Of a stretch of 64,000 nucleotides of DNA, positions 1 through 64,000 are shown piece by piece (within the stretch, counting starts at the first letter, position 1; each line of letters opens with the position of its first letter). The translations under genes were made by a program, and so were the position numbers. The DNA is from Nitrospira sp. (GTDB lineage: Bacteria; Nitrospirota; Nitrospiria; Nitrospirales; Nitrospiraceae): the NCBI GenBank assembly GCA_022226955.1, contig CP092079.1:1074015-1138014 (forward strand). Reading direction: 5' to 3'. The notes below the pieces were generated by a model. It did not search any database. It was not told where the DNA came from and saw only the letters and a list, made by a program, of their open reading frames with translations.

Positions 1-117
1 TGGCCGCACCGTCCCTCGTCTTATTGGACTGCACATACCCCATGGCTTCCACCTGCTCATTCAGACCAACTCCTCTTGCCTGCTCTCAATTCGCACGTGT
101 ACCAGCAAACGCGTCCG

Positions 118-525
118 CTACAGAATCTGCACCACACCGTTCACAAAACCGTACTCATAAATGCTGCTGAACCGGAGTTCCGCTGATGCGGCAATCTTTT
201 CAGCCTGCGCCCGGTTCCCTCGTGGAATGAGCAAATATATCGGCACCCCCGCGACGGCAGCGCGTTTCCACTTATACTGAGTATCGGGATTCTGAAGCGA
301 ATCCTCGGTTTCGACTTCGGCCATCCACTGCATACGATTGCCGCGCGGACTGAAGGACCATCCGGCAATATCGGACTGCTGGTCATGATCAGTCCAGGGA
401 TTATGACCGGACATCGTCCTGATCGTGACCTTGCACTGAAACGCCCGTGCCCATCGCTGAGCCGCCTCGCTGACGACCCGATCGTGAACCGTCTCGATCC
501 CTTTTTCGCCTAAGACCGTACTCAT
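118..525 (-). CDS. small conserved hypothetical protein, possibly nuclease-fold
   Basis: This 135-residue soluble protein has no signal peptide or membrane segment. Residues about 67-100 contain the acidic motif AEVETEDS, then a Trp/Lys-rich helix and a hydrophobic strand YLLIPRG. That order of strand with acidic residues, helix and strand is reminiscent of PD-(D/E)XK nuclease-fold proteins, but I cannot identify a complete catalytic set, so any nuclease role is inference. The start at 525 is the first ATG. The gene lies 17 bases downstream of the nrdJ stop on the same strand and could be cotranscribed with it. No function is assigned. Confidence 0.6.
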   Translation of the reverse strand: MSTVLGEKGIETVHDRVVSEAAQRWARAFQCKVTIRTMSGHNPWTDHDQQSDIAGWSFSPRGNRMQWMAEVETEDSLQNPDTQYKWKRAAVAGVPIYLLIPRGNRAQAEKIAASAELRFSSIYEYGFVNGVVQIL

Positions 526-542
526 GGATGACCTCCCCTACT

Positions 543-3500
543 TCACGAGCACCCATTCGTCGCGCCGCAGCTCACACACTTCAGGCAAGTGCCGTTACGC
601 ACCATCGTAAACTGTTTGCATTCCGGACAGGGATCGCCTTCATAACCCTTGACCTTGGCGCTCTGTACCTCGGTCAAGGTCAGCGTCTCGCGAATCAGCT
701 CGACTTTCCGCGCCGCCAGCGCATGGCCGTTTCCGTTTCCATGCTCTTTTGTTCCGTTCCGGCGAATCGGCAGATGCTCCATGCTCACCGACGATTTCGC
801 CAGCGCAACGATATCCGCTTCCTCGTCCACGCATTCAGGATCCTGCTCGTCCATCTTCATCGAGTCCATCCGCAAGTCTTCTTCTTTTACCTGCGCCAAA
901 TCGTACCGGTCCAGGTAGGTCACAGCCAGCTCACGGAAAATATAATCGATGATCGAGGTCGACATCTTAATGCGATCATTTAGTTTGACCGGTCCATTCG
1001 GCTCGAAACGGGTAAATACAAACGCTTCAACGAATTCTTCCAGCGGCACGCCATGCTGCAAACCCAAGGAAATCGCAATCGCGAAACAATTCATCAGGCT
1101 CCGAAACGCGGCGCCTTCTTTGTGCATATCCAAGAAGATCTCGCCGACCGTCCCGTCTTCATACTCACCGGTTCGCAAATACAGCTTATGCCCGCCGACA
1201 ATGGCTTTTTGGGTATACCCGTTCCGTCTTCCCGGCAGCGGCCGCCGCTTAGCTAGATAACGAACCAGCACACGCTCCGTGATTTTCTCCGCGGCCGCCG
1301 ATACCGTATCGACAGACGCCTCAACCGCCTTTTCCCCATCGCTCGATGCGCTCAGCGGCTGGCTCAACTTTGACCCGTCCCGATAGAGCGCCACCGCCTT
1401 CACCATGCTCTTCCAGGCAAACTGGTAGGCCGACTTCACCTCGTCAAGCGTCGCCTCCGCCGGCATGTTGATCGTCTTGCTGATCGCGCCGCTGATAAAC
1501 GGTTGCGCGGCGGCCATCATCCGAATATGCGCATCGACATGAATGAAGCGCTGGCCGATCCGGCCGCAACGATTGGCGCAATCGAAGACCGGCAGATGCT
1601 CGGCTTTCAAATGCGGGGCCCCTTCGACCGTCATTGTGCCGCAGCAATATTCGTTGGCCGCGGCAATTTCCTCCTGGGTGAAGCCCAGCGCCTTGAGCAT
1701 ATTGAAGTTCGTTTCAGCCAGCTGTGCATCGGTCAAACCAAGCTTCTCGATGCAAAACGCCTCGCCCAGAGTAAACTTGTTAAATAGAAACGCGATTTCA
1801 AAGGCCTGAACCAGGTTGCTTTCAAGCCGCTCCAGTGCGGCATCGTCAAACCCTTTATTGCGCAAGGTCTCGTGATTGATAAAGGGCGCGCCCTTGAGTG
1901 TCTGAGCGCCGACGCAATAGCGGACGATGTCTTGGATCTGGCTCTCGGAATACCCCATGGTCGTGAGGGCCTGGGGAATGCTCTGGTTGATGATCTTGAA
2001 ATACCCGCCACCGGCTAGCTTCTTGAACTTGACCAAGGCAAAGTCCGGCTCGATCCCGGTGGTGTCGCAATCCATCACCAGCCCGATCGTGCCGGTCGGC
2101 GCAATTACCGTCACCTGTGCATTGCGATACCCATAGGCCGTTCCGAGCTCCAAGGCCCGATCCCAGGCCCGGCGGGCCGCGATCAGCAGGTCGGGAGGAC
2201 AATGCTCCGGCTGAATGCCCATGGGAACGATCGACAGCCCTTCATATTCGTCCGCCGCAGTGTTATAGGCCGCCCGCCGGTGGTTGCGGATGACTCGCAG
2301 CATCTGGTCGCGATTCTTGATATATCCTGGAAACGGCCAGAGTTCCGCGGCCATTTCTGCCGATGTGCTATACGACTCTCCGGTCATAATCGACGTAATC
2401 GCTCCGCAGATTGCCATCGCTTTGGGAGAATCGTAGGGAATCCCCTGCCGCATCAATACCGTCCCGAGATTGGCATAACCCAATCCCAACGTACGGAACT
2501 GATAACTCCTCTCCGCAATCGATTTGCTTGGGAAAGACGCCATCAGCACGCTGATCTCCAGCACAATCGTCCAGAGACGCACCGCATGACGGAAGTTCTC
2601 CAACTCAAACTGCCCGTCCGGCGTGTAAAACAGCGCCAGATTGAGCGAGGCCAGATTGCAGGCCGTGTCGTCGAGAAACATGTATTCGGAGCAGGGATTG
2701 GAGGCGTTGATCCGCCCATCCTCAGGACAGGTATGCCACTCATTGATCGTCGTGTCGTACTGCGTCCCAGGGTCGGCGCAGATCCACGCGGCCCAGGCAA
2801 TTCGATCCCAAAGATCGCTGGCCTTCACCGTTTTACAGACCTTGCCGTCGATCCGGCGCTTTAACTGCCAATCGCCGTCATTTTCCAGCGCCTTGAAGAA
2901 CTCGTTCGGAATTCTGACGCTGTTATTGGAGTTCTGTCCGGAAACGGTCTGATAAGCTTTTCCATCCCAGTTTGTGTCGTATTCGTGAAATGCAAAATGG
3001 GTAAATCCCTGCTGGGCATACGAGTACATGCGTTGAACATAGGCTTCCGGCACCATATCCCGGCGAGCCGATGCCAGGGCTTCCCGCAAAACCGGATTCT
3101 TCTTCGGATCGATCTCTGCCCGCATCTGGCCCATGCCATCGACAACATGGCAAGCCTTCAACACCGCATTCAACCGTTGGGCGCAAACCTTCGACCCGGT
3201 GACCATAGCGGCCACTTTTTGCTCTTCGATAACTTTCCAATCGATAAATTCTTCAATGTCGGGATGGTCGAGATCCAGGCAGACCATCTTGGCGGCGCGT
3301 CTGGTGGTGCCTCCGGACTTAATGGCGCCTGCCGCACGATCCCCGATCTTGAGGAAAGACATCAGGCCGGATGACCGGCCACCGCCGGATAACCCTTCGC
3401 CGTCTCCTCGCAACCGAGAAAAATTCGTCCCGGTACCGGACCCGTACTTAAACAACCGGGCTTCCCGCACCCACAAATCCATAATCCCATTCTCGTTGAC

Positions 3501-4076
3501 GAGGTCATCGTCGACGGACTGGATAAAACAAGCATGCGGCTGAGGGTGCTCAAACGCATTGGTCGATTTCACGACCTCACGGCTCTTGGGATCGACATAA
3601 AAATGTCCCTGCGCAGGACCTGAAAGCCCATAGGCATAATGCAATCCAGTGTTGAACCACTGCGGTGAATTGGGAGCGGCCATTTGCCTGGCCAGCATGT
3701 AGCCGATCTCGTCTTGAAAGGCCTCGCTATCTTCCGGCGTCTTAAAATAGCCGTACTCTTTGCCCCAATGCGTCCAGCAACCGGCGAGCCGTTCGAACAC
3801 CTGGCGGGCATCGCGCTCACTCCCCAAGACCGGCTTCCCATCGGAACCCATCAGAGCATTGCCCGCAAGATCCTTCTGCGGCACACCCGCTTTTCGGAAA
3901 TACTTCTGGGCAAGAATATCAATGGCCAATTGAGACCACTGTTCAGGCACATCAATGTTCTCAAGTTTGAACACCGTGGATCCGTCTGGATTACGAATCT
4001 CCGACGACCGCTTGACGAACGTGAGACCTTCGTAGGGGCCCTGGCCGCGACGGGTAAATCTCCGCTCAATTCTCAC
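543..4076 (-). CDS. nrdJ: adenosylcobalamin-dependent (class II) ribonucleoside-diphosphate reductase
   Basis: This 1177-residue class II ribonucleotide reductase makes deoxyribonucleotides with a cobalamin-generated thiyl radical, so it works with or without oxygen and needs no small subunit. The active-site block [20 protein letters not shown] is near residues 459-478. It carries the Asn, Cys and Glu expected of the catalytic centre. A glycine-rich segment around [18 protein letters not shown] lies further on. The C-terminal 30 residues hold three close cysteine pairs (CPEC, CLKC and a terminal C), as in the long NrdJ subgroup, probably for re-reduction. Translation starts at a GTG (4074-4076), with AGGAGG six bases upstream. 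No nrdA/nrdB/nrdD genes are nearby. Possible NrdR operators lie at 4188-4233. Confidence 0.95.
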
Positions 4077-4158
4077 AATAGTCCTCCTTCAAGAGGGATT
4101 CTGTAGCTGCATACAAATGGGGGCATCATCCGAAGGTCTTTTCTCTGGTACGGAACGA

Positions 4159-4183
4159 CCGCGATGCGAGAAATGCATCGCGG
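4159..4183. repeat. 9-bp inverted repeat in the nrdJ leader
   Basis: CCGCGATGC (4159-4167) and GCATCGCGG (4175-4183) form a perfect 9-bp stem around a 7-base loop. It lies about 80-110 bases upstream of the nrdJ start and would be in the nrdJ leader if transcription starts further upstream. No T-run follows on either strand, so it looks more like a leader structure or protein site than a terminator. Confidence 0.5.
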
Positions 4184-4187
4184 AATG

Positions 4188-4233
4188 ACTACATATAGCT
4201 ATTACGATCTTTTGTCAACACCAAGTATAGTGG
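4188..4233. promoter_or_regulatory. candidate tandem NrdR boxes upstream of nrdJ
   Basis: ACACCAAGTATAGTGG (4218-4233) matches the 16-base NrdR palindrome (acaCwAtATaTwGtgt, from memory) at about 12 positions. A weaker second match, ACTACATATAGCTATT (4188-4203), matches about 8 positions and lies 30 bases away. NrdR boxes are usually paired about three helical turns apart upstream of ribonucleotide reductase genes, which fits this placement before nrdJ. The second box is poor, so the call is tentative. Confidence 0.4.
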
Positions 4234-4368
4234 TTATGCCGTGATTGAAGGGGAAAGCATGGGGACAGTCAATCTGCTTGTCCGATCACTGACTTGCGGA
4301 GATTTCGAGACACTTATCCACAGAAATGAGGCGTCAAAATGGCCGGAAATTGAGCCGGTAGAGGCCGG

Positions 4369-4740
4369 CTAAAAAGCCAATCGCCCAATTTTAATGGTTG
4401 CCTCCTCAACTCCTTCGATAGGAATGAAGTGGCCAGCCACTCCAATCACAACAATCTTCGTACTGACCGCCTGCGTGACATACCGACTCGCGATCCCCCA
4501 ATTCTGTCGCTTTGTATGTGGGAGAACCACTTCTTGGAGAATTTTCTTGCTCTGACTTTGGAAGACCTGCCGGATAAATTGCTGCTCACGGCTAGGAGCG
4601 CTCCGATCCATTCGGTCGATCGCCTTCCCAAGCTCTCTCTCCACAAACTGAAGGTATTCATCCATTGTCGGATTGGTCAAGGCAAGCCCCACCGCTCCGG
4701 CTAACACCACGACAAGAATCAACAGCCTGAGGAGACTCAC
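4369..4740 (-). CDS. DUF4359-type small membrane-anchored protein
   Basis: This 123-residue protein has one hydrophobic N-terminal segment (residues about 3-22), followed by NPTMDEYLQFVERELGKAID and a soluble domain ending in a beta-rich VSTKIVVIGVAGHFIPIEGV segment. The NP(S/T)MxxY motif just after the membrane segment and the overall length fit the DUF4359 family of unknown function. It probably sits in the inner membrane with its domain outside the cytoplasm. Translation starts at GTG (4738-4740) with GAGG six bases upstream. It stands alone, with nrdJ downstream on the same strand about 290 bases away. Confidence 0.7.
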   Translation of the reverse strand: MSLLRLLILVVVLAGAVGLALTNPTMDEYLQFVERELGKAIDRMDRSAPSREQQFIRQVFQSQSKKILQEVVLPHTKRQNWGIASRYVTQAVSTKIVVIGVAGHFIPIEGVEEATIKIGRLAF

Positions 4741-4878
4741 ATTGCCCTCACAGAAGGCTCCACGCCATTCAGAGCTATGCTTCCAGCTCGTTTGACAAAC
4801 TGAGACCGGCTGATTAGCCTAGCCCCGCACTACTGCTCCCACTCACGATCGAGTCGCCACATCTCACAGGAGGATCTC

Positions 4879-5172
4879 ATGTTTGTCTGGAGTAAACGTC
4901 TGGTTGCCGCGCTGCTGGGAAGCTTCATGCTGTTGCTCATGATCTTCCTGCTCCAAGGTTCACCCGATAGCAACAGCGGACTGAAAATTCATACCACCCG
5001 ATGGATGGCTCTTAACTACGCCGGCCTCATGATCTGGATCTTCGTCTGGATGATCGATCAGGCCCGTGTCCGCGGAAAGAATGTCTGGCTCTGGCTCCTA
5101 CCGTTCCTTTTTGCTCCGCTGGTAACACTCATGCTCTTTGTCCTCTTCCTCCAACGCAAATTGTCGTCCTAG
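4879..5172 (+). CDS. small three-helix membrane protein of unknown function
   Basis: This 97-residue protein has hydrophobic segments at residues about 8-27, 43-60 and 72-92. A charged turn, DQARVRGKN, lies between the second and third segments. An AGGAGG ribosome-binding site six bases upstream fixes the ATG. It converges with the AmpG-like permease gene, and the two stop regions overlap by 4 bases. I do not recognise a family. The topology suggests a simple inner-membrane protein of the phospholipase_D-nuclease N-terminal or PLDc_N size class, but no such motif is present. Confidence 0.7.
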   Translation: MFVWSKRLVAALLGSFMLLLMIFLLQGSPDSNSGLKIHTTRWMALNYAGLMIWIFVWMIDQARVRGKNVWLWLLPFLFAPLVTLMLFVLFLQRKLSS

Positions 5173-6461
5173 CGGATCCGAGCCGGCTGAACAGGCGCGG
5201 CTTCCGATAGCACCGGCGCAATAGGACTGGCTGAACCAAACGAAATCCGCTCTCGCACGCGCCAGACAGCCCAAAGACCGGGCAGCGCCACGACAAACGT
5301 CAGGAAAAAGAACTGGCTCCACCCGACCGCCGCCACGACATCGGCGGAAGGGCGGCCGGCAAAGACTCGCCCAAGAGCTTCGAGGGAGGACAACAGCGCA
5401 AACTGCGTCGCCGTATATCGCGGATCGCAGAGCGACATCACCAGCGCCACAAATGCCGCGGTGCCCATTCCCCCGGTGATATTTTCAATCATCACCACCG
5501 CTGCGAGCAATACCGCACTCTTCCCTGCCCAGGCCAGCACCACAAACCCAAGGTTGGACAGAGCCTGTAATAGACCGAACCATAAGAGCGATTGTACCAA
5601 CCCTGTCCGCGCCATCAAAAGTCCGCCGAACAGCGCGCCCAGCAGCGTGGCCAGAATCCCGATCCCTTTCACATACCCGACTTCCGCAGCCGTGAATCCC
5701 ACCCCGCCGATGAGAAACGCCGTCTGGAGAGAGGAGGCAAATGCATCGCCGAGTTTATACAATACGATCACGGCCAAAAACCCCACCGCATGAGGACGCG
5801 TGAAGAACTCAGCGAGTGGCGCACCGATCGCTTCGCCCATCGTCTTCGGAGCCTCGGCTACCAGGCCCGGCTCGGGACTCAGCACAATGATAGCCGTACC
5901 GAGCACCATCAACCCGGCTAATAGGAGATAGGTCGTCTGCCAGCCGACAAAATCCGCAATCACCAACGCTCCTGCTCCAGCCACTAACAATGCAATCCGG
6001 TACCCATTCACCCATACGGCCGCGCCAAATCCACGCTCCGGCACTTCCAAGGTCTCTGTCCGATAGGCATCGAAGACAATATCAAGTGACGCCGCAAAAA
6101 AGGCGACGAGCAAGGCGAACGCCGCCAGCAGCTCCGGGTGATGCCGCGGACTCGTCACGGCCATAAGAACCACGCCTAGTGCCACACAGAGCTGCGTCAG
6201 CACCATCCATCCGCGCCGACGACCAAGCCAAGGAGGGACCAGTCGATCGATCACCGGCGCCCAGAGAAACTTCAGCGTATAGGGCAACCCCACCAGCGTG
6301 AAAATGCCGATGGTTTTCAAATCCACCCCCTCCACTGTCAGCCAGGCTTGCAGCGTCCCGGCCGTGAGCGCCAGTGGAAGCCCGGACAAAAACCCAAGGG
6401 GAAACATCACCGCCAGGCGGCGGTTCAACAAGGCCAGAGGTATGAACTGAGAAAGGCTCAT
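5169..6461 (-). CDS. AmpG-like major facilitator permease
   Basis: This 430-residue protein with about 12 membrane helices belongs to the major facilitator superfamily. The N-terminus has FPLGFLSGLPLALTAGTLQA and LPYTLKFLWAPVIDRL, followed by a GRRRGW loop. These are hallmarks of AmpG, the inner-membrane importer of anhydromuropeptides in cell-wall recycling. The second half keeps the expected loop between helices 6 and 7. Substrate specificity cannot be read from sequence, because acetyl-CoA-transporter-like relatives share the fold. No strong ribosome-binding site is visible, so the start is the first in-frame ATG that gives a full first helix. No amidase or recycling genes lie beside it. 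Confidence 0.85.
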   Translation of the reverse strand: MSLSQFIPLALLNRRLAVMFPLGFLSGLPLALTAGTLQAWLTVEGVDLKTIGIFTLVGLPYTLKFLWAPVIDRLVPPWLGRRRGWMVLTQLCVALGVVLMAVTSPRHHPELLAAFALLVAFFAASLDIVFDAYRTETLEVPERGFGAAVWVNGYRIALLVAGAGALVIADFVGWQTTYLLLAGLMVLGTAIIVLSPEPGLVAEAPKTMGEAIGAPLAEFFTRPHAVGFLAVIVLYKLGDAFASSLQTAFLIGGVGFTAAEVGYVKGIGILATLLGALFGGLLMARTGLVQSLLWFGLLQALSNLGFVVLAWAGKSAVLLAAVVMIENITGGMGTAAFVALVMSLCDPRYTATQFALLSSLEALGRVFAGRPSADVVAAVGWSQFFFLTFVVALPGLWAVWRVRERISFGSASPIAPVLSEAAPVQPARIR

Positions 6462-6562
6462 CTAGCACGCAGAATAACATTCACCATGAAGACAGGTGCA
6501 GCAGAATCTCGAATCGCACCCAGGCCGGCAACAATGAACCGAACCGCACGATAGGAATGACA

Positions 6563-6970
6563 CTAACAGGGCTGGCCGTTGAACACACAAGGCTTGTAAC
6601 GCAAGATGTCGAAATCTACATTCTCCTGATACACCCGCTCATTGCCGTTCACCCCATCCTGCTCGGGGTCGTTCCACATCGTGTGATCCCACCAATAAAA
6701 CAGCGGTTGCTCCTCGGTTTGATACATCGGATTACCGTAGTTGCTCCGCGCATATTCCTGCACGAGCCGGCCCGTCACATAGTCCACCTGGCCATTGCCT
6801 TTTAATGAGTACAGCATCAGGAAAAGACGGGCTTCGTGGTCGTAGAGTTCATCGAGCCGCGTCGCGAGATCCGGCTCAACCGGCAAAACCCCATGAGAGG
6901 CGGTACGCGCGGGCACGATCAAGAGAGAGATAATCAACAGTGCGAGCATCCAGGTCGCGCGTATGGCCAT
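6563..6970 (-). CDS. secreted hypothetical protein
   Basis: With the start at the ATG at 6968-6970 (GGGAGG seven bases upstream) this is a 135-residue protein. An N-terminal hydrophobic segment ends in VPARTA-SHG, a likely signal peptidase I site near residue 24. The mature part is acidic and rich in Tyr and Trp (YWWDHTMWNDPEQDG) and has two cysteines near the C-terminus (CVFNGQPC) that could form a disulphide. It probably acts in the periplasm or outside the cell. I do not recognise a family. A start 18 bases further upstream is possible but has no comparable ribosome-binding site. Confidence 0.65.
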   Translation of the reverse strand: MAIRATWMLALLIISLLIVPARTASHGVLPVEPDLATRLDELYDHEARLFLMLYSLKGNGQVDYVTGRLVQEYARSNYGNPMYQTEEQPLFYWWDHTMWNDPEQDGVNGNERVYQENVDFDILRYKPCVFNGQPC

Positions 6971-7112
6971 CTCGATACCTCCCGGCAAGTCCTCACACTC
7001 TATCGAGCCACAAAATCGCTGTCAATTCGCCTCGAATCGCACCTTCACCGCATGCAACTGCGCCATCCCCACCTTGCCCCTCTCGTAAATCCTCCCCTAT
7101 AATGCCGCTGGC

Positions 7113-8462
7113 ATGGCCACACCACACACACCGCCGCGCGCCTCGCTTCATACGCTGGGCTGCCGTCTTAATCAGGCTGAGACCGCTGTACTTGGAGAAC
7201 GGCTGCGGCAGGATGGCTATCGCCTTGTGCCATTTGGCCAGCCGACAGATCTGCTCGTGCTCAATACCTGTTCAGTCACAGAAGACGCCGAACGCACCTC
7301 CCGCTATCTCATTCGCAAGACGCTCAAACATTCGCCCAAGGCCTTTATCGCCGTCACCGGTTGCTACGCGCAGACCGGACCGGACGGATTAAAGAAACAG
7401 GCCGGCATCGATCTCATCGTCGGCAATCAATACAAACTCGATCTCCCGGCCTATCTGCCTCCTAGCGACCGTCTTTACAAGCACGCATCGCCGATCGTGC
7501 ATCGCACAAAAACCATCGCGCCGGAAGACTTTGAACTTCCCGAGTACGGCGCGCCTGATTCCACCCGCGCCCCGCTGAAGATTCAAGACGGTTGCAGTAC
7601 GATGTGCAGTTTTTGCCTCATTCCCTTTGCGCGGGGCCGGGAACGAAGCCGCTTGCTCGACGATCTGCTGCGCGAGGCTGAGTTTTTGGCTGCACGAGGC
7701 ATTCGGGAAGTCGTGTTGACCGGCGTGAACATCGGACAGTACAGTCAGGCCGGTGCGGATCTCTGTACCGTGATCGCACGATTGGAAACCATCCCCGGTC
7801 TGGAACGTATCCGAATTTCCTCCATCGAACCAACGACCGTCACCGATCAGCTGCTCGACCTGATGGCCTCCTCGTCAAAGCTCTGCCCCTATCTTCACAT
7901 CCCTCTCCAGAGCGGAGACGACAGCATCCTGGCCGCAATGAACCGGTCCTACTCGGCTCAAGAATATGTGAGACTGATTGAACGGGCGTTGCGAACCGTG
8001 CCGCAACTCGGGCTTGGCACAGATATCATGGTGGGTTTCCCCGGTGAAGATGAGGCCGCCTTTGCCAACACGCTGAAGCTGGCGACCGAGCTCCCCTTTG
8101 CCTATTTTCACGTCTTTCCATTTTCACCCAGACCAGGCACCGCCGCAGTGAAGCTGGCCAGCTCAGTCAATGCCGCGCAGTTGAAAAAACGAACTGCCGT
8201 CTTAACGGACCTATCGCACGCTAAACGCCTCGCGTTCCATAATCGACATATCGGCACAACGATCCCCATATTATTTGAGGCCGGCCATCACGATGGCTTT
8301 GCGGTCGGCACGGCAGCCAATTTCCTGAAAGTCGCGGTGCCCTCTCAGACGGAGCTCACAAACCAGATACATTCCATCACGATCACAGCCGCGAGTGAAC
8401 GCTGGGCGGTCGGACATCCGGCAGCTCAACCAGCCGCCACGACAGCGTTACTAATGCTATGA
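7113..8462 (+). CDS. mtaB: tRNA t6A37 methylthiotransferase MtaB
   Basis: This 449-residue radical SAM enzyme adds a methylthio group to t6A at position 37 of ANN-decoding tRNAs. The N-terminal MTTase domain begins HTLGCRLNQAE and contains NTCSVT and VTGCYAQ, the three cysteines of the auxiliary 4Fe-4S cluster. The radical SAM motif CSTMCSFC places Cys161, Cys165 and Cys168. The LGCRLNQ signature separates MtaB from MiaB (FGCQMN) and RimO. It overlaps the following miaB by 4 bases (ATGA), so the two are translationally coupled. Two methylthiotransferases of different tRNA specificity in one operon is unusual but not unprecedented. Confidence 0.93.
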   Translation: MATPHTPPRASLHTLGCRLNQAETAVLGERLRQDGYRLVPFGQPTDLLVLNTCSVTEDAERTSRYLIRKTLKHSPKAFIAVTGCYAQTGPDGLKKQAGIDLIVGNQYKLDLPAYLPPSDRLYKHASPIVHRTKTIAPEDFELPEYGAPDSTRAPLKIQDGCSTMCSFCLIPFARGRERSRLLDDLLREAEFLAARGIREVVLTGVNIGQYSQAGADLCTVIARLETIPGLERIRISSIEPTTVTDQLLDLMASSSKLCPYLHIPLQSGDDSILAAMNRSYSAQEYVRLIERALRTVPQLGLGTDIMVGFPGEDEAAFANTLKLATELPFAYFHVFPFSPRPGTAAVKLASSVNAAQLKKRTAVLTDLSHAKRLAFHNRHIGTTIPILFEAGHHDGFAVGTAANFLKVAVPSQTELTNQIHSITITAASERWAVGHPAAQPAATTALLML

Positions 8463-9793
8463 CGAACAAAACGACTCCGCATCTCGTCCATATTGAGACC
8501 TTCGGTTGTCAGATGAATGAGTCCGACAGCGAACTAGTCCGCTCGCTGCTCAAACAGGATGGGTTCGCCTTCACCGAAGACCGTGAACGAGCCGATGTGA
8601 TGCTGATGAATACCTGCGCGATCAGGGAAAATGCGCACAATAAGGTCTACGGCCATCTTGGGGAATTGCAGGCGGTCAAGAAAGAACGCCCGCTCGTCGT
8701 CGGCGTGCTGGGATGCATGGCGCAAAGCCTCAAGGATGAGTTGACGAAAAAAGTACCGCTGATCGACGTGCTCGCCGGCCCCGACGCCTACCGCCAGCTC
8801 CCCATGCTGATAACTAATGCCCTGCAGGCGCAAGAACAGGGCTTTGCCAAAAAGGCGTTTGCGCTCGATCTTTCCGAATACGAAACCTACGAAGGAGTGC
8901 TGCCGGATCGCGACGGCGGGGTCAATGCCTGGATTACGGTCATGCGTGGCTGCGATAATTTCTGTAGTTTTTGTGTAGTCCCATACACCCGTGGCCGTGA
9001 GCGTTCGCGCGATCCTCAGAGCGTCCTGGCCGAAGCGCGACAGGCTGCCACTCTTGGGTACAAACAAATTACCCTGCTTGGACAGAACGTAAACTCCTAT
9101 CGATCCGACGACTGGGATTTCGCCAGACTCATCTCAGCCGTCGCCGATACCACCGGCATCGAACGGGTCCGCTTTACCTCGCCGCATCCGAAGGACTATC
9201 CACTGTCACTCTTGGAAGCCATCGCCACCCATCCAAAAATTTGCAAACACATCCACCTGCCGCTCCAATCAGGAAGCGATCGCATTCTCGATCTGATGGG
9301 GCGCGAATACACCGCCGAGAATTACTCCAGGCTGGTTGACCAGATCAAGGGCATGATACCGGACATCGTTCTGACCACCGACATCATCTGCGGGTTCAGC
9401 ACGGAGACCGAGCAAGACTTCGCGAGCACCTGCCAGCTCGTCGAACAGATCCGGTTCCATTCAGCCTTCGTCTTTGCCTACTCTGAACGGAAAAACACTA
9501 TCGCCGCCAGAAAGTTTCAAGACGACATACTGGAAGAAATAAAAGGCGACCGCGTCAAACGGCTTGTGGAGATTCAGCGCGAGATCGGCGGGGCAAGAAA
9601 TCGCGAGTATCTTGGGCAAACTTTGCCTATCCTCGTGGAACGTGAGGCCACCCGCTCACCTGATCGTTGGATGGGCAAAACCGATGGCAATATTGCTGTC
9701 ATTTGGGATAAGGCTATCGAATCGCTTCAACCTGGTATGTTGACTCGACGTCGCATTACCGACGCATCCGTTGCCGCACTATTTGCCGAATAG
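8459..9793 (+). CDS. miaB: tRNA i6A37 methylthiotransferase MiaB
   Basis: This 444-residue MiaB converts i6A to ms2i6A at position 37 of UNN-decoding tRNAs. The N-terminus carries IETFGCQMNESDS, then MNTCAIREN and GVLGCMAQ, the auxiliary-cluster cysteines. The radical SAM motif CDNFCSFC places Cys165, Cys169 and Cys172 and is followed by VPYTRGRERSR, which is typical of MiaB. The C-terminal 65 residues fit the TRAM RNA-binding domain. The ATG overlaps the mtaB stop. It uses the same SAM chemistry as mtaB on a different modified base, so the operon covers both ms2 modifications. The partner gene miaA is not in the window. Confidence 0.95.
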   Translation: MTNKTTPHLVHIETFGCQMNESDSELVRSLLKQDGFAFTEDRERADVMLMNTCAIRENAHNKVYGHLGELQAVKKERPLVVGVLGCMAQSLKDELTKKVPLIDVLAGPDAYRQLPMLITNALQAQEQGFAKKAFALDLSEYETYEGVLPDRDGGVNAWITVMRGCDNFCSFCVVPYTRGRERSRDPQSVLAEARQAATLGYKQITLLGQNVNSYRSDDWDFARLISAVADTTGIERVRFTSPHPKDYPLSLLEAIATHPKICKHIHLPLQSGSDRILDLMGREYTAENYSRLVDQIKGMIPDIVLTTDIICGFSTETEQDFASTCQLVEQIRFHSAFVFAYSERKNTIAARKFQDDILEEIKGDRVKRLVEIQREIGGARNREYLGQTLPILVEREATRSPDRWMGKTDGNIAVIWDKAIESLQPGMLTRRRITDASVAALFAE

Positions 9794-10186
9794 CCTCTTA
9801 GGAACTGCCTGTGCATCGTCCCAACTGCTAACTATTTTTCGCTCTTTCACGCAGGACATACTCATTCACGCAAGAACAATCTTGCACACTCACTTCAGGC
9901 GCTGAACATTTTCTGACACAATCCCGTCAAGAATACCCCGTTAAGATCGTATATCTCCCTTAGCACTCGCCACACTTCCTCGATATATTCATACTCAGAA
10001 TATGTTCAGTCGGCCACACACAAAACTTCTCCTTGATTGTTTCTACAACAAGCCGATTTGTTTAATGAATTAAAAGACAACAGCACCTCTCCTCCTCGGT
10101 ATCTGATTGTAAAGAAGAAGACCGCGCAATCCCAAAATGATCTCTAGCCTCACCAAAATTAATAGATCTTTTTCCTCACCTCTCAA
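9794..10186. other. non-coding stretch after miaB
   Basis: About 390 bases without a supportable gene. The sequence is A+T-richer than its surroundings, with no repeat or hairpin with a T-run that I can see. It ends at the sigma-54-type promoter described separately. Confidence 0.5.
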
Positions 10187-10202
10187 TGGCATGCTACTTG
10201 CT
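10187..10202 (+). promoter_or_regulatory. sigma-54 (RpoN)-type promoter
   Basis: TGGCATGCTACTTGCT matches the -24/-12 consensus TGGCAyr-N4-TTGCw at every strongly conserved base. GG and GC are separated by exactly 10 bases. Transcription would start near 10214 and run into the 27-residue ORF and the lipoprotein gene. No enhancer-binding protein site or gene is visible nearby. The motif and spacing are seen; promoter function is inferred. Confidence 0.6.
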
Positions 10203-10271
10203 GACAGAAAATGAACAAAAGAGACAACCGATAATCACCTGCATTAATCATCAAACCAGTCGGATTGGCGC

Positions 10272-10355
10272 ATGACACTCGAAACCATTATTTCATTGGG
10301 CGTCTTGGGATGGATGGCAGTAGGCATGGTGCTCATGGGGCTCGGCATCTGGTAA
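10272..10355 (+). CDS. putative 27-residue single-helix membrane peptide
   Basis: This ATG-initiated ORF encodes a short acidic N-terminus (MTLE) and then an almost wholly hydrophobic stretch with a GxxxG-like pattern, ending GLGIW. That is the layout of small membrane peptides such as KdpF or CydX, though it matches neither. It lies 70 bases after the sigma-54-type promoter and 83 bases before the lipoprotein gene, so the two could be cotranscribed. No good ribosome-binding site is visible, and this is the main reason for doubt. Confidence 0.35.
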   Translation: MTLETIISLGVLGWMAVGMVLMGLGIW

Positions 10356-10438
10356 CTCTCCGAACACCGGTTAGTGTCGAGACCATCCCCTTTACATAGA
10401 CCGATAACTTTCCACCTACTAAGGAAAAAGGAGCAGCC

Positions 10439-11431
10439 ATGCACTCTATTCACAACCATCGGGTCCGATATATGACAACAGGGTTGTTTCTGACAGCCAC
10501 ACTTGTTAGCGGCTGTTCCATGTTCTCCGGATCCCAATCCATGCATCAGAGCGCCAAAGGCTCCGTCTATCTCGAAGAGATCTCTGAATGGTCCTTCGAA
10601 GCCAACCACCCGACAATTATCGATCAAAACACAATGCTGAAAATTGTAAAAGGTATTACGACCGAAGAGGCCGCCTCGGCCTCGAACAGAATGCCCGCGA
10701 GTGGCAGTAAGCCGATGAGAGTATTCAGCGATGGAGATGCCGAGTTTCTTGCTCCCCTGCTAGCCCAAGGATTATCGCGAGCGAAACCGGAGCAAATCGT
10801 CGGTTTCCGTGTATCTTCATCGGCAGGGTCAGGCGCTGCACCCACCGCGGGCACCCTTTACGTGCAACATGGCGCAGCCTATTTCACCATCTCGTCCCTC
10901 AAGGGGATAAAGACCGTCGGATTCACGCCAAAATCGGCAGCCCATATTGAATCGGCGCCCTCGTTTGCGGCCAGCGGTGCTGCAGACGCCCTATCGATGG
11001 TCATTGACTATACGGCGCTGGCCAGAGCGTCTATGCCGGCGGCAATGCCCGTCGCGGCGATAACGCCCTCCGCACCCATCGCACAAGCAACAGCTTCAGC
11101 TCCTGTGAAAGCCGCAGCCAGACAAAACTCTTCAGCTTCTGCATCAGCTTCCACGGTTGCGGTCAGAGACACATCCGCATCCGAAGATACATCGATGGGC
11201 GATATGACCACCGAAGATATCCTCAATAAAAAGTTGGATGAACTGCGTCAGGCAAAAGAAACCAATGCCCTCAAGGAGTCGGAGGTCAACATCCTTCGCA
11301 AGGAAGTAGAGTGGATGAAGAAGGAACTGCGGGAACGCACCGCCGAACGCGATGCGATGAAAGCGAAGAACGTGTCATCGAAGAAGCCAGCGCCGAAGAA
11401 AAAGTCCGTTGAACTTCAGCCGACTCGATAG
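10439..11431 (+). CDS. lipoprotein with C-terminal coiled coil
   Basis: This 330-residue protein has a lipobox LVSGC, with Cys26 as the lipidation site after a hydrophobic signal. AAGGAG lies upstream of the ATG. Residues about 35-180 form a folded domain of unknown family (EEISEWSFEANHPTIID, then FLAPLLAQGLSRAKPEQIVGF). A low-complexity Ala/Ser/Pro linker spans about 190-250. A charged heptad-like coiled coil rich in Lys and Glu covers about 255-310, and the tail is very basic (KKPAPKKKS). The second residue of the mature protein is Ser, which fits outer-membrane sorting; the basic tail could contact peptidoglycan or anionic lipid. I do not recognise a function. Confidence 0.75.
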   Translation: MHSIHNHRVRYMTTGLFLTATLVSGCSMFSGSQSMHQSAKGSVYLEEISEWSFEANHPTIIDQNTMLKIVKGITTEEAASASNRMPASGSKPMRVFSDGDAEFLAPLLAQGLSRAKPEQIVGFRVSSSAGSGAAPTAGTLYVQHGAAYFTISSLKGIKTVGFTPKSAAHIESAPSFAASGAADALSMVIDYTALARASMPAAMPVAAITPSAPIAQATASAPVKAAARQNSSASASASTVAVRDTSASEDTSMGDMTTEDILNKKLDELRQAKETNALKESEVNILRKEVEWMKKELRERTAERDAMKAKNVSSKKPAPKKKSVELQPTR

Positions 11432-11444
11432 GATGAAACAAATA

Positions 11445-12161
11445 TTACAATAGCTCCAGCAACTCCGGCTGGAGCAGAACCACCTCACTGGACAGGGGCT
11501 GCCGGAAATTCATCCGGCAATAACAAGCATACGTGACATACGTATCTTGCAGGCAATACCGAGCCAGCTCCTGTCCCTGCCCCTTCTCCCACATCTCTGC
11601 CACCTGCGATCCGCTGCCCGACTTGGTCTCCACCTGAAGTGCGCGTGCCAGCACATCCAGCTTAACCCACCCCCGCGTATCCCAGTTGCTCCAGATGGCC
11701 ATCGTGTCATAGACCGGTTCGGCTCGAAACCTCGCCAGGTTGATATCGTAGCTCGGTTTTACTTGATGGATCATCGATCGCTTTTTAATAAACGGGAGAT
11801 CGAATCCCAAACCGTTATGCGTAATGAACAGGGCCGGACGGTCCTGCGCAATTCTGGCCCAGAACTGACGGAGTAATTCCTTTTCATTGCTCCCATACCA
11901 GGCCACCGCGCTGCGCGCTTCCATCTGATCGGAAAATTCGAGCAAACCGATACAGACGATCTTGCTGAAGGTCCCATCGAAGGCCGATTTCGCATACTGC
12001 TCATCTTCAGCATGGCGCGCGGCTTCAGCAGCACCGGCTTCAAAAAGGTCTAGCTCCCCACGCCCGGCCAAAGCTTCTTCCAACGGATGCTCTTTCCCAA
12101 CCAGATGCGCCCACTCCGCACGAGGCGCTTGAATCGTCTCGATATCCAATACGACTTTCAT
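11445..12161 (-). CDS. predicted 3'-5' exonuclease of the DNA polymerase B exonuclease type
   Basis: This 238-residue stand-alone DEDD exonuclease has all three motifs in order: DIET (Asp6, Glu8) at the N-terminus, THNGLGFDLPFI near residue 115, and YCLQD near residue 210 with its Tyr and Asp (DEDDy type). The arrangement fits the family related to the proofreading domain of family B polymerases. It probably degrades single-stranded DNA 3'-5' in the cytoplasm. It is the last gene of a three-gene repair operon and overlaps mutT by 4 bases, so it may clean up ends produced by glycosylase-initiated repair. The exact substrate is inference. Confidence 0.85.
   Translation of the reverse strand: MKVVLDIETIQAPRAEWAHLVGKEHPLEEALAGRGELDLFEAGAAEAARHAEDEQYAKSAFDGTFSKIVCIGLLEFSDQMEARSAVAWYGSNEKELLRQFWARIAQDRPALFITHNGLGFDLPFIKKRSMIHQVKPSYDINLARFRAEPVYDTMAIWSNWDTRGWVKLDVLARALQVETKSGSGSQVAEMWEKGQGQELARYCLQDTYVTYACYCRMNFRQPLSSEVVLLQPELLELL
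11453..11475. terminator. hairpin at the 3' end of the repair operon
   Basis: GCTCCAGC (11453-11460) and GCTGGAGC (11468-11475) form a perfect 8-bp stem with a 7-base loop. It overlaps the last codons of the exonuclease gene. Reading the minus strand, it is followed by a T-rich but interrupted run (TATTGTAATATTTG). It may be a weak intrinsic terminator for the operon and may also block read-through from the convergent lipoprotein gene. Confidence 0.3.
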
Positions 12162-12562
12162 GGCGACTCCATGACCGCATCGCGCTGTAGAGACTCGATG
12201 ATGACTCCGTCAGCAGGTGGAAATGTAAATTGATTGAATTCTTCCGGCGACACCCACCGCAGCTCGGCGCAATCCACCGCCTCAGCTTCGCCGCTTTCAA
12301 TCGCGCAACGGAAGAAATGCAACTCCACAACCTTTTCCGTGTACTCATGCCGCACAATCCGATACGGCACAGGAATGCCGATATTCACATTTAACTCTTC
12401 ACGCAGTTCCCGCCGGAGACATTCTTCCAGCGATTCCCCGCTTTCACGCTTCCCTCCTGGGAATTCCCAATAGCCGGCGAGATGCACTCCGGCTTTCCGG
12501 CGGGCGATCAGATACTGGCCATCGCGATGAATCAGGCCGGCCGCGACTTCAACCACCGTCAT
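12158..12562 (-). CDS. mutT: MutT-type Nudix hydrolase (8-oxo-dGTP diphosphatase)
   Basis: This 134-residue Nudix protein has the box GKRESGESLEECLRRELREE (residues about 38-57), matching GX5EX7REUXEE. The preceding YWEFPGGK is characteristic of MutT, which hydrolyses 8-oxo-dGTP so that it is not incorporated into DNA. The length fits MutT (about 130 residues). It lies 6 bases downstream of the MutY-like gene and overlaps the exonuclease gene by 4 bases, making a compact repair operon. Because the MutY here lacks its usual C-terminal Nudix-like domain, this protein could instead supply that 8-oxoG-sensing role in trans, though its intact Nudix box argues for a real hydrolase. Confidence 0.85.
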   Translation of the reverse strand: MTVVEVAAGLIHRDGQYLIARRKAGVHLAGYWEFPGGKRESGESLEECLRRELREELNVNIGIPVPYRIVRHEYTEKVVELHFFRCAIESGEAEAVDCAELRWVSPEEFNQFTFPPADGVIIESLQRDAVMESP

Positions 12563-12568
12563 ATCGGC

Positions 12569-13321
12569 CTACTTCCTGGTAGAAGTTGCATCGAATGGAT
12601 AGGTTTTGCAGATCGACTTCATCGGGCAGAGCAAACAGTACGGATCGCGCGCCGTGCAAACCATCGCACCAAAATCCATAATGGCCTGATTGAAATCATA
12701 GCCCTTCCCGCGCGGGATCAACACCTCGGACAACTCCCACAACTGCGCTTTTTGCCCTTTCGGATCGCCTTCAGCAATGAACACGCGATGCAACACGCGA
12801 ATCACATTCGTATCAAGAATCGGCGCGTCCTCATTGAAGGCAAACGAGCGAATCGCACCGGCGGTATAGCGCCCGATCCCCTTAAACGACAACAGCTCAT
12901 CGGCATCATTGGGCAATTGCCCGCCATACCGTTCCACCGTTTCACACGCGATGCTATGGAGCCGTTCCGGTCGAATGTTATATCCAAGCGGATACCAGGT
13001 TTTCTTTACATCGGCGACCGGTGCCTCAGCCAGATGCTCGAAGCTCGGATAGCGGCCAAGGAACTCATGGTATTTGGGAATTACCCGATCGACCTGAGTC
13101 TGCTGCAGCATCACTTCAGACACGAGAATGTGATAGGGATCGGACGTCTTACGCCAGGGCAGATCGCGCCCATGCTCGCCGTACCACGCAAGCAACCGTT
13201 GCTGGAAGCGGCGCTTCTGAGACGGTGTCAGCGAGGGATTCTTCGACTTGGATCGGGGCTTCCGGCGCGATGGCTTCGATGAAGGAGATCGCATGCTCTT
13301 TCCATATGAATGATAGAGCAT
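12569..13321 (-). CDS. mutY: A/G-specific adenine glycosylase, short form
   Basis: This 250-residue helix-hairpin-helix glycosylase removes adenine mispaired with 8-oxoguanine. LPWRKTSDPYHILVSEVMLQ and QTQV match the MutY N-terminus, including the catalytic Glu after SEV. The hairpin motif LLSFKGIGRYTAGAI follows, and the 4Fe-4S cluster ligands are Cys222, Cys229, Cys232 and Cys238 (C-X6-C-X2-C-X5-C). Typical MutY proteins are about 350 residues, with a C-terminal Nudix-like domain that reads 8-oxoG. This one ends 12 residues after the cluster. The N-terminal 30 residues are basic and Ser-rich. The ATG at 13292-13294 (MRSPSS) is an alternative start with a GGAAAG site. Confidence 0.88.
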   Translation of the reverse strand: MLYHSYGKSMRSPSSKPSRRKPRSKSKNPSLTPSQKRRFQQRLLAWYGEHGRDLPWRKTSDPYHILVSEVMLQQTQVDRVIPKYHEFLGRYPSFEHLAEAPVADVKKTWYPLGYNIRPERLHSIACETVERYGGQLPNDADELLSFKGIGRYTAGAIRSFAFNEDAPILDTNVIRVLHRVFIAEGDPKGQKAQLWELSEVLIPRGKGYDFNQAIMDFGAMVCTARDPYCLLCPMKSICKTYPFDATSTRK

Positions 13322-13483
13322 TCTAGGGGCCTCGCTCTCTCAAAATCAAACCACTCATAACAGTCGGAAACAGCGCGCCGTCAACCGATACAACCTTCAT
13401 GCGTTCAGTAAATCATAGTGGGGCTATTCAACCGTGCCATCGCGTGGTAGCGTGTAGGAGAGTTCACCAGAAGGAGGAGCAAT

Positions 13484-13978
13484 ATGACCTGTCGGACAAC
13501 CGCGATCGCGTCCCTCAACACTCAACATGTTGCACCATCCCTTCTGATCGCAGGAGCTGCCGCGGCAGCTTTGCTGCTGGCAGCCGGCTTGGCCCGCGCG
13601 GAAAGCCAATCGGTGCCTTGGGAATGCTCCACCTATGAAGGCGAGGCGCAAACCCGCTGCTTGAACACCTTCATCGAATTACAACGGGAAGAAATTGGAA
13701 AACTGAAAGGACAGCTTCAAGCACAACAAAGCGCCGTGGAGCAGCTCAAGCAACAAAGCGATCGGCAGGCCGCCGCGACTGCGGATATGCAGCGGCAAAT
13801 CGCCTCCCCTCCGCCTATCATTCCCGTCGCGCCCTACAACGCCTACACATATGTGTACCCGCCAGCCGTGGGATTAGGGCTCTATCTGGGCCGACCGGGA
13901 TTCTATGGATACCCGCCCTACTATCGCCCGCACATTTATTGGGGACCGCGATATTACCGACACTGGGGCCGCCGCTAA
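13484..13978 (+). CDS. secreted coiled-coil protein with Tyr/Pro-rich tail
   Basis: This 164-residue protein follows an AAGGAGGAG ribosome-binding site. A long signal peptide ends LAAGLARA-ESQ near residue 39. The mature protein has two cysteines (WECSTYEG, TRCLN), a coiled coil (EEIGKLKGQLQAQQSAVEQL) and then a Pro/Tyr/Gly-rich C-terminus with many aromatic residues (YPPYYRPHIYWGPRYYR). The tail resembles low-complexity surface or envelope-binding segments. I infer a periplasmic or outer-membrane-associated protein of unknown role. It stands alone. Confidence 0.7.
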   Translation: MTCRTTAIASLNTQHVAPSLLIAGAAAAALLLAAGLARAESQSVPWECSTYEGEAQTRCLNTFIELQREEIGKLKGQLQAQQSAVEQLKQQSDRQAAATADMQRQIASPPPIIPVAPYNAYTYVYPPAVGLGLYLGRPGFYGYPPYYRPHIYWGPRYYRHWGRR

Positions 13979-13999
13979 ACAAACCGCGCAGCCGAATGA

Positions 14000-14221
14000 C
14001 TACGGTTCATTTTTCGCCGATACCGAATACAGTCTCACAAGCACTAGGCCGGCACCCACCGCAATAAGCAATCCGGCCACCAGTCTTGCCTCCATCGAAA
14101 TCGGAGCCACCAGTAGATGATAGAGCTGAGGAAGCGCTCCGGGACAGACAACCGCCAACCCCAACGCCAACATATGGCGCCCTAAATAGATCGGCTCTCC
14201 CGGCTTTCGCTTCATACGCAT
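14000..14221 (-). CDS. small two-helix membrane protein
   Basis: This 73-residue ORF has a basic N-terminus (MRMKRKPGEP) and two hydrophobic segments at about 15-37 and 44-66, separated by VAPISMEA. The positive-inside pattern suggests both ends face the cytoplasm. GAGGAA lies four bases before the first ATG and about ten before the second (MKRKPG, 14213-14215), which may be the true start. An overlapping ORF in another frame (14007-14237) lacks such a pattern, so this frame is preferred. No family is recognised. Confidence 0.5.
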   Translation of the reverse strand: MRMKRKPGEPIYLGRHMLALGLAVVCPGALPQLYHLLVAPISMEARLVAGLLIAVGAGLVLVRLYSVSAKNEP

Positions 14222-14347
14222 AATTCCTCAGCTGCACAGATGAGCAACACTCGCACAGATCGGCGTTTCCATTGACTTTCCAGCGTTTGACACATAGCCT
14301 TCATAAAGAATCCAACTGGGGTCACGCACAAGCAATATTTATCTACG

Positions 14348-14704
14348 ATGCAGCCACTTGCAGGACAATCCAAGCGTGAGCGGGACAAAGCCGAGTTGCG
14401 GCAACAAACTCGCTATCGCGTCGAATTCCCAATCTCGTGCACCGGCGACTGCATCACCACAGGTACCGTGTACAACCTTGGCCTGGGCGGATGCAAGATC
14501 ATGAGCGCAACGCGCGTTGCCATGGAAATAGGCGCCATTCTCAAACTGGAACTCCGTCCACCTCAACTTGCGCCGATCCATGTCTATGCGGCCACCGTCC
14601 GATGGACCATGGAAGACGACTTCGGCGTCGACTTTCTCGGCATGCAGGAATCGGAGCGGGACCGGTTGGTGCAATGGCTTGAACAGCTCGCAGAGGAGTC
14701 TTGA
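14348..14704 (+). CDS. PilZ domain protein
   Basis: This 118-residue single-domain protein shows the PilZ pattern: an Arg-rich motif RQQTRYRVEFPIS at about 18-30, then VYNLGLGGCKI in the position of (D/N)xSxxG. Strands follow, ending VRWTMEDDFGVDFLGM. PilZ domains bind c-di-GMP through these two motifs. The second motif reads NLGLGG, with Gly replacing the usual Ser, which may weaken binding. It sits 2 bases upstream of a second PilZ gene, so the pair is an operon. The output partner is unknown. Confidence 0.85.
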   Translation: MQPLAGQSKRERDKAELRQQTRYRVEFPISCTGDCITTGTVYNLGLGGCKIMSATRVAMEIGAILKLELRPPQLAPIHVYAATVRWTMEDDFGVDFLGMQESERDRLVQWLEQLAEES

Positions 14705-14706
14705 CG

Positions 14707-15033
14707 ATGGTTACCCGAAAGTTTCCTCGATACCCCGCCCAAATCTCCAGCATTCTGATGCAGCGGGATCGCTTGAAATACAATGCGGCCATCCGCGACG
14801 TCTCCGTCAAAGGCTGCCGGGTCGAAAGCGTCATTCGACCGTTTACCGGCATGCAAATGGAAGTCTCGCTGCAACTCCCTGGCGAGGCTGCGCCCATCGT
14901 CATCACCAACGCCGCTGTCCGCTGGACCGGCTCACAGGGCATCGGGATCGAATTCCTCACCATCGCTCCCCCGCAGCTTGAGCGCCTCACTCAGTTGATC
15001 TGCAAGCTGTCGTCCGCCTCGCGCGTAGCCTGA
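14707..15033 (+). CDS. PilZ domain protein, second of a tandem pair
   Basis: This 108-residue single PilZ domain has RKFPRY near the N-terminus (RxxxR) and IRDVSVKGCRV (DxSxxG), both canonical, so c-di-GMP binding is likely. The ATG at 14707 is chosen because GAGGAG lies eight bases upstream; a TTG at 14701 is too close to that site. It is coupled to the preceding PilZ gene. The two share the layout VRWTG/VRWTM near the C-terminus and probably arose by duplication. They may sense the same second messenger with different affinity; this is inference. Confidence 0.85.
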   Translation: MVTRKFPRYPAQISSILMQRDRLKYNAAIRDVSVKGCRVESVIRPFTGMQMEVSLQLPGEAAPIVITNAAVRWTGSQGIGIEFLTIAPPQLERLTQLICKLSSASRVA

Positions 15034-15099
15034 CGACTTCTCACCCGTCCTATCGAGAAAGTTGCAATTGCCCGCATCGGGTCCGTATGCTCTCGCACG

Positions 15100-15303
15100 A
15101 TGGATCTGTCTCAACTCACACCTCAGCAATTAAAAGAATTTGTCCAAGGCCTCGTCGACGACCGCATACGCGAACTCATCGGCGATCCAGATCTTGGCCT
15201 GGCATTGGGGGACGCCCTGCGAACGCGCTTAAAAGAATCCCTCACAAGCGGCGAGCGGCTCTCCGGCGACGATGTGGCCGACCGGCTCGGGCTGCGCTGG
15301 TAA
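15100..15303 (+). CDS. putative antitoxin of a RelE-type module
   Basis: This 67-residue acidic protein begins MDLSQLTPQQLKEFVQGLVD and is mostly helical. It ends 6 bases before a RelE/ParE-type toxin gene. Position, size and acidity fit an antitoxin, although I see no clear DNA-binding motif and do not recognise the family. Related short proteins precede similar RelE-like genes in other bacteria, as far as I recall. Confidence 0.6.
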   Translation: MDLSQLTPQQLKEFVQGLVDDRIRELIGDPDLGLALGDALRTRLKESLTSGERLSGDDVADRLGLRW

Positions 15304-15309
15304 TCGACC

Positions 15310-15570
15310 ATGGCCTGGTTTCGCCTCGCCTTCAGACCGGCCGTCATCCAGGACCTGGCGCAGATCGATCCCGGCATGGCGCAACGGATTTTCGACAAAA
15401 CCAAATGGCTCGCGTCGAACGTGGACAATCTGCGGCATGAACCGGTCGATCCGGGCCTGCCGAGCCTGTCGAAATATGCGGTCGGGGATTGGCGGATTTT
15501 TTATTCAATCGACCGCGCCGATTCGCTGCTGGACATCCACGCCATCGTGCCGCGCGCCTTGCTCCGCTAG
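15310..15570 (+). CDS. RelE/ParE-superfamily toxin
   Basis: This 86-residue protein follows the RelE fold pattern: helix DPGMAQRIFDKTKWLASNV, then LSKYAVGDWRIFYSIDRADS and a final strand LLDIHAIVPR. In RelE-type ribonucleases the central RVGDYRVIY-like strand carries the Arg that contacts ribosome-bound mRNA; here it is VGDWRIFY with Arg present. The toxin would cut mRNA at the ribosome and be neutralised by the upstream gene. It converges with the Nudix gene, 7 bases apart. Confidence 0.75.
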   Translation: MAWFRLAFRPAVIQDLAQIDPGMAQRIFDKTKWLASNVDNLRHEPVDPGLPSLSKYAVGDWRIFYSIDRADSLLDIHAIVPRALLR

Positions 15571-15577
15571 CAGCCAA

Positions 15578-16138
15578 TCACAAATCGGGAGCCGCCTCCG
15601 GCGGCATCCGATCGTCCACACTCGCCAGATGCAGAGGGAATTGTCCCATAGCCGAATCCGCGACATAGCGGCGGAGCGCTTCCGCCACCACCGGAAAGGC
15701 CATGCCCTCCCAGGGAATCGCCTGGCGCGGGAACAACCGAACCTCCAGACTTTCAGTGCCGGCCCCGAATTCATGCCTGAGCATCCGGCCGCGAAACACC
15801 ATATACACCTGCCCGATGTGCGGCATACTGAGCACCGCATAGAGCGCCGCGATCTCCACATCGGCCAGCGCCTCTTCCTTCGTCTCCCTGGCCGCCGCTT
15901 CTTCCGTCGTTTCACCAATCTCCATAAAACCAGCCGGAAACGTCCACAATCCCAATCGCGGCTCGATCGCGCGGCGGCACAACAAAATCTGCCCCTCCCA
16001 TTCAGGAATACAGCCTGCGACAATCTTGGGATTGTGGTAATGAATAGTCCGGCACTGGTCGCACACATAGCGCAACATATTGTCGCCGGCTGGGATCTTT
16101 TGACTGACTGGGGCTCCGCAGGTACTGCAGAATTTCAC
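15578..16138 (-). CDS. Nudix hydrolase with N-terminal zinc ribbon
   Basis: This 186-residue protein begins with a zinc ribbon (CSTCG near residue 4 and CDQCR near residue 27) followed by a Nudix domain. The box GFMEIGETTEEAAARETKEE (about 69-88) matches GX5EX7REXXEE, with Thr in place of the usual hydrophobic residue after RE. This combination resembles NudC/NADH-pyrophosphatase relatives and the Nudix_N_2 group, so a dinucleotide such as NADH or FAD is a plausible substrate. The NudC SQPWPFPxS motif is absent. It is divergent from the rRNA methyltransferase gene. Confidence 0.8.
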   Translation of the reverse strand: MKFCSTCGAPVSQKIPAGDNMLRYVCDQCRTIHYHNPKIVAGCIPEWEGQILLCRRAIEPRLGLWTFPAGFMEIGETTEEAAARETKEEALADVEIAALYAVLSMPHIGQVYMVFRGRMLRHEFGAGTESLEVRLFPRQAIPWEGMAFPVVAEALRRYVADSAMGQFPLHLASVDDRMPPEAAPDL

Positions 16139-16158
16139 GGCAGGCTCTTTCTCATTGG

Positions 16159-17343
16159 ATGATCACGATGGATAACACAAACTACCGCTGCTTTGCACCT
16201 TGCCCGCGCGGCCTCGAAGCGCTGCTGCTGCAAGAACTGGCCGCACTCGGCGCCACCGACCTGCGCCAGACCGAAGGCGGCGTCGGCTTCTCCGGTCCGC
16301 TCGCCGCCATCTACCGGGCCAATCTGGAAAGCCGCATTGCCAGCCGTATTCTGCTGGAAGTCGCGCAGGTCCCTTATCGCAACGAACAAGATATCTATCT
16401 CGCGGCCAGCGCCGTCTCGTGGCCTCGATGGTTCACCCCCGCGCGCACCATCAAAGTCAAAACCAGCGCGCAGCACTGCCCGCTCAAAAGCCTCGACTTC
16501 GTCACGCTACGCATCAAGGACGCCGTGTGCGACACCTTCACCAGACTGAAAGGCACCCGCCCTAGCGTGAATTCCAGCCGCCCAGACGTTCGCATCGATG
16601 CGTTTCTCGATGCCACCCATCTCACGCTTTATCTTGGCACCACCGGGGACTCGCTCTTCAAACGCGGCTTCCGCCAATCGACCGTCGAGGCGCCCTTGCG
16701 CGAAAATCTCGCCGCCGGCATTGTGCAACTGACCGGCTGGAACAAAGCCACCCCGTTACTCGATCCTCTCTGCGGCGGCGGAACTCTTCCACTCGAAGCC
16801 GCCATGATCGCCCGCAATATCGCTCCCGGCCTGGGTCGGCGCTTCGCCTTCGAACTGTTCGCGAATTTCGATCCAGCGCTCTGGAAAACCGTCCAAACAC
16901 AAGCTCAGGCCAAACAATTGCCTGCCAGTCCAGCCTCCATCTATGCGTCCGATCGGGATACGCAGGCCGTGCGCACCGCCAACGATCAATTTCTCCGCGC
17001 CGGAGTCGCCAGCGACATCGCACTGACACAAACAGACCTGTTCGATCTCACGCCACCACAAGAACCTGGCGTCATCGTCATGAATCCTCCTTATGGCGTC
17101 CGCCTCGGCACCCAGGGCGATCTAGATGTGTTTTATCCCAAGCTCGGCTCCTGGCTAAAAACCCGATGCGTCGGCTGGCGCGTGTATCTCTTCACCGGCG
17201 ACCTGCGCGCGCCAAAACTCATCGGCCTCGCGCCCACCAAACGCACCCCCCTCTTCAACGGCGCTATCGAATGCCGCCTCTACGAATTCCTCATCGTCCA
17301 AGGCGGCGCACGGCGGCGGCTCACACCACCAGCACAGGTCTGA
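16159..17343 (+). CDS. THUMP-domain 23S rRNA (guanine-N2) methyltransferase, RlmL N-terminal type
   Basis: This 394-residue protein starts FAPCPRGLEALLLQELAALG, typical of the RlmL/YcbY family. A THUMP RNA-binding domain spans about 50-160, and a Rossmann-type methyltransferase domain begins LDPLCGGGTLPLEAAMIARN (SAM-binding motif). The catalytic motif VMNPPYGVRLG (NPPY) lies near residue 312. It would methylate a guanine N2 in 23S rRNA (G2445 in E. coli). The E. coli enzyme is a fusion of this module with RlmK; here only the first module is present, as in many bacteria. The start could also be the ATG at 16168; neither has a strong ribosome-binding site. Confidence 0.85.
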   Translation: MITMDNTNYRCFAPCPRGLEALLLQELAALGATDLRQTEGGVGFSGPLAAIYRANLESRIASRILLEVAQVPYRNEQDIYLAASAVSWPRWFTPARTIKVKTSAQHCPLKSLDFVTLRIKDAVCDTFTRLKGTRPSVNSSRPDVRIDAFLDATHLTLYLGTTGDSLFKRGFRQSTVEAPLRENLAAGIVQLTGWNKATPLLDPLCGGGTLPLEAAMIARNIAPGLGRRFAFELFANFDPALWKTVQTQAQAKQLPASPASIYASDRDTQAVRTANDQFLRAGVASDIALTQTDLFDLTPPQEPGVIVMNPPYGVRLGTQGDLDVFYPKLGSWLKTRCVGWRVYLFTGDLRAPKLIGLAPTKRTPLFNGAIECRLYEFLIVQGGARRRLTPPAQV

Positions 17344-17576
17344 CCAGTCGATCCACGACAAAAATCCAGGCAGTGAACCAAGACGGTATCGATTCACCTC
17401 AGCCAAGACTGCAAAGGGCACCGACACATCGAGAACACGAGGGACAGCCATTGCCAACGGGAAACCCACGGCGCTTCGCGCCAATGTTCTCATACGAGTC
17501 TTAGCGGCAACCGAGTATCGTGCGGAAATCCGAGTAAAAAAAGCCGCAGCCTGACGCCTCCACCTCAACCCTCGGT

Positions 17577-17795
17577 TATCAATCAGACTAATTCTTCTGA
17601 TACCGGAGCGAACAGTAGCCACATTTAGTCATACAACATGGAGTAGCAGGAAGGAGAGGTCTAACGTTTGAGGATAGACTCAGGCGGCACTGTCGAGTCG
17701 GGGTAGCCTTGATTGATCTGAGCGTCGAGCGGCCTCCCGCACTGGCCATTCGCACAATTGACGGTTTGTGACGCGATGGGAGAATTGGTAGTCAT
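17577..17795 (-). pseudogene. decayed copy of the duplicated zinc-ribbon gene
   Basis: The minus strand from 17795 reads MTTNSPIASQTVNCANGQCG and continues PLDAQINQGYPDSTVPPESI, closely matching the intact gene at 36380-36598. It then meets a stop at 17661-17663, and the rest has shifted frame. The CxxC region of the intact gene is recognisable only as DNA similarity (CATTTAGTCATACAAC against CATTTCATGCACACGAC). The upstream flank is conserved too. The copy has lost its second cysteine pair and is almost surely non-functional. Confidence 0.75.
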
Positions 17796-17888
17796 GAACG
17801 CACCATAGCACGGCCATCGGTCCAAGTGTAAGGGGCGCCGGTTTCCAAGGGTGTCCCCATTGAGAGAAAGCGTTGTTGCGAAGCGTCA
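17590..17888. repeat. dispersed repeat, copy A
   Basis: About 300 bases match 36395-36690 in the same orientation, covering the zinc-ribbon gene and about 90 bases upstream of it. Shared stretches include CACCATAGCACGG, CCAAGTGTAAG, GGGTGTC, CCATTGAG and TGCGAAGCGTCA. Substitutions and small indels are spread throughout, so the duplication is not recent. The right end stops 8 bases short of the DNA methyltransferase gene's stop. Confidence 0.8.
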
Positions 17889-17896
17889 AGCGACAA

Positions 17897-19495
17897 TTAT
17901 CCGAAAAGCTTTATCTGTATCTGAACATCAGTCCTGAGCTCCGGCCAACGTTCGACAAACGATTCTGCGGAAATGCGCGCCAGCTCGCTTGGCTCAATCT
18001 TGTTTAGCCCTCCACCATAGACCCGGCCTTCGCCGCGAAGCTCATGACCGGTCACTTGCCCGAGCAGAGCGTGAACGGCTTTGGCACGGTCAGGATGATG
18101 GCTCAACATCTCCGCGAGACTGTCCTTCGGGTAGAGCATGAGATAGAGATTCGTTCCAATCGCCTTCGAACGGTTCCAGATGAAACGAAACGGCCGTTTG
18201 TCCGCAGAACCACGGCCCATGTACGTGCAGAGAAAGAGAGCAGGCTCTCGCTGTTCCTGTTTGTACCAGGGGTTGCGCTTGCCGATCAGATAACCGTCCA
18301 TGACGCCAAGAGTCTGAGCAGTTTGCAGATACTCCCACAAGGCCGGGTGCTTCGCCTCAACCATCGACTCAGGCAGGCCACAATCGATGACGCACAATTG
18401 GCGGTCGATGAGTGGATAGCCATCAGCCTCCGCGTCAACGATTGTGGCCTTGAGGTGGCGCGGGCCAGGAAGGATTGGACGGAGGCATGTACCGGGAAGC
18501 CCACGGCGCTTCGCTTCCGCACGATCGAGAATGAAAAACTTATTGCAGCCGGTGGCGATGCCCCGCTGGACGCGGAAAAAGTCGCCAAGTGTCGGACCAT
18601 TCTCGGTGCTCAGCCTGTGCCGGTCGTTCTTGGTGTGACTCGGGTACGCAGTCCACTTGCGAGATTCGCACAATCGTTCATGCTGGATTAGCTCGCGGGC
18701 GTGCGGTTCAGCCAGCGTGCCGCCATACGTAAATTCGACGGCATGAGCGGCAGCGGGTGGCGTTTTTCGGAACACCAGTACGACTGACGACACAAGAGCA
18801 TCACCGAATTGAACATCATCAGGATCGAAGCGATGGGCACGAAGAAGTGTTACCTTGCTCGTGAGATAGTCCTTGAGAGCGGCTCCGTAGTTCACATCCA
18901 TAAACTCAGATGGAATGAGCCAGGCCGCAATCCCGCCATCCTCCATCCAGGCCGTAGCCAGAAGCAGAAAGTAGACATATAAACCCGCAAGGCCATTCAC
19001 CTCAACACCGGTCATTTTGAACACGAGGCGCTGGAGGCGTTCCTTTTCTTCCCGATCCATGTGGTGATGACGAACGTACGGTGGGTTTGCCAAGACGACA
19101 TTGGGTGCGGCAGGACACGACCCGTTGGCGACAATGCGGGTGAAGTCACCCCGCACCACCTCAAGTCCGGCATCGGACCACAACTCGCGAGCGGCATCCG
19201 CGAACGCGGGATCAAGTTCGACCCCCACGGCGCTCTTCAATCTCTTCGAGCCAAAGACGGCAAGCGCCGCAGAGAAAAAGCTACCAGAACCTATCGAAGG
19301 ATCGGCGAAGCGAATCCCGCTCTTACGCCGGTTGGTGATAAGCGATTCGACATACCGGACGATATCGACGGCGAGAACATTCGGAGTAGCAAACTGACCC
19401 AGGCGATTCCGCTCAGCAGACGATTTGCGTGTATCGATATCGACCTGCATCGCCTGACGGCGCATTTCAACCGAGTTGTCCTGGCATGCAATCAT
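17897..19495 (-). CDS. N6-adenine DNA methyltransferase of a type II restriction-modification system
   Basis: This 532-residue methyltransferase has the SAM-binding motif FADPSIGSGSFFSAAL near residue 63 and the catalytic motif LANPPYVRHHH (NPPY) near residue 135. That order (motif I before IV, with a long C-terminal recognition region) is the gamma-class arrangement of the TaqI/Eco57I type. LGQFATP near the N-terminus is the usual motif X. It lies 4 bases downstream of the XamI-like nuclease gene and presumably protects host DNA at the same site. If the partner is XamI-like, the target would be GTCGAC with N6-methyladenine. The recognition site is inference. Confidence 0.85.
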   Translation of the reverse strand: MIACQDNSVEMRRQAMQVDIDTRKSSAERNRLGQFATPNVLAVDIVRYVESLITNRRKSGIRFADPSIGSGSFFSAALAVFGSKRLKSAVGVELDPAFADAARELWSDAGLEVVRGDFTRIVANGSCPAAPNVVLANPPYVRHHHMDREEKERLQRLVFKMTGVEVNGLAGLYVYFLLLATAWMEDGGIAAWLIPSEFMDVNYGAALKDYLTSKVTLLRAHRFDPDDVQFGDALVSSVVLVFRKTPPAAAHAVEFTYGGTLAEPHARELIQHERLCESRKWTAYPSHTKNDRHRLSTENGPTLGDFFRVQRGIATGCNKFFILDRAEAKRRGLPGTCLRPILPGPRHLKATIVDAEADGYPLIDRQLCVIDCGLPESMVEAKHPALWEYLQTAQTLGVMDGYLIGKRNPWYKQEQREPALFLCTYMGRGSADKRPFRFIWNRSKAIGTNLYLMLYPKDSLAEMLSHHPDRAKAVHALLGQVTGHELRGEGRVYGGGLNKIEPSELARISAESFVERWPELRTDVQIQIKLFG

Positions 19496-19499
19496 GCGG

Positions 19500-20459
19500 T
19501 CACAATCCCAACTTCACAAGATCATCAATGCGATGCTCCCACACCCAATCGAACCCGTCGATGACGGCATAGCCCAGGTACCCACCATCAAAATAACCAC
19601 CAAGGAAAAGAATATATCGAATATGCACACCGTACGCGGATTTGAGTTGGCGCATTTTCTTGGCCTCCTCTTTACGCCGTTTGTTTGTGTTCGTGAAATC
19701 GCCCGCCGATTTTGCTTCAATTAAGAGGGGAAGACGATCCAGTGTCGGTCGCTTCGGCTGTATTGCAACATCCACAGGCACCTTGACCTTCTGTCCTTTG
19801 GTCATTACTAGATTCAGTCGGAAGCAATACGTACCGGGTTGCATATCAGTGAGCGGTTTTGAAGAAGAATGCGGCTGCTCGGCATAGCCCTTGGCCTTTA
19901 GGAACTTTGCGATTGCGTTGAGCTGCCTTCGCTCCTGGGCGTTACGGATCTCAGGGTCTGCAAGGGAGTTGGTGAGCCGGTCAGCAATGATGGTCGAAGC
20001 TCGCTCTCGCTGCTGCTCGACCGGCTCTTTCGCTGTGTCCAGCCAAGGAAAAATATCACGGTCCAGCAGCCTGGAGATAATGCGGCAGAGTTTGGTCAAC
20101 TCCGTTTTCAAATCACCAGCATTCATTTTGGCTGGAAGCTTGCCATCTTCCATCCGACCGACAAGGTTCTTACTCACGCGGGCCAAGCCGATCAAACGAT
20201 CCACGGCTAATGGCGGAGCCGTACACATACGAAGCGTTGACAGCACACTCGGATTATTTTTGAGAGTGGCGCCATCGATGCGGCGCAGATCATGGGTGGC
20301 GAGTAGCGCAGCCTTTACATGTCCGGCAGTCGTTTTGCGTGTGGAACGGAACGCCTTGGGTGCAAAGCGCATGAACCACCGGTTGAACTGGTCAACGGAG
20401 GCCGCAATATCTGCGTTCCAGAGATGCGGCTTGTCGGCATTGATGCGTTTCGGCTTCAT
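19500..20459 (-). CDS. XamI-family type II restriction endonuclease
   Basis: This 319-residue protein starts with LWNADIAASVDQFNRWFMRF and APKAFRSTR, which I recognise as the N-terminal pattern of the XamI restriction endonuclease family. A PD-(D/E)XK-type core is visible near residues 228-250: VDVAIQ, then LPLLIEAKSAG, giving the Asp and Glu-X-Lys catalytic residues. XamI cuts GTCGAC. The last strand, RYILFLGGYFDGGYLGY, also fits. The nuclease gene precedes the methyltransferase gene, with only 4 bases between them. No control (C) protein gene is present. Several GTCGAC sites occur in this window, so the methyltransferase must be active if this enzyme is. Confidence 0.75.
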   Translation of the reverse strand: MKPKRINADKPHLWNADIAASVDQFNRWFMRFAPKAFRSTRKTTAGHVKAALLATHDLRRIDGATLKNNPSVLSTLRMCTAPPLAVDRLIGLARVSKNLVGRMEDGKLPAKMNAGDLKTELTKLCRIISRLLDRDIFPWLDTAKEPVEQQRERASTIIADRLTNSLADPEIRNAQERRQLNAIAKFLKAKGYAEQPHSSSKPLTDMQPGTYCFRLNLVMTKGQKVKVPVDVAIQPKRPTLDRLPLLIEAKSAGDFTNTNKRRKEEAKKMRQLKSAYGVHIRYILFLGGYFDGGYLGYAVIDGFDWVWEHRIDDLVKLGL

Positions 20460-21086
20460 GAATTCGATTTATTCAAACGTACTAATACTCTGGCCGGCGC
20501 AATTATCAACACAGGACTTCTAATTATTGAGTGTGCTGACTGACACATCACGCAAAGACAACAATCCTACTCTAATGTCATTCTTGCACCGCTTCATACA
20601 ACTCATGAATGATATTTCCATCAAAAACTGGCGCACTCTGCAGAGTGGCTAGATCGGCATAAATCTATTTTCAGTGCGAGGCAGTGCATTCCTGTTTCAG
20701 CATCACACGCGACAGATTCTCCGCCGATTCACAATCTCCGTCAAGCAGTGACTTTTCCGACGAAGTTTTCAGGACAGCCTTTCGGTGTCAGGTCTTGCAA
20801 TCACACGTTTGAAAATGTTTCAGGTGTCCAGAAACCACTTCCCTCTGGACCGCTCCCTCCCCTGCCCGCCAGCGGCTCTAGGTCATATCCACCGACGCAC
20901 CCACGATGAGTGCGTGGCAAGCTCCTGTCCAAACTGAGCGGTCAGTGCTCGTTCATCAGGTCCGATCTGGAAGCGAGTGAAACAAATATAGCGGAAGATT
21001 TTGGAGAATCCCGCACCATCGTCATCGTCTGAAAGCAGCAGTGCCTACCACCGTAATTCACTCGGACCGTTGTTTTCGATGCGCGA
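20460..21086. other. non-coding stretch upstream of the restriction gene
   Basis: About 630 bases with no supportable ORF. It holds the transposon-end remnant at 20785-20810 and otherwise shows no clear repeat. The part near 20460-20560 is A+T-rich and probably contains the promoter of the restriction-modification operon. Confidence 0.5.
20785..20810. mobile_element. solo end remnant of a RAYT-type element
   Basis: GTCAGGTCTTGCAATCACAC (20787-20806) is identical to the left end of the transposase element at 45222-45241. On the minus strand it is preceded by a short open run ending in an Asn-Val stop, like the end of a transposase. No transposase body remains, so this is a decayed insertion or a solo terminus. 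Confidence 0.65.
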
Positions 21087-21299
21087 TTACGCGGGAATAT
21101 CGACGTATTCGACTCGGCTGCTGGGAGGAGAGATCGGAAGGCCGTCAGCCCTGAGCCCTTCTAGATGAAACTCGATGGCTTCACGGATGAGAGACTCTGT
21201 TTCTGTCACGGTCGAACCAGTGGCAATACAGCCCGGCAAGTCTGGAACATACGCAGCGTAGTTTGAAGGGGCTTTCTCGATCACAATCGCGTACCGCAT
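21087..21299 (-). CDS. hicB: HicB-family antitoxin
   Basis: This 70-residue protein begins MRYAIVIEKAPSNYAAYVPD and continues LPGCIATGSTVTETE, the classical partial RNase H-fold HicB domain. A helix IREAIEFHLEGLRADG and a short tail ending VEYVDIPA follow. HicB neutralises the mRNA-cleaving HicA toxin. The upstream gene on the same strand is a truncated hicA, so this antitoxin may now be an orphan, or may act on HicA encoded elsewhere. The ATG overlaps the end region of the hicA remnant. Confidence 0.85.
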   Translation of the reverse strand: MRYAIVIEKAPSNYAAYVPDLPGCIATGSTVTETESLIREAIEFHLEGLRADGLPISPPSSRVEYVDIPA

Positions 21300-21300
21300 C

Positions 21301-21417
21301 TTAATTTATCCCCTTCTTCCAACCGGCTTGATTCACGATACTACTCAGGGTTCCTGAAGGCAAATCATCACTGGGCTTGCCTCTAACAGAGAAATATTCC
21401 AATTGCTCTCTCGTCAT
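21301..21417 (-). pseudogene. hicA: truncated hicA toxin remnant
   Basis: This 38-codon ORF ends one base before hicB. Its second half, DDLPSGTLSSIVNQAGWKKG, matches the C-terminus of HicA (typically DIPKGTLNSILKQAGL). The N-terminal half of HicA, including the double-stranded RNA-binding strands and the catalytic His of the G-S-H motif, is missing. The first 15 residues (MTREQLEYFSVRGKP) do not resemble HicA. I read it as a deletion derivative. Confidence 0.55.
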
Positions 21418-21471
21418 TACCTTCGCCTATCATCACGACGACGCCTCCGCATCGCTGATGCGCCATGCCTC

Positions 21472-24400
21472 CTAGCTTTGCTGGATATCCGGCACGCGAG
21501 GCCCTGAAGGCAGCGGCTGGCTCGTTTCCCGGCCTGTGCGCATTCGCAAAAACCGCAACCGTACCCGATCGAGATAGAGATAGATCACCGGCGTCGTATA
21601 GAGCGTCAGGATCTGGCTCACCAAGAGTCCGCCGACGATGGCAATGCCGAGCGGCTGGCGCAATTCAGATCCGACCCCCGTCCCCAACGCCAAAGGCAGC
21701 GCGCCGAACAACGCCGCCATCGTCGTCATCATGATCGGCCGGAACCGCAACAGGCAGGCTTCGTAAATCGCCTCCTCCGGCGGCTTCCCTTCCTGGCGCT
21801 CCGCCTCTAAGGCAAAGTCGATCATCATGATGGCGTTCTTCTTCACGATGCCGATCAGCAAAATAATCCCGATCAACGCAATCATGCTCAGCTCCGTCTT
21901 GAAGAGAAGCAGCGCGAGCAGCGCGCCCACTCCGGCGGACGGCAGCGTCGACAAGATCGTCACAGGATGAATGTAACTCTCATAGAGAATCCCCAGCACA
22001 ATATAGACCGTGACCAGCGCGGCGAGGATGAGAACCAGCTGGTTGTCGACGGACGATTGAAAGGCTTTGGCCGCCCCCTGAAATGTGCCCCGGACACCGG
22101 CCGGAAGGCCCATCTCCCGCATCGTTTTTTCAATCGCCGGCACCGCATCGCCGAGCGATTTTCCCGGCGCCAGATTGAACGACAGCGTCACACCGGGAAA
22201 CTGCCCTTGATGGTTCACGAGCAACAGCGTGTTCGTCGGTTCATAGCGCGTCATCGCACTGAGCGGCACCTGCGCGCCCGCCGGCGACCGGACATAGATT
22301 TCTTGCAATGTCGAGGGGCTCTGCCAATATTGCGGCGCCAGCTCCATCACAACATGATACTGATTGAGCGGCGTATACATAATGGAGACCTGCCGCTGGC
22401 CGAACGCATCGTAGAGCGTATCGTCGATCAGTTGCGGACTGATTCCCAGACGGGAAGCCGTACTGCGGTCGAACACTACGAGCGATTGCAATCCCTTATC
22501 CTGCTGGTCGCTGTTCACGTCCGCAATTTCCGGCAGCGTGCGCAACTGCCGTTCAACTTTAGGCGCCCAGGCGTTCAGCTCGGCGAGATCCACGCTTTGT
22601 AGCGTATATTGGTATTGCGCACTGCTGGCGCGGCCGCCGATTCGCAGATCTTGAATCGCCTGCAACACGGTCGGAGCGCCCGTCACTTTCGCCAGCTTGG
22701 GACGCAGGCGGGCGATCACCTGATCGACGCTGATCTGCCGTTCTTCGAGCGGCTTCAGCGAAATGAACATGCGCCCGGCATTGGTATTTCCGCTGACACC
22801 GCCGCCGCTGAATCCCGTGACAGTATCGACAGCCGGATCGCTCTTGATAATGTCCACGACTTCAACCAGCTTCTGCCGCATCGCCTGGAACGAAATGTCC
22901 TGTGCAGCCTGGATATTCCCAAACATGCGTCCCGTATCCTGCTGCGGGAAAAACCCCTTGGGCACGATGGTGTACAGATAGATGCTGAAGGCCATGGTCG
23001 CCAGCGTCACTGCGAGCATGCTGCGCGGATGGCGGAGCACCCAGCCGAGACTTCTGGCATAGCCGCCGCGCAAGCCTTCAAAGACTCGTTCGCTCATCCG
23101 GTACCAGCGCCCATGGGTCCTGCCGGTTTCCGCCTTGAGGACGCGGGCGCACATCATCGGCGTGGTGGTCAGCGACACGACCAGCGAGACAACAATCGCC
23201 ACGGAGAGCGTGACGGCGAATTCGCGAAAGAGCCGCCCCAGCATGCCGCCCATGAAGAGGATCGGAAGAAAGACCGCGACGAGCGAGACCGTCATCGACA
23301 GCACGGTAAACGTAATCTCGCGGGCGCCGCGCAACGCCGCCTCCATCGGCGTCATGCCCTGCTCCCGATGCCGGCTGATGTTCTCCAGCACGACGATGGC
23401 ATCGTCCACCACGAATCCGGTCGCAATCGTGAGGGCCATGAGCGAAAGATTGTCCAAGCTATAATCGAAGAGATACATCACGCCGAATGTGCTGATCAGC
23501 GACACCGGCACCGCCACACAGGGAATCAGCGTGGCCCGGATGTCTCGCAGAAAGAGAAACACCACGAGGATCACGAGGCAGACGGAGATCGCCAGCGTCC
23601 GCTCGACGTCGTGCAGCGAAGCGCGAATCACCGGCGTGCGGTCCACCACAACCTTCAGAGTCATGCTTCCTGGAATCGACGCTTCCAATTGGGGAAGGAT
23701 AGCTCGCACCCGATCGACGGTCTCAATGATATTGGCGCCTGGCTGCCGGTTGATGATAATGAGCACCGCCGGAATGCCGTTCGCGATGCCGGTAGTCCGC
23801 AGATCTTCGACCGACTGTTCGACCGTCGCAATGTCCGAGAGCCGCACGGCCCGCCCCTCTCGGTAACTCACGATCAGCGGCAAATACTCTTCCGCCTTGT
23901 GGAGTTGGTCATTGGCCCTGACTTCCCAGGTCCGGTTCCCGTCCGACAACTGCCCCTTGGGGCGATTGACATTGGTGCTGCTCAACATTCGGCGGACATC
24001 GCCGAGTCCGATCCCGTAACTATTCAACGCCGTGGGATTCAGATCGACGCGGATAGCCGGAAGCGAGCCGCCGCCGACCGTCACCTGACCGACCCCCTCG
24101 ATTTGCGACAATTTCTGCTGAAGAAAACTGGAGGCGACATCGTACATGCGGCCCCGGCTGACAAGATCGGAGGTCAGCGAGAGAATCAGAATCGGCGCAT
24201 CGGCAGGATTGATCTTCCGATAGGTTGGGCTGTTCGGAAGGGTCACGGGCAGTTCGCTTCGCGCCGCCATGATGGCGGCTTGCACATCGCGCGCGGCGCC
24301 GTCGATATTGCGGCTTAAATCGAACTGCAGCGTGATATTCGCGGACCCCAGCATACTCGTGGAGGTCATCTCCGTCACACCGGCGATGCGGGTAAACTGA

Positions 24401-24606
24401 TGTTCCAGCGGAGCCGCCACAGACGTGGCCATGGTTTCCGGACTGCCACCCGGCAGCATGGCTGACACATTGATTGTGGGAAATTCCACTTGCGGCAGCG
24501 CCGCGACAGGAAGAAAGCGGAAGGCGATCAAACCGATGAGGGTCACGCCAACCGTCAACAGCGTCGTTGCGACCGGACGCCGGATGAACGGCGCCGAGAT
24601 GTTCAT
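21472..24606 (-). CDS. RND multidrug efflux permease, MdtC-like
   Basis: This 1044-residue inner-membrane proton-driven RND transporter begins [20 protein letters not shown] and contains [15 protein letters not shown], both standard for the MdtB/MdtC group. Two periplasmic loops separate membrane helix groups (about 330-530 and 860-1020). In helix 4, [12 protein letters not shown] carries the paired Asp residues of the proton relay. It overlaps the upstream RND gene by 4 bases. MdtB and MdtC form mixed trimers in E. coli, and the same is likely here. No outer-membrane TolC-type gene lies near, so the exit channel must be encoded elsewhere. Parts of the gene are nearly identical at DNA level to the paralogue upstream. 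Confidence 0.9.
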
Positions 24607-27600
24607 GGCGTTCCGGGGGCCAGCGCCTCTGCCGGCGACGGCCGCCCGGACCGAACGCGCCGCGCCAGCCGGTCAAACGCCAGATAGACCACCGGCGTCG
24701 TATACAGCGTCAGCGCCTGGCTCACAATCAGCCCACCGATGATGGCGACCCCGAGCGGATGCCGGAGTTCCGACCCAACCCCCGATCCGACCGCCAGCGG
24801 CAGCGCGCCGAGCAGCGCCGCCATCGTCGTCATCATGATCGGACGGAACCGCAACAGGCAGGCTTCGTAAATCGCCTCCTCCGGCGGCTTCCCTTCCTGG
24901 CGCTCCGCCTCTAAGGCGAAATCGATCATCATGATGGCGTTCTTCTTCACGATGCCGATGAGCAAAATAATTCCGATCAGCGCGATGACGCTGAATTCGA
25001 TGCGGAACAGCATCAAGGCCAGCAACGCGCCCACTCCGGCGGACGGCAGCGTCGACAAGATCGTCAAGGGATGGATGTAACTCTCATAAAGAATCCCCAA
25101 CACAATATAGACCGTGACCAGCGCGGCGAGGATCAGCCAGGTCTCATTCGCCAGCGACGCTTGAAACGCCTGCGCCGTGCCCTGGAAGTCTCCGCGAATA
25201 CTGGCCGGCAGCGCGATCTCCCGAGAAGCCTTGTCGATGGCGGCGACTGCATCGCCGAGCGATTTCCCTGGCGCCAGATTGAACGACACCGTTACCACGG
25301 GAAACTGCCCTTGGCGGTTAATGGCCAGAGGGGTCGTCGTCTCGGTAAATTGGGTGAACACATTGAGCGGCACTTGCCCGCCGGTGGCCGAGCGGATATC
25401 CAGCAGCTGGAGCGCCTGCGGCCCCGTCTGAAATTCCGGCATCACTTCGAGCACAACGCGATACTGGTTCAGCTGGGTGAACATCGTGGAAACCTGCCGC
25501 TGGCCGAATGCGTCGTACAGCGTATCGACAATGAGTTGCGTGGAGATGCCGAGCCGCGAGGCCGTGCTGCGATCGATCTCTAGCATCGAGGCTAGTCCGC
25601 GATCCAGCTGATCGCTGCTGACATCGCGCAATTCCGGCAGGGCCTGCAACGCGCTCACAAACTCCGGCGCCCAGCGGCGAAGCTCCTCGGGATCCGCGTC
25701 TTCCAGCGTGTATTGATACTGGGTGCGGCTGACCCGGTCTTCCACGGTCAGATCCTGCATCGGCTGCAAGAACAGCGACAGACCCTCCACGCCGGCCACT
25801 TGCGCCTGGAGGCGGTGAATGACCTCCTGAACACTCAGTCCGCGTTCGGCAACCGGCTTCAGATTGATTTGGATGCGTCCACTGTTCAGCGTGGTGTTGG
25901 TCCCATCCACGCCAATGAAGGACGAGAGCCCGGCGACAGCGGGGTCGGCGAGGATGAGGCGGGCAAGCGCCTGTTGCCGTTCAACCATGCCGCTGAACGA
26001 GATCGACTGTTCCGCTTCGGAAATACCCAGAATCGCTCCGGTATCCTGCACCGGAAAGAAGCCCTTCGGAATGGCGAGATACAGCCCAACAGTCAAGACC
26101 AGCGTACCGGCCGCGACGGCCAGCGTGGCCGGTTGATGCCGCAAGACCCGGCGCAACGAACGGCCATAGGCCGCAATGGTCCGATCCAACACCTGTTGAG
26201 ACGCACGGTACAGCGCGCCCTGTTCCGTTGCCGGTCGATGGCGGAGCAGCCGGGCGCACATCATCGGCGTCAATGTCAGCGAGACCACGGCCGAGACGAG
26301 AATCGTGGCACTCAGCGTGATGGCAAATTCGCGGAACAGCCGGCCCACCACATCGCCCATGAAGAGGAGCGGAATCAGCACGGCAATGAGCGAGATCGTC
26401 AGGGAGAGGATCGTGAAGGCAATCTGTTTCGCCCCCTTCAGCGCGGCTTGCAACGGCGATTCTCCCTGCTCGATATAGCGCGAGATATTTTCGATCATGA
26501 CAATGGCATCGTCCACCACGAAGCCCGTGGAGATCGTCAGCGCCATCAAGGTCAGATTATTCAGGCTGAACCCCATGAGATACATCGCCCCGAAGGTCCC
26601 CACCAGCGACAGTGGAACCGCCGCCGCGGGAATGACCGTGGCGGACAGCGTCCGCAAAAAGAGGAAGATCACCAGGATTACGAGCGCGACGGCCAGCATC
26701 AGCTCGAACTGCACATCGCGCACCGACGCCCGGATCGACATCGTACGGTCAGTGAGGATCGTAACCTGGACTGCGGACGGCAAGGCGCTTTGAAGCTGAG
26801 GCAGGAGCGCTTTGATCCGGTCGGCCACGTCGATGACATTGGCGCCGGGCTGCCGCTGAATGTTGACGAGAATCGCCGGCTGCTCGTTCATCCAAGCCGC
26901 TTGCTTGGCGTTTTCCACATCGTCGATGACATCCGCCACATCGGACAAATGCACAGGCGCGCCGTTGCGGTACGCGAGGATCAGCGGCCGGTAGTCCTGG
27001 CTCGACAACAATTGGTCCGTGGCATTGATGATCGAAGCCCGTCGGGGGCCATCGAAGACGCCTTTAGCCTGATTCACATTGGCGGCCGCCACGGCGAAGC
27101 GCAGATCCTCCAGCGTCAACCCATAGGCGGACAGCGCGCGCGGGTTGGCCTGAATCCGCACCGCCGGACGCTGCCCCCCACTGAGACTCACCAGCCCGAC
27201 ACCGGCCAGCTGAGAAATCTTTTGAGCGAAGCGGGTCTCGGCCAGGTCTTCGACTTGCGACAGCGGCACGGTCGTGGAAGTCAGCGCAAGCGTCAGGATC
27301 GGCGCATCCGCCGGATTGACTTTGTTATAGACCGGCGGATTGGGCAGATCCCGGGGAATGACGGTGGCGGCGGCATTGATCGCGGCCTGTACTTGCTGCT
27401 CGGCAATGTCGAGATCCAAATCCAGACTGAATTGCAACGTCACGATCGAACTGCCGCCGGAGCTCGTCGAGGTCATCTGATTCAGGCCGGGCATCTGGCC
27501 GAATTGACGCTCCAGCGGAGCGGTCACCGACGAGGCCATGACGTCCGGGCTGGCGCCGGGATAGAACGTCAGCACCTGAATGGTCGGATAATCGACTTGG

Positions 27601-27713
27601 GGCAGCGCAGAGACCGGCAGCAGGCGATAGGCCAGAGCGCCAGCGAGCACAATGGCAACCATGAACAAGGCCGTCGCCACCGGCCGCATGATAAACAGGC
27701 GGGAAGGATTCAC
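24603..27713 (-). CDS. RND multidrug efflux permease, MdtB-like
   Basis: This 1036-residue RND transporter begins [20 protein letters not shown], with [17 protein letters not shown] and, in helix 4, [12 protein letters not shown] (paired Asp). It is the first of the two permease genes after the adaptor gene, overlapping both neighbours by 4 bases. That gives the order adaptor-permease-permease seen in mdtABC. The substrate range of such pumps includes bile salts, novobiocin and metal-linked compounds in E. coli; nothing here fixes the substrate. The C-terminal region shares long near-identical DNA stretches with the downstream permease gene. Confidence 0.9.
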
Positions 27714-28957
27714 GAGGAGGCCCCTCGCTGGGGCTTTTCAGCTCCGGCTGGCGGACTATCCGCCGGTTTCTCCGAAGCGCCTGTTGCCGGGGTGCCTTTC
27801 CGGTTCCGAATCTCGACCTTGCTGCCTTCGCGCAATTTCTCCGTCCCGTCCACGACCACAACGTCATCGGGAGCCAACCCGGCATCGACCGACATCTCCT
27901 CGCCTTGCGAGACGCCCACGGCCACCGTCCGGACCGCCACCGTCTGGTCTTCGTTCACCACATACACGAAGGTGCCCTTCGCGCCTCGCTGCACAGCCGC
28001 AGATGGCACAATCGTCACACCGCGCTTGATGTCCAGCAAGAGCCGCGCGTTGACGAACTGATTGGGAAACAATTGTCCGTCCTCGTTCGGAAACACCGCC
28101 TTCAGCCGCACCGTGCCGGTATTGGCATCGATCTGATTGTCGACCGTGAGCAATGTCCCCGTCGCCAGCTTCTTCTTCTGCTCCCGGTCGAAGGCCTCCA
28201 CCGATAGTGTTTCACCGGACTTCAGCCGCTCCATAACCGCCGGCAAATTATCCTCTGGAATCGTAAAGACAACCGTGATCGGCATGAGCTGCGTGATAAC
28301 TAGAAGGCCATTCGCGTCGTTCGCCCGCACCATGTTGCCCGCATCGACGATGCGCAACCCTACCCGTCCATCGATCGGAGACGTAATGCGGCTATACGCC
28401 AGCTGCAACTTGGCATTGTCGATCTGGCCCTGATCGGCTTTCACAACCCCTTCCAATTGACGCACCAGCGCATGCTGCGTATCCAGCTGTTGCTTGGGAA
28501 TGAACCCCTGGGCGAGCAAGTCCTTGTACCGTTCCAAATCCAGCTGCGCGTTCTTGAATTGCGCCTGATCGCGCGCCATCTGTCCCTCGGCCTGCGTCAA
28601 TTGCACATTGAATGGCCGCGGGTCGATCTCCGCCAACAGATCGCCGCGGCGGACAAGCTGCCCCTCCTGAAACAACACCTTCATGAGCTGTCCATCGACC
28701 CGGCTTTTGACATTCACGGTATGCAACGGCACCACCGACCCGAGACCGTTGAGGTACACCCCGATGTCGCCCGTTTTCGCCGTGGCCACAGCGACCGGAA
28801 ACGTGCGCGCCCCGGCGGCTGGCGGCTGATTCGCTCGCGACGGCTCTTCGCTGGACTTCGCCAGCAGGGCATAGCCGCCGAATGCCAGCAAACAGGCCGC
28901 CATGAGGCCAATGACCCAACGTTTAAGCATGGTGGCAAAACCGATTGATTCCGACAT
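27710..28957 (-). CDS. periplasmic adaptor (membrane fusion) protein of the RND pump, MdtA-like
   Basis: This 415-residue adaptor has an N-terminal membrane anchor (residues about 12-31) rather than a lipobox. A lipoyl half-motif, [20 protein letters not shown], lies near residue 85. A helical hairpin spans about 115-170, followed by the second lipoyl half, [20 protein letters not shown]. Beta-barrel and membrane-proximal domains complete it, and the C-terminus is Pro/Lys-rich. It links the inner-membrane permeases to an outer-membrane channel. The ATG follows GAAGGA. It is the first gene of the operon, so regulation should act in 28958-29225, where I see no obvious operator. Confidence 0.9.
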
Positions 28958-29225
28958 AACGTCCTTCTCGTTGATACCCGGCGGCCGGAGTTATCCAGCG
29001 GCCAGGAACCTGTCATATATTCACTGTCGCATCTTACCGTTCCCGTGCCAAACAGTATAATCAAGCCCATCCTCAATTAACATCGTAGCAGGAAACGCTT
29101 CTAGTCTACGCTTCACCCACTCAGCGGCGAACAATGCCTCTGACAATGGAAGCTCGTGCGCACACCGTTTCCCACCCGCAGAAAAACTCCCGCATCCACG
29201 ATCTATGCTGTGGTAGGGTGCGGCC

Positions 29226-31274
29226 ATGGCACCATCGCGTTTGACTCATCGTAGCTCGCGTCTCACAAGCCTGAGCCGCGCCACACTCTGCGCAACGCTC
29301 CTGTTCTCCACGCTGGCCGGCTGCCAGATGCTTCCCTCCAAATCGGCCATGCCGGGCATCGCATCGAAAAGCCGGATGTATACATCCGTCGTGGACCGGC
29401 TCGCCGTGGCGGTGCAACCGGACATCGAAAAGCAGCAAGGCTCCCAACAGACTCGTGTCCTCGCTACACATGCCATCGGACGCGATGTGCCGGCGCGGTA
29501 CAAGCGGCGCATTGCCCTCCATACCCTCACCGATCCCTGGGCCGGATTTTCCTCGCTGGAACATCAGGGGCTGCTGATGGCTGACCTGTCCGCGGGCGGC
29601 ATGGACAACGTGCCGGCGCTCCTGGATGTGATGGAGGCCGCCGTCGACCGCACCTCTGAATACTTCAAACCGCTCCCCTTTCCAGGCACAACGATCCAGC
29701 GCGACATCGTCTCCTTCTTGACCGACACGCTGGAAGATGCGGCCATCCAGCGGGAAAGAGCGCTGGCGAATCTCTCCGAGGATGAACGGCGGTTTCTCTT
29801 TAAGCATGTCCGAACCCTGGCCGACCAGTTTGCGCCCCACTCAACCGAGCCGATCCTAGACCGCGCGGCGCACCGCAAACTCGATGCCGAATTCGCCCGG
29901 CTCGTGGATGAACAGCTCGATTATGCCGCGCTCATCGCATCGGCGCAGACCCTGGCGCGGCTGGGCAACGACCGCTTTCTTCAGAACCTCGCCAAGACGT
30001 TTCGACAACAGCCTCCGATTCCGCAGCCGCCCCCCGGCATCACCGGCGACGTGCTCTTCGCGCAACAGACTCGCGCCGGCTTACTCGTCATCGGCGGGCC
30101 GGGCGCCAATACTTACGATTTGGATCGCCGAACACTGCTCGTCATCGACCTCGGCGGAGACGATGCCTATCATGGCATCATCGCGTCGTCCGGCGACATC
30201 GACCACGGCATCGGCATGGTGCTCGACTTGGCCGGCAACGATACCTATACGAGCGACCCGCTCGGACTGGCCACCGGCCGGCTCGGCGTCGGATTGCTCG
30301 CCGATCTGGACGGCGACGACGTCTATCAGCTCGATCAAGGCTCCGGCGGCACCGGCTTCGCCGGCATCGGCATCCTCTTCGACCGCAAGGGCAATGACGT
30401 CTATATGGGAAGCCGGTTCACGCAAGGCGCGGCCTTCGGTGGGCTCGGTCTCCTCATCGATCTGGCCGGGAACGACCGCTACACCAGCCACGCCTTCGCC
30501 ATCGGATTCGGAGGTCCCCTGGGAATGGGCGCGGTCATCGATCATGCCGGCAGCGACGTCTATCAATGCGGCGACAAATATCCCAGTCTGTACCATCAGC
30601 CGAACGCGCCGGCGGCCAAACCAGACGAATCGGCCATGCCGTCTCTCTGCGCCGGCATGGGGAGCGGCGCGGGTCTGGATGGCGGCAATGGCAAAGCGGA
30701 CGCCCAGCTCCCAACCCTGGCCGGCGGACTCGGTTACCTCATCGATCTCGAAGGCCAGGACCACTATCGCAGCGGCGACGTGGCTCAGGGAGCCGGGTAT
30801 TACTTCGGCGTCGGCGTCGTACTCGATCTCGGTGGAGACGACAATCGCGCCGGAGGGCGGGCCACGGTCGGCGCCGCCGACCAGTATGGCGCCGGGCTGT
30901 TTGTGGATGCCCACGGCGCCGACCGCTACGCGCCTTCCGGGCCGGCCCATGCGCTAAGCGCCGCGAGCGGGCGCAGTGTAAGCCTCGTCATTGACGCCAC
31001 AACGACGCCCGATACCTACGACCTCACTCGCAGCGCCGGGCTGGGCGCAGCCGACGGCGAATCCTGGGCGCTCTTCATCGATGAAGGAGGCGCCGACCGC
31101 TATCAAAGACCAGCCGGGTTAGGCTCCGGCACCTCGAACAGCCTCGGCCTCTTCTTCGATCTCGCCGGTCTGGACAGCTATGACGGTCCATCCGAAACTC
31201 CGCCCTCTTCCACATCCGGCCGCGGGAACGAACGGACCATCCGTGGCACCGGTGGCCTGTTCCAAGATCGCTGA
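29226..31274 (+). CDS. lipoprotein with about twelve solenoid-type D-x-x-G-x-D-x-Y repeats
   Basis: This 682-residue protein has a lipobox LAGC (Cys33). Residues about 40-300 are helical and of unknown family. From about 305 to 655 a short unit recurs about twelve times, each with a small-residue strand and then a turn. Examples are VIDLGGDDAYHG, VLDLAGNDTYTS, LADLDGDDVYQL, LFDRKGNDVYMG, LIDLAGNDRYTS, LIDLEGQDHYRS and FFDLAGLDSYDG. Units are about 23-40 residues apart and usually preceded by GxGxL or GVGVV. The pattern suggests a beta-solenoid with acidic, possibly calcium-binding, turns; that is inference. Being lipid-anchored, it probably faces the periplasm or the cell surface. I know of no assigned function. 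Confidence 0.8.
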   Translation: MAPSRLTHRSSRLTSLSRATLCATLLFSTLAGCQMLPSKSAMPGIASKSRMYTSVVDRLAVAVQPDIEKQQGSQQTRVLATHAIGRDVPARYKRRIALHTLTDPWAGFSSLEHQGLLMADLSAGGMDNVPALLDVMEAAVDRTSEYFKPLPFPGTTIQRDIVSFLTDTLEDAAIQRERALANLSEDERRFLFKHVRTLADQFAPHSTEPILDRAAHRKLDAEFARLVDEQLDYAALIASAQTLARLGNDRFLQNLAKTFRQQPPIPQPPPGITGDVLFAQQTRAGLLVIGGPGANTYDLDRRTLLVIDLGGDDAYHGIIASSGDIDHGIGMVLDLAGNDTYTSDPLGLATGRLGVGLLADLDGDDVYQLDQGSGGTGFAGIGILFDRKGNDVYMGSRFTQGAAFGGLGLLIDLAGNDRYTSHAFAIGFGGPLGMGAVIDHAGSDVYQCGDKYPSLYHQPNAPAAKPDESAMPSLCAGMGSGAGLDGGNGKADAQLPTLAGGLGYLIDLEGQDHYRSGDVAQGAGYYFGVGVVLDLGGDDNRAGGRATVGAADQYGAGLFVDAHGADRYAPSGPAHALSAASGRSVSLVIDATTTPDTYDLTRSAGLGAADGESWALFIDEGGADRYQRPAGLGSGTSNSLGLFFDLAGLDSYDGPSETPPSSTSGRGNERTIRGTGGLFQDR

Positions 31275-31406
31275 ATCGGCCACCGCCCGTCCAGCCGCGC
31301 CGCATCCCTTTCTGCCCTTGACTTGCCCGATCCTGGACCTATCTCTCTTCCTACGCGTTCACTCACCGTGTCTCTTCTCAGGGATGAGAGAGAGAAAGGA
31401 CTCATT

Positions 31407-33803
31407 ATGAACAGCGAGAACAAAGTGTTGACCCTCCCCGTACTGCCGATCAAGCGGACTGTCTTATTCCCCGGCGTCATGATGCCGCTAACCATCGGTC
31501 GCGAGCGCTCGATGGCCGCCGTGCAAGCCGCCATGAAGACAGAAGAAAAAATGATCCTGGTCGTGGCGCAGCGCGACTCGCAGACCGAAACGCCGGGCCT
31601 GAGCGACCTCTATACGATCGGCACGAAAGCCATCATTAAGCAGATCGGCCAATCCTCGGAAGGCGCCATTCACGCGTTTGTCCAAGGCGTGGACCGCGTG
31701 GCGATCATCGAGGAAACCCAATCGGCCCCCTATGCGATCGCGCGGGTTCGGTCGCTGGACCGCCCGTCGGAAACCGGCACGGAAGTGCAGGCCATGCATC
31801 GGGCCATTCAGGAGCTGGTGACGGAACTGCCGCGCGTCATCCAAGCCCCCGGCATGCAAGAGGCCAGCGAAGCCTTAAGCCATGAGGACGATCCGGTGGC
31901 GCTCGCGTATCGCCTGGCCTCGTTGGTCAATCTCAGCGTGGCGGAAGAGCAAAAGCTGCTCGAAAGCACCGCGACACTGGAGCTCTTGCGCGCCCTCTAT
32001 GTGGCCTTGTCCAAGGAGATTCAAATTCTCCAACTCCGCGACAAGATCACGAGCGATGCGCAGGCGAAGATCGGCAAGAACCAGCGTGAGTACATGCTGC
32101 GCGAGCAATTGAAGACGATCCAGCAGGAATTGGGCGAAGGCGACAACGACGACAACGACCTCGCGCTTCTCAAGAAGAAGGTCGCGGAAACGGACTTGCC
32201 CGATGCGGTGCGGAAGGAAGCCGAGCGCGAGCTTGGACGGCTGGCCAAAGTGCCGCCGTCTTCAGCCGAGCATCAGGTGCTCCGCACGTATCTAGAGCTG
32301 GTGCTCGAACTGCCTTGGAAGAAGGCGTCGGAAGATCAGCTCGACCTGGCCAACGTCCGGCAGGTGCTGGAAGCGGATCACTATGGCATCAAGGAAGTCA
32401 AAGACCGGATCGTGGAGCATCTCGCGGTCCTGAAATTGAATCCGACCGCCAAGGCGCCCATCCTCTGCTTAGTCGGCCCTCCGGGTGTCGGCAAGACGAG
32501 CTTGGGGCAATCGGTCGCCAAGGCTATGGGACGGACGTTCGAGCGGCTCAGCCTGGGCGGCGTCCATGATGAAGCCGAGTTGCGCGGCCATCGCCGCACG
32601 TATGTCGGGGCGTTGCCGGGGCACATCATTCAAGCCGTGCGGCGGGCCGGGGTGAATAATCCCGTGCTCCTGCTCGATGAAATCGACAAGATGGGGCGCG
32701 ACTTCCGCGGCGATCCCGCGGCAGCCCTGTTGGAGATTCTTGATCCGGCGCAGAACCACACGTTCCGCGACCACTATCTGGATCTCCCCTTCGATTTGTC
32801 GAAGGTGTTCTTCATCACGACGGCCAATACGCTGGACACGATCAGCCAGCCGCTGTTGGACCGGATGGAAATCATCCGGCTGCAAGGCTACAGCGAACAC
32901 GAGAAGGCGGAAATCGCCGCTCGCTATCTCTGGCCGAGACGCTTGAAGGAAGCAGGATTGAATGCCGAGCAGGCCTTGTTGCCCGACGACGTGTTGAACC
33001 TCGTCATCGGCCGGTACACCCGGGAAGCCGGTGTGCGCCAGCTGGAGCGGATGCTCGGACGATTGACGAGAAAGGTGGCGCTGGCGTTCGCCGAACTTCC
33101 GGAAGGCCAGGAGCGGCAGCCGGTGACCATTCGCCAAGAGATGCTGGACGAATGGCTTGGCTCAGAACGGTTCATGCCGGAAGAGGCCAGAAAGAATCTG
33201 CCTCCCGGTGTGGCGACCGGATTGGCCTGGACACCGGCCGGCGGCGACGTGCTGTACATCGAGACGACGTTGCTACCCGGCAGCCATGAGCTGACCTTGA
33301 CCGGACAGCTCGGCGACGTGATGCAGGAGTCCGCCAGAGCGGCGCGGAGTTATCTCTGGTCGCATGCCGAAAGCATGGGGCTCGATATCTCCAAGTTCAA
33401 ACGCAATGGCGTCCACATCCACGTGCCGTCCGGAGCGATTCCGAAAGACGGCCCGTCAGCCGGCATCACAATGGCCACGGCGCTCGCCTCGTCCTACGTG
33501 GGCAAAGCGGTCCGGAGCGATACGGCCATGACGGGAGAGATCAGCTTGAGTGGCTTGGTGCTGCCGGTCGGCGGCATCAAGGAGAAAGTGCTGGCGGCCC
33601 ATCGCGCGGGCATCAGGCGGATCATTCTGCCGAAGGCCAACGAGAAGGACCTGAAGGAAATCCCGCAGGAAGTCCGCGACGAGCTCACCGTCATTCCGGT
33701 GGAGCGGATCGAAGAAGTCCTGCCGGCGGCCTTCAATCAGGATCTCCCCACAGCCTCCGCGGCTGAACGGGATGAACCGCTCGCTACTTCGACCCTCTCG
33801 TAA
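31407..33803 (+). CDS. lon: ATP-dependent serine protease Lon
   Basis: This 798-residue Lon degrades misfolded and regulatory proteins in the cytoplasm, including many antitoxins. An N-terminal substrate-binding domain begins LPVLPIKRTVLFPGVMMPLT. The AAA+ module has Walker A GPPGVGKTSLG and Walker B VLLLDEIDKM. The protease domain has the Ser in PKDGPSAGITM (Ser684) and the paired Lys in GGIKEKVLAAHRAG (about 725-727). The ATG at 31407 with AAGGA upstream is preferred to an upstream TTG that would add 28 unrelated residues. Toxin-antitoxin genes start right after it, but are unlikely to share its transcript because of the hairpin at 33816. Confidence 0.95.
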   Translation: MNSENKVLTLPVLPIKRTVLFPGVMMPLTIGRERSMAAVQAAMKTEEKMILVVAQRDSQTETPGLSDLYTIGTKAIIKQIGQSSEGAIHAFVQGVDRVAIIEETQSAPYAIARVRSLDRPSETGTEVQAMHRAIQELVTELPRVIQAPGMQEASEALSHEDDPVALAYRLASLVNLSVAEEQKLLESTATLELLRALYVALSKEIQILQLRDKITSDAQAKIGKNQREYMLREQLKTIQQELGEGDNDDNDLALLKKKVAETDLPDAVRKEAERELGRLAKVPPSSAEHQVLRTYLELVLELPWKKASEDQLDLANVRQVLEADHYGIKEVKDRIVEHLAVLKLNPTAKAPILCLVGPPGVGKTSLGQSVAKAMGRTFERLSLGGVHDEAELRGHRRTYVGALPGHIIQAVRRAGVNNPVLLLDEIDKMGRDFRGDPAAALLEILDPAQNHTFRDHYLDLPFDLSKVFFITTANTLDTISQPLLDRMEIIRLQGYSEHEKAEIAARYLWPRRLKEAGLNAEQALLPDDVLNLVIGRYTREAGVRQLERMLGRLTRKVALAFAELPEGQERQPVTIRQEMLDEWLGSERFMPEEARKNLPPGVATGLAWTPAGGDVLYIETTLLPGSHELTLTGQLGDVMQESARAARSYLWSHAESMGLDISKFKRNGVHIHVPSGAIPKDGPSAGITMATALASSYVGKAVRSDTAMTGEISLSGLVLPVGGIKEKVLAAHRAGIRRIILPKANEKDLKEIPQEVRDELTVIPVERIEEVLPAAFNQDLPTASAAERDEPLATSTLS

Positions 33804-33815
33804 CGGTACAATCTT

Positions 33816-33841
33816 CCCGGCCCCGGGGTGACCCGGGGCCG
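33816..33841. terminator. strong G+C hairpin after lon
   Basis: CCGGCCCCGGG (33816-33826) and CCCGGGGCCGG (33831-33841) form a perfect 11-bp stem with a GTGA loop, 13 bases after the lon stop. There is no T-run on the plus strand, so it may terminate poorly on its own, or act as a 3'-end stabiliser. Confidence 0.5.
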
Positions 33842-33891
33842 GACTCAAGGCTCACCATTGACAGATATCTCATAGCGAGATAATCTTCACT

Positions 33892-34179
33892 GTGCACATC
33901 ATTACGCGAAAACGCCTCGAAGACTTCGCGCAAGCTCATCCGGACGCGCGAGTGGCGTTGCAGCACTGGTTCACGATTGTGCGTAAGACCGACTATGCAT
34001 CCTTCGTCGACCTGCGGAGAACGTTTCCTTCGGCTGATCAGGTAGACAGGTTTGCGGTCTTCAACATCGGAGGAAACAAATTCAGGCTCATCGCAGCCTT
34101 TCATTACAATCGGAAGAAATTGTACATCCGACACATCCTGACGCACGCAGAATACGACCGGGACATCTGGAGGACCTGA
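33892..34179 (+). CDS. higB: HigB-type mRNA interferase toxin
   Basis: This 95-residue protein starts at GTG and reads MHIITRKRLEDFAQAHPDAR. The family's ending FRLIAAFHYNRKKLYIRHIL and THAEYDRDIW is fully conserved. HigB-type toxins of this family (HigB_toxin, RelE-like fold) cut mRNA on translating ribosomes. The toxin gene precedes its antitoxin gene, the usual order for hig. Three bases separate the two reading frames. Confidence 0.88.
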   Translation: MHIITRKRLEDFAQAHPDARVALQHWFTIVRKTDYASFVDLRRTFPSADQVDRFAVFNIGGNKFRLIAAFHYNRKKLYIRHILTHAEYDRDIWRT

Positions 34180-34182
34180 CCG

Positions 34183-34650
34183 ATGCTCGCCAAGTACATT
34201 CAAGAGGCCAATACCGACTACCGCCGCATCCGGCAGCGGATTCCACTTGGGCCATTGCGAACGGAAGCCGAATACACCCGCGCAGTAACCGTTCTTGATG
34301 AAATCGTGGATGAAATCGGCGGGCAAGAAACCCATCCTCTCGCAGACCTAGCCGAGACGCTCGGCCTCTTTATCGAATCCTACGAAGATGCGCACATTCC
34401 GTTCTCAGACTCATCCGCTCCTGAGATCCTCCGCACCTTGATGGATGAACATGGGCTCAGCCAATCGGACCTGCCTGAGATCGGCAGCCAGGGCGTCCTG
34501 TCGGAAATTCTTTCTGGAAAGCGTGATCTGAACGTCCGTCAAATTACTCAACTGGCCGCACGTTTCGATGTCTCACCCACACTCTTCATACCCATCGTCA
34601 AAAAACCGGCCAGACGCCGCACTTCGAAAACAAGAAAAACAAACGCGTGA
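34183..34650 (+). CDS. higA: HigA-type helix-turn-helix antitoxin
   Basis: This 155-residue protein has an N-terminal helical part with HPLADLAETLGLFIESYED, then an Xre-type helix-turn-helix: LRTLMDEHGLSQSDLPEIG, SQGVLSEILSGKRDLN and ITQLAARFDVSPTLF. It would bind HigB and repress the operon. The basic C-terminal tail (KKPARRRTSKTRKTN) may add DNA contact. An antitoxin longer than 100 residues with this LADLAETLG region is typical of the group paired with HigB_toxin proteins. Confidence 0.88.
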   Translation: MLAKYIQEANTDYRRIRQRIPLGPLRTEAEYTRAVTVLDEIVDEIGGQETHPLADLAETLGLFIESYEDAHIPFSDSSAPEILRTLMDEHGLSQSDLPEIGSQGVLSEILSGKRDLNVRQITQLAARFDVSPTLFIPIVKKPARRRTSKTRKTNA

Positions 34651-34735
34651 TAGCACGCCAGTAAAAATTGAATCTTGTGGTGCTGCGACCTCATCACCAA
34701 CACACCTGCCTGAGCCGGCATCCCCACAGCACAGC

Positions 34736-35479
34736 TCATTCACCCAGCAACGTTTTGAGCTGCGGCTCCATCCGGTCGGCCCAGACTTGATAGCCCTGTT
34801 CGTTTGGATGCAAGAGATCCGGCATGAGATCCCGTTTCAATCGTCCATCATGATTAAGAAACACCTGACTGAGATCGAGATAGAACACATGCCGGCCATC
34901 GGCGAATCCATGCAAGCGATCATTGATTCTGCTGTTCACAAGCCGAAGCGAATCGGCGGCGGTGGCGCTTCGTGGAAAGATCCCGAGAAGAAGAATTTTG
35001 ATTCCAGAAAGTTTCGCCCGCAAGAGCGTCACAATTGCCTGCACGCCAGCAGCCGTCTCTTCTGGCGGGTCATTCCTGCTTCCTGAATTATTCGTCCCGA
35101 TCATGATCACGGCTACCTTGGGATGGATACCATCAATCTCGCCATGCTCCAGTCTCCATAAGACCTGTTCCGTCCGGTCACTGTTGAATCCCAGATTCAC
35201 CGCCCGGCGATACGCGTAATAGCGCTCCCACACCCGCCGCCCCTCATCGTTCCACCCCTGCGTAATGGAATCGCCGATCATGAGCAGATCGACAGCCCCC
35301 TGGCGCACGCGCGCTACAACCTGTTCATGTTGCGACATCCACCAATCAGCCGTCTGCGGCGCTGGGACAATAGCGGGAACGTCACGATCAAGAGCAAGGC
35401 TGGTTGCGGCCGGAACGATCGGCAAGCAGAGAGCAAGAAGCAGAACAGCAGCGAGAAGTGATCGGCTTCGGGACATCAT
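34736..35479 (-). CDS. secreted SGNH/GDSL-type hydrolase
   Basis: The start at 35477-35479 gives a 247-residue protein with a signal peptide ending AATSLA-LDRD. The SGNH blocks are in order: IGDSITQGW (nucleophile Ser), a Gly in NLGFNSD, IGTNNSG (Asn), and DLLHPNEQGY near the C-terminus (Asp and His). The pattern resembles the platelet-activating-factor acetylhydrolase beta/gamma-like group, so a carbohydrate or lipid ester, possibly an acetyl group on cell-envelope sugars, is likely. The frame is open for another 20 codons upstream, but no ribosome-binding site supports a longer form. Confidence 0.8.
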   Translation of the reverse strand: MMSRSRSLLAAVLLLALCLPIVPAATSLALDRDVPAIVPAPQTADWWMSQHEQVVARVRQGAVDLLMIGDSITQGWNDEGRRVWERYYAYRRAVNLGFNSDRTEQVLWRLEHGEIDGIHPKVAVIMIGTNNSGSRNDPPEETAAGVQAIVTLLRAKLSGIKILLLGIFPRSATAADSLRLVNSRINDRLHGFADGRHVFYLDLSQVFLNHDGRLKRDLMPDLLHPNEQGYQVWADRMEPQLKTLLGE

Positions 35480-35532
35480 GGAAGGCAACTGTACCAGATT
35501 GCAATTCATCAGCCATTCGACGAGGGAATGCC

Positions 35533-35919
35533 CTACCACTGCACCCGAACTGGATATTGGGCAATCAAAGGGTCTGGTGTCAGCAGGGTGCAGTCATGTT
35601 CAATGGCCTGACAGATGAGCATCCGGTCAAACGGGTCTCGGTGCAATGCCGGAAGTTTGTGAAGGTGGAGGACCGCCCGTTCATCGAGCGGAAGGACCGC
35701 AATCCCATGTCGTTCCCGCTGCTCAATGACGAAACGCTCAACCGCTTTCGGCAGAGGCAGCTTCCCAAGAGAATGCTTCACGGAAATCTCCCAGACGGAC
35801 ACTGCGCTCAGGAGCACCTCGTTGGCGGGATTCGCAAAAATCTCCTCCGCAGTCGGAGATAACTCTTTCGCCCCAGCAATGATCCACAAAAAGGTGCAGG
35901 TATCGAGAAGGCACTTCAC
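35533..35919 (-). CDS. vapC: PIN-domain toxin, VapC type
   Basis: This 128-residue PIN-domain ribonuclease has the acidic metal-binding residues in order: Asp6 in LLDTCT, Glu in AVSVWEISVK, and the pair in HRDPFDRMLICQA. A last Asp lies in LLTPDPLI. VapC toxins cut tRNA or rRNA. It overlaps its antitoxin gene by 4 bases, so it is translationally coupled. The DPFDRML form is typical of the subgroup paired with Phd/YefM-like antitoxins. Confidence 0.88.
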   Translation of the reverse strand: MKCLLDTCTFLWIIAGAKELSPTAEEIFANPANEVLLSAVSVWEISVKHSLGKLPLPKAVERFVIEQRERHGIAVLPLDERAVLHLHKLPALHRDPFDRMLICQAIEHDCTLLTPDPLIAQYPVRVQW

Positions 35920-36161
35920 CCGCGCGTGCCTTCAATGGCATCGAGCAGATCATCAGGCAACGGCTCGAAAAAAGATGGTGGAACAGAGAAGCGGCCTTTC
36001 GCAAGACCAATGGGGCGAGGTTCAATCGGACGCACCGGCAAGGCCGTAATCTCCGCAATAGGATGATTGCGATTACACAACACGATCCGTTCCCCACCCT
36101 TCAGTTTCGCCAGGTACTTGGATAGGTGCGTCTTCGCTTCATGGATATTCAACTTAATCAT
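35916..36161 (-). CDS. Phd/YefM-type antitoxin
   Basis: This 81-residue protein begins MIKLNIHEAKTHLSKYLAKL and has GGERIVLCNRNHPIAEITAL, the Phd/YefM N-terminal DNA-binding fold. The rest is the toxin-binding tail with PPSFFEPLPDDLLDAIEG. It is the antitoxin for the overlapping PIN toxin and would autorepress the pair. Its gene comes first, as usual for vapBC. Confidence 0.88.
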   Translation of the reverse strand: MIKLNIHEAKTHLSKYLAKLKGGERIVLCNRNHPIAEITALPVRPIEPRPIGLAKGRFSVPPSFFEPLPDDLLDAIEGTRG

Positions 36162-36332
36162 AACGCCAAAATAAACTAGGAATCGAACTAAATCAAGAGG
36201 ATGGAGCTGTCTGGCGTTGATGCATCTGTAATTGAGGGAGGAACACCGGCAAGAAAGATTACGAGCATGACGAGAAAGTAGCCAAAACGGCTGAGGAGAG
36301 CCTATTAGGAGATCAACGAGTGCTCGCGCTAA

Positions 36333-36352
36333 TCTAGAAAAGGCTTTCTAGA
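36333..36352. repeat. 8-bp inverted repeat downstream of the zinc-ribbon gene
   Basis: TCTAGAAA (36333-36340) and TTTCTAGA (36345-36352) pair perfectly around AGGC. It lies 28 bases after the zinc-ribbon gene's stop (minus strand). No long T-run follows, so terminator function is only possible. Confidence 0.3.
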
Positions 36353-36379
36353 CCACCACTGAAGAAGATCACGCAGAGA

Positions 36380-36598
36380 TCAGTCAGGCCGGTTCCGCTG
36401 ATACCGGAGCGTATAGTGTCCACATTTCATGCACACGACTTGGAATGGCGGGAGGGAGAGATCGTAGCGTTTGTGGATATTGCCGGGCGGCACCGTCGAA
36501 TCGGGGTAGCCTTGATTGAACTTCGTGTCGAGCGGCCTTCCACACTGGCCATTCGCACAGTTCACAGTTTCTGAAGCGATAGGAGAATTTGTAGTCAT
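36380..36598 (-). CDS. small zinc-ribbon-like protein, intact copy
   Basis: This 72-residue protein has CANGQCGRPLD near residue 14 and CMKCGHYTLRY near residue 56, two cysteine pairs spaced as in a zinc ribbon. Between them lies NQGYPDSTVPPGNIHKRYDL. It is probably cytoplasmic and may bind nucleic acid or protein. A shifted, overlapping reading frame (36384-36620) has no such motif. A decayed copy lies at 17577-17795, and conservation of the reading frame up to that copy's stop supports this being the real frame. The ribosome-binding site is weak. Confidence 0.65.
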   Translation of the reverse strand: MTTNSPIASETVNCANGQCGRPLDTKFNQGYPDSTVPPGNIHKRYDLSLPPFQVVCMKCGHYTLRYQRNRPD

Positions 36599-36690
36599 GA
36601 GCGCACCATAGCACGGTCACTGAGCCAAGTGTAAGAGGTGCTGGTTTCTAGGGGTGTCACCATTGAGCAGGCGTTGATGCGAAGCGTCAG
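36395..36690. repeat. dispersed repeat, copy B
   Basis: This copy matches 17590-17888 in the same orientation and includes the intact zinc-ribbon gene and about 90 bases upstream. It is the copy with the open reading frame. Confidence 0.8.
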
Positions 36691-36921
36691 AAAGGCGAAA
36701 TGGTGCCTGACATAATATTGTTCTTGATGTCGGACCAATGTTCCACCAGCCAATCTCTGTTGAGCGTATTGAGGTCGCGAAGCGAGAGGATTTATCTTCA
36801 CCGATTGGCTCCCCTCTCAATAAATTCCGACTACTCAGGGCATCCACTTTAATCCCGCAATATTCAGGCTAAGACAAGGCGTTAGATAATATACGACGTT
36901 GAACCATCACGGCTTGCCTCG
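36691..36921. other. non-coding stretch between repeat copy B and the broken peptidase gene
   Basis: No supportable gene. A short attC-like motif near 36881 was examined and rejected. The A+T content rises towards 36900. Confidence 0.4.
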
Positions 36922-37810
36922 TTAATGAAGGGGCGTCGGGTTGGAACTGCGTTGGCGGGCCGCCTCAAAGGCATCAAGAAGTTGCTGTGTCGCATCACTT
37001 CGCTCAATGAGATTGTTTGTCCTCAGAATGCGCCATGCCAGGTTGGGATGCGAGTAACCGTTGTCGAAAAACACGCCCGGCACACCCAGGGCAAACGCAC
37101 CGAACTCGTCGAGCGTCCTATATGCCTGCATATTCCAGCTCAGCTTCGCCAATTCGTTAACCACTAAGTTCGCCTCGATAGAAGCATTGTTCGCGGGTGT
37201 CTGTCGTGAATACCGTTGAAGCAAAGCCGCAGCAAACTCGTCGGGCGTCCTCTTCGTTTGCCTTAGCCTTGCTTGGGGCGACGTTCAGTTGCGACAGTCG
37301 CCCGTTCTCAAAGGCAGCCGCTGGAGTTCCCTTCGAGATGTGCCCCGCTTCATGCAGCAGGACGAAGGTCAAAAAGTAGTTACGGTCCAGCGTCATTCGA
37401 CCAGGACCAAGAGAGTTGTTTATCACCCAGGTCGCCAACGTAGCGGGATTCACGAAAATACATCGGCATCCTTTCGGAACTGCAGCGGGCGTCGATGCGT
37501 TCCCCTCCCCGGTCGCCACTAAGTAAACTGGTACGGCGTTTATGGCTACGGATTGATTGGTAGATTCTAGCCACGAGGCAGCCAAACGAATCTCCGTATC
37601 CACAAGAAGTCGGTTGGTGCGCTCAACTGCAGTAGCCACCATCGCTTGATCAAGATCGGTATGACGCAAACCTCGCTCTATGACGACATCGGTTTGACCA
37701 CTACCGATAGTTGCCCAGCCTGCAACCAAAAGCCAGCAAGCCGGGAGGAGCCAGTACGGCGAACGCACCCTCCACTGCAACCTATGAGGCTTGAGATGAA
37801 CGAGGGTCAT
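36922..37810 (-). pseudogene. frameshifted membrane-anchored zinc metallopeptidase
   Basis: Two overlapping minus-strand frames form one gene. The first (from 37810) has a membrane or signal segment (residues about 18-35) and LLHEAGHISKG, an HExxH zinc site, but its frame decays after NEED. The second frame picks up at once with TPDEFAAALLQRYSRQ, which matches the downstream Glu-Phe-Ala segment expected in such peptidases, and runs to 36922. The shift lies at about 37240-37250. One extra base (or two lost) explains it. A sequencing error is possible. The joined product would be about 295 residues and exported. Confidence 0.65.
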
Positions 37811-37861
37811 TGCCCATAATACCCGTCAGTGAGGACATCAGCAATATTAGGAAACAGCATA

Positions 37862-38686
37862 ATGAAACAACGATCCTTTAGGCTCGGGCTTCTGACACTG
37901 CTATTGCTCTCTATTAGCAATTGTGCACCTATTACTGCACCAGACATGAGAACTACTAAGCCTATTGTGCTATGCGTGGACTGTGATCAAAAATTCGACC
38001 CAGACACTCACGAAAAGGTTTTAAAAGATCTACTCAGCAACACTTATATTGGAGAGCTTCGAAAAGCTTTGTACTGGCAGGATTCCGTGCATCAGTTCCA
38101 ATCGAAAGCTCACTTTGACAACTGTGATTTCGACTCAGCCACGAACTACATAGACTCACTCCTGTCTGAAACCGATGACCATGTGATCGCTGCACAGAAG
38201 GCACAGAACGATGGAGACGACGGTGATCTTCAGGCCGCTATACGGAAGGCCTTTTTTTCCATTGGTCAAGCACTCCATGCAATTCAAGACTTCTACGCCC
38301 ATTCGAACTACGTTGAACTAATGAAAGATAGCGTCAAAAGGCTAACCGACCTGGAAGTCGTCGCGCCATGGCGCCCCGAGGGTAAGACGCGAATCATCAA
38401 GCTTCGAGAGAAAGGTTTGGTATCGGGCTATGTCTTCTGGGGTTTCCCTCAGAAATGCTCATCCTGCTCAAGCTCTCACGCTGACCTGGCCAAGGATAGC
38501 GTGACAACAACGAGTGGCCAGGTGAAGGTCTCGCATCTTGGAAACATTACTCAATATGGTATCGCCGTCTTCCTAGCAAGTGAGGCCTCACAAGAACTTT
38601 TACGCGACGCGTTCAGGCAATGGCCACTGCTCAAGGAACTGAACGGCCCAAATGTGGCATTCGAAGTACTAATTGACCGGAGGTGA
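37862..38686 (+). CDS. HET-C/zinc-phospholipase C-like lipoprotein
   Basis: This 274-residue protein starts at the ATG at 37862, with AGGA upstream. A hydrophobic signal is followed by ISNC (Cys21), a probable though imperfect lipobox. Two metal-site blocks are visible: HQFQSKAHFDNCDF near residue 77, and IGQALHAIQDFYAHSNYVEL near residue 133. This His/Asp arrangement is the signature of HET-C-like and zinc-dependent phospholipase C-like proteins. A four-cysteine cluster, CSSCSSSH, lies near residue 202. It may hydrolyse phospholipid or simply share the fold. The codon and base use is A+T-richer than its upstream neighbours, which suggests transfer. It runs in the same direction as the large regulator that follows. 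Confidence 0.6.
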   Translation: MKQRSFRLGLLTLLLLSISNCAPITAPDMRTTKPIVLCVDCDQKFDPDTHEKVLKDLLSNTYIGELRKALYWQDSVHQFQSKAHFDNCDFDSATNYIDSLLSETDDHVIAAQKAQNDGDDGDLQAAIRKAFFSIGQALHAIQDFYAHSNYVELMKDSVKRLTDLEVVAPWRPEGKTRIIKLREKGLVSGYVFWGFPQKCSSCSSSHADLAKDSVTTTSGQVKVSHLGNITQYGIAVFLASEASQELLRDAFRQWPLLKELNGPNVAFEVLIDRR

Positions 38687-38710
38687 TTTTGAAAAGGCGC
38701 AGGCACCAAG

Positions 38711-38800
38711 AACCATCTATCTCGAGCGCCTCGAACGTGATCGCCGTCGAGGTGGCGTCGCCCTCCACGCCTATGTCATGATGAAGCGGGGGACTGCTCT
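38711..38800 (+). mobile_element. remnant of a REP-associated tyrosine transposase
   Basis: One frame reads IYLERLERDRRRGGVALHAY followed by VMM, matching the region before the HxH motif of Y1 transposases (typically ALHAYVLMxNHxHLL). The sequence then departs into KRGTALQLF and stops. No start or ends are seen. It is a short decayed fragment between two island genes. Confidence 0.45.
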
Positions 38801-38841
38801 GCAATTATTTTAGGGGTGGTTTCATCACCGGGGAATGGTGA

Positions 38842-41800
38842 ATGGCCAAGCGTATTCCCACGCTCGCTAAACTTACCACCCCGCGCCTCCATGCTGTTTT
38901 GTGTCGCGAGCGACTGTTCACGCTCCTCCAGGATCAGTGCGATCACTATCCACTTATCTGGGTGTCTGGTCCTCCTGGATCGGGAAAAACTTCGCTCATT
39001 GCAAGTTATCTCACGAAGCGAAAACATCGAACCCTGTGGTATCACCTTGATCCGGGTGATGCGGACCTCGCGGCATTCTTTTACTACCTCGCACAGGCAG
39101 CTCAGGGCGCAGCCGGGCGGAAGAAGCTTCGATTACCAGCGTTGACGCCGGAATTTATGGCGGATGTGCCGGGATTCACGAGACGGTTTATGCGGGAACT
39201 CTGGTCGAAACTTCCCCTGCCAGCTGCGTTGGTCCTCGACAATTATCAAGAACTGCCGATAGAGGCACCTCTCCACAAGATACTCCCCATTGCACTCGCC
39301 GAGTTTCCGCAGGGAGCAGCTCTCATTGCTATTAGCCGTGGAGATGTGCCTGAGCCGTTTACAAGGGAACTGGTCCACAACGGAGTGGCCCACGTTAGGT
39401 GGGAGGATTTGCAGCTCACGTTTGAAGAGACCGCTTCGTTGGCAGGATCTGGATCGGACATCGATGAACATACTCTCCGATCTCTGCATGCCAAAGCCAA
39501 TGGCTGGGTAGCCGGCACCATCCTAATGTTGGAACAGATGAAGACGAATCAAACGTGGAATACACCCATTCCGTCCGAAACAAAAACCGACGTCTTTCAC
39601 TACTTCGCAGAACAAGTGTTCATGCGCATGGATTCTTCCACGCAAGAAGTGCTGATGCGCATAGCACTGCTCCCATGGGTCACAGGACCTATGGCTGATG
39701 AGGTCAGCGAGCATTCAGGCGCAGCCCAGATCATTCGCGATTTGTACCAACGGGGCCTGTTTGTGGATCGCCGTGCCGATGCACAGGTGCGCTATCGATA
39801 TCATGACCTGTTTAGAGATTTCCTTCTCGATCGATGCCACGTTCACTTCGACGGAGAAACACAGCACAGTCTCAAGCGCATCGCCGCACAAGTGGCTGAG
39901 CGGCACGGGCAACACGATACGGCTGTCGCGCTTTATGCGGAGACGACGTCTTGGGATGATCTCAGTCGGCTGATTTGCGAGCTAGCCGAGGCGCTGCTCT
40001 CTCAGGGACGAAACCAAACACTGCAAGGATACGTCGGACAGCTCCCGACAGCCGAACGCGAGAAGCGGCCTTGGCTACTCTATTGGTCGGGGATCAGTCG
40101 ACTAGTATTCGATCCCATCAACGCTCGAACAGACTTGGAGCACGCCTATCTACTCTTTGAAGTCTCCAATCAAGACATCGCTGGGCGACTGCTCGCAAGC
40201 GGCGGCATCATCGAGTCGTATTACGGGTATGGGGATGATATGGCTCCCACAATTGCCTGGGGAGACCGGATTCACCAACTGCTCCAGCAGCATAAGGGAT
40301 TCCCTTCACTGGCGATTGAGGCGAGGGTTCTGATGAATCTGCAGGGCCTTATCTTTGCCTGTCCATATCATCCGCTGATTCAGGAGATCGAACAATCCCT
40401 CTCCCGCACCCTACATGCGCTGGATGACCCAGCCACTCGAGTTGGAGTGGCAGTCGCATTCATGAACCTGATGATATGGAGAGGACACCTCGCACAGATG
40501 CACCAGACCCTCCACGATTTGACTGCACAGAGTGGACAGACGGCCCTTCCACCCGCTCACCTCGTGACGTGGAAAGTCATGGAGGCACACCATGCGTGGG
40601 CGACAGGAAATTTCTCCCACGCGACAGCCGCATTCGATGAGGCTCTCCACATCGCGGATACGTTCGGCATTCTGGTGTTTAGGCCACTGGTACTATCCTG
40701 CCAGCTCTTTCTCGCATTGGTGATCGGAGATCATGCAGACGGCGAAACACGCGCACGTATGATCTTTGCCGAAAACTTCCGTCACTCAGGGCTCACCATC
40801 GGACAATCTCAGCTTCAATCCGCTGGGGTTGCACTCCTTCGTGGTGATGGATTCGCTGCCCTGGCTCATGCCTCAGCCGCGCTTGAAACACTCGCGCCAC
40901 GCTGCTTGCCGCTCTTCACCTGCAATTGTCTCATGGGGCTCGCCAAGGTACTGATTGAACTGAGTCAGTGCGAGGAGGCTCGGACACGCCTCGGTGAGGC
41001 GCTCGACCTGGCGCGAGCTATGCGCAGCCCGTGGCTTGAATCAATGTGTCTCCTAACATTGGCCTATACATATTTTCGCGAAGGCCAAATAGAATTGGTC
41101 AATACGCCTCTGCGAACAGGGTTGGGCATCGCCAGCCGTCATGACTTTGTGGTGTTAGACTTTTGGTGGCGACCGAAAGTGATGGCGGAACTCTTGGCGC
41201 ATGCCTTAGAGGCGAACATCGAGGTCGAATACGTCCGCAGCATCATCCGTCGCCGTGGTCTACTGGCACCATTTGACGGGATGAAACACTGGCCCTATCC
41301 GGTGAAGATTACGACCTTGGGGCGGTTCGAGGTGATGATTGACGACGTGCCGTTGGCCACGACTGGAAAAACTCAACGCAAGCCGCTTGAACTCTTGAAA
41401 TACCTCTGCGCGGCTGGACCGCACGGGGCAAATCAGGAACTCATCGAAGAGGCCTTATGGCCGGATGCGGACGGCGAAGCTGCGAATCAGGCTTTTCGGA
41501 CGACACTGCACCGACTCCGAAAGCTCTTGCGCCATGAGGATGCCGTGCAACTCACCGATCGGCATGCCTCGATTGACCTATCGCTGGTATCGCTAGATCA
41601 CATAGGGTTTGAGCGCACGGCTCAGAGCGTCGATCGTACAGATACGCTGGCTCTTGAGCAAACACTTGCCCTCTATCGTGGCCATTTCCTGCAAGGTGAA
41701 ATGGCTGCCTGGGCCTTGCCAGTTCGAGAACGATTGCGCGCACGGTTCCTTAATCTGACCGAACAGCTGGGCGCACTTTTGGAAGAGCGAGATGACATGA

Positions 41801-42012
41801 GTAACGCGGCGCTGAAATATCTTCATGCCCTTGAAGTGGAGCCAGTGGCGGAAGTGATGTGCCGGCGCGTGATGATGACCTACGTGCGCCTAGGGCGTCG
41901 ATCCGAGGCCATCAGCGTGTACCAGCGATTCAGCCAGGCACTACGAACAAAACTCGGTGTTCTCCCAACTCCAGAAACGATCTCCCTCTACGATACCATC
42001 GCGAAACCCTGA
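38842..42012 (+). CDS. large STAND-ATPase transcriptional regulator with C-terminal BTAD domain
   Basis: This 1056-residue protein has an N-terminal nucleotide-binding domain with Walker A SGPPGSGKTSL (residues 42-52) and a Walker B-like LVLDNYQEL near 131. MalT-like STAND features follow (FAEQVFMRMD, RYRYHDLFRDFL). A long helical TPR-like region spans about 350-800. From about 820 a winged-helix domain (TLGRFEVMIDDVPLATTGKT, then QRKPLELLKYL) leads into a bacterial transcriptional activator domain ending about residue 1053. Classical SARP regulators have the winged helix first; here it is last. It is probably a ligand-gated activator and may control the genes that follow. The signal is unknown. 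Confidence 0.8.
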   Translation: MAKRIPTLAKLTTPRLHAVLCRERLFTLLQDQCDHYPLIWVSGPPGSGKTSLIASYLTKRKHRTLWYHLDPGDADLAAFFYYLAQAAQGAAGRKKLRLPALTPEFMADVPGFTRRFMRELWSKLPLPAALVLDNYQELPIEAPLHKILPIALAEFPQGAALIAISRGDVPEPFTRELVHNGVAHVRWEDLQLTFEETASLAGSGSDIDEHTLRSLHAKANGWVAGTILMLEQMKTNQTWNTPIPSETKTDVFHYFAEQVFMRMDSSTQEVLMRIALLPWVTGPMADEVSEHSGAAQIIRDLYQRGLFVDRRADAQVRYRYHDLFRDFLLDRCHVHFDGETQHSLKRIAAQVAERHGQHDTAVALYAETTSWDDLSRLICELAEALLSQGRNQTLQGYVGQLPTAEREKRPWLLYWSGISRLVFDPINARTDLEHAYLLFEVSNQDIAGRLLASGGIIESYYGYGDDMAPTIAWGDRIHQLLQQHKGFPSLAIEARVLMNLQGLIFACPYHPLIQEIEQSLSRTLHALDDPATRVGVAVAFMNLMIWRGHLAQMHQTLHDLTAQSGQTALPPAHLVTWKVMEAHHAWATGNFSHATAAFDEALHIADTFGILVFRPLVLSCQLFLALVIGDHADGETRARMIFAENFRHSGLTIGQSQLQSAGVALLRGDGFAALAHASAALETLAPRCLPLFTCNCLMGLAKVLIELSQCEEARTRLGEALDLARAMRSPWLESMCLLTLAYTYFREGQIELVNTPLRTGLGIASRHDFVVLDFWWRPKVMAELLAHALEANIEVEYVRSIIRRRGLLAPFDGMKHWPYPVKITTLGRFEVMIDDVPLATTGKTQRKPLELLKYLCAAGPHGANQELIEEALWPDADGEAANQAFRTTLHRLRKLLRHEDAVQLTDRHASIDLSLVSLDHIGFERTAQSVDRTDTLALEQTLALYRGHFLQGEMAAWALPVRERLRARFLNLTEQLGALLEERDDMSNAALKYLHALEVEPVAEVMCRRVMMTYVRLGRRSEAISVYQRFSQALRTKLGVLPTPETISLYDTIAKP

Positions 42013-42031
42013 TTCACTTCCTTTGAATCAG
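42009..42031. terminator. hairpin overlapping the regulator gene's stop
   Basis: CTGATTCA (42009-42016) and TGAATCAG (42024-42031) form a perfect 8-bp stem with a 7-base loop; the stop codon lies in the first arm. No T-run follows. It may limit read-through or protect the 3' end. Confidence 0.35.
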
Positions 42032-42224
42032 CACGAATCGTCTAATCGGTAACCGATCTGTAACGTCTGCTAGCATAAATAGCCGTCTTGGTTAGCAACA
42101 GGACTATAACCGTAATTTCTGGAACGCACACTTGTAAAGTTATGAGACATGTAGACCTTCTAACAAAATCGAACCAAAAGAGTTGACCTACTCCCAAGCC
42201 ATACGGCCCCATTAAGAGGACAAT

Positions 42225-43376
42225 ATGGATAACCAGATGAAAAGCATGAGGCCGACTGTAGTAAAGACTTTATCCCATAAGTACAGTTGGCACCCTATAC
42301 CGCCACCCATTCAGCTTGCTATTCATGACGTAGCTGTAGCCCCTCAAGGAAATCCATCGAGTGCGGTGTGGCTAGCAGATGTAACTGGTAAGATATGGCT
42401 AATGTATTCTGCTAGCGGATCAACCCAGATCAAGCAGGTTGGGAGCCAGTTCAAGCGGATAGCTGTTTCTCCGGACAGTGAAACAGTGTGGGCCATATCA
42501 CTGACCGGCGGTCTTTGGAAACGGAATAGCGCTGGGGTTTGGCTGGAGGCTAAGACGGCTGGCAGAGTCACTTCCGGCTTGGAGGATGTCACAGTTGATG
42601 CGCAAGGTGACGTATGGGTAACAGGCGAGGACGGCACTATTTGGGTCACCCGAGATGGGACAGCGTTTGAAGAGCGAACAGTACTAGTTCCCTTTAAACG
42701 CCTTGCGGCTAACGCTAATAATGCAATATGGGGTATTGTCTCAGGTGGCACACTCTGGAGATTGGATTCTGAAACTCGCTCTTGGTACCAAACGGGTGGG
42801 ATGAACATGGAAGATATCTCCGTCAGCCTTGAAGGTGTAGTATGGTTAATCGATGATGATGGACGCGTTTGGACGACAACAGATGGGCAAACTATTAGCC
42901 CAAATCCAGGGCAGGGATTCAAAAGTCTCTCCATTGGAGAATACGGCTTAGTATGGGGTGCGAAGGCCGATGGATCGCTGTGGGCATGGGCACCAGATTT
43001 GGATCCAGAACCTGAACCGGGTGGAAGTGGTGGTACTGGACAAACTCCTCCTCCTCCTCCTCCTCCTCCTCCTGTCAAGCCAATCATAAGCTGTTCCGTT
43101 AGTGGTTCCGGCGCTGGCTCTGTCTTCACGATAACTGGCTCGGGATTCCTGCCCAATAAGTCAGTCATTGTGAGAGTCACTCGCGTAGATGTTGACCGAA
43201 TTCACGATGTTTCCTTCACCACTTCGAGTACATCGACCGGAACCATCACCTATGTACAACCAATACCCTGCCTGCCAGGTTTAAAATTTAACTTCTCTGC
43301 AACCGATAGCCGTGCCGACACGAGTGATCTTACAGGAGCCCTCTGGAGCAATACGGTGACTTGTAGTTGCCCATGA
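42225..43376 (+). CDS. tectonin-type beta-propeller protein with polyproline linker
   Basis: This 383-residue protein has about five or six repeats over residues 25-255, each with the tectonin pattern of a strand ending VWLAD or VWVTGEDG followed by TIW or GSLW. Examples are VWVTGEDGTIWVTRDGTAFE and VWLIDDDGRVWTTTDGQ. Such propellers bind sugars or lipopolysaccharide. A nine-proline linker (near 275-285) leads to an Ig-like C-terminal domain with paired cysteines. There is no signal peptide, so export, if any, must be non-classical. It is A+T-rich relative to the flanking chromosome. Confidence 0.7.
   Translation: MDNQMKSMRPTVVKTLSHKYSWHPIPPPIQLAIHDVAVAPQGNPSSAVWLADVTGKIWLMYSASGSTQIKQVGSQFKRIAVSPDSETVWAISLTGGLWKRNSAGVWLEAKTAGRVTSGLEDVTVDAQGDVWVTGEDGTIWVTRDGTAFEERTVLVPFKRLAANANNAIWGIVSGGTLWRLDSETRSWYQTGGMNMEDISVSLEGVVWLIDDDGRVWTTTDGQTISPNPGQGFKSLSIGEYGLVWGAKADGSLWAWAPDLDPEPEPGGSGGTGQTPPPPPPPPPVKPIISCSVSGSGAGSVFTITGSGFLPNKSVIVRVTRVDVDRIHDVSFTTSSTSTGTITYVQPIPCLPGLKFNFSATDSRADTSDLTGALWSNTVTCSCP
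43047..43073 (+). repeat. (CCT)9 trinucleotide repeat
   Basis: Nine perfect CCT units encode the proline linker of the propeller protein. Slippage would change linker length without shifting the frame. Confidence 0.9.
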
Positions 43377-43586
43377 TATGAATGCATTAGTTCAGACTGT
43401 GGCTTGGAGTATAAGGTTCATCAGGACAAGTGTATCGTTAATGCCACTGTCCACCCCAATGATCGCATACCGCAGGTAACCAATTATTAACAAAACATCT
43501 CATCAGTCATGTGCATGTAATGTTCTGGCAACTATCATTCACAAAAAGAGTCATGAGATGTCGTTCTTTTGACACTGACGTTCGTA

Positions 43587-43598
43587 CTTTCTAGAAAG
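43587..43598. promoter_or_regulatory. 12-bp palindrome just before the unknown 518-residue gene
   Basis: CTTTCTAGAAAG is a perfect palindrome ending 10 bases before the ATG at 43609 and covering the ribosome-binding AAAGG. A bound repressor or mRNA hairpin here would affect translation start. No matching site was seen elsewhere. Confidence 0.3.
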
Positions 43599-43608
43599 GT
43601 GACTTTCT

Positions 43609-45165
43609 ATGAGACCTCCTGAGCTAAATGTCTTATTTTCTATAAACGAGCTTGATTGTAGAGCCCCAGAAGATTCGGGTGGTGATGAGCCGTATATGTG
43701 GATTTTGGGGTTTAAGGTTGACGCCGATACAATAACTCCTCGACAGGGAAGCTTGCTCCCACACATGGGGGTCCAAATATTTGACGGCGCACAACAGGCC
43801 CGCCAATTGCTTGCTGAGGACCTGAAAGAGGGAAACGGACCTATAGCAATCCCCTCTCATATAGGGGCACGCAGTTTTCGATTGCGCCCGGCTTTTCTTG
43901 ACATGGGTGGGTGGTTTGCTGGGCTTACGGGGCTTATCTGTATTCTTTGGGATGAAGATGAGTTTTCTGCCGAGACCGTTCAGAAAGCTCATAATAAGTT
44001 CAAGGAGATATTTGGACCAACTCTGGCCAATGAACTGGACAAGCTGATTGATGGAGGGTATGACGATCAACTTTCGCGCAATGCCAACGGTGTTGTTGTC
44101 TCACCTCCTTCGTCCAACGCACTCGAGTGGCGACTGACACGATTAGGAGATTCCGGAGCACGAAGTAACGCCACGAGCTCAATCACTACGGTATTAAAAG
44201 ATGAGATTACTGCTGAATTAAAAACAGTTTTCTTGCAATCCGATCCCGTGACGACAATTGTGGATCGAGACGACAGCTTAGGAGCCGAGGTACAGGCTCA
44301 TCTTGGCACAGATCTTAGAGCGCCACAGGCTTTCTCAATGCGATTTACGGAAGATGAAGCGGATTACACAGCACATGGACATGTATCCGGAACACGCGTA
44401 TATCATTCTTTAATTGACAGTCAAGTCTTTCATGCTGTCCGGCACTTTGAGTATGTAAGCGATGTCGTTGCTGAGGTTTGTTGGCTCCCTGAAAGGGTAT
44501 ATTTTGCCTACGCTTATCGGTTGGAACAAACAATTCGCTTGCAATTGCGGCCTATAATCAGCGGTGCGCCGACTACAATAAAGTGGTGCCTCAATGACGT
44601 AATCCTAGAAGATGGTGCCGGACAGATTTCCGTGATATTCGAGCCTTTAGATAGATATGTCGGGTCACCACAGGATGTTCTGGCGTACCGTTATCCAGGA
44701 GGATCCGGCACAATATCATACCGCAACTCAGGGCCTGTGTTAGATCTAACCCATACTGGAGGCATTGGTGCGTTTTTTGGGACGGTAACTGCTGTTTATG
44801 CGTATGAAAATGATCCGCCGCTTACTGCGTCCGGTGTGAATACTCGTGCTGAGCTCGCGAGACGAGGCTATGAAGATGTTGTGGAAATTGGATTTATGGG
44901 AGCTGAGTTCGAAATGGACGAGCAATATCGACAAGACGTCAAAACATGCAAACGGGTGGTTGCCGAAATCGATCGCAAGCGAATTTCGGTAAACTGGGGA
45001 AAAGCAATCATCGATCCGGGAGATCCTCCGCCAACACGCGAACAGATTCTTGAGAAGGCTGACCTCGAGACGAGGATTGTATCCATTGCGAGCGTTCGCC
45101 TTCTGCCCCATTCAACAGCTACGGCACGTCGTGTCTTGAAACCGAAAATTGCCGGAAAAGGATAA
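43609..45165 (+). CDS. unrecognised 518-residue protein of the accessory island
   Basis: The N-terminus reads NVLFSINELDCRAPEDSGGD and then EPYMWILGFKVD. A Cys followed by acidic residues and G-x-DEPY is a motif I recall at the start of many bacterial proteins of unknown function. A mildly hydrophobic stretch (GGWFAGLTGLICILW) lies near residue 100, and the region 350-420 is beta-rich with Gly/Tyr. No signal peptide, no catalytic motif. It follows the propeller gene by 230 bases in the same direction and has the same A+T-rich composition, so the two may form one functional unit. I cannot assign a family. Confidence 0.6.
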   Translation: MRPPELNVLFSINELDCRAPEDSGGDEPYMWILGFKVDADTITPRQGSLLPHMGVQIFDGAQQARQLLAEDLKEGNGPIAIPSHIGARSFRLRPAFLDMGGWFAGLTGLICILWDEDEFSAETVQKAHNKFKEIFGPTLANELDKLIDGGYDDQLSRNANGVVVSPPSSNALEWRLTRLGDSGARSNATSSITTVLKDEITAELKTVFLQSDPVTTIVDRDDSLGAEVQAHLGTDLRAPQAFSMRFTEDEADYTAHGHVSGTRVYHSLIDSQVFHAVRHFEYVSDVVAEVCWLPERVYFAYAYRLEQTIRLQLRPIISGAPTTIKWCLNDVILEDGAGQISVIFEPLDRYVGSPQDVLAYRYPGGSGTISYRNSGPVLDLTHTGGIGAFFGTVTAVYAYENDPPLTASGVNTRAELARRGYEDVVEIGFMGAEFEMDEQYRQDVKTCKRVVAEIDRKRISVNWGKAIIDPGDPPPTREQILEKADLETRIVSIASVRLLPHSTATARRVLKPKIAGKG

Positions 45166-45218
45166 AGATTGACAGTCAAGCTCTGCTTTTTAACACACTT
45201 CGAAGGCCCGAAGTTTGG

Positions 45219-46120
45219 GGGGTCAGGTCTTGCAATCACACACCGTCGCGCTCGGCCCGCATCACGCGCCGACTCACCGTGGCTGGATGGACGCCCAAAT
45301 ACTCCGCGATCTCGACCAGCCGATACCCATACTGGCGAGTGGCCACGTGAATCAGCTGCGTCGGCGTCCCCGTCCGCTGAAACACCACGCGCAACGATGG
45401 GCGCTGGGCCTGCGTCTGCCGACGAGGGATGTCGCGGATCACCCGATTGGGCTGGTGCTGCGCGACAAACTCCTCTGACCCTAGATAGATCTGCCCCATG
45501 AGCTGCTCCCACGGCCTCGGCCCGCCGCGCCCCTCGGCGACAAATGCACGATACTTTTCCTGGGCCGGGCCTACTCGCTGCCCGAACTGGCCGAGAATCC
45601 AGTCCGTGGTGAGCCAGCCGGGCGCCTGCATCTCCCCCACCGTCGCCCGATAGCTACTCCACGCCCATCGTCGAGGATGCGGCACCATCATGGCGCGCAC
45701 CGGATTCAGCACCACGTACCGGCAGAGTTCCAACAGATACGGCTCCTTTTCCACCAGGATCGCCGTGAAGCGTCCCTGGAAGAGATGCCCCACGCGATGA
45801 TGCCGGCGGTTGTACGCCTGCGTATAGCGGCCATTGAGCTGCCGCATGCCGAGCGACAGGGTGGGTTGCGGCGTCTCGATCAGGAGATGATAGTGATTGT
45901 CCATGAGACAGTAGGCATGGCACCGCCAGCCATAGCGCTCAACGACATGGGCCAGCAAGATGAGCCACTGGGAACGGTCCTGGTCGTCCGTCACGATATC
46001 CTGCCGGGCATTGCCGCGACTGGTAACGTGATAGACGGCGCCGGGGAATTCGATGCGGAGCGGGCGGGCCATGGAGGCGGAGTCTACGCATCTCGCTGTT
46101 CACTTACAAGACCTGACCCC
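45219..46120 (-). mobile_element. complete RAYT (IS200/IS605-like) transposable element
   Basis: The transposase gene is bounded by GGGGTCAGGTCTTG (45219-45232) and its exact inverse CAAGACCTGACCCC (46107-46120). The element is about 0.9 kb with a single gene. Such elements move as single strands using a Y1 transposase and cause no target duplication. A remnant with the same left end is at 20785, and a fragment at 38711 comes from a related gene. Confidence 0.8.
45236..46072 (-). CDS. REP-associated tyrosine (Y1) transposase
   Basis: This 278-residue transposase begins MARPLRIEFPGAVYHVTSRG, the standard RAYT N-terminus. The HUH metal site reads YCLMDNHYHLLIETP near residue 55. The catalytic Tyr lies in the MRQLNGRYTQAYNRRH segment, with the second conserved block VGHLFQGRFTAILVE. 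A C-terminal helix-turn-helix (YRLVEIAEYLGVHPATVSRR) is an addition seen in some family members. It would cut and join single-stranded DNA at the element's palindromic ends. The gene seems intact. Confidence 0.92.
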   Translation of the reverse strand: MARPLRIEFPGAVYHVTSRGNARQDIVTDDQDRSQWLILLAHVVERYGWRCHAYCLMDNHYHLLIETPQPTLSLGMRQLNGRYTQAYNRRHHRVGHLFQGRFTAILVEKEPYLLELCRYVVLNPVRAMMVPHPRRWAWSSYRATVGEMQAPGWLTTDWILGQFGQRVGPAQEKYRAFVAEGRGGPRPWEQLMGQIYLGSEEFVAQHQPNRVIRDIPRRQTQAQRPSLRVVFQRTGTPTQLIHVATRQYGYRLVEIAEYLGVHPATVSRRVMRAERDGV

Positions 46121-46319
46121 AAGAATAGTCATGACTAGTCTTGCCAATTTCATCCGTCCTGCTAGAATCCCCGCATCGATGGCAGGCTTGATTCCCAGGT
46201 GCGATGCAGCCATCGACCCGGTGTCGGGTAAATGGCTTCCAATGAGCATTGGCTGAGACTGTCTAACGATTGCGTGTGTGTCAGGCTGTGCCGATCACTG
46301 TTCACCAAGGAGGCCCACC

Positions 46320-47315
46320 ATGCTCTTCATCACCAGTCGAATGCCGACACTCAATACGGAGCCGGAACTGAACGCGAACTTCGTCTTCGATCTGCGAAAC
46401 AATTCGTCGAGTCGCGGATTTTTCTGCTGCAATCGGGACAAGAACGGCGCGATTAAAGAACTCGGCAGCAAGAATTTCTTAAGCGCCGTTAAAGAATCGA
46501 AATACCGTCAGGTGCTCATCTATATTCACGGTTTCTCGAATCTTCCTGAAGATGTGTTTACCGATGCGGAGGAATTTCAATCCCTCTGCAACAAGGAGAA
46601 GAACGGTGAGTTGTTGGTGGTTCCCATCATCTGGCCGTGCGATAACGATTTGGGCATCATCAAGGACTATTGGGACGATCAGAAGGCGGCGGACCAAAGC
46701 GCATTTGCGTTCGCCCGCATGTTTCAGAAATTCATGGAGTGGAGGAATTCGTCCGACGCGAATCCCGACGACGATCCCTGCCTCAAACGGATCAACGTCT
46801 TGGCGCATTCCATGGGCAATCGCGTGCTCCGTCAGACGCTCAGTTTGTGGAGGAAGTACCACCAGCCGAGCGGATTACCGCTCCTATTTCGAAATACGTT
46901 TCTGGTCGCCGCGGATATTCTAAACGAATCTCTGCACAAGGGCGCGGCCGGCGAATCGATCAGCCACGCCTCGCGCAATGTCGTGGTGTATTACGCCTCG
47001 GACGATTTGGCGCTTCGTGCGAGCAAGGTTTCGAATCTCAAGAATGCCGAAGCGTCCCGCCGCCTCGGCCATACCGGTCCTGAAGATATGGCCCTGACAC
47101 CCAAGAATGTCTATGCCATCGATTGCGACGACGTGAACACGGCGTACGATCCGCCGAAGGGTCATTCGTATTTCAGATCCGGAAAGAAAAAAGGGCAGCC
47201 CGGGGTGGTGTTCGATCATATTTTTGAAACGGTCCTCACCGGCCGTGTGTTTCCGAACGAGGAGAATAGAAAGTCGAGCATTTTGGAACTGCCTCGATCG
47301 AGGGCCAGAACCTGA
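46320..47315 (+). CDS. DUF900-type alpha/beta hydrolase
   Basis: This 331-residue protein starts at the ATG at 46320, with AAGGAGG nine bases upstream. The strand VLIYIHGFSNLPED and the nucleophile block INVLAHSMGNRVLRQTL (His-Ser-Met-Gly) are typical of DUF900 esterase/lipase-like proteins. A later segment, FRNTFLVAADILNES, fits the same family. The catalytic Asp and His are probably in YYASDDLAL and near DPPKGHSYF or VFDHIFE. No signal peptide. The substrate is unknown. It directly follows the transposase element. Confidence 0.75.
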   Translation: MLFITSRMPTLNTEPELNANFVFDLRNNSSSRGFFCCNRDKNGAIKELGSKNFLSAVKESKYRQVLIYIHGFSNLPEDVFTDAEEFQSLCNKEKNGELLVVPIIWPCDNDLGIIKDYWDDQKAADQSAFAFARMFQKFMEWRNSSDANPDDDPCLKRINVLAHSMGNRVLRQTLSLWRKYHQPSGLPLLFRNTFLVAADILNESLHKGAAGESISHASRNVVVYYASDDLALRASKVSNLKNAEASRRLGHTGPEDMALTPKNVYAIDCDDVNTAYDPPKGHSYFRSGKKKGQPGVVFDHIFETVLTGRVFPNEENRKSSILELPRSRART

Positions 47316-47418
47316 CCGAGACCTCTGCACTGCAAAGCGGTGATCATGCTGATCGGCCCGGCGAAAGTTGCCCTGACGCCGCCCCTCATGGTTGAGCTGG
47401 GGTTGTGATCATGCAGTA

Positions 47419-47465
47419 ATGGGGGCAGCAACTGTCTTGAACATCAAGATAGCTGCTGACCCCAT
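47419..47465. repeat. REP-like hairpin
   Basis: ATGGGG (47419-47424) pairs with CCCCAT (47460-47465). Inside it CAGCA pairs with TGCTG, and CTTGA with TCAAG around ACA, giving an imperfect hairpin of about 47 bases. The outer GGGGTCAG-like edge (read on the minus strand) resembles the ends of the nearby RAYT element. It may be a REP/MITE-type sequence or a terminator-like structure after the hydrolase gene. Confidence 0.5.
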
Positions 47466-47525
47466 ATACCCGAGGGTCTCCGTCTCCAAGACCATCGAGA
47501 GCGCATCTTAGGTCATGCTGTCTCG

Positions 47526-49415
47526 ATGAGTCCGTGCTATGCTGCTCACTATGTGGCTCCTTTCACATCTATGATTAGCGTAATCGTTCCCGTCTTGAAC
47601 GCCGCACGGTTTCTTCCTCAAGTCATCGAGGCTCTTGAAGCACAAGACTTTCCCTCTGCGGAATATGAAGTGCTTCTCATTGACAATGGTTCGAGCGACG
47701 AATCGGTCGCTGTCATGAAGCGGTATAGAAAGGTGCGCCTCCTGCAGGAGGCCAGGCGTGGAGCCTACGTGGCCCGCAACCGCGCCGCGGGAGAGGCCCA
47801 AGGCGATATCCTGGCGTTCACCGACGCAGATCGAGTCGTCGACAAGGGATGGTTGCGCGCGATTCTCGACGGCTTTGCGACAAGTGACGCCGACGTATTG
47901 TTGGGACGGTCGAGGCCCGCCTCCGACTCCGGCTTGGTCGCGTTGCTGGCTGATTATGAGAACGAGAAGGCCGCCTATGTCTGCCAACTTGGCGCTTCGC
48001 GCCAACAATATGCCTATACCGGCAACATGGCCGTGCGGCGCAGGGCCTGGGAGAAATACGGCCCGTTTGTGGAATTACAACGCGGCGCTGATGTCGTCTT
48101 CGTTCGGCGCATCGTCGACTGTGAGCCGCATGGCTGTGTGCGCTATTGTGACGGCATGGCCGATCGCCATCTGGAATTATGTACAAGCCTGGACTACTTT
48201 CGAAAGATGTCTCTGTATGGATCGAGTATTCTGACCTATAGCCGGGTCATCCCGGCCCTCCCGCTCGCAGTGGACGACCACATACGGATTCTGCTCCGCT
48301 GTGTCCACCGACACCACTATTCCCCCTGGCGAACTCTTTGGCTTGGAACGGGTCTCTTGGTCGGTTTGGTCTCGTACAAATCCGGAGCCTGGAGATCGAC
48401 GCTTGAAACAGGACTCCTGCCTTGCCTACTGGACAGCTCCATTTCAAAAAGAAGAGACATGAAACCACCGACAAGCCTCTCTATCGTTATCGAATGGGAG
48501 AATGCGGTGCTCGCCGGCGACGAGAGAGGAAAGGGTGCGCTCCTCAGACTCGCTCACGAAATTCGTACATTCGGCAAGCACCGAAGGGTCGAGGTCATCG
48601 TGGTCTACTATCCTGGCGATGTCGATCCTGTCCCATTGACGCAATTAGTGAGCGACGCATTTCCTCACGGGATGGCCCGGCTATTAACCTGTGACTCGGG
48701 AGACTATTACGAATTAAAGAATGCGGGAGCGAAAACCGCCACGGGCGATATCGTCGCATTTTCAGACAGCGACACCCATGTGGAAGAAGGATGGCTGCGA
48801 CAACTCATCGATCCGTTCTCCGATCCTCGCATCGCCGCCGTGGCAGGCAATTCGTACATTGAATCCTCAACGTTGCTCGGCAAAGCATTCGGCGCGTTCT
48901 GGTTTTTCCCTTCCCGAACGAAGTCAGCGCGGCTTGAGCCGGCGAAAGGAATCTTTGCCAATAATTTTGCGGTCCGCCGTGACATATTCGGCAGGCTTCC
49001 CTTCCAACCTATCCCTGGCACGAATCGCGGGGCCTGCGTCCGCTGGCGCGAACGCATGTCCGACGCGAATCTCACGATAGTTCAAAACCCACTGGCGAGA
49101 ACGGCCCACCCACCCCCAAACGGCGGAACTCATTTTTTCATTCGCGCCTTGACTCACGGGCGCGATGCCATCCTCCTTGCGCGCGACCAAGGTCGCCCCC
49201 TTGAGAGCGGCGTTTTCGGAACGCTGCTGCGGTTCGTGCTCAACTTCGCACGAACGACGATCACCCCCTGGACTCGCCGGGCGGATCTCGGGTTGAGAGC
49301 ATGGGAGATCGTCCCTGTCCTCTTGATTGGATACGTCTACTATGGCACCTATTTCGCCGGGGAGGTCCTGACGTTTCTCCGACCAGAATGGATGAGGCGA
49401 CGGTTCAGAATTTAG
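47526..49415 (+). CDS. tandem family 2 glycosyltransferase
   Basis: This 629-residue protein has two GT2 units. Unit 1: SVIVPVLNAARFLPQVIEAL (strand 1), LIDNGSSDES, and AFTDADRVVDKGW as the DxD nucleotide-sugar motif. Unit 2 starts near residue 320: SLSIVIEWENAVLAGDERGK, ATGDIVAFSDSDTHVEEGW (second DxD) and the acceptor-side MSDANLTIV. A hydrophobic segment near the C-terminus (VPVLLIGYVYYGTYF) and another near 265 suggest membrane association. It would build a glycan with two successive sugars. The start could also be the ATG at 47571 (MISVIV), which matches other GT2 N-termini better; neither has a good ribosome-binding site. No neighbouring sugar genes. Confidence 0.82.
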   Translation: MSPCYAAHYVAPFTSMISVIVPVLNAARFLPQVIEALEAQDFPSAEYEVLLIDNGSSDESVAVMKRYRKVRLLQEARRGAYVARNRAAGEAQGDILAFTDADRVVDKGWLRAILDGFATSDADVLLGRSRPASDSGLVALLADYENEKAAYVCQLGASRQQYAYTGNMAVRRRAWEKYGPFVELQRGADVVFVRRIVDCEPHGCVRYCDGMADRHLELCTSLDYFRKMSLYGSSILTYSRVIPALPLAVDDHIRILLRCVHRHHYSPWRTLWLGTGLLVGLVSYKSGAWRSTLETGLLPCLLDSSISKRRDMKPPTSLSIVIEWENAVLAGDERGKGALLRLAHEIRTFGKHRRVEVIVVYYPGDVDPVPLTQLVSDAFPHGMARLLTCDSGDYYELKNAGAKTATGDIVAFSDSDTHVEEGWLRQLIDPFSDPRIAAVAGNSYIESSTLLGKAFGAFWFFPSRTKSARLEPAKGIFANNFAVRRDIFGRLPFQPIPGTNRGACVRWRERMSDANLTIVQNPLARTAHPPPNGGTHFFIRALTHGRDAILLARDQGRPLESGVFGTLLRFVLNFARTTITPWTRRADLGLRAWEIVPVLLIGYVYYGTYFAGEVLTFLRPEWMRRRFRI

Positions 49416-49537
49416 GATAAGAATGAAGGGATAAGGGGAGCGCGCCAGGTGCCACTGGATTTGAATCGCCTCGCCGGTCGTCTAAGCTATCTCTACCAAT
49501 ATTTGTGAGTCCCTGCATTCCTGCGAGGTTGTTACTG

Positions 49538-49888
49538 ATGGAACTGATCAACAAATCAGACGCGGAAATTCTGGCGATTGCCGACCCAATCATGGACAAT
49601 CTCATGGGGGCTTCGACCGTCATCGACCATGCCCGCCATGTCCGGGACTTTACTGATCGCTTGAAAGCGATCGTGACGAAAGACTACCTGGAGCAGGTCT
49701 GCCGGCAGTACCAAAGCGAGAAGGGGTTCTTCGGACTCAGAACCGCCGTTGCCATTTTCCGTCGCCCTCACTCCATCGCCATTGTCTGGAAGCAGCAGTT
49801 CACCGACTCTCCCGGCGACTACGTCGCTGAAATGGTCTTGGTCCAGCAAGGCTCACGCTACCTCGTCGATCACGTTTTTGTGCTCTGA
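49538..49888 (+). CDS. small hypothetical protein
   Basis: This 116-residue protein starts at the ATG at 49538, with GAGG nine bases upstream. It reads MELINKSDAEILAIADPIMD, then a helical part with RDFTDRLKAIVTKDYLEQVC and a beta-rich end with IAIVWKQQFTDSPGDYVAEM. The mixed helix-then-sheet layout and final VDHVFVL recall NTF2/SnoaL-type small domains, but I cannot confirm this. No signal peptide. Confidence 0.6.
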   Translation: MELINKSDAEILAIADPIMDNLMGASTVIDHARHVRDFTDRLKAIVTKDYLEQVCRQYQSEKGFFGLRTAVAIFRRPHSIAIVWKQQFTDSPGDYVAEMVLVQQGSRYLVDHVFVL

Positions 49889-50060
49889 GACTTCGTGATT
49901 TCCCCGCCTACCGTGCTAACGCACTGACGCCATGAGCTATCGCTTCCACCACTCACCCCATCCACTCACCTTGCCCTTCCGTATAGGCTTATGTAAGGAT
50001 TAGTTCTGTCATTCGACTGACCATCTCATTTCGCCACTACAAACCAAAAGGAGATGCGCT

Positions 50061-50480
50061 ATGGCTCCCAAGATTGACATCCCGGCCATTGTGAAAGTGA
50101 CGAAAGCCGACGACGAATGGAAGAAGCAGCTGTCGCCTGCGGCCTATAAAGTGTTGCGGCATGAGGATACGGAACGAGCCTTTACGAGTCCGCTGCATGA
50201 GAATCACGCCTCCGGCATCTACTACTGCGCGGGCTGCGATCTCCCCGCCTATTCATCGGAACAGAAGTTCGACAGCGGCACCGGCTGGCCCAGCTTCTGG
50301 CAGCCGATCGATCCCACGGTAGTCGAGACGCGCACCGATTCGAAATTCTTCATGACGCGCACGGAAGTTCACTGTGCCCGCTGCGGCGGCCACCAGGGGC
50401 ATATCTTCGACGACGGCCCGAAGCCGACCGGGCTCCGGTACTGCATCAACGGCGTCTCATTGAAATTTATCGCCGGGTAA
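50061..50480 (+). CDS. msrB: peptide-methionine (R)-S-oxide reductase MsrB
   Basis: This 139-residue enzyme repairs the R epimer of methionine sulfoxide in proteins. The MsrB landmarks are present: YYCAGC and HCARCGGHQGHIFDDGP give the two CxxC zinc pairs. FDSGTGWPSFWQP holds the substrate-binding Trp, and RYCINGVSLKF carries the catalytic Cys. There is no signal peptide, so it acts in the cytoplasm. The upstream AAAAGGAGATGC fixes the start. No msrA gene is next to it. Confidence 0.95.
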   Translation: MAPKIDIPAIVKVTKADDEWKKQLSPAAYKVLRHEDTERAFTSPLHENHASGIYYCAGCDLPAYSSEQKFDSGTGWPSFWQPIDPTVVETRTDSKFFMTRTEVHCARCGGHQGHIFDDGPKPTGLRYCINGVSLKFIAG

Positions 50481-50633
50481 TCGCGAGCTCCTTGTTCATC
50501 ATTGTCCATCGTTGAGCTGAACCTTCCCTAGGCTGTTCAACTCGGTACATACTCGCTCCCCCCTATCGAGCGGGTAGCGCCTGTGCCACGATCCAGGTAC
50601 AATCCTTTTCTATCATCTGGAGCCTGTGTCTGT

Positions 50634-51929
50634 ATGTCTCGTTGGTTCTCGTTCAGCAGCCTGTGCCTCTCAAGCCTGACGCTTATCTCCTGCGGGAATG
50701 GCCTTTCGCCGTTCGCCTCAGATACCGACCCCTGCTCCTTGCTCACATCGGCAGAAGCGGCACGCGCATTGGGCGAACCAGCCCAAGAGGGCCAGCGAGC
50801 TGACGCGACAACCTGCGTCTTCAAATCGACCCGCGATAGTGCCAATGCCGTGACCGTGCAGGTGGACGAAACTCCCGGTAAGGACCGGCGGTCCGGATTC
50901 AATAAGGACCGGCTCAGACGCGATAGCGTGCTCGTGTCTGGCCTGGGAGATGGAGCCATTCGAATCGACTCCCCTCCATCTCTGTCGAGATTGACCTTCT
51001 TGCGCGGCGAGAACCTCGTCACGATCATGGTCTCGTCTATTCACGCCAGCAATCTCCCCGCCTCAGTGATGGCCATTGGCAAGAGCGCGGCAGAACGTTA
51101 TGGCGCCACCGTGGCGCCCTCTCCGACTCCACCCGCGTCCACCGTCGCAGCGACCGACTCTTCCATACCCGACCGAAAGTCCGGAACCCAATCGCTCCTG
51201 CATACCTCTCCCGTGACAGCCACACAGACGAGCACTGTCATCGAGTCAGACTCGACTGGCCCGGCCAAAGCTTCAACAATCGACAGCAGCACACTCATAG
51301 GCACTTGGCAGACGCACACGCTCCAAGGCACGACCAAGCATCATTACCTGTTGGTGATCGAGCCGAATCGATCCTGGACGCTCTCGTCCCTGACGCAGTT
51401 CGACGGCGTGCTCGATGCCGAGTCCGGCCGCTGGTCGCTCGACCGTGCCAATACCTTCAAAGGACAATCCTGGAAAGGCACCTACGTTGCAGAGCAACCC
51501 AATTCGTTTGTGACGACCGGCAGCCTCCACAGCACCTGGACCAAACTGGACGGCGATCAGCCTCCCAAGAAAATCCCGGCCGAACTCTGGAACCTGCGGA
51601 ATAACACTTCAAGTGTTCCGGTGTTTCAACTCAAGAGCGTGGATCGCGCTCTGGTGGGAATCTGGGAAAGCGCCGGCACTTATGCCGGAGGGCCGGCGAC
51701 CTTTGTCTGGACGATCAAGCCCTCCGCGGCCACCGATCTGTTCATCATGGACCAAACTCGCGGTACCGTGGTCACGAAGGGCAGCAGCATGCAGTTACAG
51801 CCCACGCAAACGAGGCAGCGCAGTTTGGGTATCGTTGCCGCGCAGGAAGACAGCTTCACCACCAGCGACGGGAAAACCAGCCTCCGCTGGACCCGCCACA
51901 CGCCATCGGAAACACCGCAACCACTTTAG
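50634..51929 (+). CDS. lipoprotein with DUF3558-like N-terminal domain
   Basis: The ATG at 50634 gives a 431-residue protein with lipobox LISC (Cys20). The frame is open further upstream, but that would put 17 extra residues before the signal. The first domain begins DPCSLLTSAEAARALGEPAQ and ends near GLGDGAIRI, which resembles DUF3558-type proteins. A Ser/Thr/Pro linker spans about 160-215. Two related beta-rich modules follow, beginning LIGTWQTHTLQG and LVGIWESAGTYA, like repeated lipocalin-type or DUF-type strands. It is likely a periplasm-facing lipoprotein of unknown role. Confidence 0.7.
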   Translation: MSRWFSFSSLCLSSLTLISCGNGLSPFASDTDPCSLLTSAEAARALGEPAQEGQRADATTCVFKSTRDSANAVTVQVDETPGKDRRSGFNKDRLRRDSVLVSGLGDGAIRIDSPPSLSRLTFLRGENLVTIMVSSIHASNLPASVMAIGKSAAERYGATVAPSPTPPASTVAATDSSIPDRKSGTQSLLHTSPVTATQTSTVIESDSTGPAKASTIDSSTLIGTWQTHTLQGTTKHHYLLVIEPNRSWTLSSLTQFDGVLDAESGRWSLDRANTFKGQSWKGTYVAEQPNSFVTTGSLHSTWTKLDGDQPPKKIPAELWNLRNNTSSVPVFQLKSVDRALVGIWESAGTYAGGPATFVWTIKPSAATDLFIMDQTRGTVVTKGSSMQLQPTQTRQRSLGIVAAQEDSFTTSDGKTSLRWTRHTPSETPQPL

Positions 51930-51977
51930 TCATACCGAGCACGCGCGACACCTCGTGCCCACACAGGGAGCACCACC

Positions 51978-52874
51978 ATGTCCAGCACACATGAGACCAT
52001 CGGATTCGTCGGCGTCGGCCGCATGGGCGCAAACATGGCGCGCCGACTGAAAGACTTCGGCTTTCCGCTCTCGACCGTCTATGACCAACAAACCTCCGTT
52101 GCGGCAGCCTTGGCGAAAGAGCTCGGCTGCCAGGCCGCTGCGGATCCAGCAGCCGTGGCCCAGGCCTCGCAGACCGTGATCACCGTCGTCACCGACGATG
52201 CGGCGATGGATCAGATCTTTGCCATCGATCACCCCGCCAGTCTCCTCACTCATGCGAAGGGCCGGCTCTTTATCAATTGCGCGACCGTGTCTCCGACAAT
52301 TCATCGGCAAGTGGAACAGCGCGTCACCGCGCTCGGCGGCGCATCGGTCGAAGCCTGCATGGCGAGCAGCATCATGCAAGCGCGCCAGGGCACGCTCTAT
52401 CTGATGTGCGCCGGACGGCGCATGGCGTTCGAACGGGCCAAGCCCATGCTGCAAACCTTGGGAAGCACCGTCCGCTATGTCGGCGCCAGCGGCACCGCGG
52501 CGGAGGTCAAGGCGCTGGTGAATATGGTGATGAACTGCAATACCGCGGCGCTGGCGGAAGGATTGGGATTAGGCCAGGCGCTTGGATTAGATCTGACGAT
52601 GCTCCGCGAGGTGTTCAGCCAAACCGGCGCGAATTCGCGCGTGCTGGAAACCGATGGCGAGGACATGCAACAGCGCGCGCACGATTGTTATTTTTCCGCG
52701 GCTCATGCCGCGAAAGATTCCGGCATCGCGGTGGCGCTGGGGCAGACGGCGGGACTCACGCTCCCGGTGGCTGGCGCGACGCTGGCACAATACCAACGAT
52801 TGGTAGAACGCGGAAACGGCGAGCTGGATAAGTCGGCCATCGCCGAACTCACCTTCAAAGACCGACTGGGTTAG
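51978..52874 (+). CDS. 3-hydroxyisobutyrate dehydrogenase-like oxidoreductase
   Basis: This 298-residue beta-hydroxyacid dehydrogenase has the Rossmann motif IGFVGVGRMGANMARRL (residues 8-24) for NAD(P). The substrate-binding segment CMASSIMQARQGTLYLM follows near 131, and the catalytic Lys is in EVKALVNMVMN near 175. The family oxidises 3-hydroxyisobutyrate or reduces tartronate or succinic semialdehyde; the motif ASSIMQARQGTL does not settle which. GGGAG lies upstream of the ATG. It converges with the receiver gene, overlapping by 4 bases. Confidence 0.85.
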   Translation: MSSTHETIGFVGVGRMGANMARRLKDFGFPLSTVYDQQTSVAAALAKELGCQAAADPAAVAQASQTVITVVTDDAAMDQIFAIDHPASLLTHAKGRLFINCATVSPTIHRQVEQRVTALGGASVEACMASSIMQARQGTLYLMCAGRRMAFERAKPMLQTLGSTVRYVGASGTAAEVKALVNMVMNCNTAALAEGLGLGQALGLDLTMLREVFSQTGANSRVLETDGEDMQQRAHDCYFSAAHAAKDSGIAVALGQTAGLTLPVAGATLAQYQRLVERGNGELDKSAIAELTFKDRLG

Positions 52875-53305
52875 GAAGCGACTCCGGACTTCGGCTCAAA
52901 CGCCGCAAGCACATCGCGGACTTTCGACGCTAGAATAGAAGGAGAATAGGGCTTCTTCAACATCCACCCACCCATGACTCCCTCAAAATTCGCGTACGAT
53001 ACTAGACCTGACACAAACAAGACCGGCAACTCCGGCCGCTGAATGCGCAACAGATGGGCCAACTGCGGCCCGGACATCTTTGGCATCACGATATCCGCCA
53101 CCAACATCGACACTTGATCGTCGTATTCATCGAACAGTGTCAGCGCCTGTTCTCCATTTTCCGCATACAGCACCTGAAAGCCATGGAACTCCAACATCTG
53201 GCCGGTTACATGGCACACGGCGGGATCGTCATCGACAACCAGAATTTTCCCGCACCCTGCAGGTGTTCCCGCCGCAACGGATTGCGGCATATCTGAACCA
53301 GTCAT
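52871..53305 (-). CDS. single-domain response regulator (receiver only)
   Basis: The ATG at 53303-53305 follows AAGGAGG and gives 144 residues. The receiver domain carries ILVVDDDP (acidic pair), LVADIVMPKMSGP (phosphoacceptor Asp), LFVSG (Ser) and LKKPYSP (Lys). There is no output domain, so it may act by protein contact, for instance in chemotaxis or a phosphorelay. Its partner kinase is not adjacent; the hybrid kinase 4 kb away is a candidate only by proximity. Confidence 0.88.
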   Translation of the reverse strand: MTGSDMPQSVAAGTPAGCGKILVVDDDPAVCHVTGQMLEFHGFQVLYAENGEQALTLFDEYDDQVSMLVADIVMPKMSGPQLAHLLRIQRPELPVLFVSGLVSYANFEGVMGGWMLKKPYSPSILASKVRDVLAAFEPKSGVAS

Positions 53306-53384
53306 GCACCCTCCTTGAATAAACCGCTCCAGGTGTACCATGGAATCAATGCCCGACCAAGGACAAGGCAGGTTTCGGCAGGCG

Positions 53385-53903
53385 CTACTCTATCCCAGTA
53401 AATAGACGCCAGAGGCTGATTGCCATCCACAGCGCCAAGGCGACGAGTCCCAGCAGCAACAGGACTGTTCCACCGACGATGCCTGCGACATAGGCCCAAT
53501 CGATATGCGTGCTTCTGGCGGCTTGCGTCGCGGCCTGGCGCAGCAGCTCCGCATTCCGGCTGTTGCTCCGGAACCAGACAGAAAAGAGATCGCCGAGAAT
53601 CGGCACGGCCCCGATCGCCCCGTTGATCAGCAGATTGAGACTCATGCGGGTGAGAACGATGCGCGGCACGCCCAGGCGCGCGGCCATTCCCAAAATGATT
53701 GTCCCAATGAAATTCGCCAGCACATCGCCGATACCGGGTATCAGTCCGATCAGCGGGTCCAGGCCGAGATACAGGGATGTGCCGGGAATCTTCACCGTGG
53801 TATCCAGCGCCTTCGCCAGTAATTCCGCGGCTCCGACTAATGCCTGGCGGCGGACCGTCTCGTCTATAGGCGGTTGCGAGGGGCGGCTCGATGGATCATT
53901 CAT
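53385..53903 (-). CDS. DUF4112 membrane protein
   Basis: The ATG overlapping the end of the upstream gene (53903) gives 172 residues. The core GLDPLIGLIPGIGDVL and NGAIGAVPILGDLFSVWFRS are the twin motifs of DUF4112. A hydrophobic hairpin lies in the middle (about 55-80), and another membrane segment is near the C-terminus (VGGTVLLLLGLVALALWMAI). Function unknown. It is translationally coupled to the CoA-binding protein gene upstream. Confidence 0.88.
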   Translation of the reverse strand: MNDPSSRPSQPPIDETVRRQALVGAAELLAKALDTTVKIPGTSLYLGLDPLIGLIPGIGDVLANFIGTIILGMAARLGVPRIVLTRMSLNLLINGAIGAVPILGDLFSVWFRSNSRNAELLRQAATQAARSTHIDWAYVAGIVGGTVLLLLGLVALALWMAISLWRLFTGIE

Positions 53904-54312
53904 GCGACCGCCAGGCCGCATGAGCTTTCAGCCAACAGCGATTCATCACGACCGCGAGACCGGCGTCGCGCGCGCGCTGCGCCGCGGCTTCATTAACAAC
54001 CCCTTCTTGCATCCACACGGCTTTCGCGCCACATGCAATCGCTTCTTCGACGATCGGCAAGACCTCTTCCGACTTCCGAAAAATATCGACCAGATCGATA
54101 GGACCGGGCACAGCGGTGAGTGACGGATAGACCTGCTCACCAATGATCGTCTGTTCATTGGGATTCACCGGAATGACCCGGTAACCTTGAGCTTTCATGT
54201 AGGACGCCACATGATTGGACGCGCGCGCGGGATTCGCCGACGCACCGACCACGGCAATCGTCCGGCACGCTTCCAAAACCTGTCGAATAATATCGCCTTC
54301 AGAAATAATCAT
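53896..54312 (-). CDS. CoA-binding domain protein, YccU type
   Basis: This 138-residue Rossmann-fold protein has TIAVVGASANPARASNHVAS, the CoA-binding loop, and GAKAVWMQEGVVNEAAAQRA and GLAVVMNRCWLKAHA, both typical of the CoA_binding_2 family. It would bind coenzyme A or a related nucleotide; the biological role is unclear. It overlaps the DUF4112 gene by 8 bases. Confidence 0.9.
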   Translation of the reverse strand: MIISEGDIIRQVLEACRTIAVVGASANPARASNHVASYMKAQGYRVIPVNPNEQTIIGEQVYPSLTAVPGPIDLVDIFRKSEEVLPIVEEAIACGAKAVWMQEGVVNEAAAQRARDAGLAVVMNRCWLKAHAAWRSHE

Positions 54313-54453
54313 GGTTCCACCCTACCATGAGTTGTGGTCCGCAGAAAATGGGTGAAAGGAACGGCCCCTTGACGACATATCCCGGATAGGTCATATCACC
54401 TGCGCTCTGGATCGCATTGATCCACCGTGACAGGCTTGACGATGGAGGCTCCC

Positions 54454-56550
54454 ATGCGACGTGGATGGCGTGCGGTCATCTCTCCGGTCCTGTTCTCTTG
54501 TGCCGGTCTCTTCACCCTGCTGGCTGCTCTGCCAAACCAGGCCGCAGAGCCCCCGAGCTCGTCGCTCCCGTTGTCCAGCATCATCCTCTACTCCAGCGGC
54601 GTCGGCTACTTTCAGCATGACGGCACGGTGACCGGCCGGACACAGTGGGATCTGCGCCTCCAGACCCATCAGATCAACGATCTCTTGAAGAGTCTCGTGG
54701 TCCAGGATTTTGGCGGCGGAACGATTTCCACCGTCACCTATGGATCGCGCGATCCTGTGACCAAAACCCTCGGCAGCTTCGGCATTAATCTAAACGGGAA
54801 TCCGACCATGAGCCAAATCCTGACGCAGGTGCGCGGCGAACGGGTCGAGATCACGGCGCCCAATCCCCTGTCTGGCACGATCCTCGGCGTCGAAAAGAAA
54901 ACCGAATCGATCATCGACGGACAAACACGCCGAACCGTCGAACAAGAATATCTCAACCTCCTGACCGACGAAGGCTTTCGCTCTCTCCCCTTTGCGCACA
55001 TCCAGCAAATCAAATTATTGAATGCCGGCTTGAACGCGGACCTGCAACAGGCGCTCGCCACATTAGCCAGCCATCACGACGCGACACGCAAGACCGTCTC
55101 CGTTCTATTCGACGGCACGGGAATCCGCCAAGTCCGCGTGGCCTATCTGACGGAGACACCGGTCTGGAAAACGACCTATCGCTTGGTTCTCGACGAAGAC
55201 AAGGCGCCGTATCTGCAAGGTTGGGCCATTGTGGAAAATCAAACGCAACAGGACTGGCAACAGGTGAAGCTCTCGCTCATTTCAGGCCGGCCCATGTCCT
55301 TCACCATGGATCTCTATCAGCCGCTCTACAATCCCCGCCCGGTCGTGCAACCGGAGCTCTATGCAAATCTCACCCCTCAAACCTACGGAGATGCCATGGA
55401 TGAAGTGAAACCCTCGCTTCCAGCGGCAACCTCTCCGGCCAGGAATGAGATGAAGAAAGAACGGTTACTCGGAAAATTGTCCGAGGGCTTTGCTGGCAGT
55501 CGAGCGCATGCGCCAACTGAAATGGCCATGTCTGCGGATATGGAAATGGGACGCATCGACCAGGGTGTCGCCACGGTGGCCATGGCCGACGATAAAGGCG
55601 AGCTGTTCGAATATCGCCTGGAACAGCCGGTGACTCTGGGCAAACATCAAAGCGCGCTACTGGCCATCATCGGCCAATCGCTCCAAGGCCAGAAACTGGC
55701 CGTCTACAACCAATCCGTGCATGCGAAACATCCCCTCAACGGCTACCGTCTCAAGAACACTTCCCCTCTCCATCTGATGCAAGGCCCCATCACCGTCTTC
55801 GATGGCGGCGCCTACGCCGGCGATGCGCAAATTCACGATCTGGCGCCTGGACAGGATCGGCTCATCAGCTATGCCCTCGACCTGAACACAGAAGTCGAGC
55901 CCAAGATGGAAGGCGGCACTCAGGAACTCGCAACCGTCTCGCTCAAAAAAGGCACCATGCTAGTCTCTCGCCGTTTGGTTGAGGATCGAACTTATCTTGT
56001 CAGAAATCGCGGTCAGAAACACAAGACTGTTTTGATCGAGCATCCCTATCGCGCCGACTGGAAACTGGTCGAGCCGAAAGACGCAACGGAACGGACAAGA
56101 GATCAGTATCGCTTCAGTGTCGCAGTGGATGCCGGAAAAACTGCCACGCTGCGCGTGAAAGAGACGCTCCCGATCCAGGAATCGATCCTCTTGATGGACA
56201 GCGGCCTCGACCGCATCGCCTACTTCCAACAGACTAAAGAGGTCAGTGCAAAAGTCAAAGAGGCCCTGCAGCGAGTCGTTCACCTTCGCAGTAAACTCGA
56301 TGAGACCCGCGCGCAACGCACCAAGCTCGAACAACACATCGGCGAGATCACAACGGAACAGAACCGTATTCGCGAGAATATGCAGCGGCTTCAGCAGAGC
56401 TCGGATCTCTATACTCGCTACGTAAAGAAGCTGGATCAGCAGGAGACGGAACTGGAGAAGCTGCGCAAGGAGATCGAAGGGCTTACTGCGACGGAGACGG
56501 AACGACGGCAGGAACTCCAGAACTATGTGATGGCGCTCGACCTCGCATAA
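54454..56550 (+). CDS. DUF4139 secreted protein with C-terminal coiled coil
   Basis: The ATG at 54454 (GGAGG five bases upstream) gives 698 residues with a signal peptide ending near LPNQAAE. A beta-rich N-terminal region begins SIILYSSGVGYFQHDGTVTG. The central part, RVAYLTETPVWKTTYRLVLD and GWAIVENQTQQDWQQVKLSL, is the conserved core of DUF4139. The C-terminal 110 residues are a long coiled coil (LDETRAQRTKLEQHIGEITT and similar). It probably works in the envelope. The upstream GTG at 54427 would add nine residues but lacks a ribosome-binding site. Confidence 0.82.
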   Translation: MRRGWRAVISPVLFSCAGLFTLLAALPNQAAEPPSSSLPLSSIILYSSGVGYFQHDGTVTGRTQWDLRLQTHQINDLLKSLVVQDFGGGTISTVTYGSRDPVTKTLGSFGINLNGNPTMSQILTQVRGERVEITAPNPLSGTILGVEKKTESIIDGQTRRTVEQEYLNLLTDEGFRSLPFAHIQQIKLLNAGLNADLQQALATLASHHDATRKTVSVLFDGTGIRQVRVAYLTETPVWKTTYRLVLDEDKAPYLQGWAIVENQTQQDWQQVKLSLISGRPMSFTMDLYQPLYNPRPVVQPELYANLTPQTYGDAMDEVKPSLPAATSPARNEMKKERLLGKLSEGFAGSRAHAPTEMAMSADMEMGRIDQGVATVAMADDKGELFEYRLEQPVTLGKHQSALLAIIGQSLQGQKLAVYNQSVHAKHPLNGYRLKNTSPLHLMQGPITVFDGGAYAGDAQIHDLAPGQDRLISYALDLNTEVEPKMEGGTQELATVSLKKGTMLVSRRLVEDRTYLVRNRGQKHKTVLIEHPYRADWKLVEPKDATERTRDQYRFSVAVDAGKTATLRVKETLPIQESILLMDSGLDRIAYFQQTKEVSAKVKEALQRVVHLRSKLDETRAQRTKLEQHIGEITTEQNRIRENMQRLQQSSDLYTRYVKKLDQQETELEKLRKEIEGLTATETERRQELQNYVMALDLA

Positions 56551-56552
56551 GC

Positions 56553-57104
56553 TCAGTTCTCTAATCGGAAGAATGCGTGAATCTGCTCGGCCGGCACACA
56601 GCCGGCCAGCACAACGCCGCTTGGTGAGACCAACAGGGGAACTCCGGCCTGGCCGGTTTCGTGCCAGGCCGTTTCCCACTCCCCCATCGTTTGGTCGAGG
56701 TCACTCCCGTCTGAAATCCCGAACTCATCTAGCGCGAGAGGGTTTGAGATGTCTTGTCCTTTCACCCAGAATGCATGGTACAAATCGCGCACCATCTGCA
56801 TTCCCGCCCCATAATCGCGCTGAAACAGCGATACGGCCAGGACAATCGCCGGTCCAGTGTTTGGTTTGCCGGGAGGAAGTGCGATCGGAAGCCCGGGCGC
56901 CAACCGTTGCACGACCGCCACCTCATGACGCAATTCAGCCAGGCGCGAACCTTCCCAGGCCTTCATTGGGCGCGGCAAATGCGGCGCATGTTGCACCCCT
57001 CTCCACTCACAGCGATCGATCAACCGCAACTCGTACAGCCGCTCATGCAGGGCATAACAAAAGGGGCAATTGAAGTCGCTGTAGAGCAGATAGCCAGACA
57101 TCAC
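56553..57104 (-). CDS. DsbA/FrnE-like thioredoxin-fold oxidoreductase
   Basis: This 183-residue protein has the active-site DFNCPFCYALHERL (CPFC) at residues 10-23. The cis-Pro loop, QAGVPLLVSPSG, lies near residue 153. The helical insert between them is typical of DsbA-like proteins of the FrnE group. There is no signal peptide, so it likely acts in the cytoplasm, as FrnE does under oxidative or metal stress. GGGAGG upstream supports the first ATG. It ends 2 bases from the convergent DUF4139 gene. Confidence 0.82.
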   Translation of the reverse strand: MMSGYLLYSDFNCPFCYALHERLYELRLIDRCEWRGVQHAPHLPRPMKAWEGSRLAELRHEVAVVQRLAPGLPIALPPGKPNTGPAIVLAVSLFQRDYGAGMQMVRDLYHAFWVKGQDISNPLALDEFGISDGSDLDQTMGEWETAWHETGQAGVPLLVSPSGVVLAGCVPAEQIHAFFRLEN

Positions 57105-57208
57105 CAGTTGCCTCCCTGTACAGAGCGTAAACCTATCCGAAGAATATGGGGTGCGTCCAGTGGTCTAAGGAGAGCCAGCTTGTCGGAAAGTCGGAGTCGG
57201 GAAACCTT

Positions 57209-59137
57209 TTATGCATGCCGAAGGATGCGGTCGAGAATCCCACGCAACGCCGGAAGCGTCACCGGCTTAGTGAGGACTGCATCCATTCCAGCCTGTACGC
57301 AAATTTGTGCATCCTCTGCGGAGGCGTGGCCAGTCAGTGCAATGACAGGAATATGGGAATTCGTCTCCGTCTCTCGTTGCCGAATTGCGCGAGTAGCGTC
57401 ATAGCCATCCATCTCCGGCATTTCACAGTCCATCAAGATCGCGTCGTAGGGTGTTCTCGACACCGCCTCGACTGCCTCGCGGCCATTCCGAGCGATTTCC
57501 ACTTCGTAGCCCAGCTTTTGGAGAAACTTGCACGCGACCACTTGGTTGATCTCGTTATCGTCGGCGACCAGGACGCGTTTCGGAACGTCCGATCGTAACT
57601 CCGGCTTGCCCATCTCTGAGGCCATGGAGTCGGCAGACTCGCGGTGAATCGCCGGCAACAGAAGCGTCGTGTAAGAAAACGTGGTGCCCGATCCTGCCTG
57701 GCTTTCGACCGCAATTCCCCCCCCCATCAGTTCGACGAGCTGCCGGCAAATCATCAATCCGAGACCCGTTCCTCCAAACTTTCTTGCCGTCGATGCCTCC
57801 GCTTGCGAATACGCCTGAAACAATCTGGACTGCTGTTCATCTGTCATGCCGATCCCCGTATCGGAAATCTTCCACTCAAGCCGGATGCTATCCGGCAGAA
57901 GGGAGGGCGATGGCCGCAATGCGACAGAGATTGCCACGCGGCCCCTCTCTGTGAATTTGATCGCATTGCCGACCAGATTGAAGAGAATCTGGCGAAGGCG
58001 CACCGGATCTCCGCGCAGACGATCCGGCACATCCGGCGCGACCTCAACCGTTAATTCCAGCTCCTTCTTGATCGCCAGCCCTGAGACAAGAGTCAGCACA
58101 TCCTCGATGAGCAAACGGAGATGCACATCTGCCGCTTCCAACGACATTTTCCCGGCTTCGATCTTTGAGAAATCCAAGATATCGTTCACCAACGCCAACA
58201 AGGCTTCCGAGGATCGATGCATACTTTGAAGCAATTGCCGTTGCTCATCGGTGAGCATCGTATCCTGCAAGAGTTGTGTGCATCCAAGCACGCCGTTCAT
58301 CGGTGTCCGAAGCTCGTGACTCATCGTGGCTAAGAAAATTCCCTTGGCATGGGCAGACTCTTCCGCCACTTCTTTCGCCCGGCGCAACGCCACATCGGCC
58401 GTGACATCAAGTCCATAGGCCCGAATCTGATCGAGATCACCCAATGGGAAAAACGACCAGGCAAGAACCCGATCGGCGATCATGTGTTCGATGCGACAGG
58501 TCGCCGAGCGGGTCCGCAGGCAATCCTTCAAAATCGTCTCCAAATCGTGAGGGAGCATTGCCTCGATCCCCTTCTCAAGGGCGCCGCAAGCGGTCAAGAG
58601 TTCCACCATCGCCGTGTTCGCATAGAGCATCCCCCCGACGCCATCGAACTCGACGATTGGATTCGGCGAGTCTTCAGCCAATCGCGCCACTCGCTGCACA
58701 TCTCGCTGCACTTCTATGTCCGCGGTCAAATCCCGCGTGACGATGACCGCGCCCACACGTTCGGCCAGCTGCACTCTTGGCCAGAATGTGGTTGAGAGTT
58801 CAAACCGAGTCCCATCCCCTCGCGTCCACTGATGGGATGGCACCATCGTGACTTCGCCAGTTTTCATCATCTGCTGGAAGGGGGAGCTGCCCGTCCCGTT
58901 GGGCGCCGACAACCGGCAATCCATCAGCTCCTGAAACGGCTGGCCAATCACATCGCGCACGCGGCCGACCAGTTGTTGGGCCATTGGATTCAAGGAGACA
59001 ATCCGCCCGCTCCGATCGGCGACGAACACCGCATCGCTCGACGACTCCATGAGAAGAAAGGCATCTTCTCGAGTCGGCAACCACGACATCTGCTTGGGCT
59101 CGCGCGCATTCGACTCAGGTTGCCGCTGAGGGCTCAT
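57209..59137 (-). CDS. hybrid PAS sensor histidine kinase-receiver
   Basis: The ATG at 59135-59137 overlaps the stop of the HD-GYP gene and gives 642 residues. An N-terminal PAS domain starts LLMESSSDAVFVADRSGRIV, and a second PAS-like region is near 145-260. The dimerisation domain has LATMSHELRTPMNGVLG with the phosphorylated His. The ATPase domain has NLVGNAIKFTE, DTGIGM and GGTGLGL. The C-terminal receiver has VLVADDNEINQ, ILMDCEMPEMDG and the usual Thr and Lys. No membrane segment is seen, so it senses a cytoplasmic signal, perhaps redox or a ligand. The phosphorelay partner is unknown. Confidence 0.9.
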   Translation of the reverse strand: MSPQRQPESNAREPKQMSWLPTREDAFLLMESSSDAVFVADRSGRIVSLNPMAQQLVGRVRDVIGQPFQELMDCRLSAPNGTGSSPFQQMMKTGEVTMVPSHQWTRGDGTRFELSTTFWPRVQLAERVGAVIVTRDLTADIEVQRDVQRVARLAEDSPNPIVEFDGVGGMLYANTAMVELLTACGALEKGIEAMLPHDLETILKDCLRTRSATCRIEHMIADRVLAWSFFPLGDLDQIRAYGLDVTADVALRRAKEVAEESAHAKGIFLATMSHELRTPMNGVLGCTQLLQDTMLTDEQRQLLQSMHRSSEALLALVNDILDFSKIEAGKMSLEAADVHLRLLIEDVLTLVSGLAIKKELELTVEVAPDVPDRLRGDPVRLRQILFNLVGNAIKFTERGRVAISVALRPSPSLLPDSIRLEWKISDTGIGMTDEQQSRLFQAYSQAEASTARKFGGTGLGLMICRQLVELMGGGIAVESQAGSGTTFSYTTLLLPAIHRESADSMASEMGKPELRSDVPKRVLVADDNEINQVVACKFLQKLGYEVEIARNGREAVEAVSRTPYDAILMDCEMPEMDGYDATRAIRQRETETNSHIPVIALTGHASAEDAQICVQAGMDAVLTKPVTLPALRGILDRILRHA

Positions 59138-60375
59138 GCGGCCACCTGTCTCAAAATCGATTCCACATCGATTCCTTCCCGCCGTGGATCTCGGATATCG
59201 TGAATGCTTCGCCCGCCTTCCGGTTCTTGAGCAAGGTCGAGCTCTAGAGGCGGCGCGCATGACCTCCCTCTCGCATCTCGACAGAGATACACAATAGGCA
59301 AGTGGGCCTTCCCTGGAGTAATCGCCCCCACAACCCCAACCTCTCCAGACTTCAAGGCCACAAGACTGTAGAGCGGAAACACACCGATCGCTCTGATCAG
59401 ATAGGACACCTGATCGCGTAAATACGGCTGATCGCGATATCGTTGATACAATTGCGTCATCGCTTGATTGGACGACATGGGAGGCCCGCCCGTTTGGCCG
59501 GTTAGCAGCTCGTCATACTGATCCACAATTCCGACAAGCGCGGAATAGGCTCGGACTTCTCCCGACTGGCCTTCAGTATTGGCCAGCAGTGCCTGCACCG
59601 CGTGATGATGCTTGACGATAAACAAAACCTCCGCGTCGCACACTCCGCTTTTCTCCAACACCACAAGCCCCTGCGCCGGATGGCTATCGTAGAGGGCCTG
59701 CTGCGCCGGCGGCATGGACTTGGTGCGGTTCAGAATGTTCTTGGGCAGACGGACAAGACCTACATCATGAAGCAGCGCAGCCACCCCCACGCGTTGCAAC
59801 ATCTCTCGAGGATAAGCCAGCGCTTGCCCGATAATGACAGCCAACGTACACACCGTCAGTCCATGTTCATGTAATGTGGGGTCTTGCTCCCGCAAGCCCA
59901 TGACTGCATAACAGGCCGCCTGGCGCTCGAAGATGAACCCAATCATCTCATCGACTAACTGACTGGCTTCTGCGTACGACACCAGCCCTGTGGCCCTGGT
60001 CCCGTCAAAAATTCGATTGAGACGATTGATCCACTCTGTCCGCCGCTGTTTCGCCAGCGCAAGATTGTCCGCCAACACCACAGCCGTACGTTCCGGAGAA
60101 ATAGGATTCAGCGTTGGCGAAAGAGACGGCTCCGCCTGAGCCTCACGCGCAAGACTCGGATCATCCGGCTTCACCTGAGAATCCGCAGCATCAAGCCCTC
60201 GAGCCGTATCGATTGTTACCTGCGCAATGCCCGATGCTCGCAATGCATCGATTTCCGATTGCGCGCTGATCACAAATTTATGCCGAAAAAACGGCGTGTG
60301 AAGCCACGAACGATCCACCCCAATCAGATACATCCCGACCTTAAGATTGGAAAGCAGAATTGTGCGATGCGCCAT
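59134..60375 (-). CDS. DUF3391-HD-GYP-type protein with degenerate GYP motif
   Basis: This 413-residue protein has an N-terminal DUF3391 segment, LSNLKVGMYLIGVDRSWLHT. The HD domain follows: EHGLTVCTLAVIIGQAL, ALLHDVGLVRLPKNIL, SHPAQG and VKHHHAV. In active c-di-GMP phosphodiesterases the last block reads HHE followed by DGxGYP; here the HH is kept but the GYP part is absent. Metal binding is possible, but hydrolysis of c-di-GMP is doubtful, so it may be a sensor or regulator. Its stop overlaps the kinase start (ATGA), so the two are expressed together. Confidence 0.82.
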   Translation of the reverse strand: MAHRTILLSNLKVGMYLIGVDRSWLHTPFFRHKFVISAQSEIDALRASGIAQVTIDTARGLDAADSQVKPDDPSLAREAQAEPSLSPTLNPISPERTAVVLADNLALAKQRRTEWINRLNRIFDGTRATGLVSYAEASQLVDEMIGFIFERQAACYAVMGLREQDPTLHEHGLTVCTLAVIIGQALAYPREMLQRVGVAALLHDVGLVRLPKNILNRTKSMPPAQQALYDSHPAQGLVVLEKSGVCDAEVLFIVKHHHAVQALLANTEGQSGEVRAYSALVGIVDQYDELLTGQTGGPPMSSNQAMTQLYQRYRDQPYLRDQVSYLIRAIGVFPLYSLVALKSGEVGVVGAITPGKAHLPIVYLCRDARGRSCAPPLELDLAQEPEGGRSIHDIRDPRREGIDVESILRQVAA

Positions 60376-60805
60376 ATCGTCGCAGATCCTTCGATTTAAT
60401 AGGGATATTCAGCTCTATTGGATCGGTAGATTACCCCTCAAACTTGAGTGTCTTCCGTTGGAATTCATGCCTGTCTGTATCCGTTCATGCAGAACGCTGT
60501 CCGTTCTGTCAGTAGAAAAATTTATAACTTAATTATATACCCTTATAATAGCAAATTACTCTCCATAGCCAAGCAACCTCGAAAAATGACAGCCCAGGGG
60601 AGACAGCTTTCCCATTGAACGGCATGGCTATTTGCTCACATAAATGCGGCACACAGGGTGTCGCGATATCGCGTACGTGTTTCATACAGAGCCTTTCTGA
60701 AATTTCAGCTGTTCATTGAGACCGGTTGTTGCCGTTTCCTCACAGGTCGACTGCACTGCAGCTCGGCAGAATCTGCTACACTTAGTCCAGTGCAAATAGA
60801 GCTGG
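60376..60805. other. intergenic region before the riboswitch
   Basis: About 430 bases with no gene. It contains an A+T-rich run with TATAAT at 60544-60549 and the palindrome at 60662-60673. It should carry the promoter of the HD-GYP/kinase operon on the minus strand and that of the riboswitch transcript on the plus strand, but no unambiguous -35 box was found. Confidence 0.4.
60662..60673. promoter_or_regulatory. 12-bp palindrome in the divergent region
   Basis: CGCGATATCGCG is a perfect palindrome between the divergent HD-GYP operon and the riboswitch-controlled gene. It could be an operator for either; no regulator is identified. Confidence 0.25.
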
Positions 60806-60825
60806 GTTGATCAATCCCGATCAAC
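60806..60825 (+). repeat. 7-bp hairpin just before the riboswitch
   Basis: GTTGATC (60806-60812) and GATCAAC (60819-60825) pair perfectly around AATCCC. It abuts the 5' edge of the GEMM aptamer and may mark its boundary or the transcript start region. Confidence 0.4.
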
Positions 60826-60920
60826 GCCGGCATGTGACAAAGGCAAACCACCTGAGAGGGTGGGACGCAAAGCCAAGGGACCTAACGAGGGACACATGTT
60901 CCAGGGTCAGCCTAGCCGCC
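60825..60920 (+). ncRNA. GEMM-I cyclic-dinucleotide riboswitch
   Basis: The core GGCAAACC (60842-60849), a stem CCACCT/GGGTGG closed by a GAGA (GNRA) loop at 60854-60857, and GGGACGCAAAGCC (60862-60874) are the conserved heart of the GEMM-I aptamer, which senses c-di-GMP or, in a subgroup, 3',3'-cGAMP. GGC (60842-60844) pairs with GCC (60872-60874). A second stem follows around GGGACACATGTTCC. The ends are approximate. The base before GGCAAACC is A, where the V. cholerae example has G. The expression platform lies at 60920-61029, where CTCCC (60974-60978) could pair with the gene's GGGAGG site. Confidence 0.85.
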
Positions 60921-61029
60921 ACAACGCAATGCTCTTCAAGCGCCACCGGCGTGCCAGGTATTTCCCGGAACTGCTCCCTCCGAATGACTCCACGCTGTGT
61001 CATCTCGGAACGGAACTGGGAGGTGCCGT

Positions 61030-61383
61030 ATGATGTCCGCTATCGATACCGCCTTATCGGGTCTGACCAACTTCGCCAAAAAGCTCGAGGTGTCCGCACA
61101 CAACGTGGCGAACATCAACACCGACGGGTTCCATAAATCGAGGGTGGAATCCGTTGAAGTGGGAACTGGCGGCGTGCTGCCAGTGGTCCAGAAGGACGAT
61201 TCGGCCGGGCCGAGCGTATTGAAAGACCGTGGGTACGGTGCGGCTCAAGTCGAATTGTCTAATGTCGATCTCGGAGAAGAGGCCGTCAGCCAAATCGTCG
61301 CCCAGCGCGGATTCGAGGCCAATCTCCACACGCTGAAAACCGCCGACGATATGCTGGGCAGCATCATCGACACGAAGCGGTAA
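61030..61383 (+). CDS. orphan FlgC-like flagellar rod protein
   Basis: This 117-residue protein begins ALSGLTNFAKKLEVSAHNVA NINTDG-type sequence, the flagellar rod/hook N-terminal motif, and ends NVDLGEEAVSQIVAQRGFEA followed by LHTLKTADDML, matching FlgC/FlgB-type C-termini. Full FlgC is usually about 135-150 residues, so this is a short form. GGGAGG six bases upstream sets the start at 61030. It stands alone after a GEMM riboswitch, with no other flagellar genes in the window, so it may be a variant rod subunit or serve a related appendage. Cyclic-dinucleotide control is inferred from the riboswitch. Confidence 0.82.
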   Translation: MMSAIDTALSGLTNFAKKLEVSAHNVANINTDGFHKSRVESVEVGTGGVLPVVQKDDSAGPSVLKDRGYGAAQVELSNVDLGEEAVSQIVAQRGFEANLHTLKTADDMLGSIIDTKR

Positions 61384-61458
61384 GTTCCCAGACCGGCGAT
61401 CCGTGTCATCGGGCACGCGACATAGCATTCCCGCCCGACAGTGTGCTATGTCGAGGGC

Positions 61459-63636
61459 ATGACCGCGCCCCGAGTTCTGTTACTGATTCCCCCACTCACC
61501 CAGCTGAATACGCCATACCCATCCACCGCTTACCTCACCGGATTCTTGCAGTCTCACGGGATCGCCTGTGAACAGGCCGATCTTGGAATTGAAATGGTCC
61601 TGCGCCTCTTCAGTCGCGATGGACTGCAAAAAATCTTTCACCTTGTGCGGCAATGGCAAGACCGCCTGCCCGAACAAGCCCTCGCCATGCTGGCCGACGA
61701 AGAGACCTATTTGAGTACGATCGACACCGTTGTATCCTTCCTGCAAGGCAAGACTCCAGAAGCCGCTGAGCAAATCCTCCGTCCTGGGTTTCTTCCACAG
61801 GGATTCCGATTCAACGGCAAGACACGATTTGCAAAATCTGTTTCTCTTGATGACCGAGCAAAACACTGGGGCACGCTCTACCTCGAAGACCTGGCCGATC
61901 TTGTTCAAGCGACTGTCAGTCCATCTTTCGCCCTCAGCCGTTACGCCGAACACCTGGCGCACTCCGCGTCGTCATTCGACCGATTAGCCTCGGCCCTCAC
62001 CGAACCGCTCAGCGTGACGGATGAATTTCTGCTGGATGCCTTGTGGCCACACCTCGATCGCACGAAACCAACTCTCGTAGGATTGTCGGTTCCCTTTCCC
62101 GGCAATCTCTATGGCGCATTTCGGGTTGCCCAAGCGATTAAGCAACTGCAGCCAAACCTCCCTATTGTGCTTGGCGGCGGCTATGCCAATACTGAACTAC
62201 GCCGGATCAGCGACCCACGAGTATTCGACTACGTGGACTTCATCACGCTGGACGACGGAGAACGGCCGCTCCTCTCGCTTCTCGAACATCTCGCCGGCCA
62301 ACGGCGGCACACCGAACTCTGCCGGACATTTTACCGAAAAGACCAGCGCGTGCTCTTCGCCGACGACCGCTCATCGCCGAATTTCAGCATGGGCGAGGTC
62401 GGCTGTCCGACCTATCGCGGGTTGCCGCTGGATCGCTACCTAACAATCCTCGACAGCACCAATCCGATGCATCGCCTCTGGTCCGAAGGCCATTGGAATA
62501 AGCTGACCGTCGCGCATGGCTGCTATTGGAAACAATGCACATTTTGCGATGTCGGGCTCGACTACATCGGCCGGTACGAAGCGACGCCGACCGAACGGTT
62601 GATCCTGCAAATCGAACAATTGATTGCCGAGACAGGACAACGGGGATTCCACTTTGTGGATGAAGCCGCTCCGCCTGCGGCACTCAAAGCACTGGCGCTG
62701 GGAGTCCTGGAACGAAGGATCGACATAACCTGGTGGGGAAACATCCGGTTCGAAGAAGCGTTTTCACCGGATCTGTGCAAGCTCTTAGCCGCCTCCGGCT
62801 GTATCGCCGTGACAGCAGGACTGGAAGCGGCCTCAGACCGCCTGCTCGACAAAATGAAAAAAGGGATCACGGTCGATCAGACGGCACTCGTAGCCGCCGC
62901 CTTTCAAGAAGCCGGCATCATGATCCACGCATATCTCATGTACGGATTTCCTTCGGAAACAATCCAAGAAGCCGTGGATGCCCTCGAACGCGTGCGGCAG
63001 CTCTTCAAGGCAGACCTGATACAATCGGCCTTCTGGCACCGATTCACCACCACCGCTCACAGCCCGGTCGGCCTTGATCCCAAAGCGAACGGGCTACGCA
63101 TCCTCGGCCCAGCGTTTGAAGGCTTCGCCGATAATGATCTGATTCACCGAGACCGCATTGGGAAAACACCTACCTGGCTGGGCGAAGGCTTGCGCCGATC
63201 CATGTTGAACTTTCTGGAAGGGCGCGGTTTGACGCTGGATGTCCGGCAGTGGTTTGACTATGAAGTCCCTGCCCCCAATGTCCCTAAGAACTGGGTACGG
63301 ACGCTTCTCCGCAAGCAAGCGACAACGGACTCTCTGCCACTTGAACGCCGGCTGGTGTGGCTCGGCAATCGACCAGTCTTAGCAACGCACGCCAGCCACA
63401 TCACCCTGACCCTGGAAGGGCGATTTGCCAAAACCGTCATCCGCCTCCCCCACAAGCAGGGGCAGTGGTTGCATACCATCCTCACGCAAGCAACCCCACG
63501 CAAACACAAAACAACGCCCTATCCATGGATTCGAGACATCCAAGCCAGCTTTCCAGGCGCTGTCGAACATTTTTCCACGTTTTTACAGCATCCTGCTTGG
63601 AAAGAAGCCCGCGCCGCCGGATTGTTACTGGTCTAG
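61459..63636 (+). CDS. B12-binding-domain radical SAM protein
   Basis: The ATG at 61459 (GAGG upstream) gives 725 residues. The N-terminus RVLLLIPPLTQLNTPYPSTA and VGLSVPFPGNLYGAFRVAQA with IVLGGGYAN form the cobalamin-binding-like domain. The radical SAM cluster motif reads HGCYWKQCTFCDVG (Cys-X4-Cys-X2-Cys), a spacing seen in several B12-dependent members instead of Cys-X3. The later region carries WWGNIRFEEAF and TAGLEAASDRLLDKM, typical of this group. The substrate is unknown; methylation or ring-contraction-type chemistry is possible. No neighbouring pathway genes help. Confidence 0.85.
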   Translation: MTAPRVLLLIPPLTQLNTPYPSTAYLTGFLQSHGIACEQADLGIEMVLRLFSRDGLQKIFHLVRQWQDRLPEQALAMLADEETYLSTIDTVVSFLQGKTPEAAEQILRPGFLPQGFRFNGKTRFAKSVSLDDRAKHWGTLYLEDLADLVQATVSPSFALSRYAEHLAHSASSFDRLASALTEPLSVTDEFLLDALWPHLDRTKPTLVGLSVPFPGNLYGAFRVAQAIKQLQPNLPIVLGGGYANTELRRISDPRVFDYVDFITLDDGERPLLSLLEHLAGQRRHTELCRTFYRKDQRVLFADDRSSPNFSMGEVGCPTYRGLPLDRYLTILDSTNPMHRLWSEGHWNKLTVAHGCYWKQCTFCDVGLDYIGRYEATPTERLILQIEQLIAETGQRGFHFVDEAAPPAALKALALGVLERRIDITWWGNIRFEEAFSPDLCKLLAASGCIAVTAGLEAASDRLLDKMKKGITVDQTALVAAAFQEAGIMIHAYLMYGFPSETIQEAVDALERVRQLFKADLIQSAFWHRFTTTAHSPVGLDPKANGLRILGPAFEGFADNDLIHRDRIGKTPTWLGEGLRRSMLNFLEGRGLTLDVRQWFDYEVPAPNVPKNWVRTLLRKQATTDSLPLERRLVWLGNRPVLATHASHITLTLEGRFAKTVIRLPHKQGQWLHTILTQATPRKHKTTPYPWIRDIQASFPGAVEHFSTFLQHPAWKEARAAGLLLV

Positions 63637-63670
63637 CCCCTCATAGACTTCCTCCCCCCCAAACAAAAAA

Positions 63671-63697
63671 GGCGGGAGATGCTCAGCACCTCCCGCC
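63671..63697 (-). terminator. intrinsic terminator of the peroxiredoxin gene
   Basis: GGCGGGAG (63671-63678) and CTCCCGCC (63690-63697) form a stable stem extended by TG/CA inside. Read on the minus strand, it is followed by a six-T run (complement of AAAAAA at 63665-63670). It lies 24 bases after the peroxiredoxin stop. Confidence 0.8.
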
Positions 63698-63721
63698 CTC
63701 TACATGCCCTGTGAACGCTCG

Positions 63722-64000
63722 TTACTTATTCGGCTGCGGCGTATAGCGCAGATACGGCTTCACCGTCTTAAACCCCTTCGGGAAAAGCGTCTTGGCCTCC
63801 GCGTCGTTCACTGCCGGAGTAATGATGCAATCTTCTCCGTCCTTCCAGTTCGCCGGAGTCGCGACTTTGAACTTGGAGGTCAGCTGGAGCGAATCGACAA
63901 CTCGCAACAATTCATCGAAGTTCCGCCCACATGAAGCCGGATAGGTCAATGTCAGCTTCACTTTTTTATCAGGTCCGACAATGAAGACCGAACGGACCGT
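63722..64000 (-). CDS. 1-Cys peroxiredoxin, 3' part (gene continues beyond the window)
   Basis: The visible 92 residues begin TVRSVFIVGPDKKVKLTLTY, followed by PASCGRNFDELLRVVDSLQL and a tail with VNDAEAKTLFPKGFKTVKPY. This is the C-terminal part of the PRDX6/1-Cys peroxiredoxin family, which reduces peroxides. The catalytic N-terminal Cys lies outside the window. The family usually has Ser or Thr where a Cys occurs here (PASCGRN), a minor oddity. An intrinsic terminator follows. Confidence 0.92.
   Translation of the reverse strand, partial: TVRSVFIVGPDKKVKLTLTYPASCGRNFDELLRVVDSLQLTSKFKVATPANWKDGEDCIITPAVNDAEAKTLFPKGFKTVKPYLRYTPQPNK

Follow-up and report, generated by a model that had tools for sequence, protein, structure and literature searches.

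In Clostridioides difficile, the c-di-GMP-I riboswitch Cd1 precedes the flagellar operon and acts as a transcriptional OFF switch of eleven genes (PMC9262584). Putative GEMM elements lie before flgB and fliE in Shewanella (PMC2659441), and with these two cases on record a c-di-GMP-I riboswitch before flagellar genes is not new in kind. Bdellovibrio bacteriovorus has a sigma28 consensus of TTAAG-N16-CCGATA, and also expresses merRNA, a c-di-GMP riboswitch RNA with no downstream gene that is proposed to serve as a c-di-GMP store; the RNAs marked as carrying a FliA promoter do not include merRNA (PMC3627812). A literature search found no paper on c-di-GMP riboswitches in Nitrospira.

The locus described here lies in a 64-kb stretch of a Nitrospira chromosome (the window), where a c-di-GMP-I aptamer precedes an orphan gene of the rod/hook family (Table 1). 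It resembles Cd1 in aptamer class, flagellar-type target and, by prediction, OFF direction, and differs from it in having one orphan rod-like gene, no intrinsic terminator and probable translational control. As in Shewanella, the GEMM element stands before a gene of rod or basal-body type. The Shewanella targets, however, are main flagellar genes, whereas the window target is an additional paralogue that lies well away from the flagellar cluster. The Bdellovibrio consensus is close to that found in Nitrospira, and both organisms place a c-di-GMP riboswitch within a sigma28-dominated programme, in Nitrospira as judged from relatives; unlike merRNA, the window aptamer is followed by a rod-like gene. 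The unusual features are the target, an orphan rod-like paralogue that is a sigma28 gene in relatives, and the clear record of how promoter, aptamer and gene were assembled and the aptamer lost. The riboswitch is probably a translational OFF switch of the orphan gene, a reading in which ligand binding, regulatory level and direction are all deduced from sequence comparison and folding.

Table 1. Features of the riboswitch locus, in window coordinates
Feature	Position	Strand	Basis
Divergent DUF3391 + HD domain protein, conserved neighbour	59134..60375	-	Domain search
TGCTACACT, probable extended -10 feeding the riboswitch	60774..60782	+	Conserved motif; putative promoter
CCGATC, possible degenerate sigma28 -10 without recognisable -35	60817..60822	+	G137, G130 and other relatives have an intact sigma28 element here
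c-di-GMP-I riboswitch aptamer (P1, P2, P3)	60833..60924	+	Rfam and lineage-model scores, covariation
GAGA (GNRA) loop of P2	60854..60857	+	Sequence and family alignment
Block GACGCAAAGCC of the aptamer	60864..60874	+	Sequence
GGGTCAGCC, 3' strand of P3, predicted rival partner of 60957-60966 in the ligand-free fold	60904..60912	+	Folding
Expression platform, C-rich linker without intrinsic terminator	60925..61017	+	Base composition, terminator search
GGTATTTCCC, anti-ribosome-binding-site strand	60957..60966	+	10 bp with 61018-61027
GGGAGGTGCC, ribosome-binding site	61018..61027	+	GGAGGTGC identical in all 24 leaders aligned
Orphan rod/hook-family gene, 117 aa (P0001)	61030..61383	+	Pfam domains, profile searches
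B12-binding-type radical SAM gene, conserved neighbour	61441..63636	+	Domain and neighbourhood comparison

The aptamer is the sole match above gathering threshold when the whole window is searched against Rfam 15 with cmscan. It scores 63.1 bits with the c-di-GMP-I-GGC family (RF03167; E 1.5e-12, cut-off 59 bits) and 107.5 bits with a lineage covariance model built from relatives. The first-pass annotation had called a GEMM-I riboswitch from its core, GNRA loop and GACGCAAAGCC block, and had named a scan with RF01051 (c-di-GMP-I/GEMM-I) as the check; all three elements are present, and the RF01051 score of 58.5 bits passes the cut-off of 35. Pairing holds in 89.5% of cells across 23 related aptamers, and drops to half when the partner is shifted by one base. 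Two-sided changes occur in 25 cells of the aptamer helices compared with 7.7 in shuffles, none of 500 shuffles reaching 25. Between distant orthologue pairs, identity is 87% in the aptamer, 30% in the linker and 43% at third codon positions. The genome of 3,635,119 bases contains this single c-di-GMP-I aptamer.

By its domain content, the 117-residue protein encoded downstream is a member of the flagellar rod/hook superfamily, with Flg_bb_rod (34.4 bits) and Flg_bbr_C (48.8 bits) both above gathering. These end segments are shared with FlgC, FlgG and FlgE, from which the protein differs in consisting of the end regions and a short middle only. Its profile retrieves solved chains of FlgG, FlgE and FlgC, and its AlphaFold model, which is of low confidence (mean pLDDT 53), comprises a helix, a β-hairpin and a second helix. 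The earlier label of FlgC-like is not supported: the NCBIfam FlgC model TIGR01395 gives 34.9 bits against a cut-off of 102.1, and both ends of the protein score higher with FlgG and FlgE models than with FlgC. It also falls under the cut-off of every specific NCBIfam model. Its description as an orphan rod-type gene, the first after the aptamer, is borne out. The gene lies at 1135 kb of the chromosome, approximately 140–200 kb from the flagellar genes at 934–996 kb, among which are flagellin (934 kb), the other rod/hook genes (964–996 kb) and a separate FlgC-like ORF (995 kb). Phage records searched for the protein contained none. The protein is presumably used in the flagellum.

Pairing between the expression platform and the ribosome-binding site had been proposed to involve a CTCCC segment. 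This segment is present (60974–60978) and able to pair with GGGAG, but the anti-ribosome-binding-site strand of Table 1, which is longer and conserved, is the better-supported partner. In seven relatives forming the window clade, the homologous site is 91% paired (other positions, 47 ± 16%); in a second lineage the corresponding anti-site, GGYRCYUUYC, is 90% paired, against 44 ± 12%. In this aligned-site test, complementarity to the ribosome-binding site is thus kept in two lineages despite sequence change, and the predicted helix upholds sequestration of that site as the likely mode of control. Duplex energies between linker and ribosome-binding site were not better than those of shuffled C-rich linkers, so C-richness alone is no proof and the aligned-site test was used instead.

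The anti-site strand is predicted to compete with the aptamer itself. In the unforced fold of the window leader it pairs with the 3' strand of P3, and in each of the seven window-clade members this P3 strand is its rival partner in the free state. When the aptamer is forced, the probability of the helix between anti-site and ribosome-binding site rises from 0.42 to 1.00 in the window, as computed by a programme that leaves out ligand and tertiary contacts. Forcing the aptamer lowers accessibility of the ribosome-binding site in 21 of 24 leaders, the mean falling from 0.225 to 0.115 (0.168 to 0.144 with shuffled linkers). Forcing the aptamer still leaves a weak predicted anti-site helix in four of the nine A2 sequences, and no strong conserved anti-site was found in the g9 lineage or in G005. 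Two lineages retain the helix between anti-site and ribosome-binding site (10 bp in the window), which is in competition with the aptamer; this favours translational OFF control, though not in every lineage. At low c-di-GMP, the P3 3' strand would pair with the anti-site strand and leave the ribosome-binding site open. Binding of c-di-GMP would close P3 and P1, and the anti-site strand thus freed would pair with the ribosome-binding site, so that translation would stop. The rod-like subunit would in this way be directly responsive to a cyclic dinucleotide, as the first-pass annotation had supposed.

The same riboswitch might instead act through Rho-dependent termination within its linker, which is rich in C and poor in G, or through coupling of translation and Rho. 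Linkers of 24 relatives average 39% C and 20% G, unlike aptamer-less leaders (27% and 23%), a composition that suits Rho, as do the lack of an intrinsic terminator on the right strand anywhere in the leader and the missing anti-site of the g9 lineage. An anti-ribosome-binding-site strand would also explain the C-richness, however, and the retention in two clades of a specific complementary strand of 9–10 nucleotides makes the Rho mechanism unlikely. Somewhat less probable again is an ON switch, by which c-di-GMP would raise the level of the rod-like protein, whose role would then lie in surface life and not in swimming. Other genera of the family have riboswitches of this class before large secreted repeat proteins, which, judged by their function, might be switched on in surface life; against this, Cd1, the flagellar example on record, switches its genes OFF (PMC9262584), the gene in relatives shares sigma28 promoters with flagellin, and fold predictions favour OFF in the 21 leaders already mentioned.

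For the ligand pocket, the name 'GGC' is taken here to denote bases 20, 47 and 92, a reading and a numbering of this analysis that draw in part on alignments. Aligned to the family models, RF01051 included, the window aptamer has canonical pocket bases: G20 (60842), A47 (60869) and C92 (60919). The consensus of the 'GGC' variant family RF03167, GACGCGAA, has G at the position of A47, where the window sequence, GACGCAAA, has A; a 'GGC' pocket is thereby rejected. The numbering was tied by alignment to the described pocket of the 3',3'-cGAMP (GEMM-Ib) riboswitch, in which A14 stands at the position of G20, with A41 and C75; the role of G20A is described in the same paper (PMC6274999). A GEMM-Ib identity, which requires A at position 20, is likewise rejected by the G in the window. 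Given the canonical bases, c-di-GMP is the expected ligand despite RF03167 scoring best. Seven GGDEF genes or domains are present in the genome and could supply it. It is very improbable that in this species the aptamer has decayed to a relic, or has changed its specificity, and senses another dinucleotide or nothing: although the 'GGC' family is the best Rfam match and several lineages have lost the aptamer, G20, A47 and C92 are canonical, position 47 is not the G of that family, and the aptamer is conserved far beyond the neutral third codon positions.

Two types of putative promoter element precede the gene. The first, TGCTA[CT]ACT or a one-base variant, occurs in 24 of the 29 aptamer-bearing orthologues, and stands alone 42–68 nt before the gene in eight aptamer-less orthologues, including that of N. 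moscoviensis. The second, [CAT]AAG[TC]-N13-15-CCGATA, lies no more than 110 nt from the start codon in 30 of 43 aptamer-less orthologues (shuffle rate 0.0004); it also precedes flagellin in five of five genomes checked, and is therefore read as a sigma28 (FliA) promoter (CAAGT-N14-CCGATA). In ten aptamer-bearing relatives this promoter precedes the aptamer, at a constant 19 nt from the -10 to AAAGGC. The element is degenerate in the window clade, where a TGCTACACT box lies upstream, and a flagellar expression programme is thus supported for relatives only. Among seven distant orthologues from other families, three match the sigma28 promoter strictly and none has an Rfam aptamer hit. Genome-wide counts of the sigma28 pattern are barely above a reversed-pattern control, which restricts the evidence for this promoter to position and conservation.

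A direct repeat, GATCAA-TCCC-GATCAA, precedes the aptamer at 60811–60824; it is conserved in the window clade and may be a regulator site. In three relatives (G078, G130 and G137) a second sigma28-like site occurs approximately 5.6 kb downstream, where no clear gene was found. At loci L186, L189 and L190 of three relatives, near 3242–3308, a sigma28-like element lies directly 5' of an ORF starting MLVL, probably csrA.

The orphan gene is conserved across Nitrospira; its closest named records are Nitrospira MAGs, and N. moscoviensis also carries it. Of 147 genomes of the family, about 60 contain a good orthologue (at least 58% identity); weaker orthologues are found in further families of this phylum, in Nitrospinota and elsewhere. 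The aptamer lies directly upstream of the gene in 29 of the 72 orthologues examined and is lacking in the other 43. On a tree of 70 genes its presence requires six changes, at least four of which are forced by well-supported branches. Searches of the aptamer-less leaders with the lineage covariance model, filters off, found no aptamer, chance hits elsewhere being the only matches. After the promoter and seven bases, however, these leaders keep a block, CGAYRGGG..., with as many as 18 of 23 positions identical to the aptamer 5' end. The match is best at exactly this offset, and the block is absent from flagellin leaders and from distant families. It is read here as a probable relic, a 5' stub of the aptamer. 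On the simplest reading of these sequences, the aptamer would have been gained in the Nitrospiraceae, at a position between promoter and gene, and then excised several times, the direction of change being part of that reading.

Chances are about even that these observations together describe an as yet undescribed, phylum-wide rod/hook-like late (sigma28) protein of the Nitrospirota, into whose gene the Nitrospiraceae inserted a riboswitch between promoter and start codon. The subunit would then need both a completed flagellar programme and low c-di-GMP, and repeated excision would have left the 5' stub. If so, c-di-GMP in nitrite-oxidizing and comammox Nitrospira targets one orphan rod-like subunit rather than the flagellar operon, which makes this subunit one point at which these important nitrifiers control the change from swimming to attachment. 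Orthologues that have the aptamer, lack it or keep its 5' stub provide a natural series for riboswitch loss between a promoter and its gene.

In other genera of the family (L036, L037, L038, L104 and L106), c-di-GMP-I aptamers have another type of target, standing before genes of large secreted repeat or fibronectin-like proteins. A truncated aptamer of roughly the first 46 bases only precedes a repeat protein in G029:C60 (L108), and is possibly another decayed riboswitch.

Orthologues of the orphan gene usually have the radical SAM gene downstream and, upstream on the opposite strand, either a degenerate HD-GYP protein or a hybrid histidine kinase. In the window, the radical SAM gene starts 57 nt downstream of the orphan gene, and may be a second, co-regulated gene of the same transcript. 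The divergent DUF3391-HD protein has the HD domain and keeps the HDVG motif, with the GYP motif absent, as in several orthologues; judged by these motifs, it may be a non-catalytic, degenerate HD-GYP. Some relatives encode an intact HD-GYP protein (HHERIDGSGYP) after the orphan gene, at 543–1854 (L051), 529–1735 (L057) and 385–1747 (L102) relative to the gene start.
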